A stretch of DNA of 28,699 nucleotides from a virus: positions 1-28,699 of the IMG/VR virus record IMGVR_UViG_3300038738_000007; one strand, 5' to 3'. The notes under the pieces are model-generated. The model worked only from the letters and a program-made list of their open reading frames with translations, was not told the DNA's origin and searched no databases. Both the position numbers and the translations under genes were made by a program. Below, in pieces: positions 1 through 28,699 of this stretch; position 1 is the stretch's first letter; each line of letters opens with the position of its first letter.

Positions 1-636
1 CGCCTGAACCGCTGGATCAGCAAATGGCAGGTACATCGTATCGAAGTCTGCACCAGACACAGCCGTAAACATTTTTGTGGCCTCTGCTGACGTCAGAGGA
101 GCCGTGCCGGTTACCCCGCCGCTAAGGGACGTCAACGAAACATCCGCAATGTCCGTATCACCAAGTTTTTTCACACGAACGTAGATTGATTGCTTCGTCT
201 TCATCACCAGTTCCGCAGCATCGGCGAAGGAGAATTTCTCCGTAGAATTTGGGCCCACAACTTGCAATTCTTGCTTTCCCGGCTCTGCTGTCGACGCACT
301 GATGGAAACCTTTAGGTCATTACCGCGAAGCCCCGGGTAACGTGCTTCGATACGGATTGCGTCCGGCTGCTCGTAAGATGCAGCGACAGCGGCTCCGTTG
401 GTTACGCGATAGCCAATAATCGTCGCTCCTCCTTCCGCCGCCAGTTCGATTACATCGTTCTCAGCAAATGTTTCTGCTACACGTTCATCGTACCCCGTCA
501 TCCTGACCATGGTGTCTGGCGCCCCCCATTCTGCTTGATAGGGTACTAGGACAACACCGCTTTTAGGCAGCACCCGTTCCTGGGCAACGGCGATCATTTC
601 CACAGTAACGCCTGGTCTTTCACGTTGAATTGCCAT
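1..636 (-). CDS. Contractile tail sheath protein (XkdK/YqbK type), 3' end outside window
   Basis: This is the N-terminal 212 residues of a phage tail sheath subunit, which polymerises around the tail tube and contracts at infection. The reading frame stays open to base 1, so the C-terminal part is cut by the window edge. The start is ATG at 636, 2 bp after the preceding gene, with GGCGGTGAG upstream. The opening MAIQRERPGVTVEM and the segment ARYPGLRGNDLKVSI (residues 98-112) are typical of sheath proteins, which carry a conserved small beta domain with a GxxGN motif after 'ARYPG'. It follows the YqbJ-like gene, the place held by the sheath gene in PBSX and skin. This shows that the phage is a myovirus type. 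Confidence 0.85.
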   Translation of the reverse strand, partial: MAIQRERPGVTVEMIAVAQERVLPKSGVVLVPYQAEWGAPDTMVRMTGYDERVAETFAENDVIELAAEGGATIIGYRVTNGAAVAASYEQPDAIRIEARYPGLRGNDLKVSISASTAEPGKQELQVVGPNSTEKFSFADAAELVMKTKQSIYVRVKKLGDTDIADVSLTSLSGGVTGTAPLTSAEATKMFTAVSGADFDTMYLPFADPAVQA

Positions 637-638
637 GT

Positions 639-842
639 TTACTCACCGCCTTTATACCTGACAAGCCGACGCTTTACATCGCCTTCGGCCACCAGGTCAT
701 TTTCTTTCACATCAAAAAGAGCGCCGGCCATTTCAAACCTTTCGGCTTTTAAACTGGCTGCGCTCTCTATCCACTCCTGTTTTGTTCGCCTTGTCTCAGG
801 AGCATCCGACTTCTGCTCTTTTCGGACAGCCACTAGGACCAT
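639..842 (-). CDS. Small conserved head-tail region protein, function unknown
   Basis: A 67-residue charged protein without recognisable domain or membrane segment. It overlaps the end of the YqbJ-like gene by 10 bp. ATG at 842 follows TGAGGAGGA directly; a GTG at 833, in a TAGTG stop-start overlap, sits 10 nt after GGAGG and is an alternative start. It lies between the tail-terminator-like gene and the sheath gene, where many PBSX-like phages carry a very small gene of unknown role. The tight coupling on both sides and the intact frame support a real gene. I do not recognise the family. Confidence 0.65.
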   Translation of the reverse strand: MVLVAVRKEQKSDAPETRRTKQEWIESAASLKAERFEMAGALFDVKENDLVAEGDVKRRLVRYKGGE

Positions 843-1300
843 TCCTCCTCAATTTCAAATGTGTTGATTTTCTCCACCTGCGGCCGCGGGATGGCCATAG
901 TGTACTCGAAACGGAAGGTTATCTCCGTTCGATCTTTCTTATCGGACCGGACCCGGAAAGTTGTATTGTCAATGTTAATAAACAGGCCGTCCGTTTTGCC
1001 ACGGTAGCTGTACCGTTCCCTGCGAAGAAGTTGCCGCAAGGGCTCTATCGAAATCGGCTCGTATACTTCTTGTCCACCGATCTTCTTCTTTCGATGGTGC
1101 AACACGATCCCAGCGTCGGAGATAATTTTGTACGACGTCAGAGTGTTGCCTCGTTCCGTTACTTCCTGAGTCTGGATGAAAGCTATCGGCGGCTGGAATC
1201 TGCCTGAAAGCCACACATCCAAGCTGTCCAGGATGGCCAGATCAGGATACGCCTCATTGATCAGGTCGATTATGCAAGACAATTCGCGGTTCTCCATCAC
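833..1300 (-). CDS. YqbJ-like tail terminator / connector protein
   Basis: A 155-residue soluble protein in the position of skin YqbJ, just before the sheath gene. Proteins at this position are thought to cap the tail tube or join it to the head (tail-terminator type); that role is inferred from position, not from a catalytic motif. The start is either GTG at 1300 or ATG at 1297, the latter in a TGATG overlap with the gp10-like gene. The central part is rich in beta-prone stretches (YKIISDAGIVLHHRKK, residues about 57-72), as in small connector proteins. Translation is coupled to both neighbours. Confidence 0.65.
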   Translation of the reverse strand: MMENRELSCIIDLINEAYPDLAILDSLDVWLSGRFQPPIAFIQTQEVTERGNTLTSYKIISDAGIVLHHRKKKIGGQEVYEPISIEPLRQLLRRERYSYRGKTDGLFINIDNTTFRVRSDKKDRTEITFRFEYTMAIPRPQVEKINTFEIEEEWS

Positions 1301-1779
1301 TTCACCATCCTTTCAAGCTCATCTTGCAGCAGCTTTTGCAGTAGTGCCTGCATGCCGCCTTGGAAGTCTTGCAGAGCGATGTCGAAGTATTTGCGACCGA
1401 TAAATGAACGAGGCCGAACCATAAATCCACCTTTTGCATCTGGGTCATAGATGAATTTCCCGACCCCATTCCAGTAACCGGGCACAAAGAAAGGCTTTTC
1501 GATGGTGTACCCGTCATTCAGGTATTCCGCATAGGGGAGATTGGAACCGACTTCAAGGGTTAGTGTGTTCCGGTCTGCATCAAACAGCCAGATGTTGTTT
1601 TGGTCTCCCTGGGAAAAGGAGTTCCAGAGTGCCCCGGTGTCGATCAGGTCTTGGCTATCCAACTCGTTGGTAATATGGGTCAGCAGCTCCTCGCCGAGCT
1701 GGTACATGATCCTCTCTAGGGCCTCCGGGACGTTACGCTGTAGCCGCTCCATCCGCTTCTGAAATTCTCGGAAGTCCAC
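1297..1779 (-). CDS. HK97 gp10-like tail-completion protein (YqbI-like)
   Basis: A 160-residue protein of the phage head-tail joining type represented by HK97 gp10 and skin YqbI. The N-terminal half is helical (LQRNVPEALERIMYQLGEEL, residues 13-32). It is followed by the family signature IDTGALWNSF (about residues 46-55) and GSNLPYAEYLNDGY (about 79-92), which correspond to the 'DTGxLRxSI ... Y..ylE.G' pattern of gp10 proteins. It starts with GTG at 1779, sharing one base with the TAG stop of the preceding gene. It is expected to sit at the neck and complete the head-tail joint. Confidence 0.78.
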   Translation of the reverse strand: MDFREFQKRMERLQRNVPEALERIMYQLGEELLTHITNELDSQDLIDTGALWNSFSQGDQNNIWLFDADRNTLTLEVGSNLPYAEYLNDGYTIEKPFFVPGYWNGVGKFIYDPDAKGGFMVRPRSFIGRKYFDIALQDFQGGMQALLQKLLQDELERMVK

Positions 1780-2105
1780 TATTCGGCACCTCGCTTTTCC
1801 TGTAGGGCCACTACAGCAAGAAAGCGACGGCCAGGAACCACGTCAACCACCACAAAGTCACCCCGTCCGGGCAATCCTAAGACATCATCCTTCCTGACGT
1901 CCTCGTTCAAAAGGAAACCAAGTGACGCCTTAAATTCCCATTCCACAGGATCAGCGTTTACCGGACGTTGCCAAGATGACTCTACCGCCCGTATACAGCC
2001 CCAAAGAATCTGTGGGGGTAACTCGCTTGTCTGAACCCTGTTACGATCCCCAAGCTCGGTTTCGGTTCGCTTCAGAACGATTTGATCGTTCATTCGATGA
2101 TTCAC
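1779..2105 (-). CDS. Head-tail adaptor (YqbH/XkdH-like, DUF3599 type)
   Basis: A 108-residue protein at the position of YqbH/XkdH, a small neck protein that acts as the stopper in head-tail joining. The start is GTG at 2105 in a 4-nt GTGA overlap with the preceding gene, with AAGGTGAT six bases upstream. The sequence has the short beta-barrel look of head-closure proteins, for example DDVLGLPGRGDFVVVDVVPG near residues 74-93. Function is inferred from gene order and size, since no active-site motif exists for this family. Confidence 0.7.
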   Translation of the reverse strand: MNHRMNDQIVLKRTETELGDRNRVQTSELPPQILWGCIRAVESSWQRPVNADPVEWEFKASLGFLLNEDVRKDDVLGLPGRGDFVVVDVVPGRRFLAVVALQEKRGAE

Positions 2106-2482
2106 AGTAACATCACCTTGATGTTGCCGCTGTCAGTGCTATCTGTTTTGCATGCCAACCACTGCCTCAACATGGAATCAACCAGTGGGCTACCGGTAGT
2201 TATCGTTGCTCGATCAATCGACCAGGAGTAGCCCTGATCGGATTCTGATATAATCCCCCGGGCTTCCGCTCCAAGCACCTCATCATTGTCCGTCAGGGCC
2301 ATGGCTTCGACCATACGGAAATGGGCCACCTCAAGGCGACTGTCGTCGTCTACAAACGTTCGGTTGGTAAACAACTCGATACGGATTTTGGCCTCGTCGA
2401 TCAGATAAGAAAGCCGCTCAGCTGACATGTCCTGAACGGCCCTCGTGCTACTCTGTTGCTTTACCTTCTCCGGTGTCAGCAT
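2102..2482 (-). CDS. Head-tail connector (YqbG-like, DUF3199 type)
   Basis: A 126-residue protein, the likely counterpart of skin YqbG, an all-helical connector that binds the portal ring. It opens with MLTPEKVKQQSSTRAVQDMS and continues with helical segments such as LSYLIDEAKIRIELFTNRTF, as in adaptor proteins of the gp6/YqbG group. An upstream GTG at 2489-2491 is in frame, but it abuts the ribosome site. ATG at 2482 follows AGGGTGGAG and is preferred. The gene overlaps the end of the YqbF-like gene and ends in a 4-nt overlap with the YqbH-like gene. Confidence 0.72.
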   Translation of the reverse strand: MLTPEKVKQQSSTRAVQDMSAERLSYLIDEAKIRIELFTNRTFVDDDSRLEVAHFRMVEAMALTDNDEVLGAEARGIISESDQGYSWSIDRATITTGSPLVDSMLRQWLACKTDSTDSGNIKVMLL

Positions 2483-2690
2483 TGGCTCCACCCTCTTCTA
2501 CTTTGGCGCTAGTTACGCCCTCGCCTTTCTTACGGGAAGCCGGCTTTTCCGTCTCCAGTACTTCAAAATCGCTCCGCTCTTTAAGCTTAGCCAACACTTT
2601 ACTGTCGTCCACTTCTACGGGCTTATCCTTTTCAAACCGGTATCCGTAAGCTTTCAGGGAGTGATTCGTCCCTGTGAACTTGACCAGCAT
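2448..2690 (-). CDS. YqbF-like small head protein
   Basis: An 80-residue protein. The first 50 residues (MLVKFTGTNHSLKAYGYRFE, then KPVEVDD and LKERSDFEVLE) form the small beta-rich fold seen in YqbF, a domain also found as a lysin-motif-like or 'phage head' accessory module. The last 30 residues are a charged, probably disordered tail. ATG shares one base with the TAA stop of the capsid gene (TAATG), so translation is coupled to capsid synthesis. The exact role is not known. It may decorate the head or join it to the neck. Confidence 0.68.
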   Translation of the reverse strand: MLVKFTGTNHSLKAYGYRFEKDKPVEVDDSKVLAKLKERSDFEVLETEKPASRKKGEGVTSAKVEEGGANADTGEGKATE

Positions 2691-3625
2691 TAGAAAGTCA
2701 CCCCTTCAACGTAGGCTACCGCTGCCGGTTCCTCAAAGATCGGGTCAAAGTCAGAGTGGATCGCATAGAAGCGTTTGTCAGCGTAGATAGCTTCTTTACC
2801 TTCAGTTGTTTTACGGATTTGTTGGTCATAGGTGTGGACCATGACAAAGTTCTTATGATAAGTAAAGATGACCTTACCTTCTGGGATGTGCGGAACCTCT
2901 TCCACATCATAAGAGTTGATTTTCTTAACGCCACCAGTAATTTGCAATTGTATGGAGGCGCTTGTATCTTTTTCTGCTAATCGTTGAAGACGTTCAGAGA
3001 ACGTATTCGGATGCATGAAATACTTGAATACTCCCGCTGATCTTAGACGGGTAGGGATAGCACGCTCCAACTCGAAAAAGATACCTAGCTTCTCAGCCTC
3101 AGAGATTTTCTCCCAGTCAATGTAGTTTCCTTTTGTTTTAGCAATCTTCAACCATCCATCATTGATCTTCAAGAAGTCGTAATCCGGATCGGTGTTCGGT
3201 GTCGCGGTATCACCGTTGAAGCCGATGTCCTGCATGTTGTCACCATAATTCAGTGTCATGTGCTTCAAGATGATTTGCTCTGCGCTTTGTTTCCTTACAC
3301 GCTGGGTTTGACGAATGAATTCCTCAGTAATTTCAAAGGGAAGAACCACCGGGGTAACAGAATACGGCACCTGCGGGAATGTTGGGGCCTTGATGTTAGA
3401 AGCCGCCACATTTTCTACTTTTCCTCGAAGGTTACGTCCAGTTACTCCGATCTTATCGATCGTTCCCTGGGAAGAGGTACGGGTTTCGTGACGGATACCA
3501 CGCAAGAAATCTGTGGAATCATACGCCATGTCCATGAAGGCATTGACTTCTTCATACGTAAGGGCGTTGTTATCCAGTGTAGTTACGATAGTGTTTTTTG
3601 CAATCAACTCTTGGTTTGTAGCCAT
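2690..3625 (-). CDS. Major capsid protein (XkdG/YqbE-like)
   Basis: A 311-residue HK97-fold-type major head protein of the PBSX/skin group. It starts with MATNQELIAKNTIVTTLDNN and has no obvious cleaved N-terminal delta domain; that job probably belongs to the upstream protease/scaffold gene. The segment PTFPQVPYSVTPVVLPFEIT (about residues 81-100) and the later ITGGVKKINSYDVEEVPHIP and EGKVIFTYHKNFVMV stretches match the spine-helix and P-domain layout of this family. A strong ribosome site, AAGGAGGG, lies 8 nt before the ATG, as expected for the most abundant virion protein. It sits between the XkdF-like gene and the YqbF-like gene. Confidence 0.88.
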   Translation of the reverse strand: MATNQELIAKNTIVTTLDNNALTYEEVNAFMDMAYDSTDFLRGIRHETRTSSQGTIDKIGVTGRNLRGKVENVAASNIKAPTFPQVPYSVTPVVLPFEITEEFIRQTQRVRKQSAEQIILKHMTLNYGDNMQDIGFNGDTATPNTDPDYDFLKINDGWLKIAKTKGNYIDWEKISEAEKLGIFFELERAIPTRLRSAGVFKYFMHPNTFSERLQRLAEKDTSASIQLQITGGVKKINSYDVEEVPHIPEGKVIFTYHKNFVMVHTYDQQIRKTTEGKEAIYADKRFYAIHSDFDPIFEEPAAVAYVEGVTF

Positions 3626-3639
3626 TCAGACTTCCCTCC

Positions 3640-4665
3640 TTACAGTTTGCCTGCGAACAGGCCAAGATTCTTTTGAATCGGATCAGAGCTATTATCTTGC
3701 TGACTTCCAGCGCGTGCGCTCTTCATCACTTGGACATCTGCCGCAAGCGTCTTGACCTGCTTACTGATTGGCTCCAGTGCTTTTTTGATCGCTTCAGCGA
3801 CGGTATCGGCTTCAGGATTTGCTGAAGTTGCAGGATTGGCCGCTGCCTCCCCACCTTCATCCTTCTTCAACTGAGCAACCTCCGTTTGCAGGTCTTGAAG
3901 TTGTTTTGTAATAGGGTTTAAAGCCGCTGTCAACGCTTTCTGAATATCCTCTGTTTTCACGTCTTCATCCTCCTTGTCTTCCACCTCTGCCAGAAGATCG
4001 GTCAGGGTGGTATGGGCTTCTTTCAACTTTTCCATACGAGCTGCGGAAATCTTACGGCCAGCTTTGATGATCTTCCTTTCTGGCTTGTCATGAACATCGC
4101 CCTTGATAATCCGGGAGATCGCCTTGGCGATCGAATGCAAAAGCCCCTTCTCTACCGTTTCATCACCGGTATCCAAAGAGGCTTCCTCGATCTTTTCGCG
4201 CTTACCAACTCCCCACATTGAGAAACCGGTAATCTCGCCTTTTTCAATTTGTGCCCAGGTATCAGCATCCGTTACCTTCACGCCGGCCACCCAGGAACCT
4301 TTTTTGATCTCCTGATCGCCAAGTTCCATGTCAACCGGGGCAATATAGGACTCCACGACATAACCCTTGTTAGCATCAAGGTCGTGCTGCTTGTCGATGT
4401 TGTATGTGTTTTGCCGCTCCATAAAGCCGTGAGCAGCCTTTTCGATCTCTTCGGCTGTCATGGTGTCACCGTGGGCATCCTCAACATCGGGCTCATAAAC
4501 AACCCCATATACAATCTGCTTCGCTTTGTCAGTCTTTGCAATGCGGATATCCTTCTGAAGCGACTCTTTGCCTTCTTCCTTGATGATAGCGAAGGGTTTT
4601 CCATTGGCTCCCTTATCCACCAAGGAAATGTGTGTGATCCTTGCATCTTTCAAAGCGTATGGCAT
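3640..4665 (-). CDS. XkdF-like prohead protease with C-terminal scaffold-like repeats
   Basis: A 341-residue protein of the XkdF (putative phage serine protease) type. The protease-like part covers residues 1-160. It includes IVYGVVYEPDVEDAHGD (51-67), a candidate catalytic His94 in DKQHDLD, and a candidate nucleophile Ser149 in GFSMWG. From about residue 195 it becomes charged and coiled-coil-like, with two related segments (ALNPITKQLQDLQTEVAQLK and ALEPISKQVKTLAADVQVMK) that look like a duplicated scaffold helix. ATG at 4665 follows GGGAGGTGA. An in-frame TTG at 4686 lies in the ribosome site and is rejected. The protein probably guides capsid assembly and then cleaves itself. Confidence 0.82.
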   Translation of the reverse strand: MPYALKDARITHISLVDKGANGKPFAIIKEEGKESLQKDIRIAKTDKAKQIVYGVVYEPDVEDAHGDTMTAEEIEKAAHGFMERQNTYNIDKQHDLDANKGYVVESYIAPVDMELGDQEIKKGSWVAGVKVTDADTWAQIEKGEITGFSMWGVGKREKIEEASLDTGDETVEKGLLHSIAKAISRIIKGDVHDKPERKIIKAGRKISAARMEKLKEAHTTLTDLLAEVEDKEDEDVKTEDIQKALTAALNPITKQLQDLQTEVAQLKKDEGGEAAANPATSANPEADTVAEAIKKALEPISKQVKTLAADVQVMKSARAGSQQDNSSDPIQKNLGLFAGKL

Positions 4666-4686
4666 GTTTCTTTCACCTCCCTTCAA

Positions 4687-5514
4687 TCAAAAAACAGCCT
4701 GCATCGTGCAACGGCATTTTACGATTTGCTTCGCGCTTCCCGCCGGGTCCCCTGGATACATCAGCTTTTCACCTCCCACTTTAAAAGGCTTATCAATATC
4801 TACTGTCTGGCCGTTAGCCTCTCGATGATCTTTTCTAGTCCGCTTATTGTTCGCGGACCGCCATCGCTTCTTTTTCACCAAACCAGACTGCTTCCAGCCC
4901 TCCAGCTTGCCACCATTAGCAGCTGCGGTAGACAGCGTTCGGGAGATTGCCACGGCTCTGTTCATTGTGAAAGGACCCTCTTCACCGTTTGCTGCCTGCT
5001 TGCTTACCTCTTTGACCAGGACAGCCCGCTCAGCAGGAGTCTTTCCTGTCTCGATGGCACGCTTAAAAGAACGGAGCATGTGATCTGCTGATGTCTGATT
5101 CATGGCCGGAACCAGCTTTTTCAGCTTTTTTGCAAATTTGGCCGCCGCTTTGTTTTCCTTCTCCCATCTAGCATCTGCATTAATCCCGACCGCTTCCGAT
5201 TCCCCTGCAAGATGAAACAACGGCATAAAAGCGTTGTAAACGGCTTCCTCAAACTTCAACTGAAAAAACTCACCAGCCTGAACCTGTAGAATAACCTTCC
5301 ACAACTCTTTTTCGTCTACAGCCAGTTCGTCGCTTAACTCCTGAATAGCTTCGTCCAGTGCTTTGCCTTGCATCTCCAACAAATCAGCAATGGACTCTTC
5401 GCCATCCTTGTACAATTTCTCCAGCAGTGCCCGCTCAGTGTAGCTCAAGTCGAGGCTATCCAAAAACTCATCATCGTCAGCCTTCGCGATAAGATGCAAG
5501 CATTGATCACACAT
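4687..5514 (-). CDS. MuF-like minor head protein (YqbB/SPP1 gp7 type)
   Basis: A 275-residue minor head protein. It begins MCDQCLHLIAKADDDE. ATG at 5514 overlaps the TGA of the portal gene by 8 bp and follows GAGGGA; the frame upstream of it lies inside the portal gene and is not used. The C-terminal 70 residues form the MuF/SPP1 gp7 module: a basic stretch KKKRWRSANNKRTRKDHREA, then GQTVDID, FKVGGEKLMYPGDP and the closing KCRCTMQAVF. Proteins of this kind sit near the portal inside the head and act in head morphogenesis or DNA ejection. The N-terminal part is helical and acidic. Confidence 0.83.
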   Translation of the reverse strand: MCDQCLHLIAKADDDEFLDSLDLSYTERALLEKLYKDGEESIADLLEMQGKALDEAIQELSDELAVDEKELWKVILQVQAGEFFQLKFEEAVYNAFMPLFHLAGESEAVGINADARWEKENKAAAKFAKKLKKLVPAMNQTSADHMLRSFKRAIETGKTPAERAVLVKEVSKQAANGEEGPFTMNRAVAISRTLSTAAANGGKLEGWKQSGLVKKKRWRSANNKRTRKDHREANGQTVDIDKPFKVGGEKLMYPGDPAGSAKQIVKCRCTMQAVF

Positions 5515-6979
5515 GTTGCTTGTCCCTCGTTTCACGAAGAAGTCTCTTGGCGATCGATGCCACTTGTTCCTGCGGGTCAATATTTGTGCCGAGAATTTCA
5601 TTGGATGACATCGATTCCAGCAACTTGGCAACAGGTGTATCCAGATAACCCGCTTCGTACCGTGATTCCTCAATTGTGATACCCAATATGCTTTCCGCGA
5701 TCGGTATTAGGTCGCGTACAAGCAGTACACCTCGGTCAGCAAGGTAGTTTAAAAGCGCTGTACGTTCTTCCGGGTCAGTGATTTCTGGACCACGTAATTT
5801 CACTTTCACCCTATGAATGCCGATTGCCGGCAGCAAAGCCTTGTTGAAGATTTTGTCCGCCAGCCAATGTCGGTAAGGGACGAAAACTTGTTCTTCTGTG
5901 ATCCGTCGGGCTGTGTCTGCAGTAGCCCTTGTATAATCCTGGCTTAACCCCACGTATATTGGAGGCAAGCGAAATTGGGAAAGGGCCTTTTCGCGCTGCT
6001 TGTCGTCATACCCTTGAAAGAGGCCATCCTGTTGCAGAACATCCTGCAACTTCTCAAATCGGACTGTCGGCTTTGTTACCTTCATGTCGTCCCCCATCAT
6101 GACTTCAGTGCCGATAAACTCCAGCAACATCCACGCTCCATCGTTATCTGGATTAGATGCTGCCTTGATCTGCTCGACCGACTCCTTGGTGGCCGTGCCT
6201 CCCTCCGCTACAACAGCCACCGGGATTTTCTTACCCTTTTTGAAATATTTCAGGTTCAACTCCTCAGCCATACGGGTTCCGAGGATTCCAGGGATATTCC
6301 CGATCCACCGAGGCTCGCTGTAAATACTTGTAGCGTCATTTAGCTTGATATGAAGGATTTGAGAGCTTCCCGGCTGAGCCATCGGCAGAAACTGATCGAA
6401 AAAAACTTTGTTCATTGATCGTTTTTGCACATATTTCCTCGTCCGCACAGGCATTTCGATAAACTTGACTTCACCTGTCTTAGTCAGATAGGGTAATCGC
6501 ACGTTTTTGTCAGTAGTCTCTTTTGCTGCTCGAATATACTCACTGTCGGCGGCATAGATGGTCGGGGTATCCGCGGTTTCTGCCCATGCCACCTCCAAAT
6601 ATGCACTGCCTGTCTGTTCAAGTTCACGGACAACGTGCTTGATGATCTCCTGTGGCGTTGTCAACGGATTCATCACATATAGAAACTCCTCGAGCCGCGC
6701 CCAATCCTCATCGGCCAGTTTCTTCTGATTCTTGTCGTTTACATCAACTCGCTCGTCGTACTCGATCTGTAAGCCAAAATCTGCAGCGTTCGTGGCATAA
6801 GCTTCGATACACTGTGGTAGGATATTGCTTTGGCTGACGACAGCTTTCAACTGGTCCGGGGAATAATCCGGTTCCACAAGACCGTCATAGTCACCATGGA
6901 AGCTATCGGGTATCTGCTTTGTTTCACCAGCAACAGTATTCGATTCTTTGAAAATCCTTACGGTTATCTCGTTTGCCAT
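5507..6979 (-). CDS. Portal protein (PBSX family, XkdE/YqbA)
   Basis: A 490-residue portal protein. Twelve copies form the ring through which DNA enters and leaves the head. Family features visible are the opening region PDYSPDQLKAVVSQSNILPQ, the wing region QTGSAYLEVAW (about residues 123-133), the long segment LNLKYFKKGKKIPVAVVAEGG with the basic KYFKKGK motif, and LSQFRLPPIYVGLSQDYTRA near the crown, which is characteristic of PBSX-type portals. It begins 3 bp after the terminase gene and overlaps the MuF-like gene. Length and motifs are complete. Confidence 0.9.
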   Translation of the reverse strand: MANEITVRIFKESNTVAGETKQIPDSFHGDYDGLVEPDYSPDQLKAVVSQSNILPQCIEAYATNAADFGLQIEYDERVDVNDKNQKKLADEDWARLEEFLYVMNPLTTPQEIIKHVVRELEQTGSAYLEVAWAETADTPTIYAADSEYIRAAKETTDKNVRLPYLTKTGEVKFIEMPVRTRKYVQKRSMNKVFFDQFLPMAQPGSSQILHIKLNDATSIYSEPRWIGNIPGILGTRMAEELNLKYFKKGKKIPVAVVAEGGTATKESVEQIKAASNPDNDGAWMLLEFIGTEVMMGDDMKVTKPTVRFEKLQDVLQQDGLFQGYDDKQREKALSQFRLPPIYVGLSQDYTRATADTARRITEEQVFVPYRHWLADKIFNKALLPAIGIHRVKVKLRGPEITDPEERTALLNYLADRGVLLVRDLIPIAESILGITIEESRYEAGYLDTPVAKLLESMSSNEILGTNIDPQEQVASIAKRLLRETRDKQHV

Positions 6980-6982
6980 GTC

Positions 6983-8434
6983 CTACCTCCTTTCCCCAAT
7001 ACTGACACGCTCCGTAACACTTCGGCGTTCAGTGTTTATGATGGGTACAACCTTCCTGATTTCAGCAAAGGCCAAAACAACTGCATCAGCGCGGTCAGGC
7101 GAATCCAACCCGCGCTTCTTCATGTCCTCTTTCCGCTCAAGAGCGATCTTCCCCCGGCTTGTCATTCGGTACTTCCGCTGCGTAAGCTGCGTAATCAGCC
7201 TTTCGTCATTTGGCAGCTCCACCCCGTTTGGCCCTCCTTGCAAATGGCCGGAGAAGTTTTCTTGAAGAAGATTCCGAACCATTGCCCAGCATTCTGTACC
7301 GAGGTTATCGTAATGCTCCTCTTCATCCCTGGATGGCTTTGCACCGTTGTTAACCGGGATAACCTCCCAGTTCGTCAGACCTTCTTCTTGAATGATTTCG
7401 TTCAGCCGATCGACAACACCGCCCCCTACTCCGGTATCGTCAACTTTAATTCGGACCTGTCGAAGCGAAGGACGTTCCCTGAGAAAATCCTTTGCTGTTT
7501 TTACGCACCAGCCTGCCGTAACCATCGTGTCTTGCTTGTTATAGCAGCGAAGGGGAAACACCTTCATACCAATACGCGGTGCGATGACCGTCTCGTCGTC
7601 ACCAAAGCGAGCCACGTCCACGCCAAGGTGCAGCGTATCTCCTATCGGCTCCACTGTAGCATTGGCAGCCAGTTCAGCCAGTTCAAGTGCAATGAAGGCG
7701 TCAGCTTCCGCCTTCGGAAATTCACCGTAAACCCGGACACGTACGACATCAGACTCAGCACCGTACTTGTCGATGAGCATTTGAATGTTTTCCTTGCTCG
7801 TCCGCTTACTATTCCGACTGTCGACCTTATGCGTACGGAAACGGCTCCGGTCCCGGTTGTGCGAGTCATAAAAAACACCCGACGTCTTGGTCGGGTTCCC
7901 ACACATCAAAAGCTTATTTTCATCACCTGAAAGAGTACCAAGTATAGCCTCCATAATCGGATCAGCAACCCCAGAAGCCTCGTCCACGATAAATAGCATA
8001 TAATCCTCATGGAAGCCTTGCATATTTTCAGGCTTCGTTGCTGTTCGAGCCGTGGCAAACCAACGCTCCTCATGACCAATCATATAAATCTTCGTCTTGG
8101 TCCATTTCAGCAGATTTTTCACCATGGAGCTCTCAAGCCATTTGGCGATCTCTGCCCAAAGCACATCATGAAGCTGTTGCCGGGTCGGTGCCGTACAGAT
8201 TACCTTGGGGTTAGGCCGGCAGCAGAGGAACCAGATAGCAGCCCATGCCTCAAGTGATGTTTTACCAACACCCTGTCCTGACCTTACACTCACCAACCGG
8301 TTTTGTGCGATATCACGCAATACTTCTGCCTGCCATGTATCAGGTTCAGCCTTGAGCATGTCCCGCACAAACGCTACCGGATCGTCCCAGTAAAGATCGA
8401 TCAGGTCTAGGACAACATTGTACGGCTTACTCAT
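6983..8434 (-). CDS. terL: Terminase large subunit
   Basis: A 483-residue DNA packaging motor. The ATPase half has Walker A SGQGVGKT (residues 52-59), Walker B MLFIVDE (146-152) and the coupling motif MCGNPTK (177-183). The RNase H-like nuclease half has the metal-binding aspartates in LGVDVARFGDDET (270-282), VDDTGVGGG (331-339) and DSPDRADA (444-451). All catalytic positions appear intact. It binds the portal and is brought to DNA by the small subunit, whose gene overlaps the start by 8 bp. A 366-codon open frame on the other strand inside this gene is a shadow. Confidence 0.95.
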   Translation of the reverse strand: MSKPYNVVLDLIDLYWDDPVAFVRDMLKAEPDTWQAEVLRDIAQNRLVSVRSGQGVGKTSLEAWAAIWFLCCRPNPKVICTAPTRQQLHDVLWAEIAKWLESSMVKNLLKWTKTKIYMIGHEERWFATARTATKPENMQGFHEDYMLFIVDEASGVADPIMEAILGTLSGDENKLLMCGNPTKTSGVFYDSHNRDRSRFRTHKVDSRNSKRTSKENIQMLIDKYGAESDVVRVRVYGEFPKAEADAFIALELAELAANATVEPIGDTLHLGVDVARFGDDETVIAPRIGMKVFPLRCYNKQDTMVTAGWCVKTAKDFLRERPSLRQVRIKVDDTGVGGGVVDRLNEIIQEEGLTNWEVIPVNNGAKPSRDEEEHYDNLGTECWAMVRNLLQENFSGHLQGGPNGVELPNDERLITQLTQRKYRMTSRGKIALERKEDMKKRGLDSPDRADAVVLAFAEIRKVVPIINTERRSVTERVSIGERR

Positions 8435-9128
8435 TCTCTCTCACCTTACGTCTCCGCTCCGCAATTTCTTTCAAAGCGTCCGTCCAACTTTGTGTTGCCC
8501 CAGCTCCACCTTGGAGTTTCTGTAACTCTATACGCATCATTTCAATGCGTATCTGTTTTTCCTCGTCAATTGATTCCATACGGTGTTTCAGTTCAACCCA
8601 TTTTGCCTTCTTGTCCTGGACACGGGTTAGCGCCTCTTCGATACGAAGAATATCCTCGATTACCCGAAACTCGGTTTCTTCGATTTCCGTAGTGGCCAGC
8701 TCGTTTCGCGAAAGAACAATGGTCTTTGTAACACCTGATTTTTCGTCATGAACCTGAACAGGTTCTTTAACGGTAACCCGCTCTTGAAGGACCCGGCGCT
8801 GCTTTTCCGTTAACCCTTCTTTCAAATTACGAATGCGGAGCATCATTTCACGCTCACGCCACGAAAACAAGCGGATTTCTTCTTCCGCTTGCTGTACCGG
8901 ATCAAGACTGATCCTCTCAAGTACCTCGGCTTGTTCTGGAGTCAGGGCGTCCATCCAGATAGACTGGAATTCGCCCGTCTTGACTGCGTTGGTATTACGT
9001 TGGGGAGCGCCGCCGCCAGCTCCGTGGAAACGGCATACATCCCATCCTGGCTTTGCCCAATTCTTGCATTGCTCGCCTCGTTGCTTGCTTCGCGCCTTGC
9101 ACCTCTTCTTTTCCGGATTTCTTGCCAT
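8427..9128 (-). CDS. terS: Terminase small subunit (YqaS-like)
   Basis: A 233-residue DNA-recognition subunit of the packaging motor. The N terminus carries a Cys/His cluster (C10, C21, C32 and H35, spaced CX10CX10CX2H), directly followed by GAGGGAPQRNTNAVKTG, the glycine-rich 'GaPxGNxNAlktG' motif of Firmicute small terminases. The middle and C-terminal parts are long charged helices likely to be coiled coil and oligomerisation segments. It overlaps the large-subunit gene. The Cys cluster may be a small zinc site that helps bind the pac or cos DNA; this last point is inference. Confidence 0.85.
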   Translation of the reverse strand: MARNPEKKRCKARSKQRGEQCKNWAKPGWDVCRFHGAGGGAPQRNTNAVKTGEFQSIWMDALTPEQAEVLERISLDPVQQAEEEIRLFSWREREMMLRIRNLKEGLTEKQRRVLQERVTVKEPVQVHDEKSGVTKTIVLSRNELATTEIEETEFRVIEDILRIEEALTRVQDKKAKWVELKHRMESIDEEKQIRIEMMRIELQKLQGGAGATQSWTDALKEIAERRRKVRENE

Positions 9129-9159
9129 CTACATGACCACCACCTACCACTTCATGGGG

Positions 9160-9192
9160 TTGTTTTTGAAAAATGAAAAAACACCACCAAGG
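9160..9192 (-). terminator. Weak hairpin with T-run before terS (possible attenuator)
   Basis: Read on the minus strand, CACC-CTT-GGTG is followed by GTGTTTTTT. The stem is only 4 bp, so termination would be partial at best. It lies between the 77-residue gene and terS and could lower read-through into the packaging genes. I give it little weight. Confidence 0.25.
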
Positions 9193-9212
9193 GTGCTTAC
9201 AAACTTAAAGAT

Positions 9213-9446
9213 TTACAGTTCGTCTTTTTGCAGCTCAATATCCAGCTCGATCAGCTTCTTCAAATCATCCACTGTCTTAATCTCGATGTGACCGGATTGG
9301 AAGTCTTTGATCCACTTACCGATTGCGGCTTTCACGACTTTCCTATACTGCTCCTTGGACTCCAAGATGCCTTGGACGACTTCGACCTCATGCTGTAGCA
9401 GTAGGTCATCAGAAATAGAATGAGAACACTCGTTTGTATTTTTCAT
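9213..9446 (-). CDS. Small acidic protein upstream of terminase, function unknown
   Basis: A 77-residue soluble protein, mostly helical and charged, with a basic centre (YRKVVKAAIGKWIKDF) and an acidic C terminus. ATG at 9446 follows GAGGGTG by 6 nt. It precedes terS and is the first gene after the gap at 9447-9582. Its start region overlaps, on the other strand, the -35 box of the predicted plus-strand RNA promoter, so the two could interfere. No known family is recognised. A helper of DNA packaging is possible from position only. Confidence 0.7.
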   Translation of the reverse strand: MKNTNECSHSISDDLLLQHEVEVVQGILESKEQYRKVVKAAIGKWIKDFQSGHIEIKTVDDLKKLIELDIELQKDEL

Positions 9447-9474
9447 TGAGACACCCTCAGCTTTCCTGTAAAAT
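9446..9474 (+). promoter_or_regulatory. Plus-strand sigma-A-type promoter for predicted small RNA
   Basis: TTGAGA (9446-9451) and TAAAAT (9469-9474) are separated by exactly 17 bp, each one base from consensus. The expected start is at 9481-9482, right at the first base of the 10-bp stem of the predicted RNA. It points away from the terminase genes and toward the 3' end of the methyltransferase gene. Confidence 0.7.
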
Positions 9475-9480
9475 GGAAAA

Positions 9481-9584
9481 CGAGATAGCGAGTAGAGGAA
9501 TCTGCGGCCGCAGGGTTTCGCTATCTCAGCCGGGGGTATCCCGGTGTGCTGGGGAGGGCGTTGGAGCGTCCTCCCTTTTCTTTT
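9481..9584 (+). ncRNA. Predicted structured small RNA of about 104 nt, opposite to the late operon
   Basis: Three hairpins follow the promoter. Hairpin 1 pairs GAGATAGCGA (9482-9491) with TCGCTATCTC (9518-9527) and encloses the perfect palindrome CTGCGGCCGCAG (9502-9513), which can fold as a 4-bp stem with a self-complementary GGCC loop. Hairpin 2 pairs CCGGG (9530-9534) with CCCGG (9540-9544). Hairpin 3 is an intrinsic terminator (9552-9575) followed by TTTTCTTTT. No convincing open frame lies inside. It occupies nearly the whole gap between the methyltransferase and the 77-residue gene. A role as a regulatory, packaging-related or dimerising RNA is speculation; promoter, stems and terminator are seen directly. 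Confidence 0.6.
9552..9584 (+). terminator. Intrinsic terminator of the small RNA
   Basis: The 9-bp stem 9552-9560/9567-9575 (one G-T pair) has loop TTGGAG and is followed by TTTTCTTTT. There is no T-run on the minus-strand side, so it acts on rightward transcription. Confidence 0.8.
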
Positions 9585-10617
9585 ATGCTATGGAAAGCCA
9601 CTGATCATAGATTGCAGACGCAATTCCTTTCATCATCAACGGTGGGACAGACATACCGCAAACATATTGAACATCCGCACCCATAAAGTCGTAGTCACGC
9701 GGGAACGTCTGAATACGAATGATGTCCATGTCGCTGATGTAATAGGGCTCATCATATCTGATAAAGCAAGAGTTACTCGCAATCGTGTTTGGCACGCGGT
9801 CATCCTTTACCAAAATAGAGTTGAAATTGCTGACCTTACCGTTGATTCGTTCTGTGATATCCCCAAAACTATCGTCCCGAGGTCTTCGTTTTAACCACCT
9901 TTTGTATGTCAAGGTGTTTGGATCAAGCGGTCGCCCTCTTCCGGATCGAACCTCTTTATACAGCACGGGCCGTTCATGAAATTGTAGAACAAGCTTTGGC
10001 AGCTGGAGATCCTTTCGATGAGCAATGAAAAAAATGCGTTCTCGCTTCTGGGGGACGCCCATCGTCGCTGAGTTCAACAGAAAAAGCTGAACGCGATAGC
10101 CCAGCTGCTCAAATCTCCGCTTTACCAGTGCGACATATCCTTTTGCCAGCCCAATGACCATTCCCCTGACGTTTTCCGCTACCACTACCCGCGGGCGCAG
10201 CTTTTCAACGACATCCAGAAAATCAAAGAACAAATCATCCAGCTTTTGCTTTGCCTGCCCTTCCCTGAAATGATGTTCTTTTCCCCATTTGTTCTCGCGT
10301 TTGCCCGCTATCGAGAAAACGCTACAGGGCGGGGAGCCATCAAGAATATCCAGATCAAATAGTTCCGCCGGCAGCTCATCATCAGGAATCTCCTTGAATT
10401 CCTGAATGGGCATCTGAAATGAGAAACGGGGATTTTGATTCCGCTTGTAAAGAGCCATCATTTGCGGGTCGATTTCTACGTTTCCCAGCACGTCATATCC
10501 CGCTAGTTTGTACCCCATCGTCGATCCTCCACCGCATGAAAAGCATGAAAACACTTTTCGCCCGTTCTTTGGAACGTGCGCTAAATCTGCCAAGCTCCAA
10601 TCCCATTCACGCTTCAT
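9583..10617 (-). CDS. DNA (cytosine-5) methyltransferase
   Basis: A 344-residue C5-cytosine methyltransferase that transfers a methyl group from S-adenosylmethionine to cytosine in DNA. Motif I is VFSCFSCGGGSTMGYKLAG (22-40), motif IV DGSPPC with the catalytic Cys98 (93-98), motif VI ENV (148-150), motif VIII QKRER (190-194), and the C-terminal motif X-like part is GMSVPPLMMKGIA. The target-recognition region lies between about 215 and 300. No restriction endonuclease gene is adjacent, so it is an orphan enzyme. It may protect phage DNA from host restriction or mark packaging sites. The gene overlaps the ParB-like gene by 11 bp. Confidence 0.92.
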   Translation of the reverse strand: MKREWDWSLADLAHVPKNGRKVFSCFSCGGGSTMGYKLAGYDVLGNVEIDPQMMALYKRNQNPRFSFQMPIQEFKEIPDDELPAELFDLDILDGSPPCSVFSIAGKRENKWGKEHHFREGQAKQKLDDLFFDFLDVVEKLRPRVVVAENVRGMVIGLAKGYVALVKRRFEQLGYRVQLFLLNSATMGVPQKRERIFFIAHRKDLQLPKLVLQFHERPVLYKEVRSGRGRPLDPNTLTYKRWLKRRPRDDSFGDITERINGKVSNFNSILVKDDRVPNTIASNSCFIRYDEPYYISDMDIIRIQTFPRDYDFMGADVQYVCGMSVPPLMMKGIASAIYDQWLSIA

Positions 10618-11170
10618 CTTCTACATGCCCTTCCTCAAGGGGAATCGGATCTTTAGGGTTGAAGACGAAACCGCACCGCGGGCACTGACACTCGAATTTA
10701 TCCTCTGCAAAGTCGGCCAAATCCAGCTCCTTATTGGTAAACTCCGCATCAGCATCGCTCTTGAAAGTAAATTGCTCAATCAATTTGCTTGCTTCCTCCA
10801 CGTCAAAGCCGGTCAGTGCAATATCCAGCTCTCCCTGTAGTTCCTCCAATACCTGGGCAAGCTTTTCCTCATCCCAATCACCTCTGATTTTGTTCAGGGC
10901 CAGATTGAGCGCCTTTTCCTTGGTCTCGTCCAGGTTGACGACAGAAACTTCAATCTCGGTAGCTCCCCGTTCGTTGACAAGGATTTTAAACCGCTGATGA
11001 CCCCCTACAAGGTTCCCGGTTCGTTCGTTCCAAACGATCGGCTCCACATACCCAAAGTCTTCGATGGAACGTTTTAGCTTTTCGTATTCCGGGTCCCCCG
11101 GCTGCAGGTCAATCCTCGGATTGTACGGGGCTGGATTGATCATTGAAACAGGTATTTTTCGTAAGTCCAA
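10607..11170 (-). CDS. ParB-like nuclease-domain protein with C-terminal zinc ribbon
   Basis: A 187-residue protein with a ParB/Spo0J N-terminal domain: the PVSMINPAPYNPR start, VEPIVWNERTGNLVGGHQRF with the GGHQR box (56-60), and LNLALNKIRGDWD. This fold binds CTP in ParB and acts as a nuclease in some relatives. The C terminus has CQCPRCGF (161-168), half of a zinc-ribbon. The TTG start at 11170 follows AAGGAGAG. Phages often pair such a protein with a DNA methylase just upstream of the terminase genes. It may guide the methyltransferase or packaging to particular sites; this is inference. Confidence 0.8.
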   Translation of the reverse strand: MDLRKIPVSMINPAPYNPRIDLQPGDPEYEKLKRSIEDFGYVEPIVWNERTGNLVGGHQRFKILVNERGATEIEVSVVNLDETKEKALNLALNKIRGDWDEEKLAQVLEELQGELDIALTGFDVEEASKLIEQFTFKSDADAEFTNKELDLADFAEDKFECQCPRCGFVFNPKDPIPLEEGHVEDEA

Positions 11171-11391
11171 GCTGGGTTTCTCTCCTTCGTGGCGATAGAT
11201 ATAAGAATAAAGAATATTGCCAGCCCCAAAATTGCTGTAAGCCTTGATACAGGCGGGCTGGAGACACTTTTTTGAGTGCTACGAAACAACTACTATTCCG
11301 ACGGAAAAGTATATGTTTTGTATCACCGCCAAAAACAATGGTCGTGCTTAGAGCGACAAGGCTTCAAACCCTGTCGGCTTCTGGCGACCCC
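11171..11391. other. 221-bp gap between the wHTH gene and the ParB-like gene
   Basis: No gene is called here. It contains a short imperfect hairpin (CGACA 11354-11358 with TGTCG 11372-11376). A plus-strand open frame beginning GTG at 11276 runs on over the wHTH gene, but it has only a poorly spaced ribosome site. A minus-strand promoter could lie here, but no box pair is convincing. Confidence 0.3.
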
Positions 11392-11886
11392 CTATTCGGA
11401 ATTCGGGTCCTCCCCGGCCTCCGTGATCTCCCATTTGAAGAGTTGCAAGAGCGATGTTTCTGCTGACTTGCCGTTGAGTGAATATAGTGGATTGATCGCC
11501 AGCGCTATCCTGCCGTCGACCTCCACTCGCCGAAGAATTCGTTCCGCGATGAAAGCCTTCACGATCTTTCTTGCCTGCGGATAAGAACAGTCAGCCACCT
11601 TAGCAAGGTCCTTGACCGTAAGCGGTACACCTTTGTGGCCACGCTCGTTATCGCCCTCAAGGAGATTAGTTCCCTCGCTGGCATACGGCGCGATCTTCAA
11701 CAAAAAGCCAGCCTCAGCGAGTGACAGCTTTCTGAGCCGTCGCTTTGCCTTCTGGCTGGCTTTGATCTTCACGAATTTTGAGCTGCGGCCGGCGGGACGG
11801 AAAACCTTCACGATCTCGTCTGGCCGCCGAAGTATCTGCTCCTCATAAAAAACTTCGCCGGTGTCACGATCAACAAACTGACGCAC
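11392..11886 (-). CDS. Winged-helix DNA-binding protein, probable regulator or replication-type wHTH
   Basis: A 164-residue basic protein. The central segment LTVKDLAKVADCSYPQARKIVKAFIAERILRR (about residues 90-121, quoted in part: DLAKVADCSYPQARKIVKAF) is a helix-turn-helix, followed by a wing-like EVDGRIALAINPLYSL. This layout is shared by MarR-like regulators and by small plasmid replication (RepL-like) wHTH proteins. It starts with GTG at 11886 after GGGTGGGTG. Placed at the head of the packaging genes, it may regulate late transcription. The exact family is not recognised. Confidence 0.7.
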   Translation of the reverse strand: MRQFVDRDTGEVFYEEQILRRPDEIVKVFRPAGRSSKFVKIKASQKAKRRLRKLSLAEAGFLLKIAPYASEGTNLLEGDNERGHKGVPLTVKDLAKVADCSYPQARKIVKAFIAERILRRVEVDGRIALAINPLYSLNGKSAETSLLQLFKWEITEAGEDPNSE

Positions 11887-11928
11887 TACATTTCACCCAC
11901 CCCCCAAGCAAGGACGAAGAAAGAACCA

Positions 11929-12525
11929 TTATTCAAAAAGAGCATCGGCCCGGAAATAGTTGCCTTCTTCATCTCGTTCGGGGAACCCTTGCGTTGTGGC
12001 GTACCTCAGTCTTAATTTCGTATCGCAATTGTGACACTTACAGTAATCGTTGCTTTCTCTCATAAAACGGCGTCCAGTTTGCTGACATGCTGGACATTCG
12101 TAGGCTGTTTGATAGTGTGGAATTCCATCATACACTCGGATGCCTTGCTCATCTTGGTTCTGGGGTTGTCCAATAACTGCCCGAAGTTTCTCCCCAAGAT
12201 TCTGCGTCAAAGTCCTATCAGCGTTTACGTATGGAAGTTGGCGTGGGCGGGAAAGAATCGGCCCTTTATCGACACTCTTAATACTGCTCTCTGTTTGCCT
12301 GTGCAACGCCTCTGTCGGTTGCTCTGATCTGCCGCTTACAACTTCGTGTATCTTCTCTTCTTCAGGCACTTTGCTTACCTTGGTTTCATCCACAGGGCTG
12401 CCCAAAACTTGAAATACTCCACTGATTACCGACATCACATGCTGCGAGTCAGCATTTGCAATTGTCAATTCAGCAGTCCCACCCTGGCCATTGTTAATTT
12501 TCAAGCCAACAGACGCGTTGTTCAT
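11929..12525 (-). CDS. Zinc-ribbon protein with long disordered linker, function unknown
   Basis: A 198-residue protein. Residues 1-45 form a small beta-rich domain (VGLKINNGQGGTAELTIANA). A polar, charged linker follows, and the C-terminal 60 residues hold a four-Cys zinc-binding site, CPACQQTGRRFM plus CKCHNC. ATG at 12525 is preceded by GAAGGGTGA. Similar domain plans (small N-terminal domain, linker, zinc ribbon) occur in early phage DNA-binding proteins. I cannot name a family. The reading frame is intact and codon use matches its neighbours. Confidence 0.65.
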   Translation of the reverse strand: MNNASVGLKINNGQGGTAELTIANADSQHVMSVISGVFQVLGSPVDETKVSKVPEEEKIHEVVSGRSEQPTEALHRQTESSIKSVDKGPILSRPRQLPYVNADRTLTQNLGEKLRAVIGQPQNQDEQGIRVYDGIPHYQTAYECPACQQTGRRFMRESNDYCKCHNCDTKLRLRYATTQGFPERDEEGNYFRADALFE

Positions 12526-12567
12526 GATTCGTCACCCTTCCAGTTTATTTAGGGGCACCGCCCACTA

Positions 12568-12636
12568 AGCAGGGAGCGAGTGGCCTGAGCCTTGTCTCGC
12601 GTTTCGTTTGTTGGCTTTCACCGGATCATCCCTGCT
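12568..12636 (-). other. Nested inverted repeats upstream of the zinc-ribbon gene
   Basis: AGCAGGGA (12568-12575) pairs with TCCCTGCT (12629-12636), both exact. Just inside the left arm, GCGAG (12576-12580) pairs with CTCGC (12596-12600). In the minus-strand transcript this gives an outer 8-bp helix stacked on an inner hairpin, about 45 nt before the start of the zinc-ribbon gene. It may be a translation-control or mRNA-processing element. Confidence 0.4.
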
Positions 12637-12648
12637 GACTAGGCGCTG

Positions 12649-12798
12649 CTACTTCTTGTCTTTCTCCCGCACGCAGGTAGGACGCAAGCAATGCAGTTTG
12701 TTCCCCTGGACACTGGCCCACACACAACCGTGACATGGATGATCGGGCCGGAGCCTGATAATCGGCAGAGAAGACATTCTTCTTTCATATCTGCGCAC
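12649..12798 (-). CDS. Small Cys-rich (zinc-finger-like) phage protein
   Basis: A 49-residue basic protein with a metal-site pattern CHGCVWASVQGNKLHCLRPTC (CX2C, then CX4C). GTG at 12798 lies 8 nt after GGAGG and is preferred. The in-frame ATG at 12831 lies inside the terminator hairpin just upstream, and a nearer ATG is too close to the ribosome site. It is the first gene after the proposed late leader and its terminator, so its expression would depend on read-through. Function unknown. Confidence 0.6.
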   Translation of the reverse strand: MRRYERRMSSLPIIRLRPDHPCHGCVWASVQGNKLHCLRPTCVREKDKK

Positions 12799-12815
12799 GA
12801 TCATTTCCTCCAACA

Positions 12816-12846
12816 TAAGAAAACCACTCATGCTTGAAGTGGTCTT
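12816..12846 (-). terminator. Intrinsic terminator in the leader before the first late gene
   Basis: On the minus strand, AAGACCACT pairs with AGTGGTTTT (12838-12846 with 12820-12828; 9 bp with one G-T pair), loop 9 nt, followed by TTCTTATG. No confident gene ends just upstream, so it ends a leader RNA rather than a message. The ribosome site of the next gene follows within 20 nt. Confidence 0.65.
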
Positions 12847-13020
12847 TCATCAGTTATGAATCCGGTTTTTCAAGACTCCCGAGAGGTTGACCAAGCCTTG
12901 TTAAACCGGTGTATGGTTCAACAACAGCGGAAGACGGTTTTAGCCTTCCATCCCCCGCCACGACCGCCGCAAGACTAGCGCGTTCAGACTCAGAATGTTC
13001 CTCTCGGTAGGCTAACATTC
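12847..13020 (-). ncRNA. Structured leader with three hairpins upstream of the terminator
   Basis: In the minus-strand RNA, three further hairpins precede the terminator. GAATGTT/AACATTC (12993-12999 with 13014-13020) has an inner CCT/AGG extension. GGAAG/CTTCC (12929-12933 with 12945-12949) follows. The last is CCGGTTT/AAACCGG (12862-12868 with 12903-12909), which continues, after a symmetric TT/TT internal loop, into CAAG/CTTG (12871-12874 with 12897-12900). The dense pairing fits a regulatory leader or a terminated small RNA. A 54-codon open frame overlaps it (see next entry), so coding use is the main alternative. Confidence 0.4.
12854..13018 (-). CDS. Possible 54-residue peptide in the structured leader (doubtful)
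   Basis: An open frame beginning MLAYREEHSESERASLAAVV and ending EKPDS, with ATG at 13018 and TAA just before the terminator. The composition is protein-like, but the only ribosome site (GAGG) is one base from the ATG, and the same bases form hairpins. If real it would be a small soluble protein of unknown role. It is listed as the competing explanation of this stretch. Confidence 0.25.
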   Translation of the reverse strand: MLAYREEHSESERASLAAVVAGDGRLKPSSAVVEPYTGLTRLGQPLGSLEKPDS

Positions 13021-13133
13021 CTCAACATCCATAGGTCGCTCGGGTACGCCATTGATAAGGGATAGACGGTTTCTCCCAAGAGCTCTGGTTCCCTGCTCTT
13101 AATTCAAGGTTACCGATCCCGTATGGAAAAAAC

Positions 13134-13196
13134 GTCCATGATTTTGTCCGTGATTTTGTCCCTATTTTTGTCCTACTTTTTGTCGGGTTTTTGTCG
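13134..13196. repeat. Six direct repeats of about 12 bp (GGACAAAA on minus strand), proposed late control region
   Basis: Plus-strand copies of TTTTGTCC/G lie at 13142, 13154, 13166, 13178 and 13189, and a degenerate copy (AACGTCC) at 13131. The GTC cores start at 13134, 13146, 13158, 13170, 13182 and 13193, so the period is 12 bp (last step 11). The array starts right after the terminator of the ArpU-type gene and lies upstream of the late leader. Regular spacing is typical of sites for a cooperatively binding protein; the neighbouring late regulator is the obvious candidate. A 65-codon open frame across it (13022-13219) lacks a ribosome site. Confidence 0.7.
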
Positions 13197-13198
13197 GG

Positions 13199-13236
13199 AA
13201 AATAAGAAACGGCACTCAAATAATGCGGAGTGCCGT
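13199..13236 (-). terminator. Intrinsic terminator at the end of the ArpU-type gene
   Basis: On the minus strand, ACGGCACTC pairs with GAGTGCCGT (9 bp, no mismatch; 13228-13236 with 13209-13217), loop 10 nt, followed by TTCTTATTTT. The right arm overlaps the TGA stop of the gene. It closes the early operon. Confidence 0.8.
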
Positions 13237-13602
13237 CGCGATTTGAAATATTGCTTCCCTCTTTTTAATGTAATACTGATCCTTTGTCAGCCCTAAGTCC
13301 AGGTATACGTTGATGTCATTTACTCTGACCGGACTGAGGTACTTTTCTTCAATGATTTTTCTCTCTGTTTCATCCAGTGAATACTGTAAAGCCCGCTCGA
13401 TCTGCCTTGCTTTCAATTCGTTTTTTGTCTCTGAATGCTGCAACCGTGGAAAAAGTTGATCAATTCCCTCTTCCGCTTGCTCTTGTTTATTTTGAACAGC
13501 GACTCGGAGGGCTTTGTACTTTTTCAACTCCTTGATTACCGCTTTGCGGACCTCTCTTTCGTTCACAGGCTGCAGAAATGATAATTGTTCTTGTGCGCTC
13601 AT
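13216..13602 (-). CDS. arpU: ArpU-type late transcription regulator (sigma-region-4-like HTH)
   Basis: A 128-residue protein of the ArpU/YqaQ group, which controls late genes in Firmicute phages. The N-terminal part is helical and charged (REVRKAVIKELKKYKALRVA). The C-terminal 55 residues (DETERKIIEEKYLSPVRVND, then LDLGLTKDQYYIKKREAIFQ) form a sigma-70 region-4-like helix-turn-helix. ATG at 13602 lies 8 nt after GAGGGGG; an upstream in-frame ATG at 13629 lacks such a site. The gene ends in its own terminator and is followed directly by the 12-bp repeats. Together these suggest that it is the last early gene and turns on the packaging and head genes. Confidence 0.8.
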   Translation of the reverse strand: MSAQEQLSFLQPVNEREVRKAVIKELKKYKALRVAVQNKQEQAEEGIDQLFPRLQHSETKNELKARQIERALQYSLDETERKIIEEKYLSPVRVNDINVYLDLGLTKDQYYIKKREAIFQIATALRII

Positions 13603-13628
13603 CTTTCGTACCCCCTCGCGGTTTGCCA

Positions 13629-13637
13629 TGGTATAAT
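13629..13637 (+). promoter_or_regulatory. Extended -10 promoter (TGGTATAAT) on plus strand
   Basis: TGG plus a perfect TATAAT (13632-13637). No -35 box is visible at 17 bp. The start would be near 13644, followed within 25 nt by a terminator hairpin, so the transcript would be only about 40 nt. Confidence 0.45.
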
Positions 13638-13660
13638 GTTTTTGCCGAACATATATACGG

Positions 13661-13684
13661 GCTCCCGGATGGGGGCTTTTTTAT
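13661..13684 (+). terminator. Intrinsic terminator, plus strand, between ArpU gene and upstream gene
   Basis: GCTCCC and GGGGGC pair across loop GGAT (6 bp, one T-G pair) and are followed by TTTTTT. No gene ends on the plus strand here. Just before it, CGAACATATATACG is a degenerate relative of the Bacillus LexA box, with only the left half well matched. Confidence 0.55.
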
Positions 13685-13691
13685 TGACTTT

Positions 13692-14159
13692 TTACTTCTT
13701 TTTCATTTGTTCATCTGTTTTTTTGTACCTTTCAAATTTGTTGGTCACCTGATGGACTAAAGTACGGATGTCCACCGCTTCCTGTGGTGTCGTTGGTATC
13801 TGTAAGTCACTTGTTGAACCAATCTTTTCACCATATAAACATTGGAGGAGCATTTTCTTGATAACGGCCAGTTCAACCTGATAAACACTGTACTCTGTTT
13901 CTGCTTCCAAACCCCGCTCGTCCTTCATCCATCCAAGCAACCCATACCCCTCGTCGTTTTTTCCTGTAGCCAGCCGCATTTGTTTATCAAATATCCGCAC
14001 AATCGCCAGCATGTCTGTATATTGCTCTGGTCGAACGCCATCGGGATAAAGCAGTTTGAGGAATTCTCCGCACTTTGCGAAGGAGTTGCCATACCTTACT
14101 TGCCGATCGTCAATAAATGCCCCCAGCTCACTGCCAAGTTTCTGGAAGGTAAGTTCCAT
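13692..14159 (-). CDS. Conserved early phage protein, function unknown
   Basis: A 155-residue protein. Its first half carries LGSELGAFIDDRQVRYGNSF, AKCGEFLKLLYPDGVRPEQY and VRIFDKQMRLATG. This pattern ('kq..YG.sF.k.geflklLYP.Gi.peqy.d.l...RilDK..RiAt') recurs in Firmicute phages in a protein of unknown role that resembles MazG-like helical folds. The C-terminal half is helical with a basic tail. ATG at 14159 follows CGGGAGTG by 7 nt; the longer frame to 14213 has no ribosome site. It overlaps no downstream gene and precedes the ArpU-type gene. Confidence 0.72.
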   Translation of the reverse strand: MELTFQKLGSELGAFIDDRQVRYGNSFAKCGEFLKLLYPDGVRPEQYTDMLAIVRIFDKQMRLATGKNDEGYGLLGWMKDERGLEAETEYSVYQVELAVIKKMLLQCLYGEKIGSTSDLQIPTTPQEAVDIRTLVHQVTNKFERYKKTDEQMKKK

Positions 14160-14164
14160 ATGTT

Positions 14165-14386
14165 TCACTCCCGAAATAATTTTTTCTTTACATGTTCTGC
14201 ATGCTCCGGACAAACATCACAATTAGGCCAAAGACTTGTTGCGCACTCGTCACACATTTTTTTGTCACACGTTTCCGTTAGTTCCTGAAAATCTACACTC
14301 GTAACAATTCCTGATCTAACTTCATAATCGCAGAGCCTTGTATGCTCTTGTTTATTGCACACTTCACAAAGGTTCGTCCCGTTCAT
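14165..14386 (-). CDS. Cys-rich zinc-binding small protein
   Basis: A 73-residue protein with many Cys/His pairs: CEVC near the N terminus, CDKKMCDEC in the middle and CDVCPEHAEH near the C terminus, enough for two zinc sites. ATG at 14386 follows AAGGTGG. It ends 5 bp before the start of the next gene. Similar double zinc-ribbon proteins are frequent in early phage regions and often bind nucleic acid or host protein. The exact partner is unknown. Confidence 0.65.
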   Translation of the reverse strand: MNGTNLCEVCNKQEHTRLCDYEVRSGIVTSVDFQELTETCDKKMCDECATSLWPNCDVCPEHAEHVKKKLFRE

Positions 14387-14439
14387 ACCAGCCCACCTTT
14401 TCTATACTCCCGAAATATTTTGTTAAGTCATCCTGTCGC

Positions 14440-14814
14440 TTACAGCAGCTCTGGATTTCGGTAAATGTCGCCAATTACTTCTCCGTCTTCCGTCCATTCC
14501 ATCGGTCTCGTTACACCGCCATTTGGATACTGGAACCACCAACCGTATCTGTTCCAGACAATGACTCTGGGAGTTTCACATCCTTGTGGCAGCCATATAT
14601 CTCCCTCATAAATCTCCCGACCATCCCGATCACGCAGGCCGGTGAACTGCCGCAGTTTTACAGACGCTATGCTCACACAATCGTTTATTGGTGTGTCTGG
14701 AGTTTTAATGCCGTACAAATTGCCTTTTTCATCGAAGCATAGATTTGTAACTACCTTCATTTCACCAGTTGGTATTATCCATGCCTGGAACTTAACCTCG
14801 CGTCCTGTTTGCAT
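14440..14814 (-). CDS. YopX family protein
   Basis: A 124-residue YopX-type protein, a common small phage fold of unknown function. The family landmarks are visible: the start REVKFQAWIIPTGEM, QFTGLRDRDGREIYEGDIW (the 'qyTGlkDknGkeIyeGDiv' signature, about residues 74-92), WNRYGWWFQYPNG and the closing EVIGDIYRNPELL. ATG at 14814 follows GAGGAGGGG; the longer frame back to 14871 overlaps the upstream gene and is not needed. The protein is complete. Confidence 0.88.
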   Translation of the reverse strand: MQTGREVKFQAWIIPTGEMKVVTNLCFDEKGNLYGIKTPDTPINDCVSIASVKLRQFTGLRDRDGREIYEGDIWLPQGCETPRVIVWNRYGWWFQYPNGGVTRPMEWTEDGEVIGDIYRNPELL

Positions 14815-14827
14815 CCCGTTCCCCTCC

Positions 14828-15157
14828 TCAATCCATCTGTTCAAAGGTAAGTGCATCCCACCCACGGTCATTTAAAGTCTTTGCCATTATCTCGACAGCT
14901 TTTGCTCGCTTGTCACCTTGTCCACCAGATGTTGGGGTTATGAAGTATCCTTGTCCGAGCCACTGACTTTTTCTTCGGCAGTATAGGCCAGCCTTGTGGA
15001 TCGCGGCTAAGACCGATCTTTCTCTTGCTCGTGGAAGTCTCAAAAAAACTGAATCTCGATTTGCTGTGCCACCGTCATCAATATCTCGAACTGCTTGGCA
15101 AGCAACTTGATTTGCGTGGTTCAAATCTGCTGCCAACTTATCGTAGTTAATTGCCAT
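14828..15157 (-). CDS. Early phage protein, function unknown
   Basis: A 109-residue protein beginning MAINYDKLAADLNHANQVAC. ATG at 15157 follows AGGGAGGGG; the frame upstream of it lies partly in the next gene and lacks a ribosome site. The body has a basic, helical centre (RLPRARERSVLAAIHKAGLY) and a glycine-containing middle (YFITPTSGGQGDKR). It shares the ribosome-site wording (GGGAACGGGATG) with the YopX gene 14 bp downstream, which suggests a duplicated leader. I do not recognise the family. Confidence 0.65.
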   Translation of the reverse strand: MAINYDKLAADLNHANQVACQAVRDIDDGGTANRDSVFLRLPRARERSVLAAIHKAGLYCRRKSQWLGQGYFITPTSGGQGDKRAKAVEIMAKTLNDRGWDALTFEQMD

Positions 15158-15198
15158 CCCGTTCCCCTCCCTGGGTACAAACGTAATGTTGTGAAAAA

Positions 15199-15573
15199 TT
15201 AGTGGTCTTCTTCCACTTCTTCTGGCGTGCAGAAGATGTTCACGTAGACGTGGGCGTAACAGTCTGGGCATTCAAACTCTTCGTCGTCATTCGCCACCTC
15301 GTGCTCTGAATCGCCTATTTTATCCCCGATGTAGGTGCCGCAGCGCGGGCAATAATTGATATGGCCGTATTTCCATTGGTGTTCTGTACCCAAAGGCATC
15401 ACCACAAACGGACGATAACCACCTGCTGCTACAGTATCAGGATGAAGGACATGCTTCTTTGCCTCTTCAATGGCTTCATGCTCCGTTACGGCACGGCTAG
15501 TTTTTGCTACAATGTTGATCGTTTCGGTTTGAGCCAATATTCGGTAAAGCATCGGCGCACTCTTGGTACTCAC
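15199..15573 (-). CDS. Zinc-ribbon early protein, function unknown
   Basis: A 124-residue protein. Residues 1-70 form a small alpha/beta part, and the second half has a rubredoxin-like pair of knuckles, CPRCGTYIGD and CPDCYAHVYV, followed by an acidic tail. The GTG start at 15573 lies 8 nt after AAGGGGG. It faces away from the plus-strand membrane-protein gene at 15699, so the 126-bp gap between them holds start signals for both. No specific function can be given. Confidence 0.65.
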   Translation of the reverse strand: MSTKSAPMLYRILAQTETINIVAKTSRAVTEHEAIEEAKKHVLHPDTVAAGGYRPFVVMPLGTEHQWKYGHINYCPRCGTYIGDKIGDSEHEVANDDEEFECPDCYAHVYVNIFCTPEEVEEDH

Positions 15574-15638
15574 GATTTTTTCCCCCTTGTTTTACAAATC
15601 GTGTGTTCTGTGCCCAAGATCGGCTCCCAGGCATCTCA

Positions 15639-15667
15639 TTGACAATCCAGCAAACAGGCCCCAAAAT
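15639..15667 (+). promoter_or_regulatory. Promoter of the plus-strand membrane-protein gene
   Basis: A perfect TTGACA (15639-15644), 17 bp, then CAAAAT (15662-15667; 4 of 6 bases of TATAAT). The expected start near 15674 leaves a 25-nt leader to the ATG at 15699, with GAGGAGAGG in between. Confidence 0.65.
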
Positions 15668-15698
15668 GGTAATAAGTGTAATTTGAGGAGAGGATTCT

Positions 15699-16013
15699 AT
15701 GCTTGCATCCTTCGGTTCTTTGCTTGTTCTGCTCGCCCTGGTAGGCAACGTTCCAGCAGCCAGTTTACTTTGCCTGTTGGCCGCCGCGCTGTTTCTGGTC
15801 GTCAGAGAGTTTTCTACAAGACATCAGGTTTCAAATTCCCTGTTATTCGCTGTCGTTTTCAGCGCCGTTGTGTTGCCACTCTTCAGCTTTTGGCAAAGTG
15901 TGATCCCGCCTGCGCTTCCTTCCTCCGCGCTTCTGGCCTCGTCCGGATTGATTCTTGTTGTGGTTGGTCTTCGGCCATTTCTTACAAGAAAATCAGGTGT
16001 CGGTCAGGCGTAG
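15699..16013 (+). CDS. Small multi-pass membrane protein, moron-type gene
   Basis: A 104-residue very hydrophobic protein with about four membrane segments (roughly residues 4-17, 20-36, 47-65 and 78-95), a basic-polar loop REFSTRHQVSN after the second and a short basic tail. It runs against the surrounding genes and has its own promoter (15639-15667), a strong ribosome site (GAGGAGAGG) and its own terminator directly at the stop codon. This is the structure of a 'moron', a gene expressed from the prophage for its own purpose. Superinfection exclusion or a host-surface effect is plausible for such a protein but is not shown by sequence. No holin-type features or charged C terminus stand out. 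Confidence 0.75.
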   Translation: MLASFGSLLVLLALVGNVPAASLLCLLAAALFLVVREFSTRHQVSNSLLFAVVFSAVVLPLFSFWQSVIPPALPSSALLASSGLILVVVGLRPFLTRKSGVGQA

Positions 16014-16037
16014 CTCCCCGATCTGGGGAGCTTTTTT
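16012..16037 (+). terminator. Intrinsic terminator of the membrane-protein gene
   Basis: AGCTCCCC pairs perfectly with GGGGAGCT (16012-16019 with 16025-16032), loop GATCT, followed by a T-run to 16037. The left arm overlaps the stop codon. Confidence 0.88.
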
Positions 16038-16048
16038 ACTTCCCAAAA

Positions 16049-16414
16049 TTACCGTTGTGATAAAGCTTTTCTCGCTCTATCAGCGATCATCATGGCGATA
16101 TTGGCAACGCCGGCTGCTTCCTGGATTGCTTTTTCTTCTGAAATGCATGTCGTTAGTTCCTTTACTTCTTCATCCAGCTTTTGGAATAAGTATTGAAAAG
16201 TGCAGTTGTCCCATCCGCCTTTGTGGTCGTTCTCCTGCAGTTTAGATTCCATCATCCCAGCAAACCAAAGGACCGGCTCGCGAACGAATTTGTATCGTGC
16301 CAACTCTTCCAGTAGGCGCTCAGCATCAGCAGGCGTGCCATCGCCGTTAACAACCCTTGTACGAAGCTCGTCATCCCCACAGAACCAAATTGCCGTCCTT
16401 CCATTCGTCAGCAT
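16049..16414 (-). CDS. MazG-like phage protein
   Basis: A 121-residue helical protein. The segments VLWFAGMMESKLQENDHKGG, LFQKLDEEVKELT and AAGVANIAMMIADRAR match the layout of MazG-like nucleotide pyrophosphohydrolases as found in phages: an 'ENDxKGGW' entry, an EExxEL helix and a final 'D.aNyaMMiaD' helix. ExxE metal ligands are visible in DEEVKE. Such enzymes hydrolyse nucleoside triphosphates or lower alarmones during infection; the activity here is an inference. The ATG start at 16414 lies within the preceding gene (44-bp overlap) with AAGGG close upstream. The true start is uncertain. Confidence 0.7.
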   Translation of the reverse strand: MLTNGRTAIWFCGDDELRTRVVNGDGTPADAERLLEELARYKFVREPVLWFAGMMESKLQENDHKGGWDNCTFQYLFQKLDEEVKELTTCISEEKAIQEAAGVANIAMMIADRARKALSQR

Positions 16415-16616
16415 ACCCTTCGCTGAACGCCAGGGCCCAGATGCAGAACGTTTCGACGTCTCCGTATTTCAGCATCACTTCGTCAGAAACACCAACAGCG
16501 TTTAGTTTGCTGCGATTCTCATCGTTGTAGGCGACCAGGCAGTAAGGAGAGTCTCCCCCTTCCATTTCGATAACCTCCAGGCTGTTCAGAACATCCAAAA
16601 CTGCTTGTCTATTCAT
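16371..16616 (-). CDS. Small acidic early protein, function unknown
   Basis: An 81-residue protein with a strongly acidic pI, starting MNRQAVLDVLNSLEVIEMEG. ATG at 16616 follows GGGAGGAAAG. It ends inside the beginning of the MazG-like gene. The C-terminal half (YGDVETFCIWALAFSEGYAD) is hydrophobic-acidic and probably helical. I recognise no family. An acidic early protein could mimic DNA or bind a basic partner, but nothing in the sequence proves this. Confidence 0.62.
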   Translation of the reverse strand: MNRQAVLDVLNSLEVIEMEGGDSPYCLVAYNDENRSKLNAVGVSDEVMLKYGDVETFCIWALAFSEGYADEWKDGNLVLWG

Positions 16617-16655
16617 TGTTCTTTCCTCCCTTTCTTGAATAACTATTAAATAAAA

Positions 16656-17090
16656 TCAGCCGACTTGCCTATCCCGATAGTCCTTAATCACGTTGCCAGC
16701 TTCATCAAAATACCGTGTTTCCCACCACGGATGGCAGTTCTCCGCGTACCATCGACCATCGAACACAACATCCAAGTTGCAGCTGCTGTTGCTTCCTACG
16801 ATCGTTCCCATCTTCCCAGCAACTTCAATTCGCATCCCTTGATAGGCGAAGGGAATATTTCTATAAAGGCAGGTCCGCTCAAACTGTTTCTTGTCACCAA
16901 AGAAACTCTTTGCTGATGCAGGACCGACTTTGCGGCAGCTTACATGCTTCAGAAAATCCCGAAACTCAATGTCCCAGAACTCGCTCATGTACCGGAAATG
17001 CTCGTATTTTGCTTTGCCAGCTGTCTCAGCTACAACCGTCCGGCGTCCCCATGTATCTTCTCCCTTGATCGCCAATTGCCACTCAAACAT
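16656..17090 (-). CDS. Early phage protein, function unknown
   Basis: A 144-residue protein beginning MFEWQLAIKGEDTWGRRTVV. ATG at 17090 lies 8 nt after AAAGGAG; the longer frame to 17174 runs into the preceding gene. The C-terminal part, IPFAYQGMRIEVAGKMGTIV then LDVVFDGRWYAENCHPWWET, looks like a small beta barrel (SH3-like 'G..G.I.g..s.nl.V.fdg' pattern). The N-terminal half resembles 'phage early protein' alpha/beta folds. No catalytic motif is seen. Confidence 0.62.
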   Translation of the reverse strand: MFEWQLAIKGEDTWGRRTVVAETAGKAKYEHFRYMSEFWDIEFRDFLKHVSCRKVGPASAKSFFGDKKQFERTCLYRNIPFAYQGMRIEVAGKMGTIVGSNSSCNLDVVFDGRWYAENCHPWWETRYFDEAGNVIKDYRDRQVG

Positions 17091-17122
17091 AGCCGATGCT
17101 CCTTTCTTCCCTACACAGTTTG

Positions 17123-17560
17123 TTAAGACCGCCATAACCCGAGTTCTTTCAACGTGTTGCGGGCAAGTTCCCAATCACTCAATCCGATCTCTCTTCCGTC
17201 ACTAGCGTACCACCGTAAAGCATGGACAAGTTTCTCGTATCCGGCTCCCGCAGCAGCTACCACCCGGACGTTCTCAGCTTTCAGGCGTTCGTTTTCAGCA
17301 CTCAACTGCTTAATCTTATTCAAAAAACGTTCGCAGTCAGCTTCCATGTCCTTCTCGATCTGCATGTAAGACTCGATCGCTTTTACCAGGGCTTCGTTTT
17401 GTTCGTTTGCTGCCTTTTCGGCGCACAGTAAACGCATTAACGCCCTGTGTACTGAGCCATGCGGATTGTGATACGGCAAAAGAGTCTCGATATCCTTACG
17501 CTCCTCTTCTCTGAGCGGTCGATCCCACCCAAATGCCTTTCCTTCAGAATAGATGCTCAT
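17123..17560 (-). CDS. Coiled-coil early protein, function unknown
   Basis: A 145-residue protein. ATG at 17560 follows AGGAGGGGAAAGG. Residues about 45-105 form a long coiled coil (EKDMEADCERFLNKIKQLSA and ENERLKAENVRVVAAAG). The C-terminal end (LVHALRWYASDGREIGLSDW) is a short conserved-looking helical piece ending in LGLWRS. It lies between the DndC-like gene and the MFEW gene in the same direction. Partners and role unknown. Confidence 0.65.
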   Translation of the reverse strand: MSIYSEGKAFGWDRPLREEERKDIETLLPYHNPHGSVHRALMRLLCAEKAANEQNEALVKAIESYMQIEKDMEADCERFLNKIKQLSAENERLKAENVRVVAAAGAGYEKLVHALRWYASDGREIGLSDWELARNTLKELGLWRS

Positions 17561-17595
17561 CCTTTCCCCTCCTGATAATCAAACTGAGCATTGTG

Positions 17596-18789
17596 TTAAA
17601 TCGCTCCCTGATACAGATGATTCCATGTCAACTGGAACCACTTTTCATTTTTCGACTTCATGCGCTCTTCGTAAAACAGCCCGAGCTCCACTGCATCTTC
17701 CAGCCATGGCCGCTCTTGCAAGTCATCCATCCACTGCTGCTGAATTGCTTCCGACAACTCTTCTGTGATTAATGGTTGCGGATCAGCGCCATACATCCTT
17801 GCGATCCGTTCGTTCATTCGCTGCGCTTCCAGGACTGTCTCGAACAGTTGCATGCGGGCTTTTACGGTGAATGTCCCTTCCCCATAGCAAAGGACCTTGC
17901 CGTTTCTCATCCGGCCTGCTCTGTTGCGCGGGTCCTTGTACATGGCAATGATCGTATCCCGCAACTCGACATATGGCTCAAACCACGGCTTCTTCTTAGC
18001 TGTTTCCTTCGTGCTTTTGTCGATGGTTACTACCGGGCAGATGACGCAGCCAAATCTTGCCCCACACGCTTCTGCTGTTTCTCCCTTACCGGCTCTTCGC
18101 TTCGAGAGTCCGCATTCGCCCGTTGCGTCTTTGTAGAGTTGGCTAATCTCCTCTGCGTCGCCCCAAGGCGTTTTCCGCTCGGCAAGGTAGCTCCAAACAT
18201 CCTCGACCGTAAACTCCACGATTGGCATGAAGGTTCGAATCGTTCGGCCTTTTTTTGTGACCTCTTCGCTGAAATATTTGCTGGCCAGATGCTTGTCGAC
18301 GCTCTTTTCCCTCTCCTTTGACTCGGACCGTCTGGCTCCCAGGATTTTCAATGTTGGTCTGTATTCCTCTTCAAACTTCTCCATCGGTTCCAACTTCATT
18401 CGGTCCGTGCAGTACAACCTACCTTTTGTCGGGAGTGGGTATCCGAGTCCGAGAATAAGAAACAGGAGATTGTTCTTCATGTCCGCTTGAACCTCATGGA
18501 TTTCAAACGGCAAGTTGTGTTTCTGAATCGTTTTCCGCATCCGTTCAAATTCACGCTGCTTTGTAGGATCGGTGGTAAGGTCTAGGTTGGTTTGAGCTGA
18601 AACTATGTGTATTTGCCGCGTCCTCTTCTCAGGTGGCAGCACCATGACCATCCTCATGACTTCTGCAACCGTTACGGTGGAATCTTTTCCGCCAGAGTAA
18701 GCAATGTACCAGCAACCTTCGTCTGCGGGATCGGTGTAAGCTTTCAAAAACTCTGCTGCTGGTTCCAGCGTTTTTTCTTGGTATCCCAT
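17596..18789 (-). CDS. DndC-like PAPS-reductase-family sulfurtransferase
   Basis: A 397-residue protein of the adenylyl-sulfate reductase/DndC ATP-pyrophosphatase superfamily. The PP-loop SGGKDS is at 32-37, a GARRSES motif at 151-157, and Cys127, Cys226, Cys242, Cys248 and Cys251 (in CGARFGCVICPVV) are placed like the iron-sulfur ligands of DndC, which transfers sulfur to the DNA backbone. The 'FGCVICPVVTIDKS' stretch is close to the DndC signature. No DndB, DndD or DndE genes are nearby, so it is an orphan. ATG at 18789 follows AGGGGGTG by 6 nt; a GTG at 18837 is an alternative. It may modify phage DNA or tRNA, or act in sulfur metabolism. Confidence 0.82.
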   Translation of the reverse strand: MGYQEKTLEPAAEFLKAYTDPADEGCWYIAYSGGKDSTVTVAEVMRMVMVLPPEKRTRQIHIVSAQTNLDLTTDPTKQREFERMRKTIQKHNLPFEIHEVQADMKNNLLFLILGLGYPLPTKGRLYCTDRMKLEPMEKFEEEYRPTLKILGARRSESKEREKSVDKHLASKYFSEEVTKKGRTIRTFMPIVEFTVEDVWSYLAERKTPWGDAEEISQLYKDATGECGLSKRRAGKGETAEACGARFGCVICPVVTIDKSTKETAKKKPWFEPYVELRDTIIAMYKDPRNRAGRMRNGKVLCYGEGTFTVKARMQLFETVLEAQRMNERIARMYGADPQPLITEELSEAIQQQWMDDLQERPWLEDAVELGLFYEERMKSKNEKWFQLTWNHLYQGAI

Positions 18790-18823
18790 GGCCTCCACCC
18801 CCTGCTTAACATAATTGAGAGTT

Positions 18824-18852
18824 TGTACCCACCTCACTCCCGCGCTACTATG
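18824..18852 (+). promoter_or_regulatory. Candidate plus-strand promoter before the 72-residue gene
   Basis: TTGTAC, a 17-bp spacer and TACTAT, each 4 of 6 consensus bases, about 20 bp before the GTG start at 18872. It is the best pair in the gap but not strong. Confidence 0.4.
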
Positions 18853-18871
18853 TAGACAAGGAGTGATTCTA

Positions 18872-19090
18872 GTGCAGAAATCTTTTTATTTTCCTGTCCC
18901 TTGGGGAGACGTTAGCTATTTGAAAGAAGCCTTGATCATAATGGAATTACCGTTCTGGATTGAGCAGCCCTGCGATCGGCTGCAACTGGATCCGGGTGAG
19001 GTTGCGATTGTTTTCCCGGACCTTCATGTTCGCGATTACAACGCTGTCCGTGAGTTGTTTGGTGGCCACGGAAAACGGTATCCAGGGTAG
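18872..19090 (+). CDS. Small plus-strand protein, function unknown
   Basis: A 72-residue soluble protein on the strand opposite to its neighbours. GTG at 18872 lies 6 nt after AAGGAGTG; the frame open from 18815 is not needed. The sequence (QKSFYFPVPWGDVSYLKEAL, then LPFWIEQPCDRLQLDPGEVA and VRDYNAVRELFGGHG) is neutral, with a mix of strands and helices, like a small domain of general protein-interaction type. It has its own weak promoter. It ends 4 bp before the end of the convergent 51-residue gene, without a clear terminator. It is a second moron candidate. Confidence 0.62.
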   Translation: MQKSFYFPVPWGDVSYLKEALIIMELPFWIEQPCDRLQLDPGEVAIVFPDLHVRDYNAVRELFGGHGKRYPG

Positions 19091-19093
19091 ACT

Positions 19094-19249
19094 TTATTTC
19101 CGCCCGTTCCAGGTTGGGCGCCCGCCGCCGACCTTGTAGTTATTGATTGCAGGATTGATGCCCGTTTTTTTGATATACTCGTTCACATCTCGCCTGATCA
19201 GGAAAGCTTGTCTCCACGGATGGTTTGCTTTCGGCTTTATCCCTGGCAT
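19094..19249 (-). CDS. 51-residue basic protein (missed by usual length cut-offs)
   Basis: An intact frame of 51 residues beginning MPGIKPKANHPWRQAFLIRR and ending RPTWNGRK. ATG at 19249 lies 6 nt after AAGGTGG, and it follows the 240-residue gene by 30 bp. It is strongly basic (many K/R, few acidic residues), which points to nucleic-acid binding. It ends in TAA 4 bp from the stop of the convergent plus-strand gene. Not a recognised family. Confidence 0.62.
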   Translation of the reverse strand: MPGIKPKANHPWRQAFLIRRDVNEYIKKTGINPAINNYKVGGGRPTWNGRK

Positions 19250-19279
19250 ACGATCCCACCTTTTATAGGAGGGGAGCAG

Positions 19280-20002
19280 TTACGCCGCTCCCTGTTCCCC
19301 GTCGCTGTTGAGTTTTGCCAGATGTTCAGTCACCAGCTTTTTGTACTCCCTCCACTCCGTCTGGAGCTTACCGGAAGATACCCCGAGACCTTTCGCCAAC
19401 TCAATCCAGGTCTCCCCATCCTTTTTCCGTCGCAACAGAGTAGGGAAATCAAAAGAAATACCCTCGAACACTGGAGCTTGTCCGCTCAGAATAAAGGATT
19501 CCAGCGTTTCCTTGTCGATACTTCCGGCTGCCGGAGCGTTTTCTTGTTGGTTATCCTCGCTCGCTTCCTGCTCACCGGCCTGTCCTGCTTCCCCCTCACT
19601 GACTAGCTGGGAGTCAGCTTCTTCTGAACCCCGTTCAGTTTCCTCCTCTTCTGTCTCAGCATCGTCGGCGTTTACATCAGAGCTTGAATTGTCGCTCTCG
19701 GATAACTCATCGTTTTGATCTTCCGTAGCGTAGCTGTCCATTTCTTCCTGGCCGTTGACACTCGTCACGACGCCCGTTCCGTCAGTAGTGTAGGTGATTC
19801 CTTCACGTTCGTCATCCTCGTCAAAATCAATCGCCATTTGAGAATCTCCGAGGTTAACAGCAACCACGTTACCGATCATTTCAACGGTGTTGAGGAATGC
19901 TTCCGGCGCTATCTTTCCGACAACCTCAAGCTGGATAACCTTTTTCTTTCCGTCAGTGTTGACTTTCTTTACCTCAGCCATAAATTGTGCATGCTTGCTC
20001 AT
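19280..20002 (-). CDS. Early phage protein with long acidic linker and C-terminal helical domain
   Basis: A 240-residue protein. Residues 1-65 form a small domain (KHAQFMAEVKKVNTDGKKKV, then VAVNLGDSQMAIDFDEDDE). Residues about 90-160 are highly acidic and Ser/Glu-rich, clearly disordered. Residues 165-230 have a helix-turn-helix-like stretch (LRRKKDGETWIELAKGLGVS, then LQTEWREYKKLVTEHLAKL). ATG at 20002 is 3 bp after the RusA gene. Phage proteins with this plan commonly sit next to replication genes. The function is not known; it may bind DNA or a host replication factor. Confidence 0.66.
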   Translation of the reverse strand: MSKHAQFMAEVKKVNTDGKKKVIQLEVVGKIAPEAFLNTVEMIGNVVAVNLGDSQMAIDFDEDDEREGITYTTDGTGVVTSVNGQEEMDSYATEDQNDELSESDNSSSDVNADDAETEEEETERGSEEADSQLVSEGEAGQAGEQEASEDNQQENAPAAGSIDKETLESFILSGQAPVFEGISFDFPTLLRRKKDGETWIELAKGLGVSSGKLQTEWREYKKLVTEHLAKLNSDGEQGAA

Positions 20003-20005
20003 CTT

Positions 20006-20557
20006 TCACACTCTCCCTTGTTTTTTGATATCAAGCGCCATCTGATTTTTGTGCTCTGTCTTCTTACGCTTTGGCTTGTCCGCTATGATTGGACCACCAA
20101 CAATCGGTTCAATTTCTATTCGGGGCATCTGGCGGTCAATCTGAAAGTCCTGGTATTGAATCAAAGCCTGACTATCATCCTCGTAAATGATCCCCTCAAG
20201 AGCGTCCGCCCAGGCTTTGTCAGTGTTGTGGCAGTCCTTCGACCTAGCATCGTTCCAATAAACCCAGACACGGAGGACGACTTTCCGGTCTGTTACCGGA
20301 GCCCAGTCATTATCCATTGCCCATTCAAGGGCAGCTTCGGCAACACGTTTCTTGTATATCTCACCCCATTTACCCAATGTCGGCCGATTGTTGACGATGG
20401 TGTAAAGATGGTTCCAGGAAGGTACGACCCATATATTCTCCATTTTCCGTGTCGTCTTGTTCCGCCGTCGCTTCTCCATAAGCAGGGGAATGGTCATCCG
20501 TGGTATCTTCTGTCGGAATGAATGCTGGTTTTGATTCACACTATTCCCCACACTCAC
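20006..20557 (-). CDS. rusA: RusA family Holliday junction resolvase
   Basis: A 183-residue endonuclease that cuts four-way DNA junctions and helps resolve replication or packaging intermediates. The RusA core is seen as VPSWNHLYTIVNNRPTLGK (around residue 45), RSKDCHNTDKAWADALEGII (the 'D..N..K...DaL' region with metal-binding aspartates) and YEDDSQALIQYQDFQID ('DD..v..l'). GTG at 20557 shares one base with the DnaB stop and follows GAGGGGG. The N-terminal 40 residues are longer than in typical RusA; an internal ATG at MENIWVVPS may be an alternative start. It belongs to the replication module. Confidence 0.88.
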   Translation of the reverse strand: MSVGNSVNQNQHSFRQKIPRMTIPLLMEKRRRNKTTRKMENIWVVPSWNHLYTIVNNRPTLGKWGEIYKKRVAEAALEWAMDNDWAPVTDRKVVLRVWVYWNDARSKDCHNTDKAWADALEGIIYEDDSQALIQYQDFQIDRQMPRIEIEPIVGGPIIADKPKRKKTEHKNQMALDIKKQGRV

Positions 20558-21942
20558 TATGCCCCCTCACTCATCCTGGAAGCCATTTGCCTCCCCGGTG
20601 CTTGATCCCAATCCACGAAGTCCTGAAATACCCTGCGAAAGGCAAGAGGCACGGTTCCCACTGATCCATCCCGGTTCTTAGCAATAATCAGCTCCACTTT
20701 GCTGATAGGCTCGCCGGTATCAAAATTCACGTACTCTTCGCTGTCATCCCTATGTAGAAAGGCCACCACATCAGCGTCCTGCTCAATATTCCCGCTCTCC
20801 CGAAGGCTTGAAAGATTTGGGCGCTTCACAACACCCTTTTCCACATCCCGATTCAATTGGGCCAACAGTACGACAGGGCAATCCAACTCCTTAGCCAGTT
20901 CCTTCAACGTACCTGTATACTCTCCGATCTCCTGGTCACGGTTCACGTTACGATTGCGACGTCCGCGCCCTTTGTTCCCAATGAGGCCGAGATAGTCGAT
21001 GAGGATCATTCCAACACGACCATGTTTTCGTTTTAAAGCCCTTGACTCCGCGACAATCTCTGTCAGTGCCTGGCGCCCTTTATCTTCCATGGAGATGCTC
21101 GATCGATAAAGCTTGTCACTCGCCTGTGTAAACAAGCGCCACTCCCCTTCGGACATTTTGTTGTGGCGTATTTTCATCAGGGGTATCTTTGCCTCAGCAG
21201 CAATCATACGGTTCAAAAGATCACCTTTTCGCATTTCCAGTGAGAAAATAGCGACTGGATCGCTGCCCTCTTCAATCCCAGCCGTCCTTGCCATCTTTAG
21301 AGCGAACGCTGTTTTCCCAACTGAAGGACGGGCACCGATGATAATCAGTTGACCTCCGCATGCTCCGCTCGTTAGCATGTCTACTTTGGCAATTCCCCAC
21401 GACTTCCCGAGGATACCGCCGCCTTCAATACGTGTATTTTCGATTACGGAGATGTGGTCAAGGATAAAGTCTCTGATGGGTTGCAATCCACCTCGCTTGT
21501 TGGGTCTAATCTCCGAAACCTTTTCTTCGGCTAGGGTCAGAAGTTCTTCGGCGCTATCGTAGTCACCGTTTAAAGTTCTCGAGCGAAGCATATCTGCATA
21601 CCGTAGAATTTGTCTTGCAATCGATGCTTCCCTGACCAACTCAGCGTGATGATCGGCTGCTGCAGCGGATGCAACAACTCTGCCCAACTTCGTCAGATAC
21701 GGAACGCCCCCTACCGCTTGAAGCTGCTTCCGGTTGCTCAATTCCGTCGTCAAGGTAACAAGGTCAATCTTTTCCCCGCGATCTCTCAGGGCAAGCAAGC
21801 ATCGATAAACCTCCTGGTGTCCGGTGAGAAAAAAATCATCAGGAGATAATATCTGCTCAATTTCATCCAGTATCACCGGGTCCATGATGATACTGCCGAG
21901 TGTTGCTTTTTCTGCAGGTATGTTCTGTAACCGGTCGATCAT
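20557..21942 (-). CDS. dnaB: Replicative DNA helicase (DnaB family)
   Basis: A 461-residue hexameric helicase that unwinds DNA ahead of the fork. The N-terminal domain (residues 1-150) starts with DRLQNIPAEKATLGSIIMDP. The RecA-like motor has Walker A GARPSVGKT (203-211), Walker B MILIDYLGL (312-320) and the QLNRDVEKR-like arginine region. The start ATGA overlaps the end of the initiator gene by 4 nt, with AAGGAGA as ribosome site. The protein has the full length of the family. The preceding initiator probably loads it at the origin in its own gene. Confidence 0.93.
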   Translation of the reverse strand: MIDRLQNIPAEKATLGSIIMDPVILDEIEQILSPDDFFLTGHQEVYRCLLALRDRGEKIDLVTLTTELSNRKQLQAVGGVPYLTKLGRVVASAAAADHHAELVREASIARQILRYADMLRSRTLNGDYDSAEELLTLAEEKVSEIRPNKRGGLQPIRDFILDHISVIENTRIEGGGILGKSWGIAKVDMLTSGACGGQLIIIGARPSVGKTAFALKMARTAGIEEGSDPVAIFSLEMRKGDLLNRMIAAEAKIPLMKIRHNKMSEGEWRLFTQASDKLYRSSISMEDKGRQALTEIVAESRALKRKHGRVGMILIDYLGLIGNKGRGRRNRNVNRDQEIGEYTGTLKELAKELDCPVVLLAQLNRDVEKGVVKRPNLSSLRESGNIEQDADVVAFLHRDDSEEYVNFDTGEPISKVELIIAKNRDGSVGTVPLAFRRVFQDFVDWDQAPGRQMASRMSEGA

Positions 21943-22922
21943 GTTAAGTCTCCTTTCCCAAAAAGCATTTCCTGAAAGGCCATATCATTCGCGGCGCGTC
22001 TCTCAAAGCCGGCATAGTTCTGATCAGTTCTTGGTGAAACTGGGGGACTGCTTGGTTCGGACCGAGGTGGTGGCATCGGGACAACCTTCCTCCGCATTTG
22101 TCCTTCAAGCTTGTCAAATTGCCTTCGTAACGTCGCTGCAGACAAGATATTTGGTTGCCAAAAGGAGTCGTTGGTCGCCCACTGGATAACCAACGCAATG
22201 TCCCGCCGGTCACGCTTATCCAACTCAAGCATCTTCCGCATTTCATCAGCCCATGAAGCGAGGGCGGCTGGTGTCTCGTTTGGAACCTTTGCATTTGGTT
22301 TCCAACGTAGGATACGGTCGCGCAGATATTTAGCCAGCTTATAGGCATCCGTCGATTCGTCGTAAACGCGTTTGCGTTTAGGACAAGAATCTTTAATATG
22401 TTTATCTTGTTGTTTAAATGATGTTAAGGAGTGGGGAATGCATTGGGGGTTCTCATGGGGAATTGTTGTGGAAACCCCTTTTGCAAAATCGTCACTAACC
22501 GTTGGTACAACGGCGTTTTCCCCACCCTCATTCTTGCGGCCTTCTTGGGGATTGTCTTGGGGAATCTCTTGGGGAAAAATTAGCCCCTCCGACCGCTTGT
22601 AGCTGGATAAATCTTGCATTTTGTCATAGTCAACTATTGTGATTTTCAAACCCTGTTTACGATTCTTTCCCGCAGCTTCCACTCGAATAAAATCATCCTT
22701 TGCCAGAGCGTCTAGGGAATAACGAATCATGTCTCTTGACCAACCTGTTTCTTCTGCCAGTTTCAATGTTGATGTAATCAACTGACCTCGTTTACACTCT
22801 CCGTTATCCCTGTAGTTGGCCTGTTCAACCAAGTCGGCGAATAGCAGCTTATCTCTTTTTGACCGGAAAGGCGCTCGGGGAAGGACATAAAATCCCGTTG
22901 CGCCGTATTCTGCTGTGCCCAT
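21939..22922 (-). CDS. Replication initiator (phage replisome organiser, wHTH)
   Basis: A 327-residue protein. The N-terminal winged helix is residues about 25-95: KRGQLITSTLKLAEETGWSR, then MIRYSLDALAKDDFIRVEAA. A flexible middle (about 110-190) rich in P, Q and E is the place of the DNA iterons. A C-terminal domain of about 100 residues (AKYLRDRILRWKPNAKVPNE, RRDIALVIQWATNDSFWQPN, LSAATLRRQFDKLEGQM) resembles the helicase-loading part of phage initiators. ATG at 22922 follows GGAGGGAG. Repeats of the type PQEIPQDNPQE in the linker are the translated iterons. It is placed directly before dnaB. Confidence 0.85.
   Translation of the reverse strand: MGTAEYGATGFYVLPRAPFRSKRDKLLFADLVEQANYRDNGECKRGQLITSTLKLAEETGWSRDMIRYSLDALAKDDFIRVEAAGKNRKQGLKITIVDYDKMQDLSSYKRSEGLIFPQEIPQDNPQEGRKNEGGENAVVPTVSDDFAKGVSTTIPHENPQCIPHSLTSFKQQDKHIKDSCPKRKRVYDESTDAYKLAKYLRDRILRWKPNAKVPNETPAALASWADEMRKMLELDKRDRRDIALVIQWATNDSFWQPNILSAATLRRQFDKLEGQMRRKVVPMPPPRSEPSSPPVSPRTDQNYAGFERRAANDMAFQEMLFGKGDLT
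22391..22575. repeat. Probable origin: two triplets of 12-bp iterons plus AT-rich block
   Basis: Plus-strand TTGGGGAATNTC-type iterons start with TGGGG at 22432, 22444 and 22456, and again at 22546, 22558 and 22570, both at an exact 12-bp period. On the left of the first group, 22391-22430 is AT-rich (for example CTTTAATATGTTTATCTTGT). The whole lies inside the linker part of the initiator gene, as the lambda origin lies inside the O gene. The most consensus-like copy is TTGGGGAATCTC at 22557-22568. Confidence 0.78.
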
Positions 22923-22940
22923 CCCCTACTCTCCCTCCGC

Positions 22941-23108
22941 TTACGAAACTCTTCGCCCAAACTCCATTTCAAGAAACACAACAGGAACAATCCATGCCCT
23001 TTTTCGCTTATCCAAGCATCGGAGTTTGGCACATTCTTGGCCCTCATATTGCAACAGCTTAATGACCTTCCAGCGCATCCCCCGAAGCGTGTAAACTTGT
23101 CCGATCAT
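22941..23108 (-). CDS. 55-residue basic protein before the initiator gene
   Basis: An intact 55-residue frame, MIGQVYTLRGMRWKVIKLLQ to VVFLEMEFGRRVS. Its ATG overlaps the TGA of the preceding gene by 4 nt and AAGGAG lies 11 nt upstream, so translation is probably coupled. The composition is basic and beta-rich. It ends 18 bp before the initiator start. A longer frame on the same strand in another phase (22778-23047) is a shadow. Function unknown. Confidence 0.62.
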   Translation of the reverse strand: MIGQVYTLRGMRWKVIKLLQYEGQECAKLRCLDKRKRAWIVPVVFLEMEFGRRVS

Positions 23109-23503
23109 GCTACATCCAACTCCTTGACCAGAACCTTCAAATGGACTTTTAGGGCATTGATTATCTCCTGAGTGGCTTCAAAGCTGTTCTTCCACCGATG
23201 CATTTCCGCTTCTGCCTGGGCTTCCTTTTCCCGTAGTTCTTGTGTCAATCTATCAGCAGTTGCCTCTTTAACAACACCGCTACCATCAGTTGTTGCCGCA
23301 ATCTCGCCCCATTTACCTTTGCGTGCGGCATAAATTCGGCCATATTCGTTTACGGCTTCTGCATGGAACCTACCAATCTCTAAAAGAGCCAGACTGTACA
23401 GGTAGATCTTGCGTGTTACCTGAGCAGGGATCTCATCATCCAACGTGTTTATCTCGGCATAGAACCGTTTCAAGCGGTCCAAACTCCTAACCTCGCTCAT
23501 CAT
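23105..23503 (-). CDS. Early phage protein, helical, function unknown
   Basis: A 132-residue protein. The N-terminal part has RLKRFYAEINTLDDEIPAQV and YLYSLALLEIGRFHAEAVNE; the C-terminal half is a long helix (ADRLTQELREKEAQAEAEMH) of coiled-coil type. ATG at 23503 or 23500 follows AGGAGG. It is common in Firmicute phages to find a small helical protein between ssb and the initiator. The start is 11 bp after the ssb stop and the end overlaps the 55-residue gene. No named domain. Confidence 0.66.
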   Translation of the reverse strand: MMSEVRSLDRLKRFYAEINTLDDEIPAQVTRKIYLYSLALLEIGRFHAEAVNEYGRIYAARKGKWGEIAATTDGSGVVKEATADRLTQELREKEAQAEAEMHRWKNSFEATQEIINALKVHLKVLVKELDVA

Positions 23504-23514
23504 CCATCCTCCTA

Positions 23515-23907
23515 TCAGAACGGAAGATCATCATCACTGATGTTGATTGGCTCTCTTGGTAGGAACGGCTCATCTGGCTTCTCCCCTTGGTTCTTTGGCG
23601 ACAGAAATTGTACGTTATCTCCAACAACCTCAGTAACGTACCTCTTCTTCCCTTCTTTGTCGTCGAAAGATCGCGTTTGAATCCGCCCCTCCACCAGTAC
23701 CTTGCTTCCCTTCCGAAGATAGTTAGCACAATTCTCAGCCGTTTTCTGCCATACAACACAGTTGATCCAGTCCGGTTGCTGTTCCATCCCGTCTTTTGAC
23801 TTGTGGCGGTTAACAGCGAGCGTGAAGGTGGTAACCGCGATGGCGCTGGGCGTGTATCTCATCTCTGGGTCGCGAGCGAGGTGACCAATTAAAATGACTT
23901 TGTTCAA
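23515..23907 (-). CDS. ssb: Single-stranded DNA-binding protein
   Basis: A 130-residue SSB, an OB-fold protein that coats single-stranded DNA. It begins MNKVILIGHLARDPEMRYTP and includes VTTFTLAVNRHKSKDG, WINCVVWQKTAENCANYLRK and the core GSKVLVEGRIQTRSFDDKEG. The C terminus ends in the protein-interaction tip DDDLPF. The TTG start follows the ERF stop directly (TAGTTG), with AAGGGCGTGG upstream, so it is coupled to that gene. Together with ERF it supports single-strand annealing and replication. Confidence 0.93.
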   Translation of the reverse strand: MNKVILIGHLARDPEMRYTPSAIAVTTFTLAVNRHKSKDGMEQQPDWINCVVWQKTAENCANYLRKGSKVLVEGRIQTRSFDDKEGKKRYVTEVVGDNVQFLSPKNQGEKPDEPFLPREPINISDDDLPF

Positions 23908-24552
23908 CTACGCCACGCCCTTTTCTTTCAGTTTTTTGGTCAGGAACTCGTCCATCTGTTGTTCTGTTACTTTTTTAGCGATTTGACCGTTGTACCAATC
24001 ATCAAATCCATCAAGTGAACCTGCTAACTGTTGCCACTTTGCTTTTATTACCGGGAGTTTACTTTGTTTACCGTTTTGTTTCCCATCCGTCTTTGTCTGG
24101 GCTCCTACGTTATTCCGCTCATCAACGGTTTCATCAGCTTCTGGATCATCCCCGGTTGGTATCATAAAGACTTTCATCAAGGCATACTTCTGAGCACCAG
24201 TAATTGCTTTGTAAGTGGCTTTGTCTCCAGGGTCCTGCCCTTCCCCTACCATGTTGAATGTAATCTCTTCACCGGTTTCTCCGTCGATGAATTTAAATTC
24301 CATGTTGACAGTCACGATGTATTCCCGATTTCCTTTGTTTGTGGTGTGTTCACGAATCGAATGTGATGTCATGTTCGGAATCAGAATGACATACTGTTCG
24401 GCTAAAATCTCACGGACCTTTTCGGCGACATCTGCTTCCGTTGCGTACTTGTACTGGTGAAACTTGTTGTACCCCTTTTTCTGTATGTACTTCACCTCTT
24501 GCATGACCTTGGCTAGTTTCTTAACAAGGAGGCGTTTGTCGGCAGTACTCAT
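23908..24552 (-). CDS. erf: ERF family single-strand annealing protein
   Basis: A 214-residue recombinase that anneals complementary single strands. Signature segments are GYNKFHQYKYATEADVAEKV (about residues 27-46), MVGEGQDPGDKATYKAITGA and QKYALMKVFMIPTGDDPEAD, typical of ERF proteins of Firmicute phages. The C-terminal third is variable, basic and helical. The ATG overlaps the Gam-like stop (ATGA), with GAGGTG upstream. It follows the Gam-like gene and precedes ssb, the usual order of phage recombination modules. Confidence 0.9.
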   Translation of the reverse strand: MSTADKRLLVKKLAKVMQEVKYIQKKGYNKFHQYKYATEADVAEKVREILAEQYVILIPNMTSHSIREHTTNKGNREYIVTVNMEFKFIDGETGEEITFNMVGEGQDPGDKATYKAITGAQKYALMKVFMIPTGDDPEADETVDERNNVGAQTKTDGKQNGKQSKLPVIKAKWQQLAGSLDGFDDWYNGQIAKKVTEQQMDEFLTKKLKEKGVA

Positions 24553-25124
24553 TCACTGCACACCTCAACTTTTAAAGCCTCCGGTTGAGGTACAACGTTC
24601 ACACCCTCGATGACAGCCCCGCTTTCCGGATCGACTACACGACCATCCTTTAGGACTTCTACAGTTCCTTTGAGAGCCACCTTATCCAGCTCTTTCTTCA
24701 CCCGGACGAACTTATCCAGTCCGGCTGATTCAATCGTTTCGAGCGCTTTCTTTTCGTCGTACTCCCATTTCGGCTGCTGCTTACGGAAGCTTACTTTGCC
24801 GTAAGGAGTCGATGCCTTCCACTTTGGATCACGGGAACGCTGCTCCCGAGCGTATTCCTCGATTAGCATCATGAAAAATTGGCGACTTTCGTCTATAGCC
24901 TGGGTTTCTCGATCTAGCCATTCTTGGATACGAGCCTTTTCTTTCGCTGCCAACTCCCTGGCATCCAGCTGTTTTGTGTCCAAGGCAGCCAGCTTTCTGA
25001 GTGCCCAGTTCAATGATTCCAAATCGGTGATGCGATAGCGTTGTTTCAAATCTGTTTCAGGGAGCTGAAAAGTTATGTCTTGTAATTCGTCCAATTCCAG
25101 TGTCATCAGTGCAGACATTGCCAT
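24549..25124 (-). CDS. Gam-like host-nuclease inhibitor (or Gp157-like) protein
   Basis: A 191-residue protein. A long helical pair (TDLESLNWALRKLAALDTKQ and LAAKEKARIQEWLDRETQAI) is followed by a small beta domain with TPYGKVSFRKQQPKWEYDEK and a lysine-rich KFVRVKKELDKVALKGTVEV. This plan matches Gam-family proteins that bind DNA ends and protect them from exonuclease; the siphovirus Gp157 family has a related plan. ATG at 25124 lies just after AGGAGGGA; an in-frame start at 25184 has no ribosome site. It precedes erf and ssb in one operon. Confidence 0.78.
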   Translation of the reverse strand: MAMSALMTLELDELQDITFQLPETDLKQRYRITDLESLNWALRKLAALDTKQLDARELAAKEKARIQEWLDRETQAIDESRQFFMMLIEEYAREQRSRDPKWKASTPYGKVSFRKQQPKWEYDEKKALETIESAGLDKFVRVKKELDKVALKGTVEVLKDGRVVDPESGAVIEGVNVVPQPEALKVEVCSE

Positions 25125-25139
25125 GAAAATCCCTCCTAA

Positions 25140-25168
25140 TTGATTTTTAAGGGTCGGTAAGCTACGAT
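25140..25168 (+). promoter_or_regulatory. Candidate plus-strand promoter upstream of the Gam-like gene
   Basis: TTGATT (25140-25145), 17 bp, TACGAT (25163-25168), each 4 of 6 consensus bases. It would start an RNA near 25175 that ends at the terminator at 25204-25235. Confidence 0.35.
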
Positions 25169-25174
25169 AGATAT

Positions 25175-25235
25175 AGATTCCCAATCGTGCATTTTTGAAC
25201 GGAGACTCAGCGTTGCAGCGCTGGGTCTTTTACTT
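25175..25235 (+). ncRNA. Possible short plus-strand RNA of about 60 nt
   Basis: It is bounded by the candidate promoter and by a good terminator. Nothing coding is visible. It would run from within the Gam-gene leader away from that gene, and it is antisense to the minus-strand leader of the recombination operon. Confidence 0.3.
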
Positions 25236-25238
25236 TTC
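25204..25238 (+). terminator. Intrinsic terminator on plus strand in the leader of the recombination operon
   Basis: GACTCAGCG pairs with CGCTGGGTC (25204-25212 with 25219-25227; 9 bp with one T-G pair), loop TTGCAG, then TTTTACTTTTC. No T-run on the minus-strand side. Confidence 0.7.
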
Positions 25239-25281
25239 TACACATAATCATTGCTTCAGCACTTCCCCCCCTCCCGTTTGG

Positions 25282-25431
25282 TCACGAGGCCGCCGGCAGC
25301 CCTACCCACATCTGCCAGCCGTTGCAACCCTTTGTTACCCACGATCTTTGCCTCGCTATGTAGACCTGTCTCATCAGTGCCGGACGGTCATCCCCGGCAG
25401 ACCAGGGAAACTCTCCCTGGTTTCGACTCAT
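25282..25431 (-). CDS. Possible 49-residue protein translated by 4-nt overlap
   Basis: A 49-residue frame starting MSRNQGEFPWSAGDDRPALM and ending VGLPAAS. Its ATG overlaps the TGA of the preceding gene (ATGA), so it could be translated by coupling; no own ribosome site is seen. It is rich in W, R and Q. An 8-bp hairpin (ACCAGGGA 25401-25408 with TCCCTGGT 25414-25421) lies at its start. It could be a real small gene or leftover sequence. Of the four small frames added here it is the weakest. Confidence 0.42.
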   Translation of the reverse strand: MSRNQGEFPWSAGDDRPALMRQVYIARQRSWVTKGCNGWQMWVGLPAAS

Positions 25432-25703
25432 GCAATAGCGGATTCACGCTGAATGTTCTCCATGTCTTGTTCAACCGACAAAGGCTCTAAACTGTTCAAA
25501 AAGTCACGGAGTCGTACAATCTCCTCCCAGTTTTGGAGGACAACTGTCTGACCCGGTATCCAGCCTGTTCCCGGTTTAAACTCAGGCGTCTGTTCGATAC
25601 GAAGCGTTCCGTCCGTTTTGTATGTCGCCATCCGATCAAATTGACCGCCAAGCAGCTCATTAGAAACGATCTCTTTACATATCAACCGTTCATTCACATT
25701 CAT
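25428..25703 (-). CDS. Small early protein, function unknown
   Basis: A 91-residue protein. ATG at 25703 lies 7 nt after AGGGAGGAC. It has a middle with a possible beta hairpin (YKTDGTLRIEQTPEFKPGTG and QTVVLQNWEEIVRLRDFLNS) and a charged C terminus. It ends with the 4-nt overlap to the possible 49-residue gene. I recognise no family; its position at the start of the recombination operon suggests an early role. Confidence 0.65.
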   Translation of the reverse strand: MNVNERLICKEIVSNELLGGQFDRMATYKTDGTLRIEQTPEFKPGTGWIPGQTVVLQNWEEIVRLRDFLNSLEPLSVEQDMENIQRESAIA

Positions 25704-25767
25704 GCTCTTGTCCTCCCTTAATAGACCGTGGTAGACTACTGGTATCTCAGTTTTTGTTTGCTTTTGA

Positions 25768-25917
25768 TTAGGCGGTCTGTTGCGAGCAGGCCGTCTTTTC
25801 CTGTTCAGCTAGTTCAATCAATCCCCAAATGGCTCGTTTACTGAGGTTCTTCCGAAGCTCGGGATTTTTCTTTAGGTCCTCAAGCATTTCCGATGCTGTG
25901 GCCAGTTTGCTGTTCAC
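25768..25917 (-). CDS. 49-residue helical early protein
   Basis: A 49-residue frame beginning MNSKLATASEMLEDLKKNPE and ending ACSQQTA. GTG at 25917 overlaps the TGA of the previous gene (GTGA) and follows GAGGAGGG by about 7 nt, so both coupling and an own ribosome site support it. It is mostly helical and charged. The 64-bp gap after it leads to the 91-residue gene. Not recognised. Confidence 0.7.
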   Translation of the reverse strand: MNSKLATASEMLEDLKKNPELRKNLSKRAIWGLIELAEQEKTACSQQTA

Positions 25918-26270
25918 GCTACTCCCTCCTCACTCCCGGGAAAGTACTTTTCCCAAAACACTTTTTCTCGCGCCGCTTTAATTTCCCGAAGACGTCCAGC
26001 CAGCCACTCCATGTGAGAGACTTCCTGTTGCCTAAGCCCACTACGTTGCATCACGGCCTCTTCCAAGGCGTCAGCCACCTGAAGCAACTGTTCCTCATCC
26101 AAATATCCGCTTTTGTCCCGAGACATATCGGCCAAGGTATTGAGTGTAATGCGGTGCCTCTCAGCCTGAATCTTATCTCCTGCCACCCACAAACGGGCTG
26201 TCTTCTCTACGAGAGCCACCAACATCAGGCTAAGCTGGTTCTTATCAAAAACCATGTATCTGTCATCCAT
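25914..26270 (-). CDS. Helical early protein, function unknown
   Basis: A 118-residue protein with several amphipathic helices (DKNQLSLMLVALVEKTARLW and EEQLLQVADALEEAVMQRSG). ATG at 26270 overlaps the previous gene by 8 bp. The C-terminal half (MEWLAGRLREIKAAREKVFW) is basic and likely to interact with DNA or another protein. No known motif. It is placed in a run of small early genes between the switch and the recombination module. Confidence 0.68.
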   Translation of the reverse strand: MDDRYMVFDKNQLSLMLVALVEKTARLWVAGDKIQAERHRITLNTLADMSRDKSGYLDEEQLLQVADALEEAVMQRSGLRQQEVSHMEWLAGRLREIKAAREKVFWEKYFPGSEEGVA

Positions 26271-26817
26271 GACTGGTTACCTCCTTCACCATCTTGAGCA
26301 GGCCATTTTTAACCAACTTCGTCTTGTGTTTGGTCCATTGGGAGATCCACCCCAACTTTGTCTCTTTCGTAATGAAAGCTGCCATATTCGTTGTTGAAGT
26401 GACTACATCCAACGTTTCTTGCACCAAGTGTTCAATCTTTAGCCGTTCATCGGTAGTAAGGCTTCGTGGTGCCTTGATGAGCAAAGGCTCGACTTTTTCT
26501 ATGGCAACAAGCAGCTCCTTCATTTCCTGAACCGTTTTCCTGACGACCGTATGTCGATTGAGCTCCACATTATCCCCGTCAAAAATCACAGGGCTTGTCC
26601 CAGCTGTAGACTCATAAGCTGCAGCGATCGCAAGAAATGGGTTGTCAGTAGCAATGATCGACCTTGATTTCACATCAGGCGGTGCAATTGCCCGCCCATT
26701 CTTGTAGGCGCTGATGGATTCCGGACTGACATGGGCATCGAAGCTGAAACTCAGTTGCGTCATACCTGCTTCCATAAGCGCTTGGCCCAATTGTTTGCCG
26801 TATTGGTTAGCGCTCAT
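26263..26817 (-). CDS. XRE-type helix-turn-helix regulatory protein
   Basis: A 184-residue protein. The N-terminal part (YGKQLGQALMEAGMTQLSFS, then FDAHVSPESISAYKNGRAIA) is an XRE-like helix-turn-helix. The rest is helical (TVVRKTVQEMKELLVAIEKV, then RLKIEHLVQETLDVVTSTTN). ATG at 26817 follows AAAGGAGG. Such proteins, found after the Cro gene of many Firmicute phages, are thought to modulate early transcription. Its targets cannot be read from the sequence. Confidence 0.75.
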   Translation of the reverse strand: MSANQYGKQLGQALMEAGMTQLSFSFDAHVSPESISAYKNGRAIAPPDVKSRSIIATDNPFLAIAAAYESTAGTSPVIFDGDNVELNRHTVVRKTVQEMKELLVAIEKVEPLLIKAPRSLTTDERLKIEHLVQETLDVVTSTTNMAAFITKETKLGWISQWTKHKTKLVKNGLLKMVKEVTSHG

Positions 26818-26874
26818 GCGTTCGTGCCTCCTTTACTGTCGTTATGCTGTTGTAGTTGTAGAATGAGATTGTGC

Positions 26875-27072
26875 TCATCTTTCAGGCTCTCCCTCGGCAA
26901 ACCTCGGAGCCGAGGGCATTTTTTCTTGTTCGATTAGATCGTGTAAACGTTCTTTGTAAGCAAGAAGTCTCGGGCGCCATCGATCTCGTTTCTGCTTGGG
27001 CCAGGACCCGAGCTGGCTTACCTTTTTGGTGTACCAGCCAATCCTTTTAACCAGATGCTCAAGATTATCCAC
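26875..27072 (-). CDS. Small basic early protein, function unknown
   Basis: A 65-residue protein starting with GTG at 27072, 5 nt after GAGGTGA. The in-frame GTG at 27096 lies in the inverted-repeat arm and has no ribosome site. The sequence (NLEHLVKRIGWYTKKVSQLG, then KRDRWRPRLLAYKERLHDLI) is strongly basic and helical. It may be a nucleic-acid-binding helper. It follows the structured element at 27093-27254. Confidence 0.6.
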   Translation of the reverse strand: MDNLEHLVKRIGWYTKKVSQLGSWPKQKRDRWRPRLLAYKERLHDLIEQEKMPSAPRFAEGEPER

Positions 27073-27092
27073 CGCTTTCACCTCGCTTTCTC

Positions 27093-27254
27093 TCACACAA
27101 CTGCGTGCAGCGTCGAGTCTTGGCAGTGACCTAACCGTTTTCCTTGCCTGACTTGTGACCTTGCTCAGATAACACGGTTTGATGTATTCCGGCGCGGCTC
27201 CCTGTTCAGATCGTCGCTCGCTCCCGCTCTTCGGCGCTCCATGCAGTTGTGTGA
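27093..27254. repeat. 162-bp element bounded by a 24-nt imperfect inverted repeat
   Basis: The arms are TCACACAACTGC (27093-27104) and GCAGTTGTGTGA (27243-27254), 12 bp perfect. They extend inward with three mismatches over 12 more bases (27105-27116 with 27231-27242). The inside holds no complete gene. An open frame without start codon runs through it. In the minus-strand RNA the arms would form a long helix closing a 114-nt domain with further possible pairings (AACCGT with ACGGTT). No target-site duplication is seen at the flanks. Confidence 0.6.
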
Positions 27255-27273
27255 TATTTTTGTTAGCGTTATA

Positions 27274-27432
27274 TTAGGCGGTTTCTTCTTTCGTAACGGG
27301 CTGGTCTTTCGGAGAAGTATCCTTCTCTTCAACTGGCTTTGATTGCAAAACGACTTTCAAAGCGTGGACCATCCGTTCCATGTCAGGCTCGAACTCTCGG
27401 TGAACTTCGATGCCTTTGGGTGTTTTGATCAT
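27274..27432 (-). CDS. Small early protein (MIKTPKGIEVHRE type)
   Basis: A 52-residue protein, MIKTPKGIEVHREFEPDMER then VHALKVVLQ and a lysine-glutamate-rich tail. ATG at 27432 lies 6 nt after AAGGAGG. A longer frame back to 27465 overlaps the Cro-like gene and is not needed. The beginning is a familiar opening of tiny proteins in Firmicute phage early operons, of unknown function. It is the second gene of the leftward early operon. Confidence 0.75.
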   Translation of the reverse strand: MIKTPKGIEVHREFEPDMERMVHALKVVLQSKPVEEKDTSPKDQPVTKEETA

Positions 27433-27445
27433 GGTTAACCTCCTT

Positions 27446-27691
27446 TCAGGCGGTTTGTGATTCATCTTTACCTTTACTAACCGAATTGTTTAGTTCAGGG
27501 CATAAAAAATCTCTAGGGTCAACACCCAAAGCCTCAGCAATAACTTGCAACCTATCCGTACTAATAGGAGAACGGCCTGTCGCTAGATAATGGTAGCCCA
27601 TTGGTGTAATACCCAGCCTCCTTGCCAAAAAGGCTTTTGGTACTCCTTTTTGGACCCTTATCTGCTCGATTCGCTCGTGTACTGGAATCAA
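27446..27691 (-). CDS. Cro-like XRE repressor, first gene of the leftward early operon
   Basis: An 81-residue XRE regulator. The helix-turn-helix occupies about residues 5-55 (IEQIRVQKGVPKAFLARRLG, then ITPMGYHYLATGRSPISTDR), and the tail is short and polar. The TTG start at 27691 lies 7 nt after AGAGGTGA. It is transcribed from the promoter at 27737-27765, and operator 1 (27710-27724) lies between that start point and the gene. It faces the CI-like gene, as Cro faces CI. It probably represses the same operators with other affinities. Confidence 0.85.
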   Translation of the reverse strand: MIPVHERIEQIRVQKGVPKAFLARRLGITPMGYHYLATGRSPISTDRLQVIAEALGVDPRDFLCPELNNSVSKGKDESQTA

Positions 27692-27709
27692 CTTTAATCA
27701 CCTCTCTTA

Positions 27710-27810
27710 TAAACGAATCGTTTACCTGATGACCTTATCTTAATCTAAACAATTCGTTTAGTCAACGTTTTTTATAAACTTTTTGTTTATGTTGTTAAAC
27801 GGTGCGTTTA
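27710..27810. promoter_or_regulatory. Operator region: four TAAAC-N5-GTTTA sites between Cro-like and CI-like genes
   Basis: Sites lie at 27710-27724 (middle GAATC), 27746-27760 (AATTC), 27775-27789 (TTTTT) and 27796-27810 (GGTGC), all exact TAAAC/GTTTA arms. The third and fourth overlap a weak rightward promoter (TTGTTT 27783-27788, 18 bp, TTTATA 27807-27812) in front of the CI-like gene. Centre-to-centre spacing is 36, 29 and 21 bp. Confidence 0.85.
27737..27765 (-). promoter_or_regulatory. Leftward early promoter with operator 2 in its spacer
   Basis: On the minus strand, TTGACT (27760-27765) and TAAGAT (27737-27742) are 17 bp apart. Operator 2 (27746-27760) fills the spacer, so a bound repressor would block polymerase. 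It drives the Cro-like gene and the early operon. Confidence 0.75.
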
Positions 27811-27845
27811 TACGTGATAAACTATAGTTCATGGAGGTGGTTACT

Positions 27846-28217
27846 TTGACTCTCGGCGAGAAATTAAAAAATCTTCGGGAACAGCGTGGTTGGACGCAAT
27901 CTCAAGCGGCTGAGAGAATTGGCATATCATCTCAGGTTGTATCTAATTACGAAAGGAACTATAGATCTCCGGACAAAGAGACCCTTTCGAGAATAGCCAA
28001 AGTTTACAACTGTTCACTCGATTGGCTTCTTGGTGTGACAGACAATCCAGACCGAAACGATGATTACTCCCCTTTCAACAAGAAGGACACATCACTTTCC
28101 GAATTTGAAAGCCTATTCTTCTACGAGCTGGACAAGCTGAGCGATGAAGATAAGCAGAAAGCATTAGAGCATGTTAGGTATTTGAGGTACTTGGCGGAGA
28201 AAGAGAATAAGAAATGA
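27846..28217 (+). CDS. CI-like XRE repressor (lysogeny maintenance)
   Basis: A 123-residue XRE repressor that should keep the early operon off. The DNA-binding domain is residues 1-60: LGEKLKNLREQRGWTQSQAA, then ERIGISSQVVSNYERNYRSP and DWLLGVTDNP, the familiar end of such domains. The C-terminal half (LSEFESLFFYELDKLSDEDK, then QKALEHVRYLRYLAEKE) is a short helical dimerisation part. There is no LexA-type self-cleaving domain, so induction is probably not by direct RecA cleavage. TTG at 27846 lies 5 nt after GGAGGTGG; the ATG at 27831 overlaps that ribosome site. It reads away from Cro. Confidence 0.87.
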   Translation: MTLGEKLKNLREQRGWTQSQAAERIGISSQVVSNYERNYRSPDKETLSRIAKVYNCSLDWLLGVTDNPDRNDDYSPFNKKDTSLSEFESLFFYELDKLSDEDKQKALEHVRYLRYLAEKENKK

Positions 28218-28222
28218 CAACG

Positions 28223-28254
28223 AGACACTCAGATTTGATGAGTGTCTTATTTTA
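28223..28254 (+). terminator. Intrinsic terminator after the CI-like gene
   Basis: AGACACTCA pairs with TGAGTGTCT (28223-28231 with 28239-28247), loop GATTTGA, followed by TTATTTTA. It separates the repressor gene from the next gene, which starts 16 bp later. Confidence 0.8.
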
Positions 28255-28269
28255 TGAGGAGACTGTTTT

Positions 28270-28662
28270 GTGGACAGAAAATGGCGGATTGAGCAGTTGA
28301 AGAACCAGATCACACGAAAGAATCAACCTACATACAGCGTACTCTTCCAAGAATGCCTGGTTGCGTTAGGTGAAGGAACGATTGTGCTTTCTAAAGAGAA
28401 AGGGCAAGAAATTTATGCTGCCTTGCAATCAGCTTATCCTTTCACAAGATGGGGAAGGATCGACTGGGATCAGATCGGTTGTTTTGAAGAGTTTGATTCG
28501 ATTGAGGCTGCAGTTAGTTATGTTGGCACTAGTCTAGGTAAAAGTAGTATTGATGTTTTTCTCCTCTGGGGATACGGTGACGATCCGGTTCTACAAACTG
28601 ACCTATCTAGAATTGTCCCTGCCTGTTTTTGGCAAGTAAGAAATGTAGCAAATGGCAATTAA
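28270..28662 (+). CDS. Possible CdiI-type immunity protein (or unknown), next to the repressor
   Basis: A 130-residue soluble protein. GTG at 28270 follows GAGGAG by 9 nt. The C-terminal third, SSIDVFLLWGYGDDPVLQTD followed by LSRIVPACFWQV, recalls the 'v.ilWdd..lPvl.tdl..v....' pattern of contact-dependent-inhibition immunity proteins. The resemblance is weak and by eye only. Its codons are AT-richer than the minus-strand genes, which suggests separate acquisition. It is expressed in the same direction as the repressor but behind a terminator. No toxin gene is visible in the window. Confidence 0.6.
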   Translation: MDRKWRIEQLKNQITRKNQPTYSVLFQECLVALGEGTIVLSKEKGQEIYAALQSAYPFTRWGRIDWDQIGCFEEFDSIEAAVSYVGTSLGKSSIDVFLLWGYGDDPVLQTDLSRIVPACFWQVRNVANGN

Positions 28663-28680
28663 AAATGTACCACTTGCCAA
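28629..28680. repeat. 9-bp inverted repeat at the end of the last gene
   Basis: TTGGCAAGT (28629-28637) and ACTTGCCAA (28672-28680), exact, with 34 bp between; the left arm lies inside the coding part. No T-run follows within the window, so it is not a typical terminator. It may be a binding site. Confidence 0.4.
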
Positions 28681-28699
28681 CCCCTAAATTATTTACCGT

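What the first reader, a model, noticed from the sequence alone, without database searches (positions are those of the whole stretch)
9446..9584. Predicted 104-nt structured RNA with own promoter and terminator beside the terminase genes
Seen: TTGAGA-N17-TAAAAT, a start point at the first base of a 10-bp stem, a perfect 12-nt palindrome (CTGCGGCCGCAG) in the hairpin top, a second hairpin, and a 9-bp terminator with a T-run, all on the plus strand while every neighbour is on the minus strand. Established: phi29-type phages use a packaging RNA that multimerises by loop pairing and is encoded near packaging genes; phage antisense and sponge RNAs are also known. Inference: this is a phage small RNA, and its self-complementary GGCC loop could let two molecules pair. 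No link to packaging is shown.
Basis: partly seen in the sequence, partly recalled or inferred. Interest (0 to 1): 0.75.

Follow-up and report, generated by a model that had tools for sequence, protein, structure and literature searches.

The report
Self-pairing RNA family in Gram-positive phages
The window carries a real, previously uncatalogued ~100-nt phage RNA, found in about 170 related phage and prophage sites, whose 12-letter palindrome keeps changing sequence but stays self-complementary, as expected if two copies of the RNA pair with each other; what the pair does is not known.

Summary
A ~100-nt RNA gene (9478-9582, +) with promoter and terminator belongs to a widespread family absent from Rfam 15. 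A covariance model built from 7 sequences finds it in 21 related terminase loci, in 74 of 80 host-genome loci, in 78 of 80 viral loci (the other two are cut off by the contig end) and in six named phages (Listeria, Enterococcus, Latilactobacillus, Parageobacillus). Almost every base pair shows compensatory changes. Most striking: the apical palindrome is exactly 12 nt in nearly all members, in about 20 different sequences. Its central four bases, which cannot pair within a hairpin, covary as well (GGCC, CGCG, GCGC, UGCA). That is the signature of intermolecular self-pairing, so the RNA most likely works as a homodimer. It is always divergent from a ~70-aa helical protein gene (phrog_1476). This pair is kept beside unrelated terminases and unrelated DNA-modification genes, which argues against a terminase-specific packaging RNA. 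Transcription, dimerisation and function are not shown experimentally. New RNA family; known broad kind (self-assembling phage RNAs such as GOLLD, ROOL, pRNA).

The parts
9446..9474 (+). Predicted promoter of the RNA: -35 TTGAGA (9446-9451), -10 TAAAAT (9469-9474). The -35 overlaps the start codon, and the spacer overlaps the ribosome-binding site, of the divergent gene.
   Evidence: the TAnnAT -10 is kept at a near-fixed distance from P1 in 145 distinct homologues
9464..9479 (.). Inverted repeat around the -10 box (TTTCC-N8-GGAAA), perhaps an operator, or a hairpin in the mRNA of the divergent gene
   Evidence: 102 distinct upstream segments, mean best arm 4.5 bp against 3.3 in shuffles; arm sequences differ between phages
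9478..9582 (+). RNA gene, about 100 nt (first base probably 9480-9482, end in the T-run at 9576-9584)
9482..9527 (+). P1: 10-bp stem 9482-9491 with 9518-9527, enclosing the palindrome; about 10 nt linker on the 5' side, about 4 nt on the 3' side
   Evidence: 97.9% of cells paired, 10 of 10 pairs with double changes; linker lengths
9502..9513 (+). 12-nt palindrome CTGCGGCCGCAG, probable self-pairing (dimerisation) element
   Evidence: exactly 12 nt in 67 of 77 rows, perfect in 135 of 145 distinct homologues, covarying
9529..9546 (+). P3 hairpin GCCGGG-GGTAT-CCCGGT
   Evidence: 86% of cells paired, 6 of 6 pairs with double changes
9551..9584 (+). P4 intrinsic terminator hairpin and T-run
   Evidence: (99.4% of cells paired, 8 of 9 pairs with double changes)
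9213..9446 (-). Divergent gene for a 77-aa protein (phrog_1476), partner of the RNA by constant linkage
   Evidence: E 1.2e-28; present in all RNA-bearing terminase loci; helical hairpin by AlphaFold2, mean pLDDT 77
9583..10617 (-). C5 DNA methyltransferase whose stop codon abuts the RNA terminator; context, not part of the invariant pair
   Evidence: the same slot holds a ParB-N6/N4 methyltransferase, a C5 methyltransferase or Mom in other phages
8427..9128 (-). Terminase small subunit gene (context)
   Evidence: phrog_1889, E 9.2e-54

Best explanation
The feature is the gene of a small structured phage RNA that pairs with a second copy of itself, and it forms a two-gene module with the divergently encoded ~70-aa helical protein (phrog_1476). 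Proposed steps: (1) host sigma-A RNA polymerase starts at the base of P1 and stops at P4 [sequence signals and their conservation shown; transcription not shown]. (2) The RNA folds into P1 with the palindrome on top, then P3, then P4 [shown by covariation]. (3) Two copies pair through the 12-nt palindrome, first loop to loop and then as a 12-bp or strand-swapped duplex [covariation signature shown; physical dimer inferred]. The 8-15 nt 5' linker against a 2-6 nt 3' linker could let one strand run along the 12-bp duplex [inference]. (4) The dimer acts in trans, together with or on the phrog_1476 protein, at the border of the early genes and the packaging/late genes [inferred from strict linkage and divergent promoter only; the target is unknown].
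For: Model R1, built from 7 sequences, finds the RNA in 22 of 81 terminase sources, each time on the strand opposite to terL and upstream of it. It finds it in 74 of 80 host-genome loci picked by the neighbouring protein alone, in 78 of 80 viral loci where the other two are truncated, and in six named phages. Covariation: 16 of 16 pairs with double changes, 98.2% of cells paired, score 0.686 against at most 0.15 when slid by 1-3 columns. The two central palindrome pairs have 19 double-changed cells and 96.9% paired. In the host-locus alignment 28 of 29 pairs have double changes. The palindrome is exactly 12 nt in 67 of 77 rows, while shuffled interiors reach that in 0-2% of cases. On a tree of the neighbouring gene its central four bases change 23 times by parsimony. 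Predicted homodimer gain is -19.2 kcal/mol against -10.3 with the palindrome letters shuffled, better in 107 of 108. G-U pairs appear in P3 and P4 on the + strand, as expected for RNA. The RNA and the gene co-occur in all 22 terminase sources. Covariation of adjacent palindromic loop bases was used as evidence of intermolecular pairing for OLE and GOLLD RNAs, whose dimers and oligomers were seen by cryo-EM (PMC12286853).
Against: No transcript data were found. P1 and the palindrome contain almost no G-U pairs, more like a constraint on DNA or on both strands than on one RNA strand. The palindrome-hairpin monomer is weak (-1 to -5 kcal/mol), and in the window's own predicted monomer fold the palindrome does not form its symmetric 4-bp hairpin. 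Partnership with phrog_1476 rests on linkage only, and the protein shows no recognisable nucleic-acid-binding fold.
Confidence: 0.6

Rival explanations
1. Cis-acting antisense regulator: transcription from the plus-strand promoter, which overlaps the start codon and ribosome-binding site of the phrog_1476 gene, and pairing of the RNA with read-through mRNA from the upstream modification gene keep phrog_1476 low.
For: The -35 overlaps the divergent gene's start codon and the RNA is antisense to the interval before it. Linkage is 1:1. An inverted repeat surrounds the -10 box just upstream of that gene's ribosome-binding site.
Against: The RNA does not overlap the open reading frame. Complementarity to the sense strand is automatic and needs no palindrome, so covariation of the loop with itself is unexplained. 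In many phages unrelated genes separate the modification gene from the RNA.
Confidence: 0.2
2. The repeats act as DNA: a two-fold symmetric binding or cutting site (operator, cos or pac site) rather than an RNA.
For: Almost purely Watson-Crick P1 and palindrome; a perfect 12-bp palindrome; a position next to terS, where cos sites usually lie.
Against: A -10 box, a transcript-like span and a terminator are conserved on one strand. P3 and P4 use G-U on that strand. A single protein site would not take about 20 different sequences, and palindromes do not track the type of neighbouring modification enzyme. In the linear records of B054 and phiEf11 the RNA lies about 0.5 and 1.2 kb inside the right end, with terS starting at base 26 or 21; whether those records begin at the physical ends was not verified.
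Confidence: 0.1
3. Packaging RNA: the RNA multimerises and is part of the DNA-packaging motor, as phi29 pRNA is.
For: Constant position just upstream of terS in all phages seen; self-pairing loop.
Against: The large terminases of B054, phiFL3A and TMW 1.2272 P1 show no BLASTP similarity to that of the window, yet they carry the same RNA. A plain palindrome closes a dimer and does not give a ring. No Rfam match.
Confidence: 0.07

Closest known systems
GOLLD and ROOL RNAs (phage/prophage RNAs that form homo-oligomers)
   Same: Encoded in phages and prophages, noncoding; symmetric loop pairing supported for GOLLD by covariation of adjacent palindromic bases (PMC12286853)
   Different: They are several hundred nt, ornate, often near tRNAs, and in Rfam. 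This RNA is about 100 nt, matches neither model, and has one 12-nt palindrome and a fixed protein-gene neighbour.
phi29-type prohead RNA (pRNA)
   Same: Small phage RNA that self-associates by loop pairing, encoded near packaging genes
   Different: pRNA loops are complementary but not palindromic (PMC7357161); different structure; no Rfam match; here unrelated terminases.
HIV-1 dimerisation initiation site
   Same: GC-rich palindrome in an apical loop that starts as a kissing complex and can convert to an extended duplex (PMC7357161)
   Different: 6-nt palindrome inside a genomic RNA; here 12 nt in a separate small RNA; unrelated sequence and biology.
OLE RNA loop L9.3
   Same: GGCC tetranucleotide that switches between palindromes and pairs between two chains (PMC12286853)
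   Different: About 600-nt bacterial RNA with protein partners; not homologous.

Membership tests
phi29-type pRNA | Match to a known Rfam family at gathering score | tested here: not met
   no Rfam match at this locus in the window or in 18 homologous loci
phi29-type pRNA | Tied to one type of packaging ATPase | tested here: not met
   the RNA co-occurs with large terminases that are not detectably similar
phi29-type pRNA | Present in the prohead and needed for packaging | not testable with these tools
   needs virion or prohead biochemistry
GOLLD / ROOL | Match to the Rfam models | tested here: not met
Homodimerising RNA (by mechanism) | Self-complementary loop whose adjacent bases covary with each other | tested here: met
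   central pairs 96.9% paired, 19 double-changed cells, 0 of 500 shuffles reach the covariation score
Homodimerising RNA (by mechanism) | Dimer observed physically | not testable with these tools
   needs a native gel, mass photometry or a structure
Independent small RNA gene | Own promoter and intrinsic terminator, conserved in homologues | tested here: met
Independent small RNA gene | Transcript detected | not testable with these tools
   no RNA-seq data held; papers checked gave nothing on this locus
cos or pac DNA site | Coincides with the physical genome end | tested here: inconclusive
   the RNA lies 0.5-1.2 kb inside the deposited ends; physical ends not verified

The most novel reading that the evidence does not exclude
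A new class of phage ribonucleoprotein: a 100-nt RNA that dimerises through a freely evolving 12-bp palindrome, possibly so that each phage's RNA pairs mainly with its own kind, with the phrog_1476 protein as partner, controlling the step from replication to packaging in many temperate phages of Bacillota.
Probability: 0.2. Interest if true: 0.9.

Novelty: new variant of a known kind. Interest (0 to 1): 0.72.

Why it matters
Natural RNAs that work as oligomers are rare, and most known examples are large. Here is a small, common phage RNA in which intermolecular pairing can be read from sequence alone and tested simply, by breaking and restoring self-complementarity. It is absent from Rfam although it sits in phages of Listeria, Enterococcus, Latilactobacillus, Bacillus, Brevibacillus and Paenibacillus, and it gives a first lead on the role of an uncharacterised phage protein family (phrog_1476). 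The rapid turnover of a palindrome that must stay palindromic raises a direct question: is the RNA selected to avoid pairing with the RNA of competing prophages?

Tried and rejected
Rfam at gathering and relaxed thresholds: only a sub-threshold sX14 hit (20 bits against 80 needed), taken as chance. DNA similarity search of phage records found almost nothing because the sequence diverges; the route through terminase and phrog_1476 neighbours worked. Structure of phrog_1476: a helical hairpin, no usable match in the PDB; weak Pfam/NCBIfam hits dismissed as chance; no similarity to the window's TerS. Palindrome as the target of the neighbouring DNA-modification enzyme: rejected, palindromes do not track enzyme type. 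Palindrome pairing with another site in the phage: only near matches in GC-rich sequence. RNA without the gene: of three weak hits in 398 genomes one is a decayed copy (L252) and two look spurious. Gene without RNA: a truncated copy (L154) and partial gene matches. Searches for published small-RNA data at this locus gave nothing.

Full report
Setting. The window is a 28.7-kb virus record. On the minus strand it reads ParB-like gene, C5 DNA methyltransferase (9583-10617), a 77-aa gene of phrog_1476 (9213-9446), terminase small subunit (8427-9128), terminase large subunit (6983-8434) and portal. The feature lies on the plus strand between the methyltransferase and the 77-aa gene.

Observation. 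The 105-nt fold has z = -3.9. No single feature is beyond chance in this region, so comparison was needed.

Relatives. The terminase protein gave 80 related viral loci. BLAST of the RNA found 70-96% identical copies upstream of terL. Model R1, built from seven of them, found the RNA in 22 of 81 sources, each time on the opposite strand to terL. The phrog_1476 protein was present in all 22 and otherwise only as a fragment in L036 (L001 is a copy of the window). Searching then with the protein alone gave 80 host-genome loci and 80 viral loci; the RNA was beside the gene in 74 and 78 of them, the two viral misses being cut off at the contig end. Named phages with the RNA are Listeria B054 and PSU-VKH-LP041, Enterococcus phiEf11 and phiFL3A, Latilactobacillus TMW 1.2272 P1 and Parageobacillus JGon-2020a, plus prophage-like plasmids of Bacillus altitudinis and Anoxybacillus. 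Hosts include Brevibacillus, Paenibacillus, Bacillus, Heliobacterium, Sporomusa and Pelosinus. In an even draw of 398 genomes of the phylum, four had both RNA and gene; one of these four is the genome on which the draw was centred.

Covariation. In the alignment of 77 host-genome matches (a few of them weak or spurious), 28 of 29 pairs have changes on both sides; P1 is 98.7% paired, P2 100%, P3 86%, P4 99.4%. That alignment is fitted to the model, so a second test used 48 distinct gap-free strings of P1 arm, palindrome and P1 arm: 16 of 16 pairs with double changes, score 0.686 against 0.045-0.150 for structures slid by 1-3 columns. Caveat: register of P1 and palindrome was chosen as the best fit in each sequence, which raises the paired percentage; but a 12-nt palindrome arises in only 0-2% of shuffled interiors.

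The palindrome. It is exactly 12 nt in 67 of 77 host-genome rows and a perfect palindrome in 135 of 145 distinct homologues, in about 20 sequences such as CTGCGGCCGCAG, CCGTGGCCACGG, GCCACGCGTGGC, ACGCGGCCGCGT, ACCGTGCACGGT, ACCAGCGCTGGT. Even within Paenibacillus phages five intact versions occur. The central four bases are GGCC, CGCG, GCGC or UGCA and covary. Adjacent bases of one loop cannot pair with each other in one chain; the same reasoning was applied to OLE and GOLLD RNAs, whose intermolecular contacts were seen by cryo-EM (PMC12286853). The isolated hairpin would be weak (-1 to -5 kcal/mol) while a 12-bp duplex is worth -20 to -29 kcal/mol. Predicted dimer gain exceeds that of letter-shuffled controls in 107 of 108 sequences. 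The palindrome is joined to P1 by 8-15 nt on the 5' side but 2-6 nt on the 3' side, which would suit a strand running along a 12-bp duplex (inference). On a tree of the short neighbouring gene the palindrome changes 48 times and its central four bases 23 times by parsimony; the gene is only about 200 nt, so these counts are rough and probably too high.

Unexplained. P1 and the palindrome are almost free of G-U pairs, although P3 and P4 are rich in them. A demand for perfect helices, a constraint on both strands, or a DNA role could cause this.

Neighbourhood. The RNA-protein pair is the constant core. On the terminator side stands a ParB-N6/N4 methyltransferase, a C5 methyltransferase or a Mom protein in 85 of the 124 cases where an open reading frame ends near the RNA, and assorted accessory genes in others. 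Between the pair and terS there are often opposite-strand accessory genes. The terminases themselves differ beyond BLASTP detection. This argues that the module is not tied to one packaging enzyme or one modification enzyme. A Listeria plasmid has a phrog_1476 homologue beside a methyltransferase without a terminase; there the interval has a terminator in the same orientation and a TAAAAT box but no 12-nt palindrome and no model hit.

Judgement. A new structured RNA family: near certain (about 0.97). Homodimer through the palindrome: likely (about 0.75). Joint function with phrog_1476: plausible (about 0.5). Transcription, dimerisation and function need experiments.

Noticed in passing
25360-25428 (-): Hammerhead ribozyme type II, 46.5 bits against a gathering score of 37, adjacent to an ORF at 25428-25703 on the same strand.
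   Followed up: no
9464-9479, and the same place in homologues: Inverted repeat around the -10 box of the RNA promoter with differing arms (TTTCC/GGAAA, CTTTCA/TGAAAG, ATCCAT/ATGGAT), also just upstream of the ribosome-binding site of the divergent gene; may be an operator.
   Followed up: partly
L014:3092-3733, L172:1387-2865, window 9583-10617: Three unrelated DNA-modification enzymes (Mom, ParB-N6/N4 methyltransferase, C5 methyltransferase) occupy the same slot, with the stop codon next to the RNA terminator.
   Followed up: partly
L018:3461-4036, L013:3416-4048, L025:3447-4037: Opposite-strand genes for 190-210 aa proteins with a hydrophobic N-terminus between phrog_1476 and terS in several related phages; possible accessory (moron) genes.
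   Followed up: no
L261:5829-5940 (Listeria monocytogenes plasmid pCFSAN004330): phrog_1476 homologue and methyltransferase on a plasmid without a terminase nearby; the interval has a TAAAAT box, a hairpin and a terminator on the opposite strand but no 12-nt palindrome.
   Followed up: partly
L252:1501-1609, L154 near 3001: Decaying copies: L252 has a damaged P1 and palindrome and no gene; in Bacillus mojavensis (L154) the RNA breaks off within the palindrome.
   Followed up: partly
window 878-889: CTGCGGCCGCGG, one mismatch from the RNA's palindrome; probably chance in GC-rich sequence.
   Followed up: no
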